DNA of 57,729 bases from Lentibacter sp. XHP0401. Lineage in GTDB: Bacteria; Pseudomonadota; Alphaproteobacteria; Rhodobacterales; Rhodobacteraceae. The notes below the pieces were generated by a model. The model searched no databases. It worked only from the letters and a program-made list of their open reading frames with translations, and was not told where the DNA came from. Numbering within the stretch: position 1 is the stretch's first letter; each line of letters starts with the position of its first letter. Positions 1 through 57,729 of this stretch are shown here, one piece after another. Location: the NCBI RefSeq assembly GCF_025751535.1, contig NZ_JAOWLC010000016.1, positions 1 to 57,729 of the forward strand, read 5' to 3'. A program made the translations under genes and the position numbers.

Positions 1-111
1 TTTGCGCGGCTGGCTCCGCCCGAATTTGTGCGCCGCCTTTGGGAACGCTTGCGCGGTTTGTCCCGGGGCTTAAAAAATGGGGTTTCGGTTTTCGTTTTGC
101 AAACCCCGAAC
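1..111. other. left edge, no gene supported
   Basis: Open frames run through this stretch, but none has a recognisable product and all continue into the hairpin repeat and then antisense to ilvE. The first ~70 bases could be the 3' end of a gene cut by the window edge: one frame reads 23 codons and then stops at about 71-73. This cannot be decided from the sequence. Confidence 0.4.
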
Positions 112-166
112 CCGCCGGGGGGCTTTGCCCCCCGGACCCCCCAGGATATTTTTAGCAATAAGAAAG
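112..166 (+). repeat. intergenic hairpin repeat, copy 1
   Basis: A perfect 9-bp stem (115-123 with 127-135, loop TTT) is followed by ACCCCCC and the tail GGATATTT…GCAATAAGAAA. The same hairpin-plus-tail pattern recurs at about 2443, 22850, 38045, 44471, 46749, 52609 and, in reduced form, 14006 and 57535. It lies just beyond the 3' end of ilvE. Confidence 0.8.
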
Positions 167-199
167 GCTTTGGGGGAAGGACCGTTGCTTCGGGGGCTT

Positions 200-1066
200 T
201 TAGCTGCGCACGAGCTTGTCGTAGGCCTCGGCGATTTCGCGGGTGAGTGTGCCCACTTCGAAAGTGTAATCACCGATCTGGCCAACGGGTGTGACCTCGG
301 CAGCCGAGCCTGTGAGCCAGCATTGCTCGAAGCTTGCAAGCTCTTCGGGCATGATGTGGCGCACGTGGACCTTGACCCCGCGTTCTTCCAGCATTTTGAT
401 CACGGTCTGGCGGGTGAGGCCATTGAGGATTGCGTCAGGATCGGGTGTGTGGACCTCGCCGTCTTTGACGAAGAAAATGTTGGCTCCTGTCGCCTCTGCC
501 ACATAGCCGCGGTAATCCATAAAGAGCGCATCGGAGCAGCCCTTGGCCTCGGCGGCGTGTTTGGACATGGTGCAGATCATGTAGAGGCCTGCGGCCTTGG
601 CGGCTGTCGGGATTGTCTCGGGCGAGGGGCGCTTCCATTTGGCGATGTCGAGCTTGGCGCCTTTGAATTTGGCATCGCCGTAATAGCTGCCCCATTCCCA
701 TGCGGCCACCGCCATGCGCACAGGGTTGCGTGAACTTGCAACACCCATATCTTCGCCGGCACCACGCCATGCAACCACGCGAACATAAGCATCGGTGAGG
801 CCGTTGGCATCAAGCACTTCACGTTTGGCCGCTTCGATTTGATCCACTGTGTAGGGGATCGGCATGTCGAGCAGATTGCCCGAGTTGAGCAGGCGTTCGG
901 AGTGTTTGCGGCTGAGGAAAACCTTGCCGTTGTAGCAGCGCTCGCCTTCAAAGACAGAGCTGGCATAGTGAAGGGCATGGGTTAGAATGTGGACATTGGC
1001 ATCGCGCCAGTCGACGAGTTTGCCGTCCATCCAGATTTTGCCGTCACGGTCATCATAGCTTGACAT
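200..1066 (-). CDS. ilvE: branched-chain amino acid aminotransferase
   Basis: PLP-dependent fold-type IV transaminase that interconverts leucine, isoleucine and valine with their 2-oxo acids in the cytosol. The protein is 288 residues, normal for the family. The PLP-binding lysine is K157 in the motif IPTAAKAAG, and the cofactor-phosphate segment GYVAEATGANIFFV follows. An in-frame ATG exists 13 codons upstream, but the start at 1066 is preceded by a strong GGAGGAG ribosome site at the right distance, so the shorter form is preferred. It is transcribed divergently from petP across a 155-bp gap. Family assignment is firm; D-amino-acid aminotransferases share the fold but differ in these motifs. 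Confidence 0.93.
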   Translation of the reverse strand: MSSYDDRDGKIWMDGKLVDWRDANVHILTHALHYASSVFEGERCYNGKVFLSRKHSERLLNSGNLLDMPIPYTVDQIEAAKREVLDANGLTDAYVRVVAWRGAGEDMGVASSRNPVRMAVAAWEWGSYYGDAKFKGAKLDIAKWKRPSPETIPTAAKAAGLYMICTMSKHAAEAKGCSDALFMDYRGYVAEATGANIFFVKDGEVHTPDPDAILNGLTRQTVIKMLEERGVKVHVRHIMPEELASFEQCWLTGSAAEVTPVGQIGDYTFEVGTLTREIAEAYDKLVRS

Positions 1067-1097
1067 AGTGGTCTCCTCCGCATGCCATTTTGTAATA

Positions 1098-1138
1098 TTG
1101 CGCAAACAACGTCCGAAACGGACATAAAGTTGCGTAAA
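1098..1138. promoter_or_regulatory. candidate operator region for petP-petR / ilvE
   Basis: The ilvE-petP divergent gap holds a perfect palindrome TTGCGCAA (1098-1105), an inverted repeat GTCCG-AAA-CGGAC (1111-1123) and a second TTGCG(T)AAA half-site (1130-1138). Dimeric MarR proteins bind short palindromes near their own promoters, so autoregulation by PetP is a reasonable inference. No site has been tested. Confidence 0.4.
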
Positions 1139-1221
1139 AACTGAGAATCGCTACCAGTTGCGTCTTGGAATGTCAATAAAGCTGACATAAAACTGTTGGA
1201 CGAACTGAGGGAGGCAATTTT

Positions 1222-1737
1222 ATGAGTGAGCCAGTCAGCGGCGAGAGCCTGTTGTTTTTGACAGACGAGCAGTTGCAGCAGGGTATCGAAGGTATGTTCT
1301 TTGCCTATCGCGGTTTCACCGCCGACCCGGACCGCATTCTGGAAGAGCTGAACCGTGAGCGTGACACGAGCTATGGCCGTGCGCATCACCGCGCTGTGCA
1401 TTTCATTGGCCGTGCGCCCGGAACGACTGTGAAGAACCTGCTGGAAATTCTTGGTGTGACGAAGCAGTCACTTAACCGTGTCTTGCGCACCTTGATGGAG
1501 GATGGCCTTGTGGAAGGCAAGGTTGGCGGGAGCGATCGCCGCGAGCGCCACTTGTTTCTGACGGAAGAGGGGCGCACACTGGAGCGTCAGCTCTCGGAGG
1601 TGCAACGGGCGCGGATGCGGGACGCTTACCGCGCGGCGGGGCCGGAGGCTGTGCGCGGTTTCAGGCAGGTTCTGGAAGCGATGATGGAGAAGGAGTTGCG
1701 CCGCAAATACGGTGCGCTGAGGGACAAGAGCGAATGA
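1222..1737 (+). CDS. petP: MarR-family regulator, PetP-like
   Basis: 171-residue MarR-type transcription factor. The winged-helix region spans roughly residues 60-115: the recognition helix segment GVTKQSLNRVLRTLMEDGLV is followed by a wing rich in Arg and Asp (GGSDRRERH) and LTEEG, typical of the family. A GGGAGG ribosome site lies 7 bases before the ATG. It overlaps petR by 4 bp, so the two are co-translated. In Rhodobacter capsulatus the homologous petP-petR pair lies near the cytochrome bc1 genes and is needed for respiratory and photosynthetic growth. Here no petABC genes are in the window, so the physiological role is inferred from the pair arrangement only. Confidence 0.85.
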   Translation: MSEPVSGESLLFLTDEQLQQGIEGMFFAYRGFTADPDRILEELNRERDTSYGRAHHRAVHFIGRAPGTTVKNLLEILGVTKQSLNRVLRTLMEDGLVEGKVGGSDRRERHLFLTEEGRTLERQLSEVQRARMRDAYRAAGPEAVRGFRQVLEAMMEKELRRKYGALRDKSE

Positions 1738-2435
1738 GTGAAGTAGACGCGCATCTTTTGATTGTAGACGATGACGAGCGGATCAGAACGCTTTTGCAGA
1801 AGTTTCTGATGCGGGCGGGTTTTCTTGTTTCGGGAGCGCGGGACGCGGCGCATGCGCGGCGGCTTATGGCGGGGCTCGACTTTGATCTCATCGTTCTGGA
1901 TGTGATGATGCCCGGTGAGACCGGAATTGACCTGACGCGTGCTGTGCGGGAAACCTCGCAAGTGCCGATATTGCTTTTGACCGCCAAGGGCGAGACGGAA
2001 GACCGTATTATCGGGCTTGAGGCAGGCGCGGATGACTATCTTTCCAAGCCGTTCGAGCCGAAGGAGCTTTTGCTGCGGATCAACGCGATTTTGCGGCGCA
2101 TGCCTGAAGTTGTGGTTGAGGCTGTGCGCCCCAAGGTGCTTGGGCTGGGCGGGTATCAGTATGATATTGAGCGGGGAGAGCTTTGGGAGGGGGACGCGCT
2201 TGTCAGGCTGACCGCGACGGAAAACCAGCTGATGAAGATTTTTGCGGCCTCAGTGGGTGAGGCCATCAGCCGTGTGACGCTTGTTGAGGAACTGGGCCGT
2301 GACCACGGGCAGGCGCAGGAACGCGCGATTGATGTGCAGATCACAAGGCTGCGCCGCAAGATTGAGCGCGATCCGAAGCAGCCGCGCTATTTGCAGACGG
2401 TGCGCGGGGCCGGGTATATGCTGGCGCCTGACTAG
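1734..2435 (+). CDS. petR: OmpR-family response regulator, PetR-like
   Basis: 233-residue two-component response regulator. The N-terminal receiver domain has the acidic cluster DDD at residues 12-14, phosphoacceptor D56 in LIVLDVMMP, and the conserved Lys in LSKPFEP. The C-terminal domain (about 135-233) is an OmpR/PhoB winged helix ending in the typical RYLQTVRGAGYML. Its start overlaps the petP stop by 4 bp. No histidine kinase is adjacent, which fits PetR being an orphan regulator paired with a MarR protein. It converges on the ligase gene at 2528, with a hairpin repeat between them. Confidence 0.88.
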   Translation: MSEVDAHLLIVDDDERIRTLLQKFLMRAGFLVSGARDAAHARRLMAGLDFDLIVLDVMMPGETGIDLTRAVRETSQVPILLLTAKGETEDRIIGLEAGADDYLSKPFEPKELLLRINAILRRMPEVVVEAVRPKVLGLGGYQYDIERGELWEGDALVRLTATENQLMKIFAASVGEAISRVTLVEELGRDHGQAQERAIDVQITRLRRKIERDPKQPRYLQTVRGAGYMLAPD

Positions 2436-2442
2436 GGTTCGA

Positions 2443-2516
2443 ATTGCGCTTCGCGCAATCCGACCGGCTGGGGGCGCTGCCCCCAGACCCCCGAGGTATT
2501 TTTGAACAGAAGAAGA
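2443..2516 (+). repeat. intergenic hairpin repeat, copy 2
   Basis: Two consecutive hairpins: ATTGCGC-TTC-GCGCAAT (2443-2459 region), then CTGGGGGC-GCT-GCCCCCAG (2468-2486), followed by ACCCCCGAGGTATTTTT and an AGAAGAAGA tail. It fills the gap between the convergent petR and matB-like genes and could serve as a bidirectional terminator. Confidence 0.75.
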
Positions 2517-2527
2517 GCTGCGGGCGT

Positions 2528-4024
2528 TCAGGTGAAGAGGTTGGCGTAGGCTTCGCGGAGGGCCTTTTTCTGAACCTTGCCCATAGTGTTGCGGGGCAAT
2601 TCGGGCAGAAGCAGGATATGCTTTGGCTGTTTGAACTTCGCGAGTTTTTCGGTTGTGACCGCTTGGACAGCTTCGGTTGTGAGGGCCTTGTCTGACGGAA
2701 CAACCACGGCAACGACGCCTTCGCCGAAATCGGGATGTGGCACGCCGATGACGGCGCTTTCGAGGACGCCATCGATATCATCAATCAGGCTTTCGAGCTC
2801 TTTCGGGTAGACGTTGAAGCCGCCTGTGATGATCAGATCTTTGCCGCGACCGACGATGCTGATGTAGCCGTGGTCATCAATTATGCCGAGATCTCCGGTG
2901 ATGAACCAACCATCTGCGCGCAACTCTTCGGCTGTTTTTTCGGGCATTTGCCAGTAGCCCTTGAAGACATTGGGGCCGCGCACTTCAATTGTGCCGATTT
3001 CGCCTTGAGCAACTTCGCCGTCACTGTCCATGATGCGTAATTCAACGTCGGGCAGAGGCAGGCCGACCGTTCCGGGACGGCGCGCGCCCGAGTATGGGTT
3101 TGAGGTGTTCATGTTGGTTTCGGTCATGCCGTAACGCTCAAGGATGGTGTGGCCGGTGCGGGCCTGCCACTGCTCATGGGTATCGACCAGCATGGGGGCG
3201 GAGCCTGACACGAACAGGCGCATGTTGGCGCAGAGTTCGGGGGTGAGGCGCGGATCTTGCAAGAGGCGGGTGTAGAACGTGGGCACGCCCATAAGCACAG
3301 TGGCGCGGTGCAGGGCTGCGATGATGCTTTCTGGTGAGAAGTTTTGCAGGAAATGCAGAGTTGCGCCCGACACGAGGGCGATATTGGTGGCCACAAAGAG
3401 ACCGTGGGTGTGAAAGATCGGCAGCGCGTGAATGAGCACGTCCTGATCGGTGAATTGCCAGTAACCTTGCAGGCTTTCGGCGTTTGAAAAGAGATTGCCG
3501 TGGCTCAGCATCGCACCTTTGGAGCGGCCTGTTGTGCCGGAGGTGTACAGGATTGCTGCGAGGTCGTCGGCGTTGCGGGGCACCGGAGTGATGACCGCAT
3601 CTGACAGTGCGCCTGTGAGGGAGCCTTTGCCGTTGGCAGCGAGGGTGAAGACATGCGCCTTGCCGGCGAGTGGGGTGATTTCGGCTTCGCGCGCAGGGTC
3701 GCAGACCACAATGCCTGGCGAGGCATCGGTGAGGAAATAGGAAAGCTCGCTTGCCGTGTAAGCTGTGTTGAGAGGCAGAAAGATACCGCCTGCCGCGACT
3801 GTGGCGAGGTAAAGCTCGATGGCAGTGAGAGATTTTTCGACCTGAACGGCCACACGATCGCCCGGCGTGAGGCCTGCTTCGGTGAGCACGGCGGCAAGGT
3901 GCAGGGCGTTTTGCAGTGTTTCGCCATAGCTTTGCGAAGGCTGAGAGGGCTGCTCGGCAAAGGGCTTGTCGGGGTGGGCTTCGGCATAGGCGGTGAGCCG
4001 CGAGAAAAGGTAGTTGTCTGTCAT
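2528..4024 (-). CDS. matB: AMP-forming acyl-CoA ligase, malonyl-CoA synthetase-like
   Basis: 498-residue member of the ANL adenylating superfamily, most like malonyl-CoA synthetases, which make malonyl-CoA from malonate, CoA and ATP. The ATP-binding loop YTSGTTGRSKGAMLSH is near residue 155, the RYGMTETNMN motif near 275-285, and the hinge/C-terminal GRGKDLIITGGFNVYPKE and PRNTMGKVQKKALRE motifs carry the conserved catalytic lysines. The start at 4024 gives a normal-length protein; 29 further upstream codons are open but low-quality. No malonyl-CoA decarboxylase gene is adjacent, so malonate as substrate rests on overall similarity. Other methylmalonate or short-chain ligases are possible. 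Confidence 0.78.
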   Translation of the reverse strand: MTDNYLFSRLTAYAEAHPDKPFAEQPSQPSQSYGETLQNALHLAAVLTEAGLTPGDRVAVQVEKSLTAIELYLATVAAGGIFLPLNTAYTASELSYFLTDASPGIVVCDPAREAEITPLAGKAHVFTLAANGKGSLTGALSDAVITPVPRNADDLAAILYTSGTTGRSKGAMLSHGNLFSNAESLQGYWQFTDQDVLIHALPIFHTHGLFVATNIALVSGATLHFLQNFSPESIIAALHRATVLMGVPTFYTRLLQDPRLTPELCANMRLFVSGSAPMLVDTHEQWQARTGHTILERYGMTETNMNTSNPYSGARRPGTVGLPLPDVELRIMDSDGEVAQGEIGTIEVRGPNVFKGYWQMPEKTAEELRADGWFITGDLGIIDDHGYISIVGRGKDLIITGGFNVYPKELESLIDDIDGVLESAVIGVPHPDFGEGVVAVVVPSDKALTTEAVQAVTTEKLAKFKQPKHILLLPELPRNTMGKVQKKALREAYANLFT

Positions 4025-4135
4025 GGGAACCCTCGAAATTGCTGCGTGATGGTGCTGTTTTGGGCGCTTGGGCGCAAGAGGGGAATTGACCTTCGCGTGA
4101 GGGATGCGCAAGGTCGGGCAGGAAAAGGAAACCGC

Positions 4136-5059
4136 ATGAACCCGCTCAAAGGCATCGCTCTCAAGCTTTGTTCAGTTGTCACGTTTATCACCATGGCATC
4201 GCTCATCAAGGCGAGTGCGGAACATGTGCCGGCGGGGCAGGCTGTGTTCTTTCGCTCGGTCTTTGCCTTGCCTGTTATTCTGGCCTGGTTGGTCATGCGG
4301 GGCGATTTGCGCACCGGGTTGAAGGCAGCTTCGCCCATGGGGCATTTCTGGCGCGGATTTGTCGGCACGGCGGCTATGGGTCTTGGTTTTGCGGGGCTGG
4401 GGTTGCTTCCTCTGCCCGAGGTGACGGCGATCGGCTATGCCGCGCCTTTGCTTACGGTTATTCTGGCGGCGATGTTTCTGGGCGAGCAGGTGCGTGTCTT
4501 CCGGCTTGCCGCAGTTGCGCTCGGGATGTTTGGTGTATTGATTATTTTAGGCCCGAGACTGAGCGCATTTTCGGGTGATACCGTTGAAAAAACAGCCGCA
4601 CTTGGCGCGATGCTTGTGCTGACGGGTGCGCTGTGTGCGGCTTTGGCGCAGATATACATTCGTAAGCTGGTGGCGACAGAGCAGACCTCGGCGATCGTGT
4701 TTTATTTCTCGGTGACCTCGGCGTTTCTCTCGCTGCTCACTTTGCCATTCGGCTGGGTGATCCCGTCAGGGCAGGAGGCTGTGCTTTTGATTATGGCCGG
4801 GTTGCTGGGCGGGTTGGGGCAGATATTCCTCACTTCGGCCTACCGTTTTGCGCCTGCTTCTGTCGTTGCGCCGTTTGACTATGCCTCGATGCTGTTTGCG
4901 ATTCTTATCGGCATGTTCTTTTTCAATGAAATTCCCGATGCGCGCACCATTGGCGGTGCTGCTCTTATCATTCTGGCGGGAGTGATCATCATCTTGCGTG
5001 AACACCGGCTTGGAATTGAGCGCGGCCGCGCGCGGCGCGGAATGACACCACAGGGTTAG
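4136..5059 (+). CDS. EamA/DMT-family transporter
   Basis: 307-residue inner-membrane protein with about ten hydrophobic segments arranged as two EamA repeats, as in the drug/metabolite transporter superfamily. Residues about 1-135 and 150-290 form the two halves, and the last ~20 residues are a basic cytoplasmic tail. The ATG at 4136 follows GGAAAAGGAAA and gives the usual length; the open frame upstream to 3653 is antisense to the ligase gene and is rejected. The gene ends 9 bp before the decarboxylase at 5069 and may be co-transcribed with it. The substrate cannot be told from sequence. Confidence 0.85.
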   Translation: MNPLKGIALKLCSVVTFITMASLIKASAEHVPAGQAVFFRSVFALPVILAWLVMRGDLRTGLKAASPMGHFWRGFVGTAAMGLGFAGLGLLPLPEVTAIGYAAPLLTVILAAMFLGEQVRVFRLAAVALGMFGVLIILGPRLSAFSGDTVEKTAALGAMLVLTGALCAALAQIYIRKLVATEQTSAIVFYFSVTSAFLSLLTLPFGWVIPSGQEAVLLIMAGLLGGLGQIFLTSAYRFAPASVVAPFDYASMLFAILIGMFFFNEIPDARTIGGAALIILAGVIIILREHRLGIERGRARRGMTPQG

Positions 5060-5068
5060 GAGGCACAA

Positions 5069-6658
5069 ATGCCAACAGTTGGAGAAGCGCTGGTTGCGCG
5101 ACTTAAGGCTCATGGGGTGAGCCATGTTTTTGGTATCCCCGGCGTACATACGGTTGAGCTGTATCGAGGGCTGGCAAGCTCCGGCATTGCGCATATTACG
5201 CCGCGCCATGAGCAGGGCGCAGGGTTTATGGCTGATGGCTATGCGCGGGCCTCGGGTAAGCCGGGGGTGGCGTTTGTGATTACCGGGCCGGGGCTGACAA
5301 ACACGCTGACACCGATGGCGCAGGCGCGTGCCGATAGTGTGCCCATGCTTGTCGTTTCGGGTGTGAACAAGACCCATACTTTGGGAAAAGGTCTTGGCTG
5401 CTTGCATGAACTTCCCGACCAGTTGGCCATGTCAAGAACAGTCTCTATTAAAGCGGAACAGGTGGAGAATTCCGAGAGCCTGATACCCGCGATTGACGCA
5501 GCTTTCGAGGGGATGGCTGCTGAACGCGGCGGGCCGTATCATATCGAAATTCCGATTGATGTGGCCAGGCACGAGCACAGCAAAGTGGGTAAAGCGCCTG
5601 AGTTGCCTGAGCCGATGGCTGCAGAGGCAGGCCAGATTGCAAAGCTGGCCGAGGCGCTGATGAGTGCGCAGAAAGTGGTTGTTCTGGCAGGTGGCGGAGC
5701 CAAACGGGCCGAGGACATGTTGGGCCAGCTTGCCGAGAAGCTGGACGCGCCTGTGGTGCTGACGGTGAATGCCAGAGGCATGATGCACAGGCATCCGCTG
5801 GGTATTCCTGCGAGCCCGAGCCTGAACGCCGTGCGCGCCGTGATTGCGGAGGCCGATATGGTGCTGGCCGTTGGCACAGAGTTTGGCCCGACGGATTATG
5901 ACATGTATGCGCTGGGCAATATGCCCGAGATGAAGCGCCTCGCGCGGATTGATATTTGCGCAGAGCAACTGGCGCGGCATGAGGCCGAGATGACCCTGAA
6001 GGCCGATGCGGGCGCGGCGCTTGCGGCGCTCTTGGATGCTGTGAGCGACAAGCCGATTGCGGACGGCGCCGAACGCGCAGAACTTGCGCGCAAGGCGGCC
6101 TGGGCCGAATTGAGCGATGACTACCGTCTGATGTGTGGCCTGCTTGATGTGATCCGGGATGCGCGCCCCGGGAGCCTGATTGTGGGCGATAGCACGCAAC
6201 CGATTTATGCGGGCAATCTCTATTACGATCACGACATGGCTGGTGGCTGGTTCAATGCAGCCACGGGTTTTGGCGCACTGGGCTATGGGATTCCTGCGGG
6301 GATTGGCGCACAGTTTGCGCAGCCTGATCGTTCCGTGGTTGTGATTGCGGGTGATGGCGGCGCGCAATTTACGCTGCCCGAGCTTATGACCGCCGCGCAG
6401 GAAAACCTGCCGATCACGTTTATCATCTGGAACAATGGAGGATATGGCGAGATCGAACTGACGATGGAAAACGCGGATATTGATGTTGTCGGATGTGATC
6501 CGAAACCGCCTTTGTTCGGGCATGTGGCGGCAAGTTGCGGCATGCCTTACACGAAAGTTGCGGCAGAGCCTGAAGCGTTGCGCGAGGCACTTATGCCCAA
6601 GGCGGGGCAAAGCGGGCCTGTAATGATCGAGATCGACGCGCCGTTTATTGCAAGCTAA
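5069..6658 (+). CDS. aruI: ThDP-dependent decarboxylase (5-guanidino-2-oxopentanoate decarboxylase-like)
   Basis: 529-residue thiamine-diphosphate enzyme of the acetolactate synthase/pyruvate decarboxylase superfamily. Catalytic glutamate E48 lies in PRHEQGAGFMADGYAR, and the ThDP/Mg motif runs from GDGGAQFTLPEL to WNN near residues 430-460. The overall sequence, especially FGIPGVHTVELYRGLA, resembles proteins annotated as 2-ketoarginine decarboxylase (AruI), which acts in the arginine transaminase pathway. A strong AGGAGG site precedes the ATG. No arginine transaminase (AruH) is nearby, so the substrate is inferred; a general 2-oxo acid decarboxylase or acetolactate synthase-like role is the alternative. 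The next gene follows at once. Confidence 0.7.
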   Translation: MPTVGEALVARLKAHGVSHVFGIPGVHTVELYRGLASSGIAHITPRHEQGAGFMADGYARASGKPGVAFVITGPGLTNTLTPMAQARADSVPMLVVSGVNKTHTLGKGLGCLHELPDQLAMSRTVSIKAEQVENSESLIPAIDAAFEGMAAERGGPYHIEIPIDVARHEHSKVGKAPELPEPMAAEAGQIAKLAEALMSAQKVVVLAGGGAKRAEDMLGQLAEKLDAPVVLTVNARGMMHRHPLGIPASPSLNAVRAVIAEADMVLAVGTEFGPTDYDMYALGNMPEMKRLARIDICAEQLARHEAEMTLKADAGAALAALLDAVSDKPIADGAERAELARKAAWAELSDDYRLMCGLLDVIRDARPGSLIVGDSTQPIYAGNLYYDHDMAGGWFNAATGFGALGYGIPAGIGAQFAQPDRSVVVIAGDGGAQFTLPELMTAAQENLPITFIIWNNGGYGEIELTMENADIDVVGCDPKPPLFGHVAASCGMPYTKVAAEPEALREALMPKAGQSGPVMIEIDAPFIAS

Positions 6659-6668
6659 GGAGGCGATT

Positions 6669-7175
6669 TTGGCCAAGTTAGAGACTGTTCCTGCGAAGGC
6701 TGTGCCTGAAAACGGGCTCTGGTGTGACCTGCATCAGGAGCGCCCGCGCGGGCTGCTTCCTATGGAGGAGCGCAAGCGCGTTGCGGCCTATTTGAAGGCG
6801 CTGCCCGAGTGGGGCGGAGTGGTCCTGATTGTGGGTGATGTGAGCCATTGGGTGCAGATTTCTGCAGGTGAGATTGTAAGCTTTCAATCGTTTCTCACGG
6901 GGCGTCTGGCGCAGGCTTTGGGCGTGGAAGGTGCGCCTGATGATGCGGCCGTGGCCGATGTGATGAGCCAGCCGGAGCGGTTGGCGGGGCTGTTGCGCAG
7001 CGCCGAGATTGCGGGCGAAAGCGGTGCAGCTCTTGGCGCTTTGATTGGAGCAGAGCTTGCCGCAACGCGGGCCTTTTGGCTGGGCGCTGATGTGCGCTTG
7101 ATGGGTGAAGGCGCTTTGGCGGATGGTTATGAAGCAGCTTTGCGCGCGCAGGCGGCCTGGGTGACGCGGGTTTAG
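6669..7175 (+). CDS. N-terminally shortened DgoK-like (2-dehydro-3-deoxygalactonokinase) protein
   Basis: About 168 residues, against ~290-300 for 2-dehydro-3-deoxygalactonokinase. Only the C-terminal half aligns: the WVQISAGEIVSFQSFLTGRLAQAL block, then GALIGAELAATRAFWLG and the closing helix. The N-terminal ATP-binding half is absent, and the family's GTHxKW motif reads GDVSHW here, so kinase activity is doubtful. The likely start is TTG at 6669, five bases after GGAGG; an ATG at 6648 lies inside the previous gene. It is directly downstream of the decarboxylase and probably co-expressed. It may be a decaying remnant or a repurposed domain. The motif TTAGAGACTG lies within its first codons. 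Confidence 0.6.
   Translation: MAKLETVPAKAVPENGLWCDLHQERPRGLLPMEERKRVAAYLKALPEWGGVVLIVGDVSHWVQISAGEIVSFQSFLTGRLAQALGVEGAPDDAAVADVMSQPERLAGLLRSAEIAGESGAALGALIGAELAATRAFWLGADVRLMGEGALADGYEAALRAQAAWVTRV
6678..6687 (+). repeat. embedded motif TTAGAGACTG
   Basis: Exact copy of the decamer TTAGAG[AC]CTG in the first codons of the DgoK-like gene, read as Leu-Glu-Thr and followed by TTC. It is one of seven exact copies in the window. Confidence 0.6.
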
Positions 7176-8134
7176 AAAACAATCTGGAATTTGGCGCCTG
7201 CCGCGGACGGTAGAAGCGTGATTTCTGCGCCGTTGGCCTCGAGCATGGCGCGGGTGATGGCGAGGCCCATGCCTGTGCCGCCAGTGTTTCGGCGGGTTGT
7301 GAAAAACGGATCAAAGATGCGGGCGCGGTCGCCTCCGGCGATGCCTTTGCCGTTGTCAGCGATTGTGAGGGTGCTGTCTTTCGCCGAAAGGTGAAGTTCT
7401 GTCGCGCCATGGCTGGCCGCATTCTGGGCGAGCTGTTCGAGCACAGCGGTGAGGCCAGTGGCGTCAAACGGGAGCGGCTCGTTTTCGTGCAGGGTGACTT
7501 TAAGCGTTTCGGGGATACCTCCCAACACATCAGGCAAGCTTGTTGGCCCTCGTCCGTAGGGCGCGCGGGCAGCAGCGAGGGCGCGCAGGCTGTTGAGCAG
7601 GCTCTGCATCCGTTGCGACGACGTGTGGATCGAGGCGAGGAGCTGTGCGCGATCGTCGGCATCATCTACGCCGGCTTCGAGCAGTTCGGCGGCGGCGGTG
7701 ATGCTTGTCAGGGGCGATTTCAGCTCATGGGTGACATGATCGGAATAGGCACGGATGCCTGCCTCGCGGTTTTGCAGAGACTTGGCCATATCATCGACCG
7801 AGGCGGCAAGCGCGGTGAATTCCGGTGTGCCGAAGTGCGGTGGGAGGGGGGCATCAGACTGCCCTGCCTTCACCGCCTTGGCATAGGCCGTGAGGGCATA
7901 GACAGGGCGCAGCACCAGCCGCCAGAGAAGCCATGCGAGAAGTGCGGTTGACAGGAAAGCCAGCCAGCCGATGAGCCAGGTGGTTTCTCCCCAGCCGAGG
8001 ATGTTGCCTGCGAGCTTGAAGTAGCCAATGCCAAGGAGCGGCAGGCAGAGCACGGCGGCAAGTGTGCCGCCGATGACGAGCGCGAGGGGCGGACGCCACT
8101 TCTGGATGATGCGCTGCCTTACGCCCCCTGACAT
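7172..8134 (-). CDS. sensor histidine kinase
   Basis: 320-residue membrane histidine kinase. Two hydrophobic segments (about 16-40 and 52-75) enclose only a very short periplasmic loop. A HAMP-like linker follows, then the dimerisation H-box HVTHELKSPLTS with phospho-accepting H136, an N-box QLAQNAASHGA, and G-boxes DNGKGIAGG and GGTGMGLAI. The small periplasmic part suggests that it senses a signal in the membrane or through a partner protein. It overlaps the upstream response regulator gene by 16 bp, and both follow a DUF4173 membrane protein, so the three form one operon. It is CreC-like in layout; the stimulus is unknown. Confidence 0.88.
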   Translation of the reverse strand: MSGGVRQRIIQKWRPPLALVIGGTLAAVLCLPLLGIGYFKLAGNILGWGETTWLIGWLAFLSTALLAWLLWRLVLRPVYALTAYAKAVKAGQSDAPLPPHFGTPEFTALAASVDDMAKSLQNREAGIRAYSDHVTHELKSPLTSITAAAELLEAGVDDADDRAQLLASIHTSSQRMQSLLNSLRALAAARAPYGRGPTSLPDVLGGIPETLKVTLHENEPLPFDATGLTAVLEQLAQNAASHGATELHLSAKDSTLTIADNGKGIAGGDRARIFDPFFTTRRNTGGTGMGLAITRAMLEANGAEITLLPSAAGAKFQIVF

Positions 8135-8805
8135 GGGCCCATCCTGACGCCGACGCCATGCACCGTCTCGATTGCGTCTGTTGCTCCGTTTTCGGCCAGC
8201 TTTGCGCGCAGGTTGCGCAGGTGGCTATCGACTGTGCGGTCAGACACATGGATGGTCGGGCCGTAGACGGCATCGGAGATTTGAACGCGGGAATAGACAT
8301 TATCGGGCCGCGCCATGAGGAATGATAGAAGCGCCATTTCACGCTGGGTGAGAGACAGATCTTGCGTTTTGAAGCGGCAGAGGTGCTTGGCCGCGTCGAC
8401 TTGCAACAGGCCGCGTATGAGAGGGCCGTGGGCACTGCTGTTGCCGCCGCTGCGTTTGAGGATGGCGCGCAGGCGGGCAGTGAGCTCGCGCGGGGAAAAG
8501 GGCTTTGTCACGTAATCGTCACCACCAATTTCGAGGCCGATGATTTTGTCGATCTCGTCATCTCGCGCGGTGAGGAAAAGCACGGGTGTTTCCTTCTCCG
8601 CACGCAGGCGGCGGCAGAGCTCTATACCGTCCATCGCGGGGAGGCCAATGTCGAGGATGATGAGATCGTCCTGACCGTTGAGAGCTTTGGCCAAGCCCTC
8701 CGCTCCGTCGCCTGCTTCGCGCACGGTATGGCCCGCTTGCTTGAGCGTGATGCGCAGGACATCGCGGATCTGCGGATCATCGTCGATGATCAGTATGTTG
8801 GCCAT
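8119..8805 (-). CDS. OmpR-family response regulator
   Basis: 228-residue response regulator with a receiver domain (DDD at 8-10, phosphoacceptor D52 in LIILDIGLP, Lys in VTKPFSPRE) and a C-terminal winged-helix DNA-binding domain ending in ETVHGVGVRMG. It is translationally coupled both ways: it overlaps the DUF4173 gene by 16 bp upstream and the kinase by 16 bp downstream. This makes it the cognate partner of the kinase at 7172-8134. The arrangement recalls CreB-CreC with a membrane protein encoded in the same operon, but no specific regulon can be read from the window. Confidence 0.88.
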   Translation of the reverse strand: MANILIIDDDPQIRDVLRITLKQAGHTVREAGDGAEGLAKALNGQDDLIILDIGLPAMDGIELCRRLRAEKETPVLFLTARDDEIDKIIGLEIGGDDYVTKPFSPRELTARLRAILKRSGGNSSAHGPLIRGLLQVDAAKHLCRFKTQDLSLTQREMALLSFLMARPDNVYSRVQISDAVYGPTIHVSDRTVDSHLRNLRAKLAENGATDAIETVHGVGVRMGPCQGA

Positions 8806-10289
8806 GTGGTGGCCTCCTCGGACTTTGACAGTGTTGCTAGGCTAGCTTGCAAGCGGAAGTCCCGAAAGCCCCATTCGCGCCAGTCTGTAATTTCGTGCGC
8901 TTCGGGTTTGTAGCTGTAGCAGAGACGATGTCCGCGTGCTTTCTCAAAGGCGATGATCGCGGGAAGGGCATGGGGGCCGAGCGCGCAGACATAAACGGGA
9001 TCAAGCACCACTTCCTTGCCCAGATTGTGCCGCGCGATTGTAGCGGAGAAGCTTATGAGGCTGGCGATATAGAGCGCGGCGAGGCCGAGAAGCGCGGCGC
9101 GGCCAAGGAGCCAGCCGGCAGGCTTGTTGCGCAGGGTCTGATAGATAACCAACGCGAGGCCGAGGGCGACGACGATCATCCAGATTGCGGCGGCCATGCG
9201 CAGGTGGGTGAGGCCGTATTGGGCAACGTAGAGTTCAAGCCGCAGGAGGGAAGAGAGCACGAGAAAAACGTTCTGCGCGACCCATGCAAGCAACGCGATG
9301 CGCAAGCCTTGGCTGCCTTCGGTGAAGGGGCGGGCAAGGAGTGCAAAGACGCCCGCGAGCAGCGCTGTGGCGAGGAGAGGATAAGCGCCGCGGTGTGCGT
9401 AGGTGGCATATGTCATCCCATCGGGGAGGGCAACGCCGCCCCAGAGATATGCGATATCTGTAAGGGTTTGCACGGCGAAGAGCGCGTTGAACAGGATGAG
9501 AGAGCGGCAAACGGAGCCTGCGTTGAGCATAGCGGGAGCGGCAGGCAGACGAGGGCCGGAGACGCCGAGCTTGAGGCGCTCTTGCATTTGCGGCGCGGTG
9601 AGGAACGGCAGCGTGACGATGGCGAGGCCGCACCAGAACAGCAGGCGTGAAACAGCCTCGGGGCTAATCCAGTTGGCGGGAGAAAGGCTGGCAAACCAGC
9701 TTTCCATCATCGGGTTGGCTGACAGAAGCAGCGAGGCAAAGACGAGGCCGAAACCGAGCGGCAGAAGCCAGCTTTTGTAAAGGGAGGTAAGCGATGTTTC
9801 GGGGCGGTGAGATGTGGCGCGATGTGCTGTTTCTGTAATTTCGGACAGCACAGAGCCTGGCGCACTCAGCACGAAACGCAAGGCAGCTGTGAGCCAGCGG
9901 GAGACCCCTTGCCAGCCGCCCAGTGCGATCCAGCTTGCGCCGAGTACGAGGCCGAGGCCGAAGAAGGCGAGCGAGAGCGCCTGCGCCAGCTCGATGAGAG
10001 GCAGGGCCAGTAGCGTATAAACCATGAGACCGCCCCAGCCTTTGCAGCCATTGAGGAACCAGAGGGCAAGCAAGACGAGCATCCCGAAAAGAGCGAGCGA
10101 GAGGCCCGGCTCAGCCTGCCATGTGAGCGCATCGCCCGCAACGACGAGGGCGAGAAGTGCTATGATGCGGGGAAAAAAAGGTTGATCTGTTGTGCCTGTT
10201 TTGGGCGTATTTTCGCGCGGCGGCTCTGACATCCACCAGCCGTCCATCTGGACGGAATTGGGCACGCCGCGGATAAGAAATGTTTTCAT
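8790..10289 (-). CDS. DUF4173-type polytopic membrane protein
   Basis: 499-residue integral membrane protein with roughly a dozen hydrophobic segments beginning near residue 40. The C-terminal part has an ARHN…LDPVYVCALGPHALPAI pattern, which I recognise as typical of DUF4173 proteins. The start at 10289 (MKTFLIRG) is chosen because the 65 codons upstream look non-coding. It is the first gene of an overlapping operon with a response regulator and a histidine kinase, which suggests a link with the sensed signal, perhaps as accessory sensor or output. The function of the family is not established as far as I know. Confidence 0.7.
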   Translation of the reverse strand: MKTFLIRGVPNSVQMDGWWMSEPPRENTPKTGTTDQPFFPRIIALLALVVAGDALTWQAEPGLSLALFGMLVLLALWFLNGCKGWGGLMVYTLLALPLIELAQALSLAFFGLGLVLGASWIALGGWQGVSRWLTAALRFVLSAPGSVLSEITETAHRATSHRPETSLTSLYKSWLLPLGFGLVFASLLLSANPMMESWFASLSPANWISPEAVSRLLFWCGLAIVTLPFLTAPQMQERLKLGVSGPRLPAAPAMLNAGSVCRSLILFNALFAVQTLTDIAYLWGGVALPDGMTYATYAHRGAYPLLATALLAGVFALLARPFTEGSQGLRIALLAWVAQNVFLVLSSLLRLELYVAQYGLTHLRMAAAIWMIVVALGLALVIYQTLRNKPAGWLLGRAALLGLAALYIASLISFSATIARHNLGKEVVLDPVYVCALGPHALPAIIAFEKARGHRLCYSYKPEAHEITDWREWGFRDFRLQASLATLSKSEEATTWPTY

Positions 10290-10451
10290 TTTACTGTCCT
10301 CAAGTTTGTTTGATTGCCCCCTGTATCGGGGGCGCATGTGCAGGGGCTTCGCGGTGTTTGTGCAGTTTTTGCGCAGATAGCATTTTGCGCTCTGTGCTTG
10401 CCTTTGGGCCAAGCGCGTGAGACTTTTGAGGAAGGCCAAAGGGGCGATGGG

Positions 10452-11441
10452 ATGAACATGAAAGAGCAAGGACGGGTGGCGCAACTGCCCCAGACAACCG
10501 AGCGGCGCAACGAAGGCTCGCCGCTTGATCTGGATTGGGTGGCGCGAGTGCAGGCCAACACATCAGCGATCGAGCGGCGGGCGGGAACGCTGGGTGCGCG
10601 ACGCTCTGTGAAGAAGGCGCATCAGGCGGCTTGGCTTTTGAAGGCGGTCACCTGCATTGACCTGACCACCCTTGCGGGAGATGACACGGCGGGGCGGGTT
10701 GCACGGCTATGTGCCAAGGCGCGCCAGCCTGTGCGCGAGGATATTCTTGAGGCGCTCGGCATGGGGCCGATCACTGTTGGCGCGGTCTGTGTCTACCACG
10801 ATATGATCGCGCCTGCGGTGGAGGCTCTGGCGGGGTCAGGTATCCCGATTGCTGCTGTGAGCACGGGTTTTCCGGCGGGGCTTTCGCCGTTTCATCTGCG
10901 CGTGAAAGAGATTGAAGAGAGCGTGAAAACTGGGGCTAGCGAGATTGATATCGTGATTTCGCGCCGGCATGTTCTGACGCAGAACTGGCAGGCGCTTTAC
11001 GACGAAATGCGCGCCTTTCGCGCGGCCTGTGGTGACGCGCATGTGAAGGCGATTTTGGCGACTGGCGAGCTTGGAAGCCTGCGCAATGTGGCGCGGGCGA
11101 GCCTGATTTGCATGATGGCGGGAGCCGATTTTATCAAGACCTCGACAGGCAAGGAAAGCGTTAACGCGACCCTGCCTGTGAGCCTCGTGATGATCCGCGC
11201 GATACGGGAATATGAAGCCGCGACGGGTATTCGCATCGGTTACAAACCCGCAGGCGGGATCAGCAAAGCGAAGGACAGCTTGGTCTACCTGAGCCTGATG
11301 AAAGAAGAGCTGGGCGACAGATGGCTTCAGCCTGATCTTTTCCGCTTTGGGGCATCAAGTTTGCTGGGTGATATCGAGCGGCAGTTGGAACATTATGTGA
11401 CGGGGGCCTACTCGGCCTCATACCGTCATGCGGCGGGGTAA
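10452..11441 (+). CDS. deoC: deoxyribose-phosphate aldolase
   Basis: 329-residue class I aldolase that splits 2-deoxyribose 5-phosphate into glyceraldehyde 3-phosphate and acetaldehyde. The Schiff-base lysine is K229 in ADFIKTSTGK, the second lysine K265 in GYKPAGGI, and the acid/base residue D166 in EIDIV. The protein is longer than E. coli DeoC (~260) because of an ~60-residue N-terminal extension, as in animal-type DERA enzymes. The start at 10452 lacks a perfect ribosome site, and 46 more codons are open upstream, so the exact N-terminus is uncertain. The ALDH16 gene begins 4 bp after its stop, an obvious route for disposing of acetaldehyde. Confidence 0.93.
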   Translation: MNMKEQGRVAQLPQTTERRNEGSPLDLDWVARVQANTSAIERRAGTLGARRSVKKAHQAAWLLKAVTCIDLTTLAGDDTAGRVARLCAKARQPVREDILEALGMGPITVGAVCVYHDMIAPAVEALAGSGIPIAAVSTGFPAGLSPFHLRVKEIEESVKTGASEIDIVISRRHVLTQNWQALYDEMRAFRAACGDAHVKAILATGELGSLRNVARASLICMMAGADFIKTSTGKESVNATLPVSLVMIRAIREYEAATGIRIGYKPAGGISKAKDSLVYLSLMKEELGDRWLQPDLFRFGASSLLGDIERQLEHYVTGAYSASYRHAAG

Positions 11442-11445
11442 GGCT

Positions 11446-13794
11446 ATGACAGTTAAAGAGATCTTCGAGAGTATGGACTACGGCGAAGCGCCCGAGAGCG
11501 CGGCGGAGGCATTTGCCTGGATCACCGATAATGGCGCGCGGTTCGGGCACTTCATCGACGGCGCATTTACCGAGGCGGGAGAGGGCTTTTTGAGCCGCAA
11601 TCCGGCCAACGGCGAGACGCTGGCAACGTTGACGCAGGCGAGCGTTGCGGATGTGGATATGGCGGTGACTGCGGCGCGCAAGGCGCAGCCGAAATGGGAG
11701 AAGCTTGGCGGCCACGGGCGGGCGCGGGTGCTTTATGCGATTACACGATTGCTCCAGAAGCACAGCCGCTTGTTTGCGGTGCTTGAAACCCTCGACAACG
11801 GCAAGCCGATCCGTGAGAGCCGCGATATTGATATCCCGCTTGTTCAGCGACATTTTTACTATCATGCGGGCATGGCGCAGTTGATGGAAAGCGAGCTGCC
11901 TGACGCCGAGGCGCTGGGCGTTTGCGGGCAGATTATCCCCTGGAACTTCCCCCTTCTGATGCTGGCGTGGAAGGTCGCGCCTGCGCTTGCGATGGGCAAT
12001 ACTGTGGTGTTGAAACCAGCAGAATACACCTCTCTGACCGCGCTTTTGTTTGCCGATATTTGCCGTCAGGCGGGGCTTCCCAAGGGGGTTATCAACATTG
12101 TCACGGGCGATGGCGCTGTTGGTGAAATGATCGTAAAGCACAGCGATATCAACAAGATCGCCTTTACCGGCTCGACCGAAGTGGGCCGCAAGATACGCGC
12201 GGCTACGGCGGGGAGCGGCAAGGCGCTGACGTTGGAGCTTGGCGGGAAATCTCCCTACATTGTGTTTGACGATGCAGACCTTGATTCAGCCGTGGAAGGG
12301 CTGGTTGATGCGATCTGGTTTAACCAAGGGCAGGTTTGCTGCGCTGGCTCACGCCTCTTGGTGCAAGAGGGTATTGCAGAGACGTTTTATGCCAAGCTCA
12401 AAGCTCGGATGAACAAGCTGCGGGTCGGCTCGCCTATGGACAAGTCGATTGATGTTGGGGCGATTGTGGACCCTGTGCAGCTGAAATTGATTGAAGGCAT
12501 GATCGCAGGCAATGATGAAGGAAGTCTTTACGCGGCACCCGTGGAGCTGCCAGCGGAGGGGAGTTTCTATCGACCAACGCTGATCACGGGGCTTTCGCCC
12601 TCTTCAAAGTTGATGCAGGAAGAGATTTTCGGGCCTGTTTTGGTGGCCATGACCTTCCGCACGCCAGACGAGGCGGTGAGCCTTGCCAACAACACGCGCT
12701 ACGGGCTTGCGGCGACGGTGTGGAGCGAGAATTTGAACCTTGCTCTCGACATAGCGCCCAAGCTTGCGGCGGGGGTTGTCTGGGTGAATGCGACCAACCT
12801 TTTTGATGCGGCTGCCGGCTTTGGCGGGGTGCGCGAAAGCGGGTTTGGGCGCGAGGGCGGATGGGAAGGCTTGCAGGCCTACACGAAGCCCAAGGGCAAG
12901 CTGAAAACGCTGTCCAAAGTCGAGCCGAATGCGGGCAAAGGCGGGCTGGAAAGCGGCGTGCTCGACCGCACCGAAAAGCTCTATATCGGCGGCAAGCAGG
13001 TGCGGCCTGATGGCGGCTATAGCCGCGAGATTTTTGCGAAAAACGGCAAGCTTGTATCGCAAGCGCCGATAGCGGGCCGAAAGGATATCCGCAACGCTGT
13101 CGAGGCCGCGCGCGGGGCGGCTGGCTGGAGCAAAACCACGGGGGCTTTGCGCGCGCAGATCCTTTATTATATGGCCGAAAACCTTGAAGCGCGCGGCGCG
13201 GAATTTGCCCGCCGTATTGACGCGATGAAGGGCGGAAAGAGCGGCGCTAAGGAAGTTGAGACCTCTGTGAAACGGCTGTTTTCCTATGCCGCTTGGGCGG
13301 ATAAATATGACGGTGCGGTCAAGGGTGTTCCGATCCGCGGGGTGGCGCTGGCGATGCGTGAGCCGATAGGTGTTTTGGGCGCGTTTTGTGATGATGCGCA
13401 CCCGCTTTTGGGGCTTGTCTCGGTGATGGGGCCAGCGCTTGCGATGGGCAACAGATGTGTGCTTGTGGCGAGTGAGGCCTACCCGCTGGAGGCGCTGGAT
13501 ATGACGCAGATTCTGGAGACATCCGATGTGCCTGCGGGGGTTGTAAACCTGCTGACAGGGAGACACGGCGAACTGGCCAAGCCGCTGGCGAGCCACATGG
13601 ATGTGGATGCTGTCTGGAGCTTTTCATCGAGCGATATTTCTGCCGGAATCGAGGCGGAAAGTGGCACGAATTTGAAGCGCACATGGGTTAATAACGGCTA
13701 TGCGCGCGACTGGTTTGGTGCCAGTGGTGAGGGCCGGGAATTCCTTGCTCAGGCGACGGATGTGAAGACCATTTGGGTGCCTTACGGGGAGTGA
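11446..13794 (+). CDS. ALDH16-type two-domain aldehyde dehydrogenase
   Basis: 782-residue NAD(P)-dependent aldehyde dehydrogenase with two ALDH domains in tandem. Residues about 30-480 form a complete catalytic domain with general base E264 in LELGGK and nucleophile C298 in FNQGQVCCAG. Residues about 505-782 form a second, shortened ALDH-like domain without a catalytic cysteine. This is the ALDH16 architecture; a bacterial member from Loktanella, also a Rhodobacteraceae genus, has been characterised structurally as active. Position directly behind deoC suggests that it oxidises acetaldehyde to acetate in deoxyribose catabolism. The ATG at 11446 follows an AAGG site. Confidence 0.9.
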   Translation: MTVKEIFESMDYGEAPESAAEAFAWITDNGARFGHFIDGAFTEAGEGFLSRNPANGETLATLTQASVADVDMAVTAARKAQPKWEKLGGHGRARVLYAITRLLQKHSRLFAVLETLDNGKPIRESRDIDIPLVQRHFYYHAGMAQLMESELPDAEALGVCGQIIPWNFPLLMLAWKVAPALAMGNTVVLKPAEYTSLTALLFADICRQAGLPKGVINIVTGDGAVGEMIVKHSDINKIAFTGSTEVGRKIRAATAGSGKALTLELGGKSPYIVFDDADLDSAVEGLVDAIWFNQGQVCCAGSRLLVQEGIAETFYAKLKARMNKLRVGSPMDKSIDVGAIVDPVQLKLIEGMIAGNDEGSLYAAPVELPAEGSFYRPTLITGLSPSSKLMQEEIFGPVLVAMTFRTPDEAVSLANNTRYGLAATVWSENLNLALDIAPKLAAGVVWVNATNLFDAAAGFGGVRESGFGREGGWEGLQAYTKPKGKLKTLSKVEPNAGKGGLESGVLDRTEKLYIGGKQVRPDGGYSREIFAKNGKLVSQAPIAGRKDIRNAVEAARGAAGWSKTTGALRAQILYYMAENLEARGAEFARRIDAMKGGKSGAKEVETSVKRLFSYAAWADKYDGAVKGVPIRGVALAMREPIGVLGAFCDDAHPLLGLVSVMGPALAMGNRCVLVASEAYPLEALDMTQILETSDVPAGVVNLLTGRHGELAKPLASHMDVDAVWSFSSSDISAGIEAESGTNLKRTWVNNGYARDWFGASGEGREFLAQATDVKTIWVPYGE

Positions 13795-13831
13795 GGGAAG
13801 CGGTGGATTAACTTCCACGCCACACAGCGTT

Positions 13832-13957
13832 CAGCTTGGTTAACGGCGCTGGAAACGGCTCATTCCAGGGGGGTGATATGCGTGCACATGCCGTGCACCA
13901 TGCGTGCACCGCGAAATCGGAAACGTATTAACGCGAGTTAAGTTAATGCGGCGTGCG
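13832..13957 (+). repeat. ~125-bp paired intergenic element with three GTGCAC boxes, copy A
   Basis: It begins CAGCTTGGTTAA, continues through TTCCAGGGGGGTGA, then has GTGCAC at 13882, 13893 and 13904 (11-bp steps), and ends near AATGCGGCGTGCG. Copy B at 56070-56194 has the same landmarks at nearly the same distances: 50 against 49 bp to the first box, and 63 bp in both from the first box to the AATGC end block. No open frame is shared. It lies in a convergent gap (ALDH16 and M16 genes). Confidence 0.75.
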
Positions 13958-14005
13958 GGAGGCTTGCCGCCGCCAACGCGACGCAGTTTGGCCTGCGGTG
14001 CGCTT

Positions 14006-14028
14006 GGATATTTACAGCAATAAGAAAG
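14006..14028 (+). repeat. intergenic hairpin repeat, degenerate copy (tail only)
   Basis: Only the conserved tail is clear: GGATATTT, three bases, GCAATAAGAAAG. The preceding sequence is GC-rich but lacks the usual clean G5/C5 hairpin. It lies between the convergent ALDH16 and M16 genes. Confidence 0.6.
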
Positions 14029-14046
14029 AGCGGGGTGGGCTGCGCC

Positions 14047-15345
14047 TCAGAGGCCTTCGGGCTGGCCGACGACTGTGAAGCTGAGAAGCTCCGGCTTGAG
14101 ATATTCGCGGGCGACGCGATTGACTTGCTCCAGCGTTACCGCATTCACACGGTCATTTCGGGTGGCGATGTAATCGGTCCCCATGCCTTGCATTTGCATG
14201 CCGACAAGGATGTTGGCGATCGGGCCGTTGCCATCAAACCGCAGAGGATAGGCGCCTGTGAGGTAGCGCTTGGCGTCTTCCAGTTCTGTTTCAGTGACGC
14301 CTTCGCTCTGCATCCGTGCCCACTCGGCTTTTATCACTTCCATGGCCTCACCGACGCGGTTGTTGGCGGACTGAACCGAGCCGAGCCAGACATCTGCGCC
14401 GTCTTTATCGACAAGGTAGGAGTAAACCCCGTAGGTGAGGCCGCGCTTTTCGCGGACCTCTTGCATGAGGCGGCTTTCAAACCCGCCGCCACCGAGGACG
14501 ACATTGAGCAGGTAGGCGGCGAAATAATCGGGGTGATCAAACGGGACGCCGGGCTGGCCGAACATAGCGACGGACTGGGGTGTCTCGAAGGGAATGATGA
14601 CTGTTTCGCCGTCAAACGCGGGTGTGGCATCGGCGGGCAGGGGCGCGCCTGTGTCGGGGATACCGGCGAGCAGCGCATCAAGGATCGGGCCGAGTTCGTC
14701 GCGGGAAATATCGCCGACGACGCCTATATAGAGCCTGTCTTTGGCCACAGTTGCTTTGAAGGCGGCGAGAAGATCATCGCGCGTGAGAGCGGAGACTGTC
14801 TCGATGCTGCCGCTTTTGTCGGAGCCGTAGGGGTGGCTTCCATAAATGCGTGCATCGAAGGCTTGCCCTGCGATTGAGCTTGGGTCTTTTTCATCGGAGC
14901 GGATGCCCGAGATGACTTGTGCACGGACGCGCTCGATGGCGTCTTGATCAAAGCGGGGGCTGGTGAGGGATTGGCGCAGAAGCTCCAGTGCCTCGGCGCG
15001 GTTTTCGGAGAGGAATTTGGCGGAGACTGTGAGGGTATCGTCATAGACGGAATAGGAGAAGGAGGCGGCGAGGGCATCGCGGGCCTTGGCAAATTCGCGG
15101 GCGTCAAGATCGCCCGCGCCCTCTTCGATGAGGCCTGTCATAAGGTTGATTGCGCCGCGCTTTTCGGGCGTATCAAGCGATGCACCGCCTTTGAAGCGCA
15201 GTTCAAGCGCGACGAAGGGGATGCTGTTTTCCTCGACATGCCAGACGGTGAGGCCACCCTCGGTTTTGAACGCGTCGATGGTGACTTCGGCCATGACGGG
15301 GAGGGCGAGGGCAATGCTGAAACAGGCGGCGAGAAAAGCTCTCAT
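14047..15345 (-). CDS. M16-family peptidase-like protein, no zinc motif
   Basis: 432-residue periplasmic protein with a signal peptide (about residues 1-19, cut after PVMA). It has the two-lobed M16 fold, and the C-terminal lobe carries the typical REKRGLTYGVYSYL segment. Where catalytic members have HxxEH, this protein reads NLMTGLIEE, so it cannot bind zinc in the usual way. It starts inside the last codon of the active M16 gene upstream (4-bp overlap), as expected for the non-catalytic subunit of a heterodimer like the mitochondrial processing peptidase pair. Confidence 0.88.
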   Translation of the reverse strand: MRAFLAACFSIALALPVMAEVTIDAFKTEGGLTVWHVEENSIPFVALELRFKGGASLDTPEKRGAINLMTGLIEEGAGDLDAREFAKARDALAASFSYSVYDDTLTVSAKFLSENRAEALELLRQSLTSPRFDQDAIERVRAQVISGIRSDEKDPSSIAGQAFDARIYGSHPYGSDKSGSIETVSALTRDDLLAAFKATVAKDRLYIGVVGDISRDELGPILDALLAGIPDTGAPLPADATPAFDGETVIIPFETPQSVAMFGQPGVPFDHPDYFAAYLLNVVLGGGGFESRLMQEVREKRGLTYGVYSYLVDKDGADVWLGSVQSANNRVGEAMEVIKAEWARMQSEGVTETELEDAKRYLTGAYPLRFDGNGPIANILVGMQMQGMGTDYIATRNDRVNAVTLEQVNRVAREYLKPELLSFTVVGQPEGL

Positions 15346-16682
15346 GATGCGTCTTCTTTCTCTTTCATCAGATAGCCTGTGACGGCGCGATCAAGGTTGA
15401 ACACCGATTTGGCGGCGGCGATGATTTCATCGGGTGTGATGGACTGAAGCACCTCGGGCCACTCCTGCACATCGGCCACGGTGAGGCCGCTGGCGAGCGC
15501 GCTGCCGTAGACATTGGCAAGATTGCCGACATCGTCACGGGCATAGATTTGCGAGGCGCGAATTTGCATCTTGATGCGTTCCAGCGCTTCCATGTCGATG
15601 GGTTTTGCGACGAAATCCGCGATGGCTTTGTCCATATCGGCCTCGGCCTCGGGGAGGGTGACGCCATCGGCGGGAACGACGATGACTGTGAAGCTTGTGT
15701 CATCGAGTGATTCGCCATCGTAGAAGGCGGCGGTATAGACGGCTTTTCGGGTTTCGAACTGGAGCTGTTCGGCGAGGTAGCTTGTGCTTCCACCGCCGAG
15801 GAGTTCGGCGAGCAGGGTGAGGGCCGCGGCCTCGCGTTGTGCGCCTGCGTCGCGCTCGGGGGCGAGGTAACTGCGGCTTACATAGGGCTGGGCAACGCGG
15901 GCATCGCGGAAGATGAGGCGGCGCTCGGCGGTTTGGGGCGGCTCGGAGGGGCGCGCGCGCTCGGAGAGCTCGGGGTTAGGCTCTAACACACCGTAATATT
16001 GATCGGCCAGGGCCTTCACGTCATCTGGCTTCACATCGCCAGCGACCACGAGGATCGCGTTATTCGGGGCGTAGAAGCGTTTATAAAAGGCCAGCGCTGC
16101 GTCAAGATCGAGGGTGACCATTTCGTGACGCCAGCCGATAACGGGGATACCGTAGCGGTGGTTGAGATATTGCGCGGCGTTCTTTTGCTCGCGGAAGAGT
16201 GCGCCGGGGCTGTTCTCGGTGCGTTGGTTGCGCTCTTCGATGATGACTTCGCGTTCGGTGAGAATGTCTTCTTCAGACAGGCGGACGTTGACCATGCGGT
16301 CGCTTTCAAGCCGCATCATCAGCTCGAGCCTGTCTGCGGCGACGCGCTGAAAGTAGGCTGTGTAATCGTAGCTGGTGAAGGCGTTGTCGGTTCCGCCGTT
16401 GCGCGCGACTGTTGCGGAAAGTTCACCCGGCGCCAGCGTATCGGTGCCTTTGAAAAGCAGGTGCTCAAGGAAATGTGCGACACCCGAGGTTCCGGGCCAT
16501 TCATCGGCGGAGCCGGCGCGATACCAGACCATATGGGTGACGACGGGGGCGCGGTCATCCTCGATGACCACAACATCCATGCCATTGTCGAGCGTGAAGG
16601 TTGTGACGGCGTCTTTTAGCTCGGCCTGTGCAGGCAGGGCGAGTGCGAGGCTTGCGGCAACGGTCAGAAAGAGGGCGCGCAT
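15342..16682 (-). CDS. M16-family zinc metallopeptidase, catalytic
   Basis: 446-residue insulinase/pitrilysin-family peptidase with an N-terminal signal peptide (MRALFLTVAASLALALPAQA). The inverted zinc motif HFLEH is at residues 70-74, with the downstream glutamate expected in the ERNQRTENSP region. It probably degrades peptides in the periplasm together with the zinc-less paralogue encoded immediately downstream, which it overlaps by 4 bp. The run lspA, DUF3035 lipoprotein, M16, M16 is a recurrent order in Rhodobacteraceae. The natural substrate is unknown. Confidence 0.92.
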   Translation of the reverse strand: MRALFLTVAASLALALPAQAELKDAVTTFTLDNGMDVVVIEDDRAPVVTHMVWYRAGSADEWPGTSGVAHFLEHLLFKGTDTLAPGELSATVARNGGTDNAFTSYDYTAYFQRVAADRLELMMRLESDRMVNVRLSEEDILTEREVIIEERNQRTENSPGALFREQKNAAQYLNHRYGIPVIGWRHEMVTLDLDAALAFYKRFYAPNNAILVVAGDVKPDDVKALADQYYGVLEPNPELSERARPSEPPQTAERRLIFRDARVAQPYVSRSYLAPERDAGAQREAAALTLLAELLGGGSTSYLAEQLQFETRKAVYTAAFYDGESLDDTSFTVIVVPADGVTLPEAEADMDKAIADFVAKPIDMEALERIKMQIRASQIYARDDVGNLANVYGSALASGLTVADVQEWPEVLQSITPDEIIAAAKSVFNLDRAVTGYLMKEKEDAS

Positions 16683-16781
16683 CGGATCACTCCTTGAGAA
16701 ATGTTAGGATAAACATAGGGCTGCGCACGCGGGCATCAAGCGCGCGTGTGCGCGCTAACGCAGATGTGACAGAGAAAAGGA

Positions 16782-17309
16782 TCACTCGCCGCGGGGCGGG
16801 GCCGCAGGTGTGCGCACGCCTGTGCGACGGTATTTATACCATGCGTCATAAGCATTAAGCGTTTGGCGTTTGTAGGCCTGCGCATAGCGGTCGGTTTTGA
16901 CGATGCGGATTTTGGTGAAGCGTGACTTGCGCGTGCGGAAGGCTTCATCTTCGGCGGCGAGTGTGCCGCGAATGTTGGAGGAGCCGCCGTTGCGTGAGGC
17001 GTGGTTGACCAAGGCAGAATCGGACGCAGGCACGCCTTGCGGTGTCAGGCTTGCTGCGTTTCCGCCGAGCGCCGCGATTCCTTCACCTTTGGGGTTGCGA
17101 TCGGTCAGGCTGGCCTGACCCGGCGTTGGCGCGGGTAATGTGCTGTAATCAGTAGGAGCTTCAAGAGCTTTGCCGGGCAAGATGCTGAACTCGTCCGGCC
17201 CTTCATTTGGTTTGTCGAGGGCGCGCATCGAGATATCGCGACCATCGCCGGAACAGGCGGACAGGCCGATTGAAGCGACCAGAATGAACAAAAGATGTGG
17301 CACGCGCAT
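16782..17309 (-). CDS. DUF3035 lipoprotein
   Basis: 175-residue predicted lipoprotein: a short hydrophobic signal followed by the lipobox LSAC, with Cys19 as the lipidation site. The mature part is low in hydrophobics, rich in Pro, Gly and Ala, and ends with a basic stretch around TRKSRFTKIRIVKTDRYAQ. I recognise it as a DUF3035 protein, a family typical of alphaproteobacteria with no assigned function. It sits between lspA, whose product processes lipoproteins, and the M16 peptidase pair, so it may be an outer-membrane partner of those peptidases. That is inference from position. Confidence 0.82.
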   Translation of the reverse strand: MRVPHLLFILVASIGLSACSGDGRDISMRALDKPNEGPDEFSILPGKALEAPTDYSTLPAPTPGQASLTDRNPKGEGIAALGGNAASLTPQGVPASDSALVNHASRNGGSSNIRGTLAAEDEAFRTRKSRFTKIRIVKTDRYAQAYKRQTLNAYDAWYKYRRTGVRTPAAPPRGE

Positions 17310-17360
17310 TATGCACCCCCAATTAAGTTGGCCCTGTCTTACCCTGTTTTTAGGACGAGG

Positions 17361-17840
17361 TCACGAAGGGTTTTTACTTGTCTCGCCCGATGTAAAAAGC
17401 ACGAGGCCCACTGCCCCGAAAAATACCGCTATATCAGCTATATTAAAGGAAAACGGGTTATTAAACCCGCAGCAGGACATGTTCAGGAAATCGGCCACCG
17501 CGCCATACATGATACGGTCGATCACATTTCCCAAAGCGCCGCCTACGAGCATCCCTGCCGAGATCTGCCCCGGTGTGCTGGGCTCTTCTCTGGAGATCCA
17601 GATGAAGACAGCGGCCGAGATAATGATGGCCACAGTGACCAGAACCCAGCGGGTCAGATCGCTGTTTTCGGCGAAAAGGCCGAAATTGACACCGTAGTTC
17701 CACGCCATGCGCAGGTTGAGGAAGGGCGGCCAGACATCTATCGAGAGCCTCTGAGCCAGATTGAGCCAGTGCACCACAAAGTATTTGGTGATCTGGTCGA
17801 TCACAAAGGTCGCTAGGGCGACCCAAAACATTATGCGCAT
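17361..17840 (-). CDS. lspA: lipoprotein signal peptidase (signal peptidase II)
   Basis: 159-residue inner-membrane aspartic protease that removes the signal peptide of prolipoproteins. Four hydrophobic segments are visible. The two catalytic aspartates lie in the motifs GNVIDRIMYGAVADF and FNIADIAVFFGA, as in characterised LspA enzymes. The length matches the family. It is encoded directly upstream of a predicted lipoprotein and downstream of purH with a 53-bp gap, all on the minus strand, so co-transcription is likely. Confidence 0.93.
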   Translation of the reverse strand: MRIMFWVALATFVIDQITKYFVVHWLNLAQRLSIDVWPPFLNLRMAWNYGVNFGLFAENSDLTRWVLVTVAIIISAAVFIWISREEPSTPGQISAGMLVGGALGNVIDRIMYGAVADFLNMSCCGFNNPFSFNIADIAVFFGAVGLVLFTSGETSKNPS

Positions 17841-17893
17841 CGGCGCTCTCCTGCCTTTGAGCGTTTCCCGCCCTGATTGTACTGCTTCGACCT

Positions 17894-19495
17894 TTAGTGC
17901 CTGAAATGGCGCATACCGGTCAAGACCATTGCCAAACCTGCTTCATCGGCTGCTTTGATGACTTCATCGTCGCGCATTGATCCACCCGGCTGGATAATGG
18001 CTGTTGCGCCTGCTTCAGCGGCGGCCAAAAGGCCGTCGGCAAAGGGGAAAAACGCATCGGACGCCACAACAGAGCCTTTGGCGAGGCTCTCGGGCAAACC
18101 ACATTCCTCTGCCATGCGCGCGGCTTTGAGGGCTGCGATTGTCGAGCTGTCAACGCGGCTCATCTGGCCTGCGCCCACACCGACTGTGGCGCGGTCTTTG
18201 ACATAGACAATAGCGTTTGATTTCACATGCTTGGCGACTGTCCACGCAAAGAGCATATCGGCCAGTTCGGCCTCGGAGGGGGCGCGTTTTGTCACCACCT
18301 TGAGATCATCCAGCGTGATGTGACCATTGTCTTTGTCTTGCACGAGCAAGCCGCCGGACACCTGACGATAGCTGAGCTGAGCTGCGCGTGGATCGGCGAG
18401 AGCGCCTGTGGTGAGCAGGCGCAGGTTTTTCTTGGCGGCGAAGATTTCGCGGGCCTCGTCGGTGGCATCGGGGGCGATGACAACCTCTGTGAAGATATTG
18501 CAAATTTCTGATGCTGTCGTGGCGTCAAGTGTCTGGTTGAGCGCGATAATACCGCCGAAAGCAGAGGTGCGGTCACAGTCAAACGCGCGTTTGTAGGCCT
18601 CGATGAGCGTATCGCCGCGGGCAACGCCACAGGGGTTTGCGTGTTTGATGATGGCCACGGCGGGGCCATCGGCAGGTGCAAACTCGCTGACCAGCTCAAA
18701 CGCGGCGTCTGTGTCGTTGATGTTGTTGTAGCTGAGCTCTTTGCCTTGGTGCTGGGTGGCTGTGGCCACGCCTGCGCGCGAAGAGCCGTCTTTGTAGAAC
18801 GCTGCCTTCTGGTGCGGGTTTTCGCCGTAGCGGAGTGTTTGGGCCAATGTGCCTGCAAAGGCGCGGCGGCGGGGTGTTTCAACGCCGATGGCTGCCGCCA
18901 TCCATGTGCTGACGGCGGCGTCATAGGCGGCTGTGCGGGCGTAGGCTTTTTGCGCCAGTTTCTTGCGGAACTTGGGGCAGGTTGCGCCATCGTGCTGCGC
19001 CATATCGCCAAGCAGACTGTCATAATCCTCGACATCGACCACCACGTTGACGAAGGCGTGGTTCTTGGCGGCGGCGCGGATCATGGCGGGGCCGCCGATG
19101 TCGATATTTTCGATGCAGGTGTCATAGTCGGCGCCTTTGGCGACGGTTTCTTCAAAGGGGTAGAGATTGACGACGAGAAGGTCGATCGGGGCGATGTTGT
19201 GTTCGTCCATTGCCGCTTTATGGCCCGCATCGTCCCGCAGGGCGAGGAGGCCGCCGTGAACCATCGGGTGCAATGTTTTGACGCGGCCATCCATCATCTC
19301 GGGGAAGCCTGTGACTTCGGACACATCTTTCACCGCGAGGCCGGCTTCGCGGAGCGCTTTGGCACTGCCGCCTGTTGAGAGAAGCTCGACGCCCTGCTCG
19401 GCAAGGGCGCGGGCCAGATCAACGAGGCCGGTTTTGTCGGAAACAGATAGAAGCGCGCGGCGGATGGGCGAGTGGGAAGTCGTTGACGAAGTCAT
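17894..19495 (-). CDS. purH: bifunctional AICAR formyltransferase / IMP cyclohydrolase
   Basis: 533-residue enzyme for the last two steps of IMP synthesis. The N-terminal cyclohydrolase domain (about 1-200) begins [19 protein letters not shown] and has the TGGSAKAL loop. The C-terminal transformylase domain contains [22 protein letters not shown] and the closing [25 protein letters not shown] block. Length and motif order are typical. It lies in a minus-strand run after rsmB and a heparinase-like gene and before lspA, an order I associate with Rhodobacteraceae genomes. Confidence 0.96.
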
Positions 19496-19508
19496 TTGGC
19501 AGCAGTCC

Positions 19509-21245
19509 TTAGGTCAGATCAATATCGTCGCGCCTTATGTCGCGCAGGGCAATGGCGCTGTCATGCGCCTTGGCCAGCGACCAGCGGATGCGCGTGGCAT
19601 ACTCCATTGCGCGGGCAGATAGAACGATTTGTTTTGCCGCACGGGGCTTTAAGCGGCCTGTTTCAAGGTAAACACTTGGTTCGACGCTCATTTCGGCGTT
19701 GGCTTCGCAGCGCAGAACCCAGATTTCACCGCTGCGCAGGGCGAGAGAAATGGCCGCGCCGCCCATATCGATTGCGGCGTCGACTTCGGGGTGAAGGTGA
19801 AAGCGGATCTGGAAGAGGAGGCCCGCATCGACGCCGTGATCGAGCGCTTTCTGGAAGGTGGCTTTCTCGGTGTCCTCCACGGCGAAGAGCATATCCTCGC
19901 CCGCGAGGCCGCGGCCATCGAATGTGAGCTCGAGGGTGCGCGCGTGGGTGAGGCCGTGGGTTTTGGCCCAGCCGTTATGACCACCCTGAAAGCGGATGCC
20001 ATCGGTCACGCTGCTGATTTCGACGGGCACATGGGTTGGCCCTGAAGAGATCAGCTCGGAGCCGTCGCGGGAGGGGCTGGTGAGGCGGGAAGAGGAGACG
20101 CCCTCGATACAGAGTGTGCTATGGGAGGGTGTGGCGCGGCCTGCGCGGCGCCAATCGGCCCCGAAACAGGCCCCTGAGCCGCAGTTGACGATAAGCGGGC
20201 GGCGGCCTGATGTGAGCTCGAACGCCAGTGTGGAGGCGTGGGCGTTGTGGCTGGCTTTGCCCTGTGGCGGCAGGGCGGCATCGACGATGATGCTGGTGCG
20301 GCCAGCGGAGAGGCGGGCGTAGCCCATCGAGAGACCTTCAGGTGCTGCGGGCTTGACGCCGGAGGCAGCGAGCGCATGCTCCAAGCGGCCTTCGACACCT
20401 TTGCCGCCACCGTGAAAGCGCGCCAGAGCGCCATCGGCATGGCGCAAGCTGCGCAAGGTGGGCGCGATACGCAGAAGCGCGGCCTCATGTTCGGGGGTGA
20501 CGTGATGCCCCGTTTCGCGCAGCGCGAGGGCAGACCAGCTGAGCAAGGTGAAGACTTCCAGCAACTCTTCGGGGTTGCGGGTGGATAAGCCGCCCATGTC
20601 ATCAATCTGGCTGGCGCATTCACGGGCGAGGGCTTTTTGCGCGGGAGGGATATGTCGCTCCATGCCTTCGAGAGAGAGCGCGGCATACAGCAAGCCTGTG
20701 AGCGCCTCGAACCGCGCAAGGCCGGGGCGTGCGGCGTGCCAGCGCTTGCCCAGAAAGTTGGTCTGATGCGCAAGGGAGCGAAAGAACAGATCGGATTGCG
20801 CTTTTTCGCTGTTTTGCAGCAGAAAGAATGCGTGGTTGATCCAGCGGATAAGGCGGCGGCCTGTAAGATCGGGTGTCCAGCCAACGCCCTGTCCGCGCCC
20901 GTAACGCTCAAGCCATTGCCAGACCCATGTTTGCGCGCAATTTCTCGCGGGAATGTCGCCGACTGCGGCCAGATCATCAAGCCATGCGCAGCCGTGGGCC
21001 TCGGCCTGAAACTCGGCACCGGCTTGCGGCAGATCCCAGAATTCGAGCCGCGCGCCGGAGAGGAGCTGGCCAGCGAAAAGGTAGTTGCCTGCAATGAGCT
21101 GTTTGCCCCGTGCGAACATGCCGATGGTGCGCGGCTCGGGAGAGGAGATGAAGGCCGTGGGCGCGGCAGAATAGGCCCCGCTGCGCGCTGCAACACGGTT
21201 GAAAAAGCGCGCGATAAACGTGCCTAGCGGGTCTTGTTGTGACAT
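19509..21245 (-). CDS. heparinase II/III-like protein
   Basis: 578-residue protein resembling heparinase II/III-family polysaccharide lyases. An alpha-helical N-terminal half (Trp-rich, for example [31 protein letters not shown]) is followed from about residue 320 by a beta-rich region with [26 protein letters not shown], where the His and surrounding residues match the family's active-site loop. No signal peptide is obvious. It is embedded between rsmB and purH, with no other polysaccharide genes close by, so the substrate is unclear. A role in cell-envelope glycan turnover is a guess. Confidence 0.83.
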
Positions 21246-21339
21246 ACTGCTGTGCCTCTTGCGCTCTTTTCGGCGTCTTTAAGGGTGACTTTACACACCA
21301 AGGCGGCATTGGTCACCACAGAAAAACGCGCAGGGCGAA

Positions 21340-22596
21340 TTAGGCGCGATTCAGCACAGCGATGTAGAAGCCGTCCATGCCGCCGATCTCGCTGAAGTAG
21401 TCGGGGCGCAGGCGCAGCCCGCCCTCTTCGGTGATCCATTCGGGATTGATTCCGTCATGTGCGAGCACAGAGGTATCGGCGGTGAACTCGGGGTGGGTTT
21501 CGAGGAAATCCTCGATTTGCACTTCGCCTTCGTCGGGCAAAAGCGAACAGGTGCAAAACACCAGCCTTCCGCCGCTTTTGACGAGGGTTGAGGCGTGGGC
21601 GAGCATCTGCGCCTGAAGCTCGATCAGCGCGCCGAAATCATCGCCCGTTTTTGCGTGTGGCAGATCGGGATGGCGGCGGAGCGTGCCTGTGGCGGAGCAG
21701 GGGGCATCGAGCAGCACGGCATCATATGTGCCCTCGTGCGTGAGCGCGTCTTCGCAAAGGACTTTGGCTTTGAGATGTGTGCGTGCGAGATTTTCGGTAA
21801 CGCGCGCAAAGCGGGCCTCGGAGGCATCAAGCGCTGTGACGGTTGCACCGGTGTTGGCCAGCTGCATGGTTTTGCCGCCCGGAGCGCAACACATATCGAG
21901 GACAGTTTCGCCTGACCGGGCGTTGAGCAGTTTGGCGGGGAGAGCGGCGGCGGTGTCTTGCACCCACCAGTCGCCTGCTTCAAAGCCCTCAAGCGCCGTC
22001 ACCTGCCCTGCGTCGGCGAGACGGACAGAGCCAAAGGGGGTGAGCGTGCCGCCGAGCTTTTGCGCCCATGTTTCAGGATCGGATTTCACTGACAGATCGA
22101 GGGGCGCGCCTGCGAGGTGTGCGGCTTCCATCGCGCCGACGATTTCGGCTGAGTAAGCCTGCGCAAGCGGGCCGCGCAGCCATTTGGGCAGGCGGGGCGC
22201 GCGCAGGATTTTGACTTTCTCGGGGGCTTCGGCGGCGACCTTGCGCAGGACCGCGTTGACCAGCCCTTTCATGGCGCCGTATTTCTTGTGCCTGGACACA
22301 AGCGTGACCGCTTCATTGACCACGCCGTGGGCATCACCGCCGTGGGCGAGCTCGATTGTGGACAGGCGCAGAAGGTTCATCACATAGGGCGCGGGGGCTT
22401 TGCGCAGGTGGGGCTTCAGGATCTTGTCGGCGCGCTCGAGGTTGCGCAAAGTTTCGTTGGCCAACCGCATGGCGCGGGCTTTTGAAGCTCCATCAAGGCC
22501 TTCAAGTGCACGCAGGGCGGCAGATTCAGAGAGCAGACGGCCCTCGTTGAGAACCTGATTGAGCATGGAAAGCGCGGCTTGGCGGGGTGTGGGCAT
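21340..22596 (-). CDS. rsmB: 16S rRNA m5C967-type methyltransferase
   Basis: 418-residue RsmB/NOL1/NOP2/Sun-family RNA methyltransferase. The N-terminal NusB-like RNA-binding domain (about 1-135) is followed by the SAM-binding Rossmann domain: VLDMCCAPGGKTMQLA, ALDASEARFARV, VLLDAPCSATGTLRRHPD (catalytic-loop Cys) and FCTCSLLPDEGE (second catalytic Cys). The start at 22596 is preferred over an ATG 33 bases upstream because MPTPRQAAL matches the usual N-terminus. It is the first gene of a long minus-strand run ending with the M16 pair. Confidence 0.92.
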   Translation of the reverse strand: MPTPRQAALSMLNQVLNEGRLLSESAALRALEGLDGASKARAMRLANETLRNLERADKILKPHLRKAPAPYVMNLLRLSTIELAHGGDAHGVVNEAVTLVSRHKKYGAMKGLVNAVLRKVAAEAPEKVKILRAPRLPKWLRGPLAQAYSAEIVGAMEAAHLAGAPLDLSVKSDPETWAQKLGGTLTPFGSVRLADAGQVTALEGFEAGDWWVQDTAAALPAKLLNARSGETVLDMCCAPGGKTMQLANTGATVTALDASEARFARVTENLARTHLKAKVLCEDALTHEGTYDAVLLDAPCSATGTLRRHPDLPHAKTGDDFGALIELQAQMLAHASTLVKSGGRLVFCTCSLLPDEGEVQIEDFLETHPEFTADTSVLAHDGINPEWITEEGGLRLRPDYFSEIGGMDGFYIAVLNRA

Positions 22597-22659
22597 GAGG
22601 CGTCCTTGGCATTGGGTTGCCTGCGGCATATATCAGGGCGAGCCTGAAAGGAATATGCC

Positions 22660-22839
22660 ATGTCGGAGAAGAAAGACTTGCCGGAAGCCGCGAAACGGGC
22701 GCTGGCCGAGGCCGAAGAGCGCCGTGCGGCGCGTGACGCCGAGATGAAAGCGCGGCCCAAGGAGCTTGGCGGACGCGACGGGCTTGACCCTGCGCGCTAT
22801 GGTGACTGGGAGAAAAAAGGCATCGCGATTGATTTTTGA
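22660..22839 (+). CDS. DUF1674 protein, SDHAF4-like
   Basis: 59-residue protein encoded divergently from rsmB. The C-terminal half carries the signature GGRDGLDPARYGDWEKKGIAIDF, diagnostic of DUF1674, the family of succinate dehydrogenase assembly factor 4. The N-terminal half is a charged helix rich in Ala, Glu and Arg. Known eukaryotic members bind free flavinated SdhA and help it join SdhB; bacterial members are assumed to act likewise. GAAAGGAA precedes the ATG. No sdh genes are in the window. It is easily missed because of its size. Confidence 0.88.
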   Translation: MSEKKDLPEAAKRALAEAEERRAARDAEMKARPKELGGRDGLDPARYGDWEKKGIAIDF

Positions 22840-22849
22840 GGGATTGCGC

Positions 22850-22921
22850 CCCAGCTTTGCTGGGTCGCTACGCTGGGGGCTTTGCCCCCAGACCCCCAGG
22901 ATATTTCGAGCAAGAAAAAAG
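22850..22921 (+). repeat. intergenic hairpin repeat, copy 3
   Basis: Hairpins CCCAGC-TTT-GCTGGG (22850-22864) and CTGGGGGC-TTT-GCCCCCAG (22873-22891) are followed by ACCCCCAGGATATTTCGAGC and AAGAAAAAAG. It fills the gap between the convergent DUF1674 and dapB genes. Confidence 0.78.
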
Positions 22922-22939
22922 GGTGAAGGGGTTTCAGGT

Positions 22940-23749
22940 TTAGAGGCCGAGAACGTCGATCATGTCGTATTGGCCGGGGGATTTGTCCTGACCCCAGAGA
23001 GCGGCTTTGAGAGCGCCACGGGCGAAAACCGAGCGATCAGAGGCGATGTGGCGCAGGATGATGCGCTCGCCCATGGCTGCAAACATCACGTCATGTTCCC
23101 CCACGATATCGCCGCCACGAATGGCGGCAAAGCCGATATCGCCGCGTTTGCGTGCGCCTGTGAGGCCGTCGCGGCCACTTTCGCGCACATCATTGAGCGA
23201 GATGCCACGGCCTTCGGCGGCGGCTTCGCCGAGCATAAGGGCGGTGCCTGACGGGGCATCGACCTTTTGGTTGTGATGCGCCTCGATGATTTCGATGTCG
23301 TAGTCTTCATCCAAAGCGGCGGCGACCTTTTTGGTGAGCTGTGTGAGAAGGTTGACTCCGAGACTCATGTTGCCTGCGCGGATGATGACGGCGTGGAGAG
23401 AAGCAGGCTCTAACTTGGCGATTTCGGCCTCAGACATGCCTGTTGTGCCGATGACATGCACGGCGCGGGCCTGAGCGGCCAAAGCGGCGAACTCGAGTGT
23501 GGCGGACGGCGCGGTAAAATCAATCACCGCTTGGGCGCGCGCAAAACTTGGCAGTGGGTCGCTCTCCACCATCACGCCAACCTCGCCGAGGCCGCAGAGC
23601 AGGCCGATATCCTGCCCTATGGCATCGCTTCCTTCACGCTCTATTGCGCCGACGAGGCGGGCCTTGTCTGACTGCACGACTGTTTTGACAAGCATCTGGC
23701 CCATGCGGCCTGTTGCGCCTGTGATGACTATTCCTGGCAGATCGGACAT
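22940..23749 (-). CDS. dapB: 4-hydroxy-tetrahydrodipicolinate reductase
   Basis: 269-residue NAD(P)H-dependent enzyme of lysine and diaminopimelate synthesis. The N-terminal Rossmann motif GATGRMGQM is at residues 11-19, the catalytic block [15 protein letters not shown] about two-thirds along, and the GTTG segment precedes it. The start at 23749 ([11 protein letters not shown]) gives the usual length; 20 upstream codons in frame are rejected. dapA, for the preceding step, lies about 9 kb away on the same strand. It is transcribed divergently from rbfA. Confidence 0.95.
23404..23413 (-). repeat. embedded motif TTAGAGCCTG (minus strand)
   Basis: Exact copy of TTAGAG[AC]CTG on the minus strand inside dapB, read there as Leu-Glu-Pro. 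It is the only exact copy in this orientation in the window. Confidence 0.55.
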
Positions 23750-23837
23750 GGAAAAACTCCGGTAAATTCTTGCTGAGTTGCTCATAGCGCAGGCATGGAC
23801 GCTTGGCAAAGCTTTGCAGAACGATTAGGTGCTGCAC

Positions 23838-24233
23838 ATGGCTAAGAATAATTTTCAAGACGGGGCTGGCCCCACACAACGGCAACTGCGCGTGGGCGAG
23901 CTTATCCGCCGCACGCTTGCACAGGTATTGGCGCAGGGTGATATCCATGACCCCGAGTTGAACCGGCTGTCTATTACGGTGGGCGAGGTGCGTTGCTCGA
24001 ACGATCTTAAGATTGCCACGGCTTATGTGATGCCTTTGGGCGGAATCGGGCGTGAGGATGCTGTTGCGTTTCTAGCGCGCAACAAGCACGAGCTGCGCCG
24101 TATTATCGGCAAGAAAGTCGGCTTGAAATATACGCCTGATTTGCGCTTTCGGCTTGATGAGACGTTTGACCAGATGGATGCCACGCGCGAGATGTTTGAG
24201 CGCGATGAGGTGAAGCGTGACCTTGAAGATTAG
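23838..24233 (+). CDS. rbfA: ribosome-binding factor A
   Basis: 131-residue KH-fold protein that binds the 30S subunit and helps mature 16S rRNA, also important in the cold. The N-terminus [18 protein letters not shown] and the middle [21 protein letters not shown] are typical; [21 protein letters not shown] is the conserved C-terminal half. The ATG at 23838 is chosen over one 9 bases upstream. Its 3' end overlaps the next gene by 17 bp, and truB follows, so this is a translation and RNA-modification operon with an unrelated gene inserted. Confidence 0.94.
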
Positions 24234-24963
24234 AGCTGCGCTGGCGCTTGTGCTGGCGTGGGCTGCAAGCGGGGCTGTGGCTGTGCAGTGCGCAGACCGC
24301 GTGCATGAGGGGCAATCCTATACAATTTGCGAAGTGGACGCCACGCAGGAAGAGATGCGGCTGTTTCTGAAAGACGGAAGCGGCAAGCTCCTGGGGCAGT
24401 TCTTTACTGTGGACAGCGCTTTGAAACCCGAGGGCAAGCGGCTTGGCTTTGCGATGAACGCGGGGATGTATCACGAAGACCGCTCGCCTGTGGGCCATTA
24501 CCTTGAGGATGGCGAAGAGCTTATGCGAGTGATTCCCAATGCAGGGCCGGGCAACTTCGGGCTGTTGCCGAACGGGGTGTTTTGCATTGGAGAAGGGCGC
24601 GCCGATGTGATCGAGACCATGCGGTTTTTAGATGAGAAACCGCAGTGTAAATACGCAACCCAAAGCGGGCCGATGCTTGTGATTGACGGGAAGTTGCACC
24701 CGCGGTTTCTCGTTGACAGTGACAGCCGCTATGTGCGCAACGGGGTTGCTACATCCGAGGACGGGACGCGCGCTGTGTTTGTGATCTCGAACGGGCGGGT
24801 GACCTTTCATGAGATGGGAATGTTTGTGCGTGACGGGCTGAAGCTGCCGCAGGCGCTTTACTTTGACGGCAATGTGAGTCGGATTTATGCACCCGATTTG
24901 AACCGCGCGGACGCGGGTTTTTTACTGGGGCCGATTGTGGGTGTGGTTGAAGCCGCCGACTGA
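24217..24963 (+). CDS. phosphodiester glycosidase-like protein (DUF2233)
   Basis: 248-residue predicted secreted protein with an N-terminal signal peptide (about 1-22, ending AVAV). It has the hallmarks of the NAGPA/DUF2233 family: [21 protein letters not shown] early, [12 protein letters not shown] in the middle, [16 protein letters not shown], and [15 protein letters not shown] near the end. Family members remove sugar residues from phosphodiesters or act in envelope glycan metabolism. It starts with GTG inside the rbfA 3' end, so it is translationally coupled. The start of truB lies 16 bp after its stop. Its reason for being in this operon is not evident. Confidence 0.83.
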
Positions 24964-24979
24964 AATTTACGAGGGATAT

Positions 24980-25885
24980 ATGGGACGTAAACGCAAAGGG
25001 CGCGATATTTCGGGCTGGCTCGTGGTGGATAAGCCTGCGGGGCCGACATCAACCGCAGTGGTGAACAAGGTGCGTTGGGCGCTGAATGCTGCCAAGGCGG
25101 GCCATGCGGGCACGCTTGACCCCGAGGCGACAGGTGTTCTTGCTGTGGCGCTGGGCGAGGCGACCAAGACGGTGCCTTACATCACAGATGCGCTGAAGGC
25201 CTATGTGTTTGATGTGAAGCTTGGCGAGGCAACCAACACGGACGATGCCGAGGGCGAAGTGATTGCCACCTCTGACACGCGACCAAGCGACGAGGAGATC
25301 AAGGAAGCGCTTCTGAAGTTTGTGGGTGATATCGAGCAGGTTCCGCCGAAGTTTTCGGCTGTGAAAGTGGACGGGCAGCGCGCTTACAAGCTTTCGCGTG
25401 CGGGAGAGGACATTACGCTGGAGGCGCGGCCTTTGTATGTGGACGAACTCACAATGGTTGAACGCACGGATGCGGACCATGTGACGCTGGAAATGGTTTG
25501 CGGCAAAGGCGGTTATGTGCGCTCGATCGCGCGCGACCTCGGTGAAGCGCTGGGCTGTAAGGGGCATGTTTTGCGCCTGCGTAGAGTCTGGTCCGGGCCG
25601 TTTGAGGCCGAGAACGGGCTGACCTATGAGCAGATCGAGGAGTTGGCGAAAACGCCCGAGCTTGACGCTTATGTGCAGCCGCTCGAAATGGGGCTGGAAG
25701 ACTTGCCCGAAGTGAAAGCCACCGCAGAAGGCGCGGCCAAGCTGCGCAACGGGAACCCCGGAATGGTCTTTGCCGCTGACGTCGAATATGGCGAGGAATG
25801 TTGGGCGAGTCTTGACGGCAAGGCTGTTGCCGTGGGCATGTATAAGGCAGGCGAGTTGCACCCCAGCCGCGTGTTCAACCAGTGA
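24980..25885 (+). CDS. truB: tRNA pseudouridine(55) synthase
   Basis: 301-residue enzyme that converts U55 of tRNA T-loops to pseudouridine. The catalytic aspartate is D47 in [13 protein letters not shown], and the family motifs [27 protein letters not shown] and [16 protein letters not shown] are all present in order. The ATG at 24980 has GAGGGA six bases upstream; an alternative start 45 bases earlier overlaps the previous gene. The TruB-RbfA linkage is common in bacteria. Confidence 0.96.
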
Positions 25886-25893
25886 GGGGCGCT

Positions 25894-26475
25894 ATGCCAT
25901 CTGTTGTGAAATCAAAACTGTTTGTGGGTTTTGCAGCGGTGCTTTTGGCGATGGTTGTGGGCTTTGGCTTTGCGCAGATGCGCGGGTACGCGGAGCATAT
26001 GAACGGGCATGGCCACGGCGCGGGGCATCAGCACGACATGGTCAATATGCCCGGCCTCAAGGGGCGTGATGCGACGGCTGAGGAGAGCGAAGAACTCGCC
26101 GTGATGTTCAACCGTTTTGAGGAGATTTCCCGCAGCGTTGAAAACTTGCCGAACGGCATCCGCACGGTGACCTTTGGGCAAGACGAGGAGCTGATGGGTG
26201 TTGTCACCAGCCATGTGATCGGGATGATCGACCGTGTCGATATGGGGCGCGACCCTGAGGTGATCATCCAGTCGCCCACGCTTGACATCTTGTTTGAGCG
26301 GCGCGCGAGCATTGTGACCGAGATGGACATTACCGAGGCGGGGATTGTTGTGATCCAGACTTCGGATGACCCCGAGGTCGTGGAGGCGCTGCACGTTCAT
26401 GCCGGTGAAGTGAGCGCGATGGTGGAACGCGGCATGGCGGCTGTGCACGATATGATGGCCGCACGGAAGCCTTAG
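25894..26475 (+). CDS. membrane-anchored His-rich protein, unknown function
   Basis: 193 residues from the ATG at 25894 (197 from a GTG at 25882 overlapping the truB stop). The N-terminus is a single hydrophobic helix (about residues 5-27), followed by a His/Met-rich stretch EHMNGHGHGAGHQHDMVNM that looks like a metal-binding segment. The rest (about 60-193) is a soluble domain, presumably periplasmic, with several conserved-looking His and Met residues, including SHVIGM and ALHVHAGEVSAMVERGM. I cannot name the family. Metal binding, perhaps copper, is an inference from composition. It is probably co-transcribed with truB and converges on lrgB with a 4-bp overlap. Confidence 0.7.
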   Translation: MPSVVKSKLFVGFAAVLLAMVVGFGFAQMRGYAEHMNGHGHGAGHQHDMVNMPGLKGRDATAEESEELAVMFNRFEEISRSVENLPNGIRTVTFGQDEELMGVVTSHVIGMIDRVDMGRDPEVIIQSPTLDILFERRASIVTEMDITEAGIVVIQTSDDPEVVEALHVHAGEVSAMVERGMAAVHDMMAARKP

Positions 26476-27188
26476 AAAAACAACCCCCAGAGGATTGGCA
26501 ACAAAAGCGCTGTTGCCAAGGCGTTGAGCCCCATGGCGAGGCCGGAAAATGCGCCTGCTGTTTCGTTGACTTGCAAGGCGCGGGCTGTGCCTATGCCGTG
26601 GCTGGCTGTGCCGATGGCAAGGCCACGGGCGCGCCAGTCTTTTACGCCAATGAGATTGAGCAGGAGCGGGCCGAACATGGCTCCGAAGATGCCTGACACG
26701 ATGACAAGCACGGCGGTGAGCGAGGGTAGGCCGCCCAGCTCTTCGGCGATGCCCATGGCCACAGGAGCTGTCACCGATTTGGGCGCTATGGTTGCCATGA
26801 GCGCCTCGGAGCTGCCCGCGACCCAGAGCACGGCCACAGCAGAGGCCACTGCGGCAAGCGAGCCCGTGAGGAGGCTTGCGCCTATGGCGAGCCACGAGCT
26901 GCGCACATGATGCCACTGGCGGTAAAGCGGGATTGCGAGCGCCACTGTGGCAGGGCCAAGAAGGAAGTGAACGAACTGCGCCCCTTCGAAATAGGTGAAA
27001 TAATCTGTGCGCGTGAGGGCGAGTACGGCGACGACGATTGCGACCGCGCCAAGCACCGGGTTGAGTAGAGGATTGCGCCCGCCTTTTTCAAAAACGAAGC
27101 TGGCGGCCTGAAAGGCGGCAAGCGTGAGCGTGAGGTGAAAGAGCGGGGAGGCGGAGAGGTAGACCCATGTTTCGGATAGGTTATTCAT
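26472..27188 (-). CDS. LrgB/CidB-family membrane protein
   Basis: 238-residue inner-membrane protein with about seven hydrophobic segments. The conserved block SVTAPVAMGIAEELGG and the later GTASHGIGTARALQ are LrgB-family signatures. LrgB/CidB proteins work with the small holin-like LrgA/CidA proteins and have been tied to control of murein hydrolase activity, cell death, or export of small metabolites. The LrgA-like gene lies directly upstream, overlapping by 8 bp. The gene ends inside the last codon of the convergent His-rich protein gene. Confidence 0.9.
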   Translation of the reverse strand: MNNLSETWVYLSASPLFHLTLTLAAFQAASFVFEKGGRNPLLNPVLGAVAIVVAVLALTRTDYFTYFEGAQFVHFLLGPATVALAIPLYRQWHHVRSSWLAIGASLLTGSLAAVASAVAVLWVAGSSEALMATIAPKSVTAPVAMGIAEELGGLPSLTAVLVIVSGIFGAMFGPLLLNLIGVKDWRARGLAIGTASHGIGTARALQVNETAGAFSGLAMGLNALATALLLPILWGLFF

Positions 27189-27528
27189 CGGCCGCCGCCT
27201 TGCTGAGAAACCGCATCATGAGGGCAGTCACAATGATGGCGGCGGAGGTGCTGATTGCCACGGCGAGAGAGAGCGGAACGAGCGCTTCTGAAAGAAGCGT
27301 GAGGTGCATGATGACACCTGTGCCGGCTGGCACGAAGAGAAGCGACATATTCCGCAAAAGACCATCGGCTGTGCTTCCGAGAGCCTCGGGAACATGGCCA
27401 CGGACAAGCAGGAAGATGAAGAGCAGGGCCATGCCAAGCACAGGGCCGGGAACAGGCAGACCGAGCGCGCCGACGATGACCTCACCGAACAACTGGCAGC
27501 AAAGAATGAGAGTGAGATAACCGACCAT
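27181..27528 (-). CDS. LrgA/CidA-family holin-like protein
   Basis: 115-residue protein with four hydrophobic segments and the family motif LPVPGPVLGMALLFIFL near residue 25, followed by LFVPAGTGVI. These small membrane proteins resemble holins and act with LrgB-type partners. The two genes overlap by 8 bp (LrgA first), so they are co-translated. It lies downstream of the tungstate-type transporter genes, separated by a hairpin. Confidence 0.9.
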   Translation of the reverse strand: MVGYLTLILCCQLFGEVIVGALGLPVPGPVLGMALLFIFLLVRGHVPEALGSTADGLLRNMSLLFVPAGTGVIMHLTLLSEALVPLSLAVAISTSAAIIVTALMMRFLSKAAADE

Positions 27529-27542
27529 GCGCGCCTCCGAAT

Positions 27543-27582
27543 TAGGGCCTCACTTTACGCGAGGCCCTTGAAGGCGCAAGGG
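27543..27582 (-). terminator. hairpins after tupA
   Basis: Two overlapping inverted repeats: GGGCCTC (27545-27551) with GAGGCCC (27561-27567), and CCCTTG with CAAGGG (about 27565-27582). They lie between the tupA stop and the lrgA start. No long T-run follows, so termination is likely but inefficient. Confidence 0.45.
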
Positions 27583-28407
27583 TTACTCGGCGGCCTTGAG
27601 CATCTGCTCGGCATTGAAGGTGAAGAGCGTTTCACCGTTGATAGTGTAGCTGTTGATCAGCTCTGCGGCACGCGCACTTGTGAGCCAGTTTTCGAGGTTC
27701 ATCGCCAGGTCGTGCTTCACGTGGGGGTGCATTTCGGGGTTCACAGGGAGGAAGGCATATTGGTTGAAGAGCACAGGATCGCCTGAAAAGAGCAATGTTA
27801 GAGACTGTTTGTTGCCAAAATTGAGCCAGCTGGCACGATCTGTCAGCACGTAGGCGTTGAGGCCTGCGGCTGTGTTGAGTGTGGCGCCCATGCCTGCGCC
27901 GGCTTCATTATACCAGCTTGTTCCGCGCTTGGTGTCGTCAATGCCTGCGGTATTCCAGAGCGCGAGTTCCATTTTATGCGTGCCGCTGTCATCTCCGCGC
28001 GACGCAAATGGCGCTTCGTTTACTGCGATGGCTGTGAGCGCTTCCTTGGCTGTTTCTACACCAGCGATTTTGGCAGGGTCATCCGACGGGCCGACGAGAA
28101 CAAAATCGTTATACATGATCTCGCGGCGGTGCGTGCCAAAGCCGCCTTCGAGGAAGGCTTCCTCGGCTTTACGCGAATGCACGAGAATCGCATCGACATC
28201 GCCCGCTTCGCCAAGGCGGATGGCCTGCCCTGTGCCGACAACGATGAGCTGCACTTCAAGGCCGATGTCTTTCTGGATTTCGGGCAGCAGGATTTCGGAC
28301 AGGCCCGAATTGTGAAACGAGGTTGTTACCGCCATTTTGAGTGTGTCGGCGGCGAGGGTGCTGGCCGAAGCAAAAAGTGCTGCGGCTGTGAGGATGGAAC
28401 GTATCAT
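27583..28407 (-). CDS. tupA: tungstate/molybdate-type ABC transporter, substrate-binding protein
   Basis: 274-residue periplasmic binding protein with a signal peptide (about 1-19). Motifs match TupA-type tungstate binders: TTSFHNSGLSEILLPEI, VVGTGQAIRLGEAGDVDAILVH, MYNDFVLVGPSDDPAKI and SRGDDSGTHKMELALW. It captures the oxyanion for the TupB/TupC importer encoded upstream, overlapping tupC by 4 bp. It is the last gene of the operon rather than the first. Tungstate is favoured by the motifs; molybdate cannot be excluded. Confidence 0.88.
   Translation of the reverse strand: MIRSILTAAALFASASTLAADTLKMAVTTSFHNSGLSEILLPEIQKDIGLEVQLIVVGTGQAIRLGEAGDVDAILVHSRKAEEAFLEGGFGTHRREIMYNDFVLVGPSDDPAKIAGVETAKEALTAIAVNEAPFASRGDDSGTHKMELALWNTAGIDDTKRGTSWYNEAGAGMGATLNTAAGLNAYVLTDRASWLNFGNKQSLTLLFSGDPVLFNQYAFLPVNPEMHPHVKHDLAMNLENWLTSARAAELINSYTINGETLFTFNAEQMLKAAE
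27798..27807 (+). repeat. embedded motif TTAGAGACTG
   Basis: Exact copy on the plus strand, antisense to tupA, where the codons read Gln-Ser-Leu. It is preceded by G and followed by TTT, as at 36511. Confidence 0.6.
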
Positions 28408-29117
28408 AAGACTAGGTCTCCTTTCAGAAAGGCTTGCGCCTCGGGGGTTTTGGGACTGTTGAAAAAACTCTCTGCGCTGGCAGATTCGGTGATACGGCCT
28501 TTGTTGAGGAAGAGAACATCAGTCGCCAGGCGGCGGGCTTGGCCAAGGTCGTGTGTGGCCATGAGAATGCGGGTTCCTGTGTTACGCGCCTCAAGGATGA
28601 GGCGCTCGATATCGCGGGTGGAGGCTCCATCAAGGTTGGCGCAAGGCTCATCGAGGAAGAGCAGTTGCGGTGCGCGGATAAGCGCGCGGGCGAGGGCCAG
28701 TTTCTGCCGTTCGCCGCCTGAAAGCGCGCTGGCGAGCTGGTGCTCGTGGCCGGCAAGGCCGATAGAATTAAGCCATATTAGAGCCTGCTTTTCGGCATTG
28801 GCGCGCTTTGTTCCATGGAGTGTGAGCGGATAGGTGAGATTGCCTAGAACGGTGCGGCGCAACATCACGGGTGTCTGGAAAACAAAGGCTTGCTGCGCAT
28901 AAGCTTCGGCGCGCGGCGCAGCAAAGCGGACGCGGCCGCCGGAGGGCTTTTCCAGCCCGTGCATAAGCCTGAGCAAAGTGCTTTTGCCTGCGCCATTGGG
29001 GCCGAGGATGATTGTGAGGCCGTTTGCCATGATCTCAAGATCAACAGGGCCGAGAAGGCGCTTGCCGTTACGCGTGACGGAAGCGTTTTGCACGGAAAGG
29101 GGAGGGATGCTTACCAT
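28404..29117 (-). CDS. tupC: tungstate-type ABC transporter, ATP-binding protein
   Basis: 237-residue ABC ATPase. Walker A is GPNGAGKST near residue 38-46, the signature LSGGERQKLALARAL near 137, and Walker B LLFLDEP followed by the H-loop ATHD. It energises uptake with the permease TupB (7-bp overlap upstream) and the binding protein TupA (4-bp overlap downstream). It is short, with no regulatory C-terminal domain of the molybdate ModC type, in line with Tup systems. Confidence 0.88.
   Translation of the reverse strand: MVSIPPLSVQNASVTRNGKRLLGPVDLEIMANGLTIILGPNGAGKSTLLRLMHGLEKPSGGRVRFAAPRAEAYAQQAFVFQTPVMLRRTVLGNLTYPLTLHGTKRANAEKQALIWLNSIGLAGHEHQLASALSGGERQKLALARALIRAPQLLFLDEPCANLDGASTRDIERLILEARNTGTRILMATHDLGQARRLATDVLFLNKGRITESASAESFFNSPKTPEAQAFLKGDLVL
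28778..28787 (+). repeat. embedded motif TTAGAGCCTG
   Basis: Exact copy on the plus strand, antisense to tupC, where the codons read Gln-Ala-Leu. It is followed by CTTTT. Confidence 0.6.
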
Positions 29118-29815
29118 CTGTCGCGCACCTCCGTGCCAGAGAGAACATGCAGCGCGAGGTTGACAGCTATGGCGAGACCAATGAGCACGAAGCCCAGACC
29201 GATCGCCAACGCGAAATCGCCCTTGGAGGTTTCGAGTGCGATTGCCGTTGTCATGACGCGGGTAACATGGTCGATGTTACCGCCAACGATCATTATTGCG
29301 CCGACCTCGCCTATGCCGCGGCCAAAGCCTGCCAGCGCGGCGGTGAGAAGGGCGCGGCGGCTGTCCCACAGCAGGGTTTTGATCCGCTGGGAGCGGGTTG
29401 TGTTGAGCGAGATGAGCAGGTCGTGATATTCGGCCCAAAGATCGCGGATAGACTGGTGCGCGATGGACGCGATGAGCGGTGTGAGGATGATCACCTGCGC
29501 GATGATCATGGCCCATGGGGTGAACAAAAGACCCATGACGCCGAAGGGGCCGGAGCGTGACAGCATGAGATACACCACAAGGCCTACGACGACGGGGGGC
29601 AGCCCCATGAGCGCGTTGAGCATGGCGATGACGAAGCGGCGGAACCGGTAGCGCGACACGGCGAGCCATGCGCCGAGTGGCAGGCCGACAAGTGCTGCGA
29701 TGGCCACGGCAGAGCACGTCACAAACAAGGAGCGCGCCGCGATCTCGTAAAGATCGGCGTCAAATGTGACGATCAGCCAGAACGCGGCCTGTATGCCTTG
29801 CCAGATTTCGAGCAT
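29111..29815 (-). CDS. tupB: tungstate-type ABC transporter, permease
   Basis: 234-residue inner-membrane permease with five to six hydrophobic segments. The ABC-coupling EAA loop is visible as ALLTAALAGFGRGIGEVGAIMIVGGNI. It is the first gene of the operon and overlaps tupC by 7 bp. The 127-bp gap to the divergent pxpB gene holds the promoters; a spaced inverted repeat ACTTTCA (29883) / TGAAAGT (29920) lies there and could be a regulatory site, but this is weak. Confidence 0.87.
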   Translation of the reverse strand: MLEIWQGIQAAFWLIVTFDADLYEIAARSLFVTCSAVAIAALVGLPLGAWLAVSRYRFRRFVIAMLNALMGLPPVVVGLVVYLMLSRSGPFGVMGLLFTPWAMIIAQVIILTPLIASIAHQSIRDLWAEYHDLLISLNTTRSQRIKTLLWDSRRALLTAALAGFGRGIGEVGAIMIVGGNIDHVTRVMTTAIALETSKGDFALAIGLGFVLIGLAIAVNLALHVLSGTEVRDRW

Positions 29816-29942
29816 GTGCTCCCCTTTTCATCTGCATAGTGGCGCGGGTTAGTGCTGACCATGGGCCCATTTGCGGATAAGCACTTTCAAATTGCGACAT
29901 CATGCGTGAGATTGGGGTGTGAAAGTTTCGGATAGGAAAACC

Positions 29943-30677
29943 ATGGTCGAAATGCCGCAAATTGCCCCGATCGGGACTGAAGGCTACCTTGTGCGCTTTG
30001 CCGACCGCCTGGATGATGCGGCGAACAAAGCGCTTCAAGGCTATGCCGAGGCCCTTGAGGCGGAAGCTGTTGAAGGCGTTGTCGAGATTTCGACAGCGCT
30101 GGCTTCGGTTTTTGTGCGTTTTGATGTGCTGCGGATTACGCGGGCAGATCTGGTGGCGAAATTGCAAACGCTTCTGAGCAGTCGCGACTGGAAAACAGAG
30201 ACTAACAAGGCCAAACCACGGCTTTGGCGCGTGCCGACCCTTTATGGAGGTGCGGCGGGGCCGCAGCTTGGCGAGGTGGCAAAGCTTGTGGGTGTGTCTG
30301 AAGAGGCCGCCGTGCGGGAGCTGAGCGAGGTGCGCGTGCGTGTGCTCGCTATCGGCTTTGCGCCGGGGCAGCCTTACCTGGGGATGCTTCCCGAGCGTTG
30401 GGATGTGCCGCGACAGACGGAGCTTTCCCCCCGTGTGCCGCAGGGAGCGCTTGTGCTGGCGGTGCGGCAGCTCAACCTTTTTGCAAACGAGACACCCACA
30501 GGCTGGCGGCATATCGCGACCACGCATATGAAGCTGTTTCGCCCGAAAGAGCCACAGCCCTTTGCGCTGAGGCCAGGGGACGAGGTGCTCTTCCCTGCGG
30601 TATCAGAGCACGATTGGGCCATGTTAGAGACTGAACCTATGGGTGGAGCAAAGCTTGAGGAGGCGAGTGATGCCTGA
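29943..30677 (+). CDS. pxpB: 5-oxoprolinase subunit B
   Basis: 244-residue homologue of the KipI/allophanate hydrolase subunit 1 family. Together with PxpC and PxpA it forms the widespread prokaryotic 5-oxoprolinase that uses ATP to open 5-oxoproline to glutamate. Recognisable segments are YLVRFADRLDD at the start, FAPGQPYLGMLPE, and VPQGALVLAVRQLNLFANETPTGWRHIA. The ATG at 29943 follows AGGAAAACC; a GTG 24 bases upstream is less likely. The end overlaps pxpC by 8 bp. Confidence 0.92.
   Translation: MVEMPQIAPIGTEGYLVRFADRLDDAANKALQGYAEALEAEAVEGVVEISTALASVFVRFDVLRITRADLVAKLQTLLSSRDWKTETNKAKPRLWRVPTLYGGAAGPQLGEVAKLVGVSEEAAVRELSEVRVRVLAIGFAPGQPYLGMLPERWDVPRQTELSPRVPQGALVLAVRQLNLFANETPTGWRHIATTHMKLFRPKEPQPFALRPGDEVLFPAVSEHDWAMLETEPMGGAKLEEASDA
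30624..30633 (+). repeat. embedded motif TTAGAGACTG
   Basis: Exact copy on the plus strand inside pxpB, read as Leu-Glu-Thr. It is followed by AACC rather than TTT. Confidence 0.55.
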
Positions 30678-31680
30678 GCTGACGCTGCACCAGATTGGCC
30701 CGAACGCGAGCCTGCAAGACCTTGGCCGTGAGGGCTATCTGCGCTTTGGCCTGTCGCGCGGTGGGGCGATGGACAGAGTAGCCATTCTGGAAGCGGCGGC
30801 TTTGCTGGGGCAGCGGCTTGATCTGACGGCGATCGAACTGCCGAGCGCGTCTGTGAAGCTGGGTGTGAGTGTTGCCCAACGGGTTGCGCTGACGGGAGCG
30901 CCCATGCTTGCCGATGCAGACGGGCGCGCCTTGCAGTGGGGGGCGAGCCATAAACTTGAGGCGGGAGAGGTTCTTTCTCTGCGGCCAACGGGGCGAGGCC
31001 TTTACGGTTATATTGCATTTGGCGGTGGAATAGAGACTGATTTGACGCTTGGTCACCGCTCGGCGCACTTTACTGGCGGGCTTGGCCGGGCGCTTCAGGC
31101 GGGGGATGTTCTGCTGCTGGGGGACGATACCAAAGCCGGTGAACCACCAAGACGATTGAAGCCTGATGCGCGGTTTGACGGCGGGCGCTTGCGCTTTGTT
31201 ACGGGGCCGCAGACGGGGCTTTACAGCGCCGATATGCTGGCGGCCTTTGAGGCCACGCGCTTTACCAAGAGCGGACATGCCAACAGGCAAGCGGCCAAGC
31301 TTGAGCATGAGGGCGCGCCTTTTGCCGCCGAGGGGCAACTTGGCATTGTTTCGGAAGTGATTGTGCCCGGTGATATCCAGATGACGGGAGAGGGCGAGCC
31401 GTTTGTGTTGCTGGCCGAGCATCAGACGATGGGCGGCTACCCGCGGATTGGTGCGGTGATTCCGCAGGATATGCCGCGCATTGCGCAGGCGAGCGCGGGG
31501 GCCGAGCTTTGGTTTGAGCGGATTTCGCTTGAGGAAGCGGATGCGCTCTACCTTCCAGAAAAAGAGCTTTTGCGCAGGATTAGAGACGCATCAGAGCCTT
31601 TGGTGCGTGACCCCAGAGAAATGAGCGACCTGCTCAGCTATCAGCTGATCAGCGGGATGATTACAGGACAGGAGGACTAG
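30670..31680 (+). CDS. pxpC: 5-oxoprolinase subunit C
   Basis: 336-residue KipA/allophanate hydrolase subunit 2-type protein, the partner of PxpB. Typical landmarks are SLQDLGREGYLRFGLSRGGAMDR near the N-terminus, YGYIAFGGGIE in the middle and LAEHQTMGGYPRIGAVIPQDMPRIAQA near the C-terminus. The ATG at 30670 has GGAGG upstream inside the pxpB end and overlaps it by 8 bp; nine extra codons upstream are not needed. pxpA follows after 3 bp. Confidence 0.92.
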   Translation: MPELTLHQIGPNASLQDLGREGYLRFGLSRGGAMDRVAILEAAALLGQRLDLTAIELPSASVKLGVSVAQRVALTGAPMLADADGRALQWGASHKLEAGEVLSLRPTGRGLYGYIAFGGGIETDLTLGHRSAHFTGGLGRALQAGDVLLLGDDTKAGEPPRRLKPDARFDGGRLRFVTGPQTGLYSADMLAAFEATRFTKSGHANRQAAKLEHEGAPFAAEGQLGIVSEVIVPGDIQMTGEGEPFVLLAEHQTMGGYPRIGAVIPQDMPRIAQASAGAELWFERISLEEADALYLPEKELLRRIRDASEPLVRDPREMSDLLSYQLISGMITGQED

Positions 31681-31683
31681 GAC

Positions 31684-32442
31684 ATGGTCATGAAGGTAGA
31701 TCTCAATTCGGATATGGGCGAGGGCTTTGGCCCTTGGCGCATGGGCGACGATGCAGCGCTGCTTGATGTCATCACCTCGGCCAATATTGCTTGCGGCTTT
31801 CATGCGGGTGACCCTGATGTGATGGCACAGACCATGCGATTGGCGGCGAAAAACGGTGTGGGCATCGGGGCGCACCCCGGGTTTGCAGACCTGAAGGGCT
31901 TCGGGCGCAGGCGGCTTAATATTGGCGCAGAAGAGCTGGGCAACCTGATTGCCTATCAGTTTGGCGCGGCTGAGGGGATGGCCAGAAGCGTGGGTGCGGG
32001 CGTTCGGCACTTCAAATTGCACGGGGCACTGGCGAATATGTGTGCGGAAGACGCGACGCTGGCAAAGACTTGCTATGAGGCGGCGCTGCGGGTGAACCCC
32101 GAGATTATCCTGATGGTGCTGGCACAAACGGCGCAGCAGAGTGCTGCGGAAAGTCTTGGCGCAAACTGGGCCGGCGAGATATTTGCCGACCGCGCTTATG
32201 AGGATGATGCAACGCTTGTGGACCGTTCAAAGAAGGGCGCTGTGCTGCATGACGCCGATGTGGCGGCAGAGCGCATTCTGAACATGCTGCGCGAAGATGC
32301 GATTATTGCGGAGAGCGGCAAGCGGATTGCGGCGAAGATCGACACGATCTGTTTGCACGGGGATACGCCAGAAGCCGTGGATATGGCCCGCGCGCTCAGA
32401 ACGAAGCTGAGCGCGGCGGGTGTGACGCTGGCGATGTTTTAG
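31684..32442 (+). CDS. pxpA: 5-oxoprolinase subunit A (LamB/YcsF family)
   Basis: 252-residue LamB/YcsF protein, the third subunit of 5-oxoprolinase. The start [14 protein letters not shown], the segment [16 protein letters not shown] and the block [18 protein letters not shown] are diagnostic, as is [10 protein letters not shown] near the end. AGGAGG precedes the ATG at 31684. The last codon overlaps the end of dapA on the other strand by 4 bp. Confidence 0.94.
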
Positions 32443-33314
32443 TTGAGCAAACCGGCGTGGCGCAGGGCGTCATCTATCAGCGCTTCTGTCTCGGAGCTGA
32501 CTGCCGTGAGCGGGAGGCGCACCTCGGCTTTGCAGAGGCCCAGACGGGACATCGCGTATTTTGCGCCTGAAACACCCGGCTCTTTGAAGATCGCGATGTG
32601 CAGCGGCATAAGACGGTCTTGCAGCTCGAGTGCTTTGGCGTAGTCACCTGCAAGCGTTGCTGTCTGGAACTCGGCGCAGAGCTTGGGGGCCACGTTGGCC
32701 GTGACCGAGATACAGCCGATGCCGCCGTGAGCGTTAAAGCCGAGCGCTGTTGCATCTTCGCCTGACAGCTGGATGAACTCCTTGCCGCATGTGATACGCT
32801 GCTTGGGCACGCGGGAAAGGTCGCCAGTGGCGTCTTTGACACCTACGATGCGTGGCAACTCGGCGAGCTCACCCATGGTTTCGGGGGACATATCGACAAC
32901 CGAACGGCCGGGGATGTTGTAGATAATGATCGGTAGATTGCAGCAATCGTGCACCGCTCGGAAATGGGCGATAAGGCCCGCTTGCGTGGGTTTGTTGTAA
33001 TAAGGCGTGACCACGAGAATGCCGTTTGCGCCCGCTTTTTCAGCGGCCTGCGCGAGGCGGATCGACTCAAGCGTGTTGTTTGAGCCGGCGCCCGCGATTA
33101 CGGGAACACGGCCAGCGGCGGCTTTAACCACGACCTCGACGACTTTGTCATGCTCGGTATGTGTGAGCGTGGGGCTTTCACCCGTTGTGCCGACAGGAAC
33201 GAACCCGTGCGAGCCTTCGCCGATGTGCCACTCGACCAGTTGTTTGAGTGTATCTATATCCAGCTCACCGTTCTTGAACGGCGTGACCAATGCAGGCATG
33301 GATCCTTTGAACAT
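32439..33314 (-). CDS. dapA: 4-hydroxy-tetrahydrodipicolinate synthase
   Basis: 291-residue class I aldolase that condenses pyruvate with aspartate semialdehyde in the lysine/diaminopimelate pathway. The Schiff-base lysine is in VGVKDATGD, the catalytic tyrosine in IIYNIPGRS, and the TTGES loop near residue 45 is present. The length is standard. It is transcribed divergently from the lytic transglycosylase gene, an apt neighbour because diaminopimelate feeds peptidoglycan. Confidence 0.95.
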
Positions 33315-33422
33315 GATACGCTCCTTTTAACTTCTTTGATGCAGTGCGCCGCCTTTCGTGATTGGAGGGGCGCTGAATTGCAGGATATGGTGGGCCTGTT
33401 CTATCCTGTCTCATAAGGGAAA

Positions 33423-35384
33423 ATGCAAGAGATGTTTCTGCGAGCCGCTGTTCTTTCGGGTCTTACCATGCTGCCTATTGCCGCTTTTGCCGAGGCTTTC
33501 GCAGCGCCGCGCCCTTTGAGCAGTGCGATGCACGCTGCCGGGAGAGGTGATTGGGCGGCGGCGGATATGCTGGCTGCAAAGGCCGCTCCCGAGGCGCGCG
33601 TGCTCATGCAATGGATCAAGCTGCGGGCCGGTAAGGGCAGCGCCGGGGAGGTTTTGGCCTTTTTGCGCGATTATCCGCACTGGCCCGGGCTTGAGCGGTT
33701 GGGCCAGCAGAGTGAAGACGCCTTTGCCGAGGCAAGCAATGCCGAGCGGCTGGCGTTTTTTAAAACCCATACGGCGCAGAGTAACCGCGGTGTCTTGAGC
33801 TATGTTGAGGCGCTTTTGGAAGCAGGTGAGCGTGGTGAAGCGGAGGCGACGCTTGTTATGGCGTGGCGCAGCTTTGATATGGATGATGCCTTGCAGGCGG
33901 AATACCTGGAGAAACACGCCGATTTGCTCGCCCCGCACCATGAGGCGCGGCTGGATATGGTGCTGTGGCGCGGCCTGTCGGACGATGTGCGACGTATGCT
34001 GCCTTTGGTGAGCGCCGATCAGCGCGCGCTGGCCGAGGCGCGGCAGGGTTTGCGCGCAGGTGCGCCCGACCCCGAAGTGCTTTTGGCAGCCGTGCCAGAA
34101 GATTTGCGAGGGCATCCGGGCCTCGCTTATGAGGAGTTTCTCTGGCACTACCACCGCGGCAGCAAAGAGCGCGCGATCAAGCTGATGATTTCCAATAGCG
34201 CGGCGGGAAACCTTGGCGAGCCTTTGCGCTGGTCTGGCTGGCGGCGTAGCCTTGTACGCCAGATCATGCGCGAGGGCGATGTTAAGACAGCCTATGCGCT
34301 GAGTCTCAACCACGGGCTGTTTGATGGTAGCGCCTATGCGGACCTTGAGTGGCTTGGCGGTTATCTGACACTGAAAAAACTGGATGACGCCGCGAAAGCA
34401 CTCGCGCATTTCGAGCGGATGAAAGAGACGGTCGAGTCGCCCATTTCGCTGGGGCGTGCGGGCTTTTGGAAGGGCGAGGCTCTTGAGAAGCTGGGCCGCA
34501 CCGAAGAAGCGCTTGCGGCCTATAAGGCAGGTGGGCAGCACCAGACGAGCTTTTACGGGCTTTTGGCGGCGGAGAGGGCCAATTTAGGCTCTGATATTGC
34601 CCTAAAGGGCGCTGAGTATTTCCCTGCGTGGCAAGCCGCAGCTTTTGCCAAGAGTGATCTGGCACGGATTGTCGAACTGGCTGTGAAGAACAATATGCTG
34701 AGTTTGGCGGAACAGTTTATTCTTGCGATGGCCGAGGATGCGGACCGCACCACGCTGGGCCAGCTGGGCAACTTTGCCACCGATCTGGGCGCGCCGCATC
34801 TGGCTGTGATGCTCGGCAAGGATGCGGCGGGCCGTGGGATTGTTTTGCCTGCGCATTACTACGCGTTGCACCCGATGACGGAGATGCCGCTGCCTGTGCC
34901 AATGGAGATGGCGCTTGCGATTGCACGGCGCGAGAGCGAGTTTGACCCCTCTGTTGCCAGCGGCGTGGGCGCGCTTGGATTGATGCAGGTGATGCCCGCT
35001 ACGGCCAAGGAAGTGGCTGAGGGGATTGGGCTTGAATACGAGCGCGCGCGCGTTCTGAGTGACTGGCGGTATAATGTCACCCTTGGTTCGGCCTACCTTG
35101 CCACGCTTTCAGAGCGTTATGACGGGAATGTTGTTATGATGTCGGCGGCCTATAATGCGGGACCGTCGCGGCCTGACCGCTGGATGAGCGAGCGGGGAGA
35201 CCCGCGCAAGGGCGAGGTGGATATGATCGACTGGATCGAGAGCATCCCGTTTGACGAGACACGCAATTATGTAATGCGCGTGGCGGAGAGCTTGCCTGTA
35301 TACCGTGCGCGGATGGGCAAGGCGGCGCATCCTGTGCCGTTTAGCCAGGAGCTTGTCGGTGCAACGCTACGAGCGGGCAACTAG
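33423..35384 (+). CDS. soluble lytic transglycosylase
   Basis: 653-residue periplasmic peptidoglycan lyase of the Slt70 type. A signal peptide (about 1-23, ending AFAEA) is followed by a long alpha-helical, TPR-like superhelix (about 40-470). The C-terminal SLT domain has the catalytic glutamate in ALAIARRESEFDPS, then GALGLMQVMPATAKEVA and AAYNAGPSRPDRW. It cleaves glycan strands to form 1,6-anhydromuropeptides. The gene overlaps the convergent EamA gene by 4 bp. Confidence 0.92.
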   Translation: MQEMFLRAAVLSGLTMLPIAAFAEAFAAPRPLSSAMHAAGRGDWAAADMLAAKAAPEARVLMQWIKLRAGKGSAGEVLAFLRDYPHWPGLERLGQQSEDAFAEASNAERLAFFKTHTAQSNRGVLSYVEALLEAGERGEAEATLVMAWRSFDMDDALQAEYLEKHADLLAPHHEARLDMVLWRGLSDDVRRMLPLVSADQRALAEARQGLRAGAPDPEVLLAAVPEDLRGHPGLAYEEFLWHYHRGSKERAIKLMISNSAAGNLGEPLRWSGWRRSLVRQIMREGDVKTAYALSLNHGLFDGSAYADLEWLGGYLTLKKLDDAAKALAHFERMKETVESPISLGRAGFWKGEALEKLGRTEEALAAYKAGGQHQTSFYGLLAAERANLGSDIALKGAEYFPAWQAAAFAKSDLARIVELAVKNNMLSLAEQFILAMAEDADRTTLGQLGNFATDLGAPHLAVMLGKDAAGRGIVLPAHYYALHPMTEMPLPVPMEMALAIARRESEFDPSVASGVGALGLMQVMPATAKEVAEGIGLEYERARVLSDWRYNVTLGSAYLATLSERYDGNVVMMSAAYNAGPSRPDRWMSERGDPRKGEVDMIDWIESIPFDETRNYVMRVAESLPVYRARMGKAAHPVPFSQELVGATLRAGN

Positions 35385-36271
35385 GCCTCTTCCTGCGCTT
35401 TGGCCTGTGCTTTGGCCTGCGCGCGCCAGAGCGTAAACAGGCCCGCACAGACAACAACCGCCGCGCCGATGGCGACATTGGCCTCGACGCTTTCGCCAAA
35501 GACCAGAACGCCGATGAAGCTGACAAAAACCAGTTGCAGATAGGCGAAGGGCTGCACGGCGCTGGCTTCGGCGACCTCGTAGGTTCTGATCAGAAGCCAG
35601 TGCGCGAAAGCGCCTGTGAAGCAGAGCGTAATCATCCAGATCCAATCTGGCCGCGCCATTGGCTCCCAATAGTTGAGGCCTATGGCTGTCATCATCACGG
35701 CGCCTGAAACACCTGTCCAGAAAAACGAGGTTGCGGCTGTATCCTTGCGCGCGGCGAAGCGGGTGAGCAGGCCGTAGAGGGCAAAGAGCAAGGCCGCGAC
35801 AAGTGGGACAATGGCGGCGGGCGCAAAAACGCCAAAGCCGGGCTTGAGGATGATCAGCACCCCGACGAAGCCGATAAAAATAGCAGCCCAGCGCCGCCAA
35901 CCGACAGCCTCGCCGAGGATCGGGCCTGAAAGCGCTGCGATGAGCAGGGGGTAGCTTGTGAAGACGGCGTGTGATTCTATGAGGCCGAGGAGTGTGAAAG
36001 CGTAGATCATCACGCAGATTTCGGTGGCGAGGATGAGGCCACGGCATATCTGCAAAATCGGCTGTTCTGTGCGTGCGGCGGCGCGAATGCCGCCAGCTTT
36101 GCGATAGGCAATGGTTGTGACGAAAGCCGCGAAGAACCAGTAGCGGACCATCACCACCATAAGCACGTTATACTCGGCGGCAAGGTGGCGCGAGATACCA
36201 TCTTGCACGGCGAAGACAAAGGTTGTGGCGATCATCAGCCAGATGCCGAGGCGGGTGTTGTTTTCGGCCAT
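35381..36271 (-). CDS. EamA/DMT-family transporter
   Basis: 296-residue inner-membrane protein with about ten hydrophobic segments in two EamA halves, ending in an Ala/Gln/Lys-rich cytoplasmic tail (RAQAKAQAKAQEEA). It is unrelated in detail to the two other EamA proteins in the window. It begins 1 bp after the stop of mnmD upstream, so it is probably co-transcribed with it. The substrate is unknown. Confidence 0.87.
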   Translation of the reverse strand: MAENNTRLGIWLMIATTFVFAVQDGISRHLAAEYNVLMVVMVRYWFFAAFVTTIAYRKAGGIRAAARTEQPILQICRGLILATEICVMIYAFTLLGLIESHAVFTSYPLLIAALSGPILGEAVGWRRWAAIFIGFVGVLIILKPGFGVFAPAAIVPLVAALLFALYGLLTRFAARKDTAATSFFWTGVSGAVMMTAIGLNYWEPMARPDWIWMITLCFTGAFAHWLLIRTYEVAEASAVQPFAYLQLVFVSFIGVLVFGESVEANVAIGAAVVVCAGLFTLWRAQAKAQAKAQEEA

Positions 36272-36272
36272 G

Positions 36273-36941
36273 TTACGGCATCCTTGCTGTGGTCATGTGG
36301 CGTTTGCGCCCGAAGCCTGTGCGGCGGGTCACTTCAAAACCCGCATCGGCCAGAGCGCGGCGCACGAAGCCTGCGGCGGTATAGGTAGCGGCTGTGCCTT
36401 GGGTTGCGGTTTGAGCAGCGAGTTGCGCCATGAGTTGCGGTTCCCAGAGCTCGGGGTTTTTGGCGGGAGAGAAGCCGTCAAGAAACCAGGCATCGGCTTT
36501 TTGGGCCATGTTAGAGACTGTTTCACGCGCATCACCGAGAATGAGATTGAATTTTAGATCGTCGGTTTCAAAAGCGGTTGCGCCCGTGTGCCACTGCGGG
36601 GCCAGTTCGGTGCTGAGTGTGGCGAGATCAGGGAAGGCGGCTTGAGCGGCGAGCATATCTTCGGGCTTCATCGGGAAGGCCTCGAAGCTGGTAAAGTGAA
36701 GTTTGCCTGCCTGCTTTGTATCGCGCCAGAGTTTGAGGGCGGCGAGCAGGTTGAGCCCCGTGCCAAAGCCGAGTTCGGCGATGTGAAAACCATCACGGAA
36801 GCGCGTGGGCAGGTCATTGCCATCCAGAAAGACATAGCCGGTCTCTTCCAGCCCGTTCTCAAGGCTGAAATACGGGTCGTCAAAGCGCTGCGAGACGGGC
36901 ACTTGGCCGTCGCGCCAAGTGAGCTCGGCTGGCTGGTTCAT
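36273..36941 (-). CDS. mnmD: tRNA mnm5s2U34 methyltransferase, stand-alone
   Basis: 222-residue SAM-dependent methyltransferase equivalent to the N-terminal domain of E. coli MnmC, which adds the last methyl group to the wobble uridine. The start QPAELTWRDGQVPVSQRFDDPYFS and the SAM motif IAELGFGTGLNLL are characteristic, as is WFLDGFSPAKNPELW. The start at 36941 matches the usual N-terminus; 63 upstream codons are rejected. In E. coli the methyltransferase is fused to an FAD oxidoreductase domain; here an oxidoreductase gene of that kind is divergent, 55 bp away. Confidence 0.88.
   Translation of the reverse strand: MNQPAELTWRDGQVPVSQRFDDPYFSLENGLEETGYVFLDGNDLPTRFRDGFHIAELGFGTGLNLLAALKLWRDTKQAGKLHFTSFEAFPMKPEDMLAAQAAFPDLATLSTELAPQWHTGATAFETDDLKFNLILGDARETVSNMAQKADAWFLDGFSPAKNPELWEPQLMAQLAAQTATQGTAATYTAAGFVRRALADAGFEVTRRTGFGRKRHMTTARMP
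36511..36520 (+). repeat. embedded motif TTAGAGACTG
   Basis: Exact copy on the plus strand, antisense to mnmD, where the codons read Thr-Val-Ser-Asn. It is preceded by CATG and followed by TTT. Confidence 0.6.
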
Positions 36942-36996
36942 CTGTGGCAAATCCGATAGAGACGTAACTGAATGACCATGCAACCGCTGTGAGGGA

Positions 36997-38037
36997 ATGG
37001 CAAGGATGGACGTGACTGTGAAGGGTGCCGGGATATTCGGCCTGTCTATCGCCTGGGCCTGCGTTGAGCGAGGTGCACGGGTGCGGGTGATCGATCCGAA
37101 CGGAACCGGCGGTGGTGCGAGCGGCGGCATTGTAGGCGCGCTTGCGCCGCATGTACCGGAGAACTGGAACGGGAAGAAAGAGTTTCAGTTCCAAAGCCTG
37201 ATTGCGGCAGAGGATTTCTGGAAGAATGTGGAGAATTATGCAGGAATAGAGACGAGTTATGCCCGCACGGGGCGTGTGCAGCCTTTGGCGGATGCGCGCG
37301 CTGTGGAGCTTGCGCAGGCGCGAGAGGAAACGGCGAGAGAGCTTTGGCGGGGGAAGGCCGATTGGTGCGTTGTGAGCGCTGAGGCGCTGAGCGGGCCGCT
37401 GCCCGAAAGCGAAACGGGACTATATGTGCACGATACGCTTACGGCGCGGATGTTTCCACGGCAGGCCTGCAAGGCGCTGGCCGCGGCGATTGTTGCGCGG
37501 GGCGGAGAGATTCTGCGTGACGGGACAGACGCGGGGCAGGTTGTTTGGGCGACGGGGGTGCATGATTTGGAGCGGCTCTCGGCACATTCTGGCAGGCCCG
37601 TGGGCAATGCCGTGAAGGGACAAGGGGCACTTCTGGAGTTTGATATGCGGGAGGCGCCGCAGATTTTTGCCAATACTGTGCATATCGTGCCGCATTGGAA
37701 CGGGACGGTGGCCATCGGATCGACCAGCGAGCGCGATTATGCGGAGGCGGACAGCACAGATGCGCAGCTTGATGCGGTTTTGGAGAAGGCTTTTGCGGCT
37801 GTGCCCGCTTTGCGCGAGGCGAAAATACTGGAGCGTTGGGCAGGGCTGAGGCCACGCGCGAAGAGCCGTGCGCCGATGTTGGGGCGGCATCCGCTTGAGG
37901 AGGGGGCGTTTATTGCCAATGGCGGTTTCAAGATCGGATTTGGGATGGCGTGCGAAGTTGCGCGAGTGATGGCTGCGTTGGTTCTGGATGGGATAGATAC
38001 CATTCCAGCTGATTTCGTGCCTGAAGTATCGCTTTAG
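36997..38037 (+). CDS. FAD-dependent oxidoreductase, resembling the MnmC C-terminal domain
   Basis: 346-residue DAO-family flavoprotein. The N-terminal dinucleotide-binding motif GAGIFGLSIAWACVERGARVRVID is followed by GGGASGGIVGALAPHVPE, which resembles the corresponding part of MnmC, and the C-terminal IANGGFKIGFGMACEVARVMAAL closes the FAD site. In MnmC this domain removes the carboxymethyl group from cmnm5s2U34 before methylation by the MnmD part. Its location beside stand-alone mnmD supports the same role, but other DAO enzymes (amino acid or sarcosine oxidases) are similar, so this is an inference. The ATG could be 36997 or 37006. Confidence 0.7.
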   Translation: MARMDVTVKGAGIFGLSIAWACVERGARVRVIDPNGTGGGASGGIVGALAPHVPENWNGKKEFQFQSLIAAEDFWKNVENYAGIETSYARTGRVQPLADARAVELAQAREETARELWRGKADWCVVSAEALSGPLPESETGLYVHDTLTARMFPRQACKALAAAIVARGGEILRDGTDAGQVVWATGVHDLERLSAHSGRPVGNAVKGQGALLEFDMREAPQIFANTVHIVPHWNGTVAIGSTSERDYAEADSTDAQLDAVLEKAFAAVPALREAKILERWAGLRPRAKSRAPMLGRHPLEEGAFIANGGFKIGFGMACEVARVMAALVLDGIDTIPADFVPEVSL

Positions 38038-38044
38038 GCTTCGA

Positions 38045-38115
38045 ATTGGCTTCGCCAATCCGACCATGTGGGGGCTCTACCCCCACACCCCCGAGGTATT
38101 TTGAACAGAAGAAGA
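38045..38115 (+). repeat. intergenic hairpin repeat, copy 4
   Basis: Hairpins ATTGGC-TTC-GCCAAT (38045-38059) and GTGGGGG-CTCTA-CCCCCAC (38068-38086) are followed by ACCCCCGAGGTATTTT and AGAAGAAGA. It lies between tandem genes, just after the oxidoreductase stop, so it may end that transcript. Confidence 0.75.
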
Positions 38116-38178
38116 GTAGGGCGTGAAAGACAATCGTTACCTTTTTGCGCCAAGGTCGTGCGTGGTTTTTGTGCTGCG

Positions 38179-38208
38179 TTGACAGGGGCGTAGACCGCTG
38201 CGAAAACT
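38179..38208 (+). promoter_or_regulatory. candidate promoter of ugd
   Basis: TTGACA (38179-38184), 18 bases, then AAAACT (38203-38208), followed by an A/T-rich leader to the ATG at 38243. The -35 box is perfect, but the -10 is poor. It is the best candidate in the 128 bp between the repeat and ugd. Confidence 0.35.
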
Positions 38209-38242
38209 GTTTAAAAAGAACATAAAAATAAAGGGCAGTTAG

Positions 38243-39568
38243 ATGAAGATCGCGATGATTGGCACGGGGTATGTTGGCCTTGTTTCTGGTGTGTGCTTTT
38301 CGGACTTCGGGCATGATGTTGTTTGTGTGGATATGGACCCCGACAAGATCGAGATGCTGAAGCGTGGCGAAGTGCCTATCTTCGAGCCGGGGCTGGATGC
38401 GCTTATGGCCAAAAACGTGGCGGCGGGGCGGCTGTCATTTACCACTGACCTCAAGACTGCGGTTCAGGATGTGGAAGCGGTGTTTATCGCTGTGGGCACC
38501 CCGACGCGGCGCGGCGATGGCCATGCGGACCTGACCTATGTGATGGCGGCGGCAGAGCAGGTTGCGCAAGCGCTCACGGGGTATGCTGTGATTGTGACGA
38601 AATCGACCGTGCCTGTGGGCACGAACCGTCAGGTGAAGCAGGCGGTGCGCAAGGCCAATCCGACGCTTGACTTTGACGTGGCTTCAAACCCCGAATTCCT
38701 GCGTGAAGGCGCTGCGATTGACGACTTTATGAAGCCTGACCGTGTGGTTCTTGGGGTGCAATCTGACCGCGCTGACGAGATTATGCGTGAGGTGTATCGC
38801 CCGTTGTTTTTGCGCGACTTTCCGATTGTGACGACCGATCTTGAGAGTGCGGAGATGATCAAATATGCGGCCAACGCTTTTCTGGCGACGAAGATCACCT
38901 TTATCAACGAAATTGCGGCACTCTGCGAACTGACGGGGGCGGATGTGAAGCAGGTGAGCAAGGGCATCGGGCTTGACGGGCGGATCGGTAACAAGTTCCT
39001 CCATGCGGGGCCGGGGTATGGCGGCTCGTGCTTTCCGAAAGACACGAAGGCCTTGGCGCGGATCGGCCAGGAGCACGGCTTGCCCATGCAGATCACCGAG
39101 ACGGTGATTAAGGTGAACGAAGAGATCAAGGACCGGATGATCCAGAAGCTGCTCGACCTTGTGGACGGGAGCTTTAACGGCAAGATCGTGGCTGTGCTTG
39201 GCGTGACTTTCAAGCCCAACACTGACGATATGCGCGCGAGCCCAGCTTTGAAGATTGTGCCTGCGATGATTGGCGGTGGTGCGAAAGTGCGCGTTGTGGA
39301 CCCGCAGGGACGGCACGAAGGCGAGGCGTTGCTTCCCGGTGTGCAGTGGGCGGAAGATGTATATAAAGCGGCGCAGAATGCCGACCTTATGGTGATCCTG
39401 ACGCAGTGGAACGAGTTCCGCGCGTTGGACCTCAAGAAAATTGCCAAGAAGATGAACGCGCCGAAACTTGCCGATTTGCGCAATATCTATTCGGAACAAG
39501 ACGCCAAGAAGGCGGGCTTTGATGCCTATGTCTCTATCGGGCGGCGCGATTATTTTCGCGAAGAGTAA
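38243..39568 (+). CDS. ugd: UDP-glucose 6-dehydrogenase
   Basis: 441-residue NAD-dependent enzyme that oxidises UDP-glucose twice to UDP-glucuronate for surface polysaccharides. It begins with MKIAMIGTGYVGLVSG (Rossmann motif). FLREGAAIDDFMKPDRVV binds substrate, and the catalytic cysteine is in GPGYGGSCFPKDTKAL; the C-terminal domain has GVTFKPNTDDMRASP. The motif set fits Ugd rather than UDP-ManNAc dehydrogenase. It converges on a membrane sugar epimerase/dehydratase gene, so this is a small envelope-glycan locus. Confidence 0.94.
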   Translation: MKIAMIGTGYVGLVSGVCFSDFGHDVVCVDMDPDKIEMLKRGEVPIFEPGLDALMAKNVAAGRLSFTTDLKTAVQDVEAVFIAVGTPTRRGDGHADLTYVMAAAEQVAQALTGYAVIVTKSTVPVGTNRQVKQAVRKANPTLDFDVASNPEFLREGAAIDDFMKPDRVVLGVQSDRADEIMREVYRPLFLRDFPIVTTDLESAEMIKYAANAFLATKITFINEIAALCELTGADVKQVSKGIGLDGRIGNKFLHAGPGYGGSCFPKDTKALARIGQEHGLPMQITETVIKVNEEIKDRMIQKLLDLVDGSFNGKIVAVLGVTFKPNTDDMRASPALKIVPAMIGGGAKVRVVDPQGRHEGEALLPGVQWAEDVYKAAQNADLMVILTQWNEFRALDLKKIAKKMNAPKLADLRNIYSEQDAKKAGFDAYVSIGRRDYFREE

Positions 39569-39577
39569 TGCTGCGGG

Positions 39578-41461
39578 TTAGCTGCTCAGCGGGGCGGCAG
39601 CCTTCTCGGCTTGTGCCGTGTCTTTGGTGATCCAACGGGTCACAATAGAGCGGGCGATGCTTTCGTCATACTGCTCTACGGCGCTGCGGATATCGCGCAG
39701 GGCATTGGCCACTTCGATCTCTGATAACGCGCTTTCCTGAACCCTGAGGATTTTGGGGTGAGGGGTTGTGAGCATGTCGGACGAGATGAGCAGCTCTTCG
39801 TGCATCTTCTCGCCGGGGCGCAGGCCAGTCACCTCGATTTCGATATCGCCGTGGGGATTCTCTTTATCTTTTACCGAATAGCCGGAAGCTTCGATCATCT
39901 GGCGGGCCAATTTGGCGATGGGCACAGGTTTGCCCATGTCGAGGACGAATACATCTCCGCCACGCGCATAGGACGCGGCGAGAAGAACAAGGCGGGCAGC
40001 CTCGGAGATTGTCATGAAGTAGCGCGTAACTTCGTTGTGCGTGAGTGTGAGTGGGCCGCCACGGGCGATTTGCTCTTTGAAGAGCGGGATGACGGAACCT
40101 GATGAGCCGAGGACATTGCCAAAGCGAACCATCGAAAAGCGCGTATTTGTGCTGCGCGAAGCGAGGTCTTGCACCACAAGCTCGGCAAGGCGCTTGGAGG
40201 CGCCCATAACATTGACGGGGCGCACGGCCTTGTCTGTGGAAATCAGAGTAAACCGGCGGACGCCAGCGGCGCGGGCGGCTTCAGCGACAATCTTGGTTCC
40301 GAGCACGTTGTTTGCCAGCCCTGCGATGGCGTTTTCTTCAACCAACGGCAGGTGTTTGTAGGCTGCGGCGTGAAGAATGACATCAACGTCATGCGCGCGC
40401 AGCGTATGTTCGATCAGGCGCTTGTCGGTGACAGATCCAAGGATCGGCACAATTTTGAATTCGGCGGGAGTTTCCGAAAGCTCTTTGTGGATTGTGTAGA
40501 GCGCGAGCTCGGAGTGATCTATCAGGATGATGCTTTTGGGCGAGCAACTGGCGATCTGGCGGCAAAGCTCGGAGCCGATGGAGCCTCCTGCGCCAGTAAT
40601 CATCACATGTCTGCCGGAATAACTTTCTGCCACACGCGGTAACTCGTGAGAAAGGTGCCCGCGCCCGAGAAGCTCGTTGATGACCACTGGCGTTGATTTG
40701 GAGCCGATGGTGCCCTTGCTGAGCAGGGTCGCAAAGCTGGGCAGCGAGTGAACCTCACAGCCGAGAGACCGGAGCTTGTAAGCCAGGCGCGCCTGTTCGG
40801 TTTGTGATGCGGAGGGCAGGCACAGAACGATGCGGTCAATGTTCTCGGAGCGGACCAGATCGGCAAGTTTGAGCGGAGAATATACGGGCAAGCCTGCGAT
40901 AGTCAGGTTTTGCAGCGTCGGATTTTCTTCTATGAAGGCAACAAGCTCGAGGCTCTCATCAGATTGCAGCGCCATGGCAAGCTGCTGGCCGGTTTGCGAC
41001 GCACCGTAAACAAGAATGCGCGTGCGCGATCCGCCTGTCTGGTAGGCGCGGATGAGAAGTTGACGCAAGATCATGCGCATGGCCACGGTTGAGAGCATCA
41101 GAACCATGGTGAAAACGATAAACACGGCATAGCCGTTGAGCGCGCCTACGCCGAGGTTGAGCACAAATGCCATAACGCCAAGTGAGACCGCGAATTTTGC
41201 GGTGCGCAGAATTCCTTGCATTTCGTAGGAGTTAAGCTTGATTCGAGTCAGGCCCAGAAAGTTGCTGGAGAGCGCGGCGGCTACCATGAGTGTCGCGACC
41301 AGAAGAACGAGAGACACCTGCGAGGCTTGCGCCAAGGCCCCCGCACCCAGAACGAGAAGAGCAACACCAAGAGAGAAAGGAACGATGAGTGTGTCGAGCA
41401 CCATAAAAATAAGGCGCTTTTGGGGGCGTTTCAGGCGCGTCGCAAATTTGAGGGCCAACAT
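39578..41461 (-). CDS. membrane-bound nucleotide-sugar epimerase/dehydratase (FlaA1/CapD-like)
   Basis: 627-residue protein. Four hydrophobic segments (about 20-115) anchor it in the inner membrane. A first Rossmann-like domain (about 125-270, RILVYGASQTGQQLA) follows, then the catalytic SDR domain with ITGAGGSIGSELCRQI near 290, LHAAAYKHLPLVE, and LISTDKAVRPVNVMGASKR, where Met replaces the usual SDR Tyr, as in FlaA1/PglF-type 4,6-dehydratases. It probably makes a UDP-4-keto-6-deoxy sugar for capsule or lipopolysaccharide. The exact product is unknown. The partner gene ugd converges, 9 bp away. Confidence 0.9.
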   Translation of the reverse strand: MLALKFATRLKRPQKRLIFMVLDTLIVPFSLGVALLVLGAGALAQASQVSLVLLVATLMVAAALSSNFLGLTRIKLNSYEMQGILRTAKFAVSLGVMAFVLNLGVGALNGYAVFIVFTMVLMLSTVAMRMILRQLLIRAYQTGGSRTRILVYGASQTGQQLAMALQSDESLELVAFIEENPTLQNLTIAGLPVYSPLKLADLVRSENIDRIVLCLPSASQTEQARLAYKLRSLGCEVHSLPSFATLLSKGTIGSKSTPVVINELLGRGHLSHELPRVAESYSGRHVMITGAGGSIGSELCRQIASCSPKSIILIDHSELALYTIHKELSETPAEFKIVPILGSVTDKRLIEHTLRAHDVDVILHAAAYKHLPLVEENAIAGLANNVLGTKIVAEAARAAGVRRFTLISTDKAVRPVNVMGASKRLAELVVQDLASRSTNTRFSMVRFGNVLGSSGSVIPLFKEQIARGGPLTLTHNEVTRYFMTISEAARLVLLAASYARGGDVFVLDMGKPVPIAKLARQMIEASGYSVKDKENPHGDIEIEVTGLRPGEKMHEELLISSDMLTTPHPKILRVQESALSEIEVANALRDIRSAVEQYDESIARSIVTRWITKDTAQAEKAAAPLSS

Positions 41462-41650
41462 AGCTGAAAAATTCCTAACTCGTTAAATCCTAAATGCCAC
41501 TGCGCGCCGCGAACCGTTTACGAGAAAATGCGCTATTTCCGACAGATAGTTTTTACAAAACAATATTAAGATATGGTTAATTGGCTATGGGTGGCAACAC
41601 AACAAATGCTGCAACCGCAAAGTGGTGGATTTTTGCCGCTTTTGGCCTGT
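41462..41650. other. intergenic region upstream of the membrane epimerase
   Basis: 189 bp between the start of the FlaA1-like gene and the end of the CaiD-like gene. The part next to the epimerase start is A/T-rich (TTTTTACAAAACAATATTAAG around 41555) and probably holds its promoter. No gene or clear hairpin is seen. Confidence 0.4.
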
Positions 41651-42442
41651 TTAGCGGCCTTTCCAGACTGGATCGCGCTTCTCGGAGAAGGCGCGCGCAC
41701 CTTCCAGGCCGTCTTCAGAGCCATAGAGGATATCGACGCTGGCCAACTGGCGCTTGGTGATGCGGTTCATGGCGTCTTGAAACTTGCTGTCTTCCGCATC
41801 GCGCGCGATTTCTTTGATTGCCGCGTAGACGAGCGGGGGGCCGGAGGCGAGCAGGCGTGCCATCTCCCAAGCCTGGTCCATGAGCGCATCAGACGGGTGA
41901 ATATGGTTCACAATGCCCCAACCGTGCGCCTCTTCGGCATCAAACCAGCGGCCCGTGAGCAGAAGTTCCATCGCAATATGATAGGGGATGCGCTTGGGGA
42001 GCTTGATGCTGGCAGCGTCGGCCACAGTGCCAGAGCGGATTTCGGGCAGCGCAAAGGTGGCGTGCTCGGCAGCGAGGATGATGTCGGCTGAAAGCGCCCA
42101 TTCCAGACCGCCGCCGCAGCAGATGCCGTTTACCGCTGCGATGACCGGTTTGTTCAAGTCGCGTAGCTCTTGCAACCCGCCGAAGCCACCGACGCCGTAG
42201 TCGCCATCAACCGCATCACCATCGGCTGCGCCTTTGAGGTCCCATCCAGGGCAGAAGAATTTTTCGCCAGCACCGGTGATGATACAGACGCGCAACTCGG
42301 GGTCATCGCGGAAGGCGGCAAATGTTTCGCCCATGATGCGGCTTGTGGCGAGGTCGATCGCGTTGGCTTTCGGGCGGTCGAGTGTAACTTCGAGGATGCC
42401 GCCTTCACGGCGTGTTTTGACGGGGCTTTCTGAGGGGCTCAT
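41651..42442 (-). CDS. caiD: carnitinyl-CoA dehydratase-like enoyl-CoA hydratase
   Basis: 263-residue crotonase-fold enzyme closely resembling E. coli CaiD, which interconverts crotonobetainyl-CoA and carnitinyl-CoA. Shared blocks include ILEVTLDRPKANAID near the start, LRVCIITGAGEKFFCPGWDLK, VIAAVNGICCGGGLEWALSADI (oxyanion hole) and the identical C-terminus EKRDPVWKGR. The gene starts inside the last codon of the NDP-forming CoA ligase (4-bp overlap), so the two are coupled. With the acyl-CoA dehydrogenase upstream this suggests crotonobetaine/carnitine metabolism. CaiB-type CoA-transferase and CaiC-type ligase genes are absent from the window. Confidence 0.82.
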   Translation of the reverse strand: MSPSESPVKTRREGGILEVTLDRPKANAIDLATSRIMGETFAAFRDDPELRVCIITGAGEKFFCPGWDLKGAADGDAVDGDYGVGGFGGLQELRDLNKPVIAAVNGICCGGGLEWALSADIILAAEHATFALPEIRSGTVADAASIKLPKRIPYHIAMELLLTGRWFDAEEAHGWGIVNHIHPSDALMDQAWEMARLLASGPPLVYAAIKEIARDAEDSKFQDAMNRITKRQLASVDILYGSEDGLEGARAFSEKRDPVWKGR

Positions 42443-44463
42443 GAGAGTGCCTTTCTGATAAGGGCGTCCACAGCAACGGCGCGGTCTGGCGTGCAGAGGA
42501 GCGGGTTTATTTCAACTTCCCCAATAAGCGGCGCATGTGCAACGACATAGTCTTGCACACTCAGGATCACCTGCGTGATCGCCTCTATATTGGCGGCGGG
42601 CTTGCCACGGTAACCTGTGAGCAAAGGGGCACATTTAAGCCCTGTTAGAGCCTGTTTTATACCTTGCGCCGTGACAGGTAGGAGCATGGAGACGGTGTCT
42701 TGCAGCAGCTCGGTCATCACACCACCAGCGCCCAACGTCAGCAAAAGGCCATGGGCCTCGTCGCGGGTGACTCCAACGAGCAACTCGGCGACTGTGCCGA
42801 TAGTCATTTCCTCGACAAGCCAGCTTGTACCGCCCATTTTGGTTGCTGCGGAATGCACTGCGTCAGGCGTTGTAAGGCCGAGTGCCACACCGCCCGAATC
42901 CGATTTATGGGCCATACCTTCGGCCTTGAGCACGAGAGGAAAAGTGAGGTTGGCAAGCTGTGTGTCCAGACTTCCAAGCGAGGTGATCCTCAGTGATGCG
43001 GGCACAGGCACGCCAAAGCGGGCAAGCTCGGCTTTCGAGGCATGTTCACTCAGCGTTTCGGCGGAACCGAGCGCACCGCCCGCAAGAGGCGCCTCAGGCG
43101 CAATGATGCTTGGCTGGGCGGCGGCCTCAACAGCCGTAATCGCCTCGGTCAGCCCCATGAAAGGCACAACACCCGAACCCATGAAGCGCGCAGCCACATC
43201 AAGCGGCATAAGCTCGGGCAGGGTGGCGACAACTCCGTAAGGCCGCCCCGTGCGCTTGGCCGCGCCAAGCACTGCGTCGGTGGCGCAGATCCAGTCGGAG
43301 GCATCTGTGTGTGGGTAATCCACAATGGCAAGTGTGATGCCCGTTTCGGGGCCCGAGAGGGCTGCGAAAGTATCGGTCATCCGCGCAGTGTCGCGCCAGA
43401 TGTAGGTGTGGTAATCGAGCGGATTGGCCAGTGCTACCTTGGGGCCAAGGGCTTCAAAAAGCGCTGTGCGCTGGGGGGCAGAGAGTGGCGGGAGGCGCAA
43501 GGCGCGGCCATGCACGGTATCTGCCGCAAGGCTCGCCTCACCGCCGGAGCAGGAGACAGTGGCAAGGCTTGGGTGGTCTAACCGCCCGACTGTGTGCAAA
43601 AGCTTGAGCGTTTCCAGAAATGAGGGGATGTCTGGCACGCGGGCAATGCCGAGGCGTTTCAGGAGCGCGTTTGCGCCGGCATGGCTGCCTGCAAGTGAAG
43701 CGGTGTGTGAGACAGTCGCCGCCTGGGCATGCTCAGATTTGCCGACCTTGAGCGCGAGAAGCGGGATGCCTTTTGCCGCAGCCTTCAGCGCCAGCGCGTG
43801 CCACTCGGCGGTGTCACCGAAGCCCTCGATATGCAGGCCAATCGCACTCACGCGCGAATCATCGAGCAAGGCCAAGGCAATCTGCGCCTGCGAAGTTTGC
43901 GCCATGTTTCCGCAAGCGACGACATAGGCAATCGGCAAGGCGCGCTTTTGCATGGTAAGGTTAATGGCAATGTTGGAGCTTTGCGCAAGGATCGCCACAC
44001 CACGCTCGACGCGCTTGCAGCCGTGTTGGTCCGGCCAAATCGCGGCCCCTTCGAGGGCGTTGATAAAGCCGTAGCAGTTTGGCCCGAGGATCGGCATCTC
44101 ACCTGCCGCTGCCACAAGCTCTGCCTGCAAATCGGCCCCGTCGGAAAGCTCGGCCCCGGCCTCGGAAAACCCGCTCGCAAAACAGACTGCTCCGCCAGCC
44201 TTGAGCGCGCGCAACTCGCGCACCACACTAATTGTCGCGTTGCGGTTCACTCCGATAAAGGCGGCATCAATCGGCCCATCCCATTCGGCTAGAGAACGCA
44301 CGGCCTGCCGCCCTGCAATCACCTTGCCTTCAGGGTGCACAGGGAAAATCTCCCCGTCGTAGCCGATCATTTCAGCGGCCTTGATGATGGATGAACACCA
44401 GACGCCGCCGCCGATAACGGCAATGGCGCGGGGGTTCAAAAGTCTGAAAAGATCGCGGCTCAT
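42439..44463 (-). CDS. NDP-forming acyl-CoA synthetase (acetate-CoA ligase family)
   Basis: 674-residue fused alpha-beta NDP-forming acyl-CoA synthetase. The N-terminal part holds the CoA-binding domain (RAIAVIGGGVWCSSIIKAAEM) and ligase domains with GPNCYGFIN and the presumed phosphohistidine in ATVSHTASLAG. The C-terminal ~230 residues form an ATP-grasp domain (FPLVLKAEGMAHKSDSGGVALGL, GEVEINPLL). It forms an acyl-CoA from acid, CoA and ATP with release of ADP. Position between a CaiD-like hydratase and an acyl-CoA dehydrogenase suggests that it activates carnitine, crotonobetaine or a related betaine, in place of AMP-forming CaiC. That substrate assignment is inference. Confidence 0.82.
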   Translation of the reverse strand: MSRDLFRLLNPRAIAVIGGGVWCSSIIKAAEMIGYDGEIFPVHPEGKVIAGRQAVRSLAEWDGPIDAAFIGVNRNATISVVRELRALKAGGAVCFASGFSEAGAELSDGADLQAELVAAAGEMPILGPNCYGFINALEGAAIWPDQHGCKRVERGVAILAQSSNIAINLTMQKRALPIAYVVACGNMAQTSQAQIALALLDDSRVSAIGLHIEGFGDTAEWHALALKAAAKGIPLLALKVGKSEHAQAATVSHTASLAGSHAGANALLKRLGIARVPDIPSFLETLKLLHTVGRLDHPSLATVSCSGGEASLAADTVHGRALRLPPLSAPQRTALFEALGPKVALANPLDYHTYIWRDTARMTDTFAALSGPETGITLAIVDYPHTDASDWICATDAVLGAAKRTGRPYGVVATLPELMPLDVAARFMGSGVVPFMGLTEAITAVEAAAQPSIIAPEAPLAGGALGSAETLSEHASKAELARFGVPVPASLRITSLGSLDTQLANLTFPLVLKAEGMAHKSDSGGVALGLTTPDAVHSAATKMGGTSWLVEEMTIGTVAELLVGVTRDEAHGLLLTLGAGGVMTELLQDTVSMLLPVTAQGIKQALTGLKCAPLLTGYRGKPAANIEAITQVILSVQDYVVAHAPLIGEVEINPLLCTPDRAVAVDALIRKALS
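42645..42654 (+). repeat. embedded motif TTAGAGCCTG
   Basis: Exact copy on the plus strand, antisense to the CoA synthetase gene, where the codons read Gln-Ala-Leu-Thr. It is preceded by CTG and followed by TTTT. Confidence 0.6.
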
Positions 44464-44470
44464 GTTTATG

Positions 44471-44557
44471 TCTTTTTCTTGCTAAAAATATCTTGGGGGG
44501 AGCGCGAGGGGGGGCAAGGCCCCTCTCGCACCACCGCGATTTGGCACAGCCAAAGCG
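44471..44557 (-). repeat. intergenic hairpin repeat, copy 5
   Basis: In minus-strand orientation: hairpin TTTGGC-TGT-GCCAAA (44540-44554), a GCGAG…CTCGC hairpin with a long G/C stem (about 44504-44529), then AAGATATTTTTAGC and AAGAAAAAG ending at 44471. It lies inside the ~100-bp gap between the acyl-CoA dehydrogenase and CoA synthetase genes of one putative operon. Confidence 0.7.
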
Positions 44558-44564
44558 CAATACT

Positions 44565-45728
44565 TCAGCCCCCGAGCGGCCGCAGCAGGTCGCGGCTGAT
44601 GATGTGGCGCTGGATCTCTGAAGTGCCTTCCCAGATCCGTTCGACCCGCGCGTCGCGCCAGATCCGTTCAAGCGGCAATTCGTCCATAAGGCCCATGCCG
44701 CCGTGTATCTGGATCGCCTCGTCAGCGACCATAGCCAAAACTTCGGTGGCCTTCAGCTTGGCCATCGACATATCGGCCTCTGTCACAGAGCCTTGGTCAA
44801 ACTTCCAGCCAGCTTCCCAAGTGAGCAGGTTGGCCGCTTTGATCTCGAGCGCCATATCAGCGAGCTTGAAAGAGACACCTTGGAACTTGGAGATTTGCTG
44901 GCCGAATTGTTTGCGCTCGGCGGAATAGGCCAGCGCATGCTCAAAGGCGCGTTCGGCGCGGCCAAGGGATGTGGCGGCGACTTGCAGGCGCGTCGCGCCG
45001 AGCCAGTCATTCGCGACCTGAAAGCCCTTATGCACTTCACCCAGAACGGCGGAGCGGGGTAGGCGGCAGTTGTCAAACTCCAGCACCGCGTTGGTATAGC
45101 CGCGGTGGCTCACGTTGCGGTAGCCTTCGCGAACAGTGAAGCCGGGTGTGCCTTTGTCGACAAAGAACGCGGTGATCAGTTTCTTCTTGCCGCGCGGGGT
45201 TTCTTCTTCGCCTGTTGCCATGAAGACGATAGCAAAATCGGCGATGTCGGCGTGAGAGATGAAGTGTTTCGTGCCGTTGAGGATAAAGTCGTCGCCGTCT
45301 TCTTTTGCCGTCGCCGTCATTCCGCGCAAGTCCGAGCCTGCGCCCGGTTCTGTCATGGCGAGGCAGTCCCATTTTTCGCCTTTGATGCAAGGGTAGAGAT
45401 ATTTCTCTTTTTGCTCCTCGGAGCCTGCGAGCAGGATGTTCGAGGGCCGCGCAACGCAGGTCCAGTGGAGCGCATAGTTTGCGCGGCCGAGTTCTTTTTC
45501 ATACATGAGCCATGTGAGCGTATCGAGCCCTGCCCCGCCGACCTCTTCGGGCATATTTGCGGCATAAAGTCCTGCGGCCATGGCCTTGGGTTGAATCTCT
45601 TTAATGAGTTCCATCGGCAAATGGCCTGTGCGCTCGACAAACGCCTCATGTGGGTAAAGCTCCTTTTCGACAAAGGCGCGGGTGGTTTCGATGATCATCT
45701 GTTGTTCTTCGGTGGGCGCGAAATACAT
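44565..45728 (-). CDS. acyl-CoA dehydrogenase (possible crotonobetainyl-CoA reductase)
   Basis: 387-residue FAD-containing acyl-CoA dehydrogenase. The family signatures CLAMTEPGAGSDLRGM (FAD/substrate), HGGMGLMDELPLERIWRDAR and EGTSEIQRHIISRDLL are present; the glutamate in EGTSE is the usual catalytic base. The start at 45728 is chosen because MYFAPTEEQQMI matches typical N-termini; 19 upstream codons overlap the regulator's promoter. In the cluster with a CaiD-like hydratase it may act like CaiA on crotonobetainyl-CoA or gamma-butyrobetainyl-CoA, working with electron-transfer flavoprotein. General short-chain acyl-CoA oxidation is the alternative. Confidence 0.86.
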   Translation of the reverse strand: MYFAPTEEQQMIIETTRAFVEKELYPHEAFVERTGHLPMELIKEIQPKAMAAGLYAANMPEEVGGAGLDTLTWLMYEKELGRANYALHWTCVARPSNILLAGSEEQKEKYLYPCIKGEKWDCLAMTEPGAGSDLRGMTATAKEDGDDFILNGTKHFISHADIADFAIVFMATGEEETPRGKKKLITAFFVDKGTPGFTVREGYRNVSHRGYTNAVLEFDNCRLPRSAVLGEVHKGFQVANDWLGATRLQVAATSLGRAERAFEHALAYSAERKQFGQQISKFQGVSFKLADMALEIKAANLLTWEAGWKFDQGSVTEADMSMAKLKATEVLAMVADEAIQIHGGMGLMDELPLERIWRDARVERIWEGTSEIQRHIISRDLLRPLGG

Positions 45729-45782
45729 GGGGCTGTCCTGTCTTTGGTTTTGAGCCAGCCTAAGGGGCTTGCGCAAACTCAC

Positions 45783-45818
45783 CATGCAGAATTAGAAAGA
45801 ATCATGCAGATTTGGAAA
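45783..45818 (+). promoter_or_regulatory. direct repeat in the regulator / acyl-CoA dehydrogenase gap
   Basis: CATGCAGA occurs at 45783 and 45803, exactly 20 bp apart, each followed by an A/T-rich stretch and GAAA or GGAAA. Half-sites two helical turns apart suit an AraC-family activator. The second copy includes the putative ATG of the regulator, so autorepression is possible. Functional evidence is lacking. Confidence 0.4.
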
Positions 45819-46742
45819 AATCAGAACGCTGCAGTGCAGCAGATTGACGTGCTTTTGTTTGATGCCTTTTCAGGGCTGTGTCTGGCCAACACGATCGAGC
45901 CGATGCGCGCGGCCAATACGCTGGCGGGGCGCGAGCTTTACCGCTGGCGTTTGCTCACGCTGGATGGCGCTGCCGCAACATCTTCGAGCGGAATGTCGGT
46001 GGCTGCGCATGGGGCGCTGAGCGGGCAGCGCGGGGATATGCTGGTTGTTATGCCGAGTTATGGCTTTGCCAGCCACGCCAGCGGGACCACACGGCGCGCG
46101 CTGAGGGCGGCGGCGGAGCGTTACAAAGTGATGGCGGGGTTTGATACGGGCAGTTGGCTCTTGGCCCATGCGGGGCTTCTCAGCGGGCGGCGCGCGACGA
46201 TTCACTGGGAGGAGCTTGAGCGCTTTGCAGAGGCTTTTCCCGAGGTGCAAGCCGAGCGATCGCGCTATGTGGAGGAGGCGGATCGCGTGACATGTTCGGG
46301 CGCGCAAGCTGCCTTTGATATGATGACCCACCGCATCGGCGCGCGCCATGGGCAAGCTTTGAGGCTGGAGCTGGCGACACTGTTTATGAGTCCTGACGAG
46401 GGGACTCCCCAAGATGTGCCCGTGGCGCGCGGGCGTTCTGTGGCGCGGGCGATCAGGCTGATGCAGGAGCATATCGAGCAGCCCTTGCCGATGAATGAAA
46501 TTGCGCGGCGGATCGGGCGGAGCCAGAAAGACCTCGAGACGCGGATGAAGCGGGAGCTTGGGACTGTTCCGCGCTCTGTTTACCGCCGCCTCAGGCTTCT
46601 GGCCGCGCGAAAGCTTTTGAAGGAGAGCGATCTGCCGATGACGGAAGTGGCGTTGCGTGTGGGCTATCAGGATTCCAGTGCGATGGCGCGGGCGTATAAG
46701 GCGGAGTTCGGGCTGAGACCGAGGGACGAGCGTTTGGTCTAG
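45804..46742 (+). CDS. GlxA-family AraC-type transcriptional regulator
   Basis: 312-residue regulator with an N-terminal DJ-1/PfpI (class I glutamine amidotransferase-like) domain (about 13-185) and a C-terminal AraC helix-turn-helix pair (about 215-310: MNEIARRIGRSQKDLETRMKREL and MTEVALRVGYQDSSAMARAYKAEFG). GlxA proteins of this kind (GbdR, CdhR) control betaine, carnitine and related quaternary amine catabolism in pseudomonads. It is divergent from the acyl-CoA dehydrogenase gene with a 75-bp gap, so it most likely regulates the CaiD-like cluster. The ribosome site before 45804 is weak, and the true start could differ by a few codons. Confidence 0.85.
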   Translation: MQIWKNQNAAVQQIDVLLFDAFSGLCLANTIEPMRAANTLAGRELYRWRLLTLDGAAATSSSGMSVAAHGALSGQRGDMLVVMPSYGFASHASGTTRRALRAAAERYKVMAGFDTGSWLLAHAGLLSGRRATIHWEELERFAEAFPEVQAERSRYVEEADRVTCSGAQAAFDMMTHRIGARHGQALRLELATLFMSPDEGTPQDVPVARGRSVARAIRLMQEHIEQPLPMNEIARRIGRSQKDLETRMKRELGTVPRSVYRRLRLLAARKLLKESDLPMTEVALRVGYQDSSAMARAYKAEFGLRPRDERLV

Positions 46743-46748
46743 GGGGTT

Positions 46749-46820
46749 CGGATGCTTCGCATCCGACCCGCCGGGGGCTTTGCCCCCGGACCCCCAGGAT
46801 ATTTATGGCAAAAAGAAAGG
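46749..46820 (+). repeat. intergenic hairpin repeat, copy 6
   Basis: Hairpins CGGATGC-TTC-GCATCCG (46749-46765) and CCGGGGGC-TTT-GCCCCCGG (46771-46789) are followed by ACCCCCAGGATATTTATGGC and AAAAAGAAAGG. It fills the convergent gap between the GlxA regulator and the class II aldolase. Confidence 0.8.
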
Positions 46821-46821
46821 G

Positions 46822-47565
46822 CTACGAGGCGTAGCTGGAGCCTTCTTCATCGAGGATGGCTTTGAGCTCTGCGAGGTGGCGGGTGTCCTGCTCGGGGTAG
46901 CTTTCGATCTCCTGCGCGGTTTTTTCGGCGATGTTGTCGGGCAGAATACGAAGGGGCTGGCCTGTTTGCAGCGCGCGGATGTAAGTTTCGGCTGCGCGCT
47001 CGAAATAGTAGAGGCGATTGAAGGTTTCCGCCACTGTCGTGCCGATGATCAGCACGCCATGGTTGCCCATGATCATGACCTTTTGTTTTGGATCTTTAAA
47101 GAGCGCGGCGCAGCGTGCGCCTTCTTCCTCGAAAGCGAGGCCGCCGTAGTGATCATCAATCACATAGCGGTTGAAAAACGTGGCGCAGTTTTGGTCAATG
47201 GGCGGGAGTCGGCTGTCAGCGAGGGAGGCCAGCACGGTTGCGTGAATCGAATGCACGTGCATAGCGCAGCGCGCGTGCGGGCAGGCGCGGTGCAGCCCGC
47301 CGTGCAAGCCCCATGCTGTCGGATCTGGTGCGTTCGGGCCTGTGAGCGTGCTAGGATCATTCGCGTCGATCTCGAGCATGTCGGAAGCTTTGATGCGCGA
47401 GAAGTGCATCTGGTTCGGGTTCATCAGAAAGCGCGTGCCACTGTCATTTACGGCGAGGCTGAAATGATTGGCCACGCCTTCGTGCATATTGAGCCGTGCT
47501 GTCCAGCGGAAGGCGGCGGCGAGATCAACGCGCTCTTGCCAGTGGGTGAGATTGGGCATGGTCAT
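46822..47565 (-). CDS. class II aldolase/adducin-family protein
   Basis: 247-residue protein of the class II aldolase family. LAAAFRWTARLNMHEGVANHFSLA is the typical N-terminal block, HTHSIHATVLASL-type metal ligands appear as AMHVHSIHATVLAS, and MGNHGVLIIGTTVAETF provides a third histidine. These zinc-dependent enzymes act on sugar phosphates, though many members have unknown substrates. The start at 47565 has AAGGAG at a good distance; a second ATG lies two codons downstream. It is divergent from the AMP nucleosidase gene. Confidence 0.85.
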   Translation of the reverse strand: MTMPNLTHWQERVDLAAAFRWTARLNMHEGVANHFSLAVNDSGTRFLMNPNQMHFSRIKASDMLEIDANDPSTLTGPNAPDPTAWGLHGGLHRACPHARCAMHVHSIHATVLASLADSRLPPIDQNCATFFNRYVIDDHYGGLAFEEEGARCAALFKDPKQKVMIMGNHGVLIIGTTVAETFNRLYYFERAAETYIRALQTGQPLRILPDNIAEKTAQEIESYPEQDTRHLAELKAILDEEGSSYAS

Positions 47566-47667
47566 GGTTTGGCTCCTTGAACAACTCGGGGCTTCGTGCC
47601 AACCTTTGGCCAAATCCGGCAGCGCGGGGCGTATGCCGGTTTCGTTTTATAAGCCGAGGAGTGGCAC

Positions 47668-49137
47668 ATGCCTTCACAATTTGTGACACCGGAACGGGGC
47701 GAATTCCAGCGCTTTGAAGATGCGCGTGAGGCTGTGGCGCGTCTTGAGGTGCTTTATGAAGCTTCTTGCGATTTTCTGTGCAAAGCGTTTTCCAAGGCGA
47801 TGAAGACACCGCCAAAAGACAGGCGGATTCGGGCATTTTATCCTATGGTGCGGGTTGAAACGACGAGTTATGCGCAGATCGACAGCCGGCTGAGTTATGG
47901 CCATGTGTCCCAGCCCGGGCGGCACGAGACAACGATCACGCGGCCTGATCTGTTTCGTAATTACCTTATTCAGCAGCTTGAGCTGATTATGGAAAATCAT
48001 GGTGTGCCTGTAGAGATCGGGTATTCGGAAACGCCTATTCCGATCCATTTTGCTGTGGCCAATGACACACGCATTTCCGTGCCGCAGGAAGGCGCGGCAG
48101 AGTTTACCTTGCGTGATGTGTTTGATGTGCCTGATTTGAGCACAACGAATGATGATATCGTCAACGGAACATTTCAGGGCGGAGAAGCTGGCGCGGAGCC
48201 GCTTGCGCCTTTTACGGCGCAGCGCGTGGATTATTCATTGGCGCGGCTTACGCATTATACGGCGACAGAGGCGGAGCATTTTCAAAACCACGTTTTGTTC
48301 ACGAACTACCAGTTCTATGTAAACGAGTTTGAGGCCTATGCACGGGCCATGCTGGCGGACAAGGCAAGCGGCTATACCAGCTTTGTTGGCACGGGCAATG
48401 CCGCGATCACCGAGGCGGATGCGCCTTTGGAAATTTCAGAGAAACAGCCGCAGATGCCGACCTATCATCTCAAGCGTGCAGACGGCTCCGGGATTACACT
48501 GGTGAACATCGGCGTTGGCCCGTCGAATGCCAAGACGGCCACGGACCATATTGCTGTTTTGCGCCCACATGCCTGGATTATGGTGGGGCATTGTGCGGGG
48601 CTGAGAAACAGCCAGCTTCTGGGTGACTTTGTTCTGGCGCACGCCTATTTGCGCGAAGACAAGGTGCTGGATGATGACTTACCTGTATGGGTCCCTATTC
48701 CGGCGCTGGCAGAAATCCAGATTGCTCTGGAAGAGGCGGTTGCGGATGTGACGGCCCTGAAAGGGTATGACTTGAAGCGCGTTATGCGGACCGGGACTGT
48801 GGCCAGCCTCGACAACCGCAACTGGGAGTTGCGCGAGACCGATGGCCCGGTGCAGCGCCTGAGCCAGAGTCGTGCCATTGCGCTTGATATGGAAAGCGCG
48901 ACGATTGCGGCCAATGGCTTCCGCTTCCGTGTGCCATACGGGACGCTTTTGTGCGTGTCGGACAAGCCGCTTCATGGCGAACTGAAGCTCCCCGGAATGG
49001 CCAGCGATTTCTATAAATCACAGGTTGAGCGGCATTTGATGATCGGGATCAAAGCGATGGAGTCGCTTCGTGATATGCCTCTGGAACGGCTGCATAGCCG
49101 CAAATTACGCAGTTTTAACGAAACTGCCTTCCTTTAG
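47668..49137 (+). CDS. amn: AMP nucleosidase
   Basis: 489-residue enzyme that hydrolyses AMP to adenine and ribose 5-phosphate. The N-terminal ~175 residues form the Amn-specific regulatory domain (YPMVRVETTSYAQIDSRLSYGHVSQPGRHETTITRPDLFRNYL). The C-terminal part is a nucleoside phosphorylase-fold catalytic domain with NIGVGPSNAKTATDHIAVLRPHAWIMVGHCAGLR and the MESATIAANGFRFRVPYGTLLCVSDKPLHGE block. GAGGAG precedes the ATG. It is normal in length. It helps control adenylate pools; the start lies about 100 bp from a divergent aldolase gene. Confidence 0.95.
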   Translation: MPSQFVTPERGEFQRFEDAREAVARLEVLYEASCDFLCKAFSKAMKTPPKDRRIRAFYPMVRVETTSYAQIDSRLSYGHVSQPGRHETTITRPDLFRNYLIQQLELIMENHGVPVEIGYSETPIPIHFAVANDTRISVPQEGAAEFTLRDVFDVPDLSTTNDDIVNGTFQGGEAGAEPLAPFTAQRVDYSLARLTHYTATEAEHFQNHVLFTNYQFYVNEFEAYARAMLADKASGYTSFVGTGNAAITEADAPLEISEKQPQMPTYHLKRADGSGITLVNIGVGPSNAKTATDHIAVLRPHAWIMVGHCAGLRNSQLLGDFVLAHAYLREDKVLDDDLPVWVPIPALAEIQIALEEAVADVTALKGYDLKRVMRTGTVASLDNRNWELRETDGPVQRLSQSRAIALDMESATIAANGFRFRVPYGTLLCVSDKPLHGELKLPGMASDFYKSQVERHLMIGIKAMESLRDMPLERLHSRKLRSFNETAFL

Positions 49138-49182
49138 AGGCAGAAAATCGCCGCAAAATGCAGTTTTTCTTGAGGTTTTGGC

Positions 49183-49222
49183 ACACAATTCGTTGTGTTG
49201 CCGCGCTTCATACAGTTATATG
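49183..49222 (+). promoter_or_regulatory. promoter with inverted repeat upstream of the HU gene
   Basis: A perfect 6-bp inverted repeat ACACAA-TTCG-TTGTGT (49183-49198) overlaps a -35-like TTGTGT, followed after 17-18 bases by TTATAT/TATATG (49216-49222). The ATG is at 49267. The repeat could be an operator. Confidence 0.45.
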
Positions 49223-49266
49223 ACGCCGATGGGGCCCAAGATCGGGCAATTACAGGAGACTATCCA

Positions 49267-49554
49267 ATGACAAAACCAATGACAAAGACCCAGCTTGTTG
49301 CAGCGATCGCAGACGAAATGGGTGCGGACAAGAAGACAGCGACAGGCGCGCTGGATTCAATCATCGCGATCATCACCAAAGAAGTTTCAGGCGGCGGTGC
49401 CGTGACCCTTCCAGGCGTTGGCAAAATCTATTGCCGTGAGCGTCCAGAGCGTATGGTCCGTAACCCTGCCACAGGTCAGCAAATCAAAAAAGAAGCTGAC
49501 AAGGTTGTTAAAATGACAATCGCGAAAGCATTGAAAGACAGCGTGAACGGCTAA
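49267..49554 (+). CDS. HU-family DNA-binding protein
   Basis: 95-residue histone-like nucleoid protein. TKTQLVAAIADEMGADKKTATGALDSIIAII forms the N-terminal helices, GAVTLPGVGKI the saddle, and RPERMVRNPATGQQIKKEADKVV the DNA-contacting beta-arm with the conserved Arg-Asn-Pro-Ala-Thr-Gly. It bends and packages DNA as a dimer. CAGGAG precedes the ATG. A strong terminator follows, so it is expressed alone. Codon choice is less G/C-rich than in its neighbours, consistent with a highly expressed gene. Confidence 0.93.
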   Translation: MTKPMTKTQLVAAIADEMGADKKTATGALDSIIAIITKEVSGGGAVTLPGVGKIYCRERPERMVRNPATGQQIKKEADKVVKMTIAKALKDSVNG

Positions 49555-49592
49555 GGCCTTTCTACGAAGCTTGAATGTTTCACAAGTTTACG

Positions 49593-49621
49593 AAAGGGTC
49601 GCCCCAGAGGCGGCCCTTTTT
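49593..49621 (+). terminator. rho-independent terminator of the HU gene
   Basis: AAAGGGTCGCC pairs with GGCGGCCCTTT (one G-T pair) across a short CCAGA loop and is followed by TT. It is the cleanest intrinsic terminator in the window, 38 bp after the HU stop. Confidence 0.85.
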
Positions 49622-49641
49622 CGTATTTGGAGACAAAACGC

Positions 49642-50517
49642 GTGGACATCAGAGCAATTTTTATGGGCGTGGCATTTGCCTTCATGTGGTCAAGTGCGTT
49701 TACCTCGGCGCGGATAATTGTGGAATATGCCTCACCGCTCTGGGCGCTGTCGTTGCGCTTTCTGATCTCGGGTTTGCTGGGTGTTTTGATTGCACGACTG
49801 ATGGGGCAGACGTGGAATTTGACACGTAATCAGTGGCGCGCAACGATTGTTTTTGGCCTCTGTCAGAACGCGCTCTACCTTGGGCTCAACTTTGTAGCGA
49901 TGCAGACCATCGAGGCGTCACTCGCTGCGATTATTGCTTCGACCATGCCTTTGCTTGTCGCGGTTGCGGGGTGGCTTTTCTTTGCGGATAAGGTGAAGCC
50001 CCTGGCGCTTGCCGGGCTTATTGCGGGTGTGATTGGCGTGAGCATCATTATGGGTGCGCGGATGGGTGGCGGGGTCGATCTTTACGGCCTCGGGCTTTGT
50101 GTGATCGGGGTGCTGGCGCTGACGATAGCGACGCTTGTGCTACGCGGAGCAACATCGGGGGGGAACTTTCTGATGGTTGTCGGTTTGCAGATGCTTGTCG
50201 GTTCTTTTGCGCTGTTCCTGGCGGCGCTGGCTTTGGAGCCGCCGCATATGGAAATGAGCACGCCGCTGGTTCTGGCATTTATCTACACCACGCTCGTTCC
50301 GGGGCTGGGGGCGACTTTGATATGGTTCCTGCTCGTTGATCGCATCGGCGCGGTTAAGGCGGCGACGTTTCACTTTCTCAATCCGTTCATCGGGGTCAGC
50401 ATTGCAGCTGTTGTGCTGAGTGAAGCGCTCGATTGGCACGACTTCCTCGGTGTGGCTATCATTGCGCTGGGTATTCTTGCGGTTCAGCTTTCAAAGCAAA
50501 AGCCGGTGGCTTCCTAG
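49642..50517 (+). CDS. EamA/DMT-family transporter
   Basis: 291-residue inner-membrane protein with about ten hydrophobic segments in two EamA repeats (FMGVAFAFMWSSAFTSARIIVEY… in the first, FIYTTLVPGLGATLIWFLLVDRIGAVKAATFHFLNPFIGV in the second). The start is probably GTG at 49642, nine bases after GGAG; a TTG at 49627 lies within that site. It overlaps the convergent AEC gene by 4 bp. The substrate is unknown. Confidence 0.87.
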   Translation: MDIRAIFMGVAFAFMWSSAFTSARIIVEYASPLWALSLRFLISGLLGVLIARLMGQTWNLTRNQWRATIVFGLCQNALYLGLNFVAMQTIEASLAAIIASTMPLLVAVAGWLFFADKVKPLALAGLIAGVIGVSIIMGARMGGGVDLYGLGLCVIGVLALTIATLVLRGATSGGNFLMVVGLQMLVGSFALFLAALALEPPHMEMSTPLVLAFIYTTLVPGLGATLIWFLLVDRIGAVKAATFHFLNPFIGVSIAAVVLSEALDWHDFLGVAIIALGILAVQLSKQKPVAS

Positions 50518-51458
50518 AGCAGCCAGAGCATCAGCGCGCTGAGGGTGATGAAAGAGGCTCCTGTGGCGACCATCTGGGCGATAGAGGCCATGCCTTCGTG
50601 ACCCAGTTCTGATGCAAAGATCGCGTAAACTGCGAACATCGGAACCGCCGCAGAAAGCACGACCGCTGCCGCCAGCTCGCGGCTGAGAGGTGGCAGGCCG
50701 AGTGCTGTTGCCAGAGCAAGCGCGAGGGCGACCATGGCAGGGTGAAGCAAAAGCTTGCCCGTGGCTGTGAGTGCAGCGAGCGCGCGATGACCCTTGAAAG
50801 GCAAACCCACAAGTGCGCCGCCGATCGAGAAGAGCGCCAGCGCCGAGGCCGAGGCCGCGAAGAGGCCGGTTGTGCGAGTGAGCGGCTCGGGGAGAGGGAG
50901 CTTCAGCAGCGAGACTGTAAGCCCAAGAAGTAGCGCAATGACCATCGGACGGCGCAGAACATTGAGAGCGATTTGTGCGACGAGGCGGGGAATGCTCGCG
51001 CTGCCGCGTTCTTTAGAAAGCTCGAAAAGCACGAGACAGAACGGGATAATCAGGAAGTTCTCCACCAGCATGTTGAGGGCAAGAATTTGCCCCGCCACAT
51101 CGGGGAAAGCCAGCAGCATCAGAGGATAACCGATGAAGCCCGAGTTGGGGCAGGACGTGCCCATGACTGCGACAGCGCGGCGGCTGGAGGAGGTTTTGAG
51201 CAGGGTGAGAACGGTGTAAGAAGCGGCGATGGTGAGGAGTGCGCCAACGGCGAAAACGGCGATATAGGTCAGGTTGAAAACCTCGAGCGCATCACGGGTG
51301 GCCACAGCCAGAAAAAGCAGCGCGGGCAAGGATACGTTTAGCACGAAGCTGCCGAAAAGGCGCATGTCGGAGGGTTTGAAAAGCCCGCCACGAACACAGA
51401 TATAGCCAAGCGCCACGGCAGCGAAGATGGGAAGGGTGATACCGAGGACGGCGAGCAT
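50514..51458 (-). CDS. AEC-family transporter
   Basis: 314-residue membrane protein of the auxin efflux carrier family, with about ten hydrophobic segments. It begins MLAVLGITLPIFAAVALGYICVRGGLF, followed by LNVSLPALLFLAVA and the SCPNSGFIGYPLMLLAF segment typical of AEC proteins. The start at 51458 is 1 bp after the aroC stop, so it is probably co-transcribed with aroC; 24 upstream in-frame codons lie inside aroC and are rejected. Family members export malate, malonate or other small acids, but the substrate here is unknown. Confidence 0.86.
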   Translation of the reverse strand: MLAVLGITLPIFAAVALGYICVRGGLFKPSDMRLFGSFVLNVSLPALLFLAVATRDALEVFNLTYIAVFAVGALLTIAASYTVLTLLKTSSSRRAVAVMGTSCPNSGFIGYPLMLLAFPDVAGQILALNMLVENFLIIPFCLVLFELSKERGSASIPRLVAQIALNVLRRPMVIALLLGLTVSLLKLPLPEPLTRTTGLFAASASALALFSIGGALVGLPFKGHRALAALTATGKLLLHPAMVALALALATALGLPPLSRELAAAVVLSAAVPMFAVYAIFASELGHEGMASIAQMVATGASFITLSALMLWLL

Positions 51459-51459
51459 A

Positions 51460-52575
51460 TCAGCCGATTTTTCCGCGGGTCTCGCCAATAGCGCCGCCGA
51501 CCTGGCCACGGTGCAGGAGAATGTGATCAAGGATCACGCAAGCCATCATCGCTTCGCCCACAGGCACGGCGCGGATGCCGACGCAAGGATCGTGGCGGCC
51601 TTTGGTGACAACTTCGGTGGCGCTGCCATCAAGCTTGATAGAGGCGCGCGGCGTGAGGATCGACGAGGTCGGCTTCACGGCGAAACGGACGACAATATCC
51701 TGCCCCGTAGAGATACCTCCGAGGATACCGCCCGCGTGGTTGGAGCTGTATTCGGGGCCGTTGGCGCCCATGGTGATTTCGTCGGCGTTATCTGTGCCAG
51801 AGAGGCGGGCGGCGGCCATGCCTTCGCCTATTTCGACGCCCTTCACAGCGTTGATGCTCATCATCGCGGCGGCGAGATCGGTATCGAGCTTGGCGTAAAT
51901 CGGAGCGCCAATGCCTGCAGGAACATTGCGCGCGACAATTTCAACGGCGCCGCCGACGGAGTTTTTGTCTTTGCGCACGCGCGTGAGGTAGGCTTCCCAT
52001 GCTTTGGCTGTAGCCTCGTCCTGTGGAATCCAGAAATCGTTCTGGTCGATCGCGGCCCAATCAAACTTGGAGCGGTCGATCTCCATTTCGCCCATGATTG
52101 TCATGTAGCCTTTGATCTCAAGCTCGGGGGCTAGGGCTTTGAGAGCTGCGCGGGCAACCCCGCCAGCGGCCACGCGTGCAGCTGTTTCGCGGGCCGAGGA
52201 GCGGCCACCCCCGCGATAGTCGCGCAGGCCATATTTTTGGTGATATGTGATATCTGCGTGCCCGGGGCGAAATGTCTGTGCGATTTCGCCATAATCCTTT
52301 GAGCGCTGGTCAGTGTTTTCGATCATCAGCTGGATCGGCGTGCCTGTGGTGACGCCTTCAAAGACGCCCGAGAGAATGCGCACCTGATCGGCTTCCTGCC
52401 TTTGGGTGGTGTTTTTGTTCTGACCGGGGCGGCGTTTGTCGAGCCAGACTTGCAGCATGTCTTCGGTGAGCGGGATGCCCGGGGGGCAGCCATCGACTGT
52501 GGCGCCGAGGGCGGGGCCGTGGCTTTCGCCCCATGTGGTGACGCGGAAGAGGTGTCCGAATGTGTTTAGGCTCAT
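51460..52575 (-). CDS. aroC: chorismate synthase
   Basis: 371-residue FMN-dependent enzyme that makes chorismate from EPSP at the end of the shikimate pathway. It starts [21 protein letters not shown]. It contains [36 protein letters not shown] and, near the C-terminus, [19 protein letters not shown], all family signatures, with the conserved histidines present. GGAGC precedes the start. The gene begins next to a hairpin repeat, divergent from the thiamine transport operon. Confidence 0.96.
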
Positions 52576-52608
52576 GGGGCGGCTCCTTTGCGCTGAGGTT
52601 TATGTCGA

Positions 52609-52692
52609 ATTGCGCTTGCGCGCAATCCGATCCGTGCGAGGGGGGCCAGCCCCCCTCGCGCTCCCCCCGGGATATTTTTGGCAAGAAAAAAG
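52609..52692 (+). repeat. intergenic hairpin repeat, copy 7
   Basis: Hairpins ATTGCGC-TTGC-GCGCAAT (52609-52626) and GCGAGGGGGG-CCAG-CCCCCCTCGC (52636-52659) are followed by CTCCCCCCGGGATATTTTTGGC and AAGAAAAAAG. It is unusual in lying in a divergent gap, upstream of the thi riboswitch and of aroC. Confidence 0.8.
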
Positions 52693-52731
52693 ACAGGGCT
52701 TGTGCAGCGCGTGCGGGCTGCATAGGTTGAA

Positions 52732-52816
52732 CTTACCTCGGGGGGCTCATGTGAGCTGAGATGCGAAAGCGGACCCGTTGAACCTGAACCGGTTAGGACC
52801 GGCGGAGGGAAGGTCG
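52732..52816 (+). promoter_or_regulatory. TPP riboswitch (thi box)
   Basis: The conserved aptamer core is present: GCTGAGAT at 52755-52762, ACCCGTTGAACCTGA at 52773-52787, the CCGG…CCGG stem, and CGGAGGGAA at about 52803-52811. ACCT (52735) and AGGT (52811) can close P1. It lies in the leader of thiBPQ, whose start codon is about 50 bases downstream. It most likely shuts expression off when thiamine diphosphate is plentiful; whether by transcription or translation is not clear. Confidence 0.93.
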
Positions 52817-52863
52817 GATATTCATCCCACTATCTCCGCCCGTCGCAATATGAGGAGGATGAG

Positions 52864-53847
52864 ATGAAACATCTTGCATTTGCTACGGGAGTTTTTGTGT
52901 CGGCTGCGGGAATCGCAGCGGCAGAGACGCCTGAACTTGTTGTCTATACCTACGATAGTTTTGTATCAGAATGGGGCCCCGGGCCGCAGATTGAGGCGGC
53001 TTTTGAAGAGGTCTGTGGCTGTGATTTGAAGTTTGTCGCGGCAGGGGACGGCGCGGGGCTGCTCTCGCGGCTACGTCTTGAGGGCGCGCGCACCGAAGCA
53101 GACATTGTGCTTGGGCTTGATACCAACCTGACGGCGGCGGCAAAGGAAACGGGGCTGTTTGCGCCGCATTCTGTGAGTGCTGAATATAGCCTGCCTGTGG
53201 ACTGGGCGGATGACTTTTTTGTGCCGTATGACTGGGGCTATTTTGCCTTTGTCCACCAGGCGGAATTTGATGCGCCTGTAAGCTTTAAGGCGCTGGCCGG
53301 GAGTGATGCGAGAATCCTTATTCAGGACCCGCGATCATCAACCCCCGGGCTTGGCCTGCTCATGTGGGTGAAGGCGGCTTATGGTGAGGAAGCTCCTGCG
53401 ATCTGGGAAGGGCTTGCGGACAATATCGTCACCGTGACCAAGGGCTGGTCAGAGGCTTATGGGTTGTTTCTGGAGGGTGAGGCGGACATGGTTTTGTCTT
53501 ACACGACATCGCTCGCTTACCATATGATTGCCGAGGACGACCATGGCAAGAAGGCGGCTTTGTTTGAGGAAGGGCATTACCTGCAAGTGGAAGTGGCGGG
53601 CAAATTGGCCGGGAGTGATGTGCCTGAACTGGCCGACAGTTTCCTTGAGTTTATGGTTACGGATGCTTTCCAGAGTGTCATTCCGACGACCAACTGGATG
53701 TATCCAGCCGTGACTCCTGAGGCGGGTTTGCCTGAAGGGTTCGAGAGCCTTGTGCAGCCGGAAAAGGCGCTGCTTTTGTCGGCGGATGAGGCGGCAGAAA
53801 TACGTGCGGAAGCCTTGGAAGAATGGCGCGCCGCGCTGTCGCAATAA
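52864..53847 (+). CDS. thiB: thiamine ABC transporter, substrate-binding protein
   Basis: 327-residue periplasmic binding protein with a signal peptide (about 1-20, ending GIAAA). The mature start ELVVYTYDSFVSEWGPGPQIEAAFEE and segments LLSRLRLEGARTEADIVLGLDTN, PYDWGYFAFVHQ and DPRSSTPGLGLLMWV match ThiB. It captures thiamine or its phosphates for ThiPQ. The TPP riboswitch upstream supports the substrate. GAGGAGG lies just upstream of the ATG. The 3' end overlaps thiP by 25 bp. Confidence 0.94.
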   Translation: MKHLAFATGVFVSAAGIAAAETPELVVYTYDSFVSEWGPGPQIEAAFEEVCGCDLKFVAAGDGAGLLSRLRLEGARTEADIVLGLDTNLTAAAKETGLFAPHSVSAEYSLPVDWADDFFVPYDWGYFAFVHQAEFDAPVSFKALAGSDARILIQDPRSSTPGLGLLMWVKAAYGEEAPAIWEGLADNIVTVTKGWSEAYGLFLEGEADMVLSYTTSLAYHMIAEDDHGKKAALFEEGHYLQVEVAGKLAGSDVPELADSFLEFMVTDAFQSVIPTTNWMYPAVTPEAGLPEGFESLVQPEKALLLSADEAAEIRAEALEEWRAALSQ

Positions 53848-55367
53848 GCAAGGCCACCAGCGCGGTAACGGCTGCGCTGGTGCTCTTGTTGGTGCTGGTT
53901 CCTATCGGGGCTGTGAGCCTGCGCGCGGGATGGCCAGAGGCCCTGGTGGTGGCGGATTGGGCGGCGCTGAAGTTTACGATCTTGCAGGCGGTTCTCTCGG
54001 CTTTGTTTAGCGCAGCGTTGGCTGTGCCTGTGGCACGCGCCCTTGCGCGGCGGCAGTTTTATGGACGGGGCGCGCTTGTTTTGCTTATGGGAGCACCGTT
54101 TATTTTGCCTGTTATTGTGGCCGTGATGGGCCTTTTGGCAGTTTTTGGACAAGGCGGTTTTTTGAATGAGGGGCTGAGCGCTCTGGGCCTGCCAAGAGTA
54201 CAAATTTACGGGCTGCACGGAGTTGTCCTGGCGCATGTTTTTTTCAACCTGCCACTGGCAACACGGCTTTTGCTGCAAGGCTGGGAAAGTATTCCGCAGG
54301 AGCGGTTCCGCCTAGCGGCGAGCCTTGGGATGGGTCCGCGAGAGGTGATGCGGCGGTTGGAACTGCCGATGCTGAAAGAACGGTTGCCCGCTGTGCTTCT
54401 GGTGGTTTTTCTCATATGCCTCAGCAGCTTTGCTGTAGCGCTAACGCTTGGTGGCGGACCTGCGGCGACAACACTGGAGCTTGCGATCTATCAGGCGTTT
54501 CATCTGGAGTTTGATCTTGGGCGGGCGGCACTTTTGGCGCTTGTGCAGTTGGCTCTGGTGCTTGGCGTGGGGCTTATCGCGCTACAGCTTGGGCGGGTGG
54601 CCGGATTTGGAGCGGGGCGGGGTGCTGTGCGGCAAAGGTGGGATGCGGGCGCGCGTTGGCTGAGAGTGCAGGATGGGCTGGTGCTTGGGCTTGCCGTATT
54701 GTTTATTATGCTGCCTCTGGTGATGGTTGCTGTGCGCGGTGCGGGGCAGGTTCTGAGCCTGCCTGCTTCGGCCTGGAGCGCGGCGTTGGCCTCGGTCATC
54801 ATTGCGCTTTGCTCGACTGTTTTGTGTATAGCAGCGGCGCTTGCGCTGGCCTCTGCACAGGGGCGCGCCGCCGAGGTGATCGGGCTTTTGGGCTTGGCGA
54901 TTTCGCCTCTTGTTTTGGGCACCGGATTGTTCCTTCTGATCAACCCCTACGCGAGCCCGCAGGCGCTTGCCTTACCTATTACAATGTTGGTGAATGCCTT
55001 GATGGCGCTGCCCTTTGCGTTGCGGATCATTGCGCCTGAATATGCCCGTGCGGAGGCAGACTTTGGCCAGCTTGCCGATGCTTTGGGGCTGCGCGGATTG
55101 GCACGTATGCGGCGGATGATATGGCCGCAGATCCGCGCCAGCCTTGGCTTTGCGGCGGGGCTGGCAGCGGCGCTTTCTATGGGCGACTTGGGCGTTATCG
55201 CGCTTTTTGCCGACGGGGAAACCGCCACTTTGCCGTTGCAGGTTTATCGCCTGATGGGGGCCTACCGTATGGAGGCGGCAGCGGGGGCGGCGCTTTTGTT
55301 GGTCATGCTGAGCTTTGGCCTTTTTGCGGTGTTTGATTGGGGAGGGCGGCGCGGTGCTGACGCTTGA
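53823..55367 (+). CDS. thiP: thiamine ABC transporter, permease
   Basis: 514-residue inner-membrane permease made of two fused copies of the ABC permease unit, about 12 hydrophobic segments in all. EAA-type coupling loops are visible at RFRLAASLGMGPREVMRRLELPML and, in the second half, ADALGLRGLARMRRMIWPQIRASLG. It overlaps thiB by 25 bp and thiQ by 14 bp, so the three proteins are translationally coupled. Confidence 0.93.
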   Translation: MARRAVAISKATSAVTAALVLLLVLVPIGAVSLRAGWPEALVVADWAALKFTILQAVLSALFSAALAVPVARALARRQFYGRGALVLLMGAPFILPVIVAVMGLLAVFGQGGFLNEGLSALGLPRVQIYGLHGVVLAHVFFNLPLATRLLLQGWESIPQERFRLAASLGMGPREVMRRLELPMLKERLPAVLLVVFLICLSSFAVALTLGGGPAATTLELAIYQAFHLEFDLGRAALLALVQLALVLGVGLIALQLGRVAGFGAGRGAVRQRWDAGARWLRVQDGLVLGLAVLFIMLPLVMVAVRGAGQVLSLPASAWSAALASVIIALCSTVLCIAAALALASAQGRAAEVIGLLGLAISPLVLGTGLFLLINPYASPQALALPITMLVNALMALPFALRIIAPEYARAEADFGQLADALGLRGLARMRRMIWPQIRASLGFAAGLAAALSMGDLGVIALFADGETATLPLQVYRLMGAYRMEAAAGAALLLVMLSFGLFAVFDWGGRRGADA

Positions 55368-56052
55368 GAATGTGAGATACGAGCAGGACGGATTTGTGCT
55401 TGCGGCAGATTTCAGCCTTGAGCCTGAAGCTCGGGTGGCCGTGATCGGTCCGTCAGGCGCGGGCAAATCGACTCTTCTGGCGCTCATCGGCGGGTTCATA
55501 GCGCCGCAGCGTGGACGGGTGCTTTGGCAGGGTCAGGACATCACCAAAAACGCACCAAGCGCGCGGCCGGTGGCGAACTTGTTTCAGGAGGGGAACCTTT
55601 TCCCGCATTTGAGCGTGTACGAGAATGCAGCCTTGGGCGTTAATGTGAGCTTAAGGCTGAGCGCTGCGGAGAATGAGCGCGTTATGGGGGCTTTGGAACG
55701 GGTCGGGTTGAAAGGCTATGAGGCGCGCAAGCCTGCCCAGCTTTCGGGCGGTCAGGCGAGCCGTGCAGCACTTGCGAGAGCGCTTTGCCAAGACAAGCCG
55801 CTGCTATTGCTCGACGAGCCTTTTGCGGCGCTTGGCCCTGCATTGCGCCGCGAAATGCTTGATCTGGTTGGCGAAATTGCGAGCGAACATAGGCGCGCTG
55901 TGCTTATGGTGAGCCATGAGCCGCGCGATGCGAAGCATTTTGCGCAGCGCGTGATTGTGGTTGCCGATGGTGTTGCTGAAGCGCCGCGAGAGACGGCAGA
56001 GTTGTTTGCCAACCCACCGCGCGCGCTGAAAGACTACCTCGGAGATGGCTGA
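55354..56052 (+). CDS. thiQ: thiamine ABC transporter, ATP-binding protein
   Basis: 232-residue ABC ATPase. Walker A GPSGAGKST is near residue 32, signature LSGGQASRAALARAL near 130, Walker B LLLLDEPFAALGP and the H-loop SHEPRDA follow. GTG at 55354 is the likely start, eight bases after GGAGG; an upstream ATG at 55315 is inside thiP. It drives thiamine import with ThiB and ThiP. Confidence 0.93.
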   Translation: MLTLENVRYEQDGFVLAADFSLEPEARVAVIGPSGAGKSTLLALIGGFIAPQRGRVLWQGQDITKNAPSARPVANLFQEGNLFPHLSVYENAALGVNVSLRLSAAENERVMGALERVGLKGYEARKPAQLSGGQASRAALARALCQDKPLLLLDEPFAALGPALRREMLDLVGEIASEHRRAVLMVSHEPRDAKHFAQRVIVVADGVAEAPRETAELFANPPRALKDYLGDG

Positions 56053-56069
56053 GGCGTAAACGTGCCGTG

Positions 56070-56194
56070 CAGCTTGGTTAATGGCAGCGAAAGCGGTTGA
56101 GTCCAGGGGGTGAAACATGTGCACCCTGCGTGCACAAACCGTGCACCGCCTAAATCGAAAAGTGTGAAGTGGAATTAGTTCAATGCAGCGTGCG
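56070..56194 (+). repeat. ~125-bp paired intergenic element with three GTGCAC boxes, copy B
   Basis: Same landmarks as copy A at 13832: CAGCTTGGTTAA start, TCCAGGGGGTGA, GTGCAC at 56119, 56130 and 56141 (11-bp steps), AAATCG, and an AATGCAGCGTGCG end block 63 bp from the first box. It again occupies a convergent gap (thiQ and the MFS gene). Confidence 0.75.
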
Positions 56195-56197
56195 CCA

Positions 56198-57412
56198 CTA
56201 CTCGGCAGGCACAAGACGCCGCGCGCCGAGGCGGGGGTGCAAGGTGCTTGAGATGATCCAAGCGCAAATGAAGGCGCCGCTTGTGAGCAGGAAGATCCCC
56301 GACACAGGCGCAACCAGCAGCACGGCCCAGGACAAGCCGGGCGTGAGGATGCCCGAGACATCACGATAGGAGGAATAGACGGCTGACATTTCGGTGCGTT
56401 CCGATGGCTTGACCGCCATAAGGAAGGGCAGGCCTGCGCAGACATCGAGGGTGATGAGAAAGACCGACGCGAGGAACAGAGCGGCGAGGGCCAGAGGCGG
56501 GAAGGACTCAAGCAAGCCCCCGAGCGCGAACAGCAGGGCCGCTGCCATGAAACCTGTGCGCACAGCAAAGCGGACGGAGCTCATTTGCATCAGTTTAAGG
56601 ATGAGCGGCGAGGCGAAGAGCGTGGCGTTTGTGATGGATAGAAGCAAGCCGCCAAGCTGGTCGCTGAGGCCGTTTTGCACCGCGTAGATCGGCAGGTAGA
56701 CGACATAGGCCCACCAACCGCAGGAGCGGATGACCGCAAAGGAGAAGCCTGCAATAAGGCGGGGCTGTGCGGCAAAGCGGGCAAGGAAGGCGAGAGGATT
56801 GGGCGAGGCGCGGCGCGCACGGGTGATGAGCTTGCCGTTGCCAAGGCGCATGTAAAAGAAGATCGCCATCATGGTGAGGGCCGAAGCACCCGAAAGGATG
56901 AAAGGCGCCGGTTGCCACCATGTGTAAAGCGAGATGCCGATAAGGGGTCCACCTGTCCAGCCGAGAGCGGAATAAACCATGCGCAATGTTTCGCTGCGGC
57001 CAAGCTCGATGCGCTTGATGTAGTCGAGGACATAAGCGTTGAAACAGACAAAGGTGATGACAGTGGCCATGGCATTGAGCGCGAGGGCAGGGACAATGCC
57101 GTGCGGCCCAAGGACGATGGCCAAAGCGCAGCCGAGTGCAAAGAGGCTTGCGCCAAGCGCATAAAGCCAGCGCCGGGGAATGAAGCGGTTGAGGTAGGGC
57201 ACAAGCAAGCCGACAGCAAGCGAGGCAAGGCCAATATAGAAATAGACTTCGCTCACAGCAGAGGCGCTGCCAAGGGCCTCGTAAAGCGCGATAGGAAAAA
57301 CAGAAATGAGCATACCACGAGTGACGCCTTCAAGCCCCGCAAGAAGAGCGAAACCATGCACAGAGGGGGCTGGCGCGTGGCGGAGCCACTCGGGGATACG
57401 GCGTTCAAACAT
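56198..57412 (-). CDS. MFS transporter
   Basis: 404-residue major facilitator superfamily protein with about 12 hydrophobic segments. A short amphipathic N-terminus precedes the first membrane helix near residue 20. The cytoplasmic loop after helix 2 has a basic RFIPRRWLYALG segment, and the central loop (RLGNGKLITRARRASPNPL) separates the two six-helix halves. No substrate motif is recognised. It converges on thiQ across the GTGCAC element, but nothing ties it to thiamine. Confidence 0.85.
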   Translation of the reverse strand: MFERRIPEWLRHAPAPSVHGFALLAGLEGVTRGMLISVFPIALYEALGSASAVSEVYFYIGLASLAVGLLVPYLNRFIPRRWLYALGASLFALGCALAIVLGPHGIVPALALNAMATVITFVCFNAYVLDYIKRIELGRSETLRMVYSALGWTGGPLIGISLYTWWQPAPFILSGASALTMMAIFFYMRLGNGKLITRARRASPNPLAFLARFAAQPRLIAGFSFAVIRSCGWWAYVVYLPIYAVQNGLSDQLGGLLLSITNATLFASPLILKLMQMSSVRFAVRTGFMAAALLFALGGLLESFPPLALAALFLASVFLITLDVCAGLPFLMAVKPSERTEMSAVYSSYRDVSGILTPGLSWAVLLVAPVSGIFLLTSGAFICAWIISSTLHPRLGARRLVPAE

Positions 57413-57534
57413 TCAGCCAGACTGCCGCTTGGGAAGGAGTGGTCTGTCCTGTTTTCGACTTCGGCGTGTATTTGCGACAAGGATTGACGCGTTAGCCTGA
57501 TCGCGGGTGGACCTTTGAGTAAGCCGGAGCTGAT

Positions 57535-57557
57535 CTTTCTTATTGCTCTAAATATCC
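57535..57557 (-). repeat. intergenic hairpin repeat, tail fragment
   Basis: Minus-strand reading gives GGATATTT, three bases, GCAATAAGAAAG, identical in pattern to the tails at ~148 and 14006. No hairpin of the usual type is directly attached. Confidence 0.6.
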
Positions 57558-57596
57558 AAAACGCAACAAAAGCCAAGTCGCGACAGCTCTAAGGTA

Positions 57597-57650
57597 TTGC
57601 GCCGCACTTCGTGCGTCACCCAAGGGGGCGGGGGGGGCCCCGGGGGCCCC
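57597..57650 (+). repeat. intergenic hairpin repeat, copy interrupted by the window end
   Basis: CGCAC-TTC-GTGCG (57603-57615) matches the first hairpin of the family, and a G-run that should be the second stem follows at about 57624. From there the sequence degenerates into homopolymers, so the rest of the element cannot be read. Confidence 0.45.
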
Positions 57651-57729
57651 CCCCCCCCCCCCCCCGCGCCGAAGGCCGCCCCAAAACAGGGGGGGGGGGG
57701 GGGGGGGTTGGGGGGGGGGGGGGGGGACA

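Follow-up and report, generated by a model that had tools for sequence, protein, structure and literature searches.

What do short non-coding elements do that repeat the palindrome GTGCAC three times at 11-bp steps, and which protein would recognize them? The question is raised by two gaps between convergent genes in the window, the 57,729-nt stretch of Lentibacter sp. XHP0401 DNA analysed here (contig NZ_JAOWLC010000016.1). An earlier note, made from the letters of the window, had described two such elements of about 125 bp; both are present at the positions it gave, and all six of its box starts are exact (Table 1). A search for the GTGCAC triple allowing up to three mismatches found two places in the window, where 0.07 would be expected. 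The copies share 72% identity, and copy 2 is the orthologue of a copy at 2,828,619 on the closed chromosome of a congener, G394. With a GC skew of +0.143 over the window, the plus strand is the G-rich strand for copy 1. An Rfam scan of the window also found a TPP riboswitch at 52729-52827 (+), whose 68 bits are well over the gathering score of the family.

Table 1. Coordinates of the two elements and their parts in the window
Feature	Position	Strand	Context or basis
Element copy 1, about 125 bp	13832..13957	+	gap between convergent predicted genes 11428-13794 (+) and 14047-15345 (-)
Left TTAAC block CAGCTTGGTTAACGG, copy 1, weaker conservation	13832..13846	+	column counts of own copies, positions -34 to -27
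Polar leader GGGGGG-TGA, copy 1	13868..13876	+	near-invariant in 57 aligned own copies and other genera
Box 1 GTGCAC, copy 1	13882..13887	+	triple search, own-copy profile, orthologous pairs
Box 2 GTGCAC, copy 1	13893..13898	+	triple search, own-copy profile, orthologous pairs
Box 3 GTGCAC, copy 1, then kept CGC(C)	13904..13909	+	triple search, own-copy profile, orthologous pairs
Right AT-rich tail TATTAACGCGAGTTAAGTTAATGCGGCGTGCG, copy 1, weaker conservation	13926..13957	+	own-copy profile, positions +56 to +87
Element copy 2, about 125 bp	56070..56194	+	gap between convergent predicted genes 55315-56052 (+) and 56198-57412 (-)
Polar leader GGGGG-TGA, copy 2	56106..56113	+	sequence
Box 1, copy 2	56119..56124	+	triple search
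Box 2, copy 2	56130..56135	+	triple search
Box 3, copy 2	56141..56146	+	triple search

Copies in the genome and beyond

Searching the whole genome, as the earlier note had proposed, revealed many more copies, and the two in the window turned out to be 2 of 58. A pattern search gave 57 places where the triple occurs with no more than two mismatches, 53 of them exact, and none for the reversed-pattern control. Sequence model R1 matched 58 places, the own copies matching partly by construction because alignment A2 behind the model includes 21 of them together with 18 of 21 other copies. Blastn with copy 1 as query gave 40 scored places in the same genome, and three congeners contain 56, 52 and 49 copies according to model R1. 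The core of the element is about 48 bp long, consisting of GGGGGGTGAWAWGC and the three GTGCAC boxes at 11-bp steps, and occurs 58 times in the 3.7 Mb of the own genome at a mean distance of 64 kb. In a profile of 57 own copies (the remaining one lies too close to a contig end), conservation extends from about -3 to +50 and reads GGGGGGTGAWAWGC, GTGCAC, five nucleotides ending in C, GTGCAC, five nucleotides ending in C, GTGCAC and CGCC. Weaker TTAAC-type blocks flank this core, making up the length of about 125 bp first reported, and conservation fades farther out; the left TTAAC block is mostly missing from the copies displayed for other genera. Many own copies carry GATTC to the left and GAATC to the right of the array, at about -12 to -5 and +43 to +48 from the leader, and others have AAAAC there; GANTC is the methylation site of CcrM.

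Across a sample with one genome per genus, a strict pattern occurred in 20 of 394 genomes, and model R1 matched 32 of 384 genera at E<=0.001, with counts per genome that are lower bounds since at most 15 copies were scored in each. A scan of 84,980 species genomes gave at least 96 stretches, and the named ones among the matches listed belong to the Roseobacter group, except for one metagenome-assembled genome (MAG) labelled Flavobacteriia. The names among the matches listed are Lentibacter, Roseobacter, Leisingera, Thalassovita, Roseovarius, Loktanella, Sulfitobacter, Zongyanglinia and unnamed Rhodobacteraceae. The exceptional MAG, AQU-04 (L137, L141, L145 and other JAHBAN records), has contigs that agree in number and size with those of the Roseobacter MAG AQU-03, and is probably mislabelled. 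Four Sulfitobacter plasmids contain one core each (NZ_CP136685.1, NZ_CP084956.1, NZ_CP045373.1 and NZ_CP139702.1), and the plasmid core of S. indolifex has a RidA-family gene on one side and an ankyrin-repeat gene on the other. Three viral contigs (L230, L231 and L232) show a leader-plus-two-box pattern once each.

A candidate BrnA-family binder and its box dialects

One own copy, at C28:76182 on a contig outside the window, lies between prfC and a gene of about 129 codons (C28:75673-76062), which is just 3' of the array on the same strand. The product of this gene matches PF14384 BrnA_antitoxin (E=1.4e-12) and no other Pfam family; PF14384 is a ribbon-helix-helix (RHH) family. Proteins of two other species of the genus, G395 and G397, match PF14384 as well. 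The structure predicted for the RHH protein from its single sequence was of poor quality (mean pLDDT 48), and a sequence search of solved structures with it gave chance matches only.

A profile of this protein was run against 80 hand-chosen genomes, namely seven of the genus, 31 other array-positive and 42 array-negative ones. Any RHH match was found in 24 of the 31 array-positive and 13 of the 42 array-negative genomes (P=0.0001), and strong matches (E<1e-39) in 12 and one (G009), respectively (P=0.00007). All 15 genomes outside the genus with at least eight scored arrays have an RHH match, and the seven array-positive genomes without a match to the profile hold only one or two copies, compared with 1 to at least 15 in the other 24 (P=0.0003). 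Relatives of the RHH protein on plasmids number three, all distant.

Thirty RHH loci were fetched, and an RHH frame was found in 28 of them (not in G032 and G106). Reading these promoters by eye, we found a regular phased array in the direction of the gene in 24 of the 28; the array of G009 is irregular and CGGCTG-like, and no promoter array was visible at the BrnA-family genes of G001, G003 and G035. Judged by ORF lengths at 22 loci, no consistent ORF follows the RHH gene, and at six of these loci, one of them near a contig end, no same-strand ORF of at least 55 aa starts between -60 and +250 nt of the RHH stop. Going by these sequence comparisons, the arrays are likely bound by one BrnA-family RHH protein that has no evident toxin partner. 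We infer that the RHH protein binds the boxes and autoregulates, as is the case for centromere-binding proteins of plasmid partition and the iterons in front of their operons (PMC5016525).

The promoter arrays are written in different dialects. In most of them the boxes are GTGCAC, GTACAC or a mixture, usually spaced at 11 bp, while G377 and G349 have CGGCTG at 11 bp behind the common GGGGGTGAC leader, G070 has a GTGCAC/CGGCTG hybrid, and G395 and G397 have GTGCAT at 12 bp. In 21 genomes, the promoter array was set against a dispersed array from elsewhere in that genome; the summed identity was 661/840 against 540 expected, and none of 100,000 permutations was as high, in a test that favours GTGCAC-like dialects because the dispersed sites were picked by model R1 or earlier patterns. 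The match likewise held with one genome per genus (18 genomes). The test used 21 of the 30 RHH loci, leaving out G009, G394, G398, G399, G001, G003, G035, G032 and G106; the clearest matches were seen in G256, G284, G208, G186 and G011, and in G349 the CGGCTG dialect of the promoter differs from the dispersed copy tested. The residues of the predicted RHH strand also vary with the dialect, being (K/R)TRVT(V/I/L)RLD with GTGCAC, KERVTIRLD with CGGCTG and the hybrid, and KERITIRLD in the 12-bp genomes; this correlation is suggestive only, because G284 reads TERVTLRLD with GTACAC boxes.

The prfC gap offers a view of how dialects change within the genus. Four species have GTGCAC boxes at 11 bp in this gap; the boxes of G396 are GTACAC/GTACAC/GTGCAG with steps of 13/12 bp, those of G395 are GTGCAT with 12-bp steps, and those of G397 are of RTGCA type with steps of 12/12/11 bp. 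The orthologous gap of G063 (L298) contains four boxes of CATGCA/CATACA/CGTACA type at 11-bp steps, a dialect outside model R1. In G395 and G397, the RHH gene beside prfC is absent, and another BrnA-family protein is encoded instead, in the neighbourhood that corresponds to the second BrnA-family paralogue of the own genome on contig C23; in both species the gene of this other protein has a GTGCAT 12-bp array in its own promoter. The second paralogue of the own genome (C23:194620-194958 (-); L056 773-1165) has a different 12-bp repeat in its promoter, GGGCAANCTGTA-like and with two to three units by eye, which suggests a separate dialect within one cell.

Searches with the 12-bp pattern gave 77 forward matches for G395, 39 for G397 and none for the reversed-pattern control. 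The same pattern matched G394 once forward and twice in reverse, and did not occur in 1.23 Mb of own DNA. In addition to the arrays in the prfC gap, six sites with 12-bp steps from G395 and G397 were compared, together with their 3-kb flanks, with the DNA around own copies: L324 and L316 share a gap with an own-type array, L331 and L326 are near an own-type array in another gap, and L314 and L330 gave no match. Thus, the set of sites looks rewritten in these two species, partly in place.

Orientation, spacing and age of the arrays

The leader makes each array polar, and its orientation could be compared with that of replication. Mirror readings of each palindromic array were dropped and the strand with the better leader was kept, and mirror rows with two mismatches were likewise dropped when the other genera and G394 were compared with skew. 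In the own genome, the GGGGGGTGA strand is the strand of positive GC skew for 57 of the 58 copies, with skew taken from the 15-20 kb around each copy or, for the two copies in the window, from the entire window. Skew is weak (below 0.04 either way) at six of the 58, including the sole disagreement, and is 0.05 or more at the remaining 52. The core itself contains 16 G and 15 C, and therefore its base composition does not force this orientation. Nor does transcription, because the flanking genes, viewed in the orientation of the element, are convergent at 21 copies, tandem the same way at 15, tandem the opposite way at 14 and divergent at seven, with one copy unclassified.

On the closed chromosome of G394 (3,281,784 bp), 45 of 52 copies are on the strand expected for two replichores, with arcs and origin inferred from the strand pattern and local skew. 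This two-arc split has breakpoints at 1.39-1.53 Mb and 2.94-3.02 Mb, and 300 random strand sets fitted 35 copies on average and no more than 42. The sign of skew matches orientation in 38 of 42 copies of G394 (40 stretches examined) and in 19 of 21 copies of G200, G038, G355, G073 and G396, and four G200 copies in gaps without a matched own copy still agree with skew. The pattern was moderately clear in G395, where strand runs by contig majority accounted for 37 of 50 listed arrays (173 of 20,000 shuffles as high) and a test on neighbouring arrays gave 28 of 45 (539 of 10,000 shuffles as high). In two stretches of G397, skew agrees at L326 (+0.084) and is mixed around L316. L326 was also considered as a flipped array in the gap of a wrong-strand G394 copy, and this was rejected since the two arrays flank opposite ends of one gene and thus occupy different gaps.

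The seven wrong-strand copies of G394 are in 20-kb stretches of near-zero skew (-0.04 to +0.03), whereas the other copies examined are at +0.07 to +0.17, except for one with a wrong-strand copy 8 kb away. Weak-skew own copies are the orthologues of five of the seven, and a sixth lies about five genes off the orthologous place of another; because of this orthology, the wrong-strand copies probably mark old inversions. All three boxes are exact in five of the seven, a single base differs in another, and the last has two boxes only. Since wrong-strand copies retain intact boxes, strict polarity is not essential at each site, and the wrong orientation has been tolerated for long. Divergent strand switches in the own contigs were also considered as five separate replicon origins, and this was rejected: each borders a weak-skew copy, mostly corresponding to the wrong-strand copies of G394, and most read as old inversions.

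The copies on G394 are also spaced more evenly than expected, with a mean gap of 63 kb; the CV is 0.67, compared with 0.97 when copies are placed at random (P about 0.001). They are found on both arms and number 16, 12, 15 and 9 in successive quarters of the distance from the inferred origin. Two long stretches of G394 are free of arrays, C1:2145456-2374263 (229 kb) and 1187527-1387093 (200 kb).

We consider it probable that the arrays are double-stranded DNA binding arrays of the BrnA-family RHH protein, which would regulate its own gene and have in addition a role on the scale of the chromosome. Alternatively, the RHH protein may be a global transcription regulator and the arrays its dispersed operators, at which it would act as a repressor, a roadblock or an insulator where transcription units end. 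The array in the RHH gene's own promoter fits such a regulator, as does the autorepression by antitoxins of the BrnA family (BrnA/BrnT; excerpt of PMC5086665), and among gaps of 125-1200 bp convergent ones are enriched (18/51 element gaps vs 42/243 others, P=0.007), as for a bidirectional roadblock. However, divergent gaps are rarer among the same element gaps (7/51 vs 64/243 others, P=0.07), orientation tracks replication and not the flanking genes (convergent 21, tandem 15+14 and divergent 7 of 57), and the spacing on G394 is more even than random. On balance, we find a regulator of this kind unlikely.

A second alternative concerns polar fork barriers like Tus-Ter, which would let origin-derived forks pass and stop backward ones. 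The chromosome-wide polarity is the arrangement expected of sites permissive to origin-derived forks, and an asymmetric leader could make a multi-box array block forks coming from one side. But wrong-strand copies with intact boxes persist in two species, at places where normal forks would be blocked, and the quarters given above show copies on both arms and not mainly near the terminus, which leaves such barriers quite improbable. The comparison with Tus-Ter is one of orientation pattern.

The age of the arrays bears on the other alternatives. For 37 of 42 G394 copies examined, the array adjoins an orthologue of a gene flanking an own copy, with equal relative orientation; the orthologous proteins of the two species have a mean identity of 85%. 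The claim that boxes are kept and spacers changed was borne out by 36 of these 37 pairs (one was too short): box positions are identical in 630 of 648 cases (97.2%) and the first four spacer bases in 137 of 288 (47.6%). The G-run and TGA are identical at 283 of 288 positions (98.3%) and the last spacer base at 95.8%, the right 40 nt of the element at 62%, and gap DNA outside the element at 2437 of 5832 (41.8%). Comparison with the DNA near own copies placed at least six of 21 copies from other genera in a gap that also holds an own copy. Identity between any two of the 58 own copies is at most 79% (126 nt compared, ungapped), with a median of 54%; thus, there has been no recent copying. Shared gaps, kept boxes and diverged spacers indicate an old, vertically inherited DNA element, neither an RNA nor recently mobile, in agreement with the initial view of a phased, iteron-like protein-binding array under selection and not a recent duplication.

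Remnants of a mobile or REP-like element with strand-preferring insertion, for example via the single-stranded lagging-strand template, are accordingly very improbable. Strand-biased insertion could yield polarity, and many dispersed copies, including one on each of four Sulfitobacter plasmids, would suit such an element. Yet 37 of 42 positions are common to the two species, near-identical copies are missing from the own genome, and the appearance of another box and period in the same gap of relatives is unexplained by transposition. An element derived from a MITE, REP or IS200/605 was rejected for the same shared positions and lack of near-identical recent copies; target-site duplications were judged from the column profile of own copies only. 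A structured RNA or small-RNA family, which the earlier note, having described conservation in non-coding DNA, had kept as its other option, is barely credible: GTGCAC boxes can pair into 6-bp hairpins, but the box1:box2 stem has no compensatory change (6 pairs in the 39 sequences compared), no Rfam family matched the element in scans of the window and four loci, orientation is independent of the transcription of neighbouring genes, and a stem of 6 bp is impossible for the 12-bp GTGCAT dialect of relatives.

A possible role and its relation to known systems

If the arrays are indeed bound by the BrnA-family protein, RHH dimers would sit side by side on the 11-bp-spaced boxes, on one face of the helix, and the G-run/TGA leader would confer direction on the array. 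The protein would repress or tune its own gene through the promoter array, and would also occupy about 50-60 further arrays, mostly away from promoters and pointing in the direction of replication. Such nucleoprotein landmarks would most likely be used for organising or segregating the nucleoid, or for sensing direction along the replichore. Because the arrays follow the direction of replication, are rather scarce in divergent promoter gaps and show a spacing more regular than chance would give, we infer, albeit more weakly than binding and autoregulation, that the dispersed arrays may serve the chromosome and not nearby genes. Segregation, nucleoid organisation, fork traffic and titration may all be considered candidate roles alike.

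Several known systems share features with these arrays. ParR and MatP are both RHH proteins, and KOPS are short G-rich motifs of 8 bp, far more frequent than the arrays described here. ParR/parC is a type II plasmid partition system, whose operon also encodes an actin-like motor, ParM. SlmA and Noc regulate division and bind DNA sequence-specifically (PMC4726725). Their chromosomal sites are dispersed, as the arrays are; to our knowledge, however, these sites are single operators without replication polarity, and the two proteins are unrelated to RHH proteins. In ParR/parC, each tandem iteron is bound by a ParR dimer and the array doubles as the operator of the partition genes (excerpt of PMC5016525). 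Like this system, the one proposed here would combine an RHH-type protein with a tandem direct-repeat array at its own promoter (24 of 28 homologues, by eye); unlike it, it is chromosomal, with about 58 dispersed three-box arrays in place of one centromere and a protein of the BrnA family. The 13-bp matS site occurs 23 times in 800 kb of the Ter macrodomain of E. coli (excerpt of PMC3330122). MatP/matS and the arrays have in common repeated chromosomal sites with a dedicated DNA-binding protein, here a candidate one, but the arrays are polar, phased and on both replichores, and the candidate protein matches PF14384 only.

KOPS are small oriented repeats along which DNA moves toward dif, and the excerpt of PMC7901474 that describes them holds nothing on the array motif. 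Orientation along the replichores toward the terminus is the sole feature shared with KOPS; the arrays differ in being about 48 bp long, on average 64 kb apart and only 58 in 3.7 Mb, with a likely dedicated RHH binder. BrnAT is known to autoregulate (excerpt of PMC5086665), and the candidate binder has the BrnA RHH domain (PF14384). No partner toxin such as BrnT is evident from downstream ORF lengths at the 22 loci, and dispersed arrays are not described for BrnAT in that excerpt. In the open-licence PMC literature searched, also with ParR and BrnT in view, no description of such a system was found. By the features tested, the arrays are not KOPS, matS or a mobile element.

More tentatively, and at a confidence somewhat short of even, the Roseobacter group may possess a directional landmark system, in which arrays of an antitoxin-derived RHH protein would stand about every 60 kb on both replichores, lineage dialects would co-evolve with the protein, and a paralogue taking over would bring a rewritten set of sites, some of them at the old positions. 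If true, a major marine bacterial group would have a site-specific, chromosome-scale system that arose from an antitoxin-type repressor, and this would be a rare case of one protein co-evolving with more than 50 chromosomal sites as a set. The purpose of replichore-polarised sequences would then become directly testable and, if chromosome organising is proven, the arrays and their protein would stand beside MatP/matS as a system of that broad kind.
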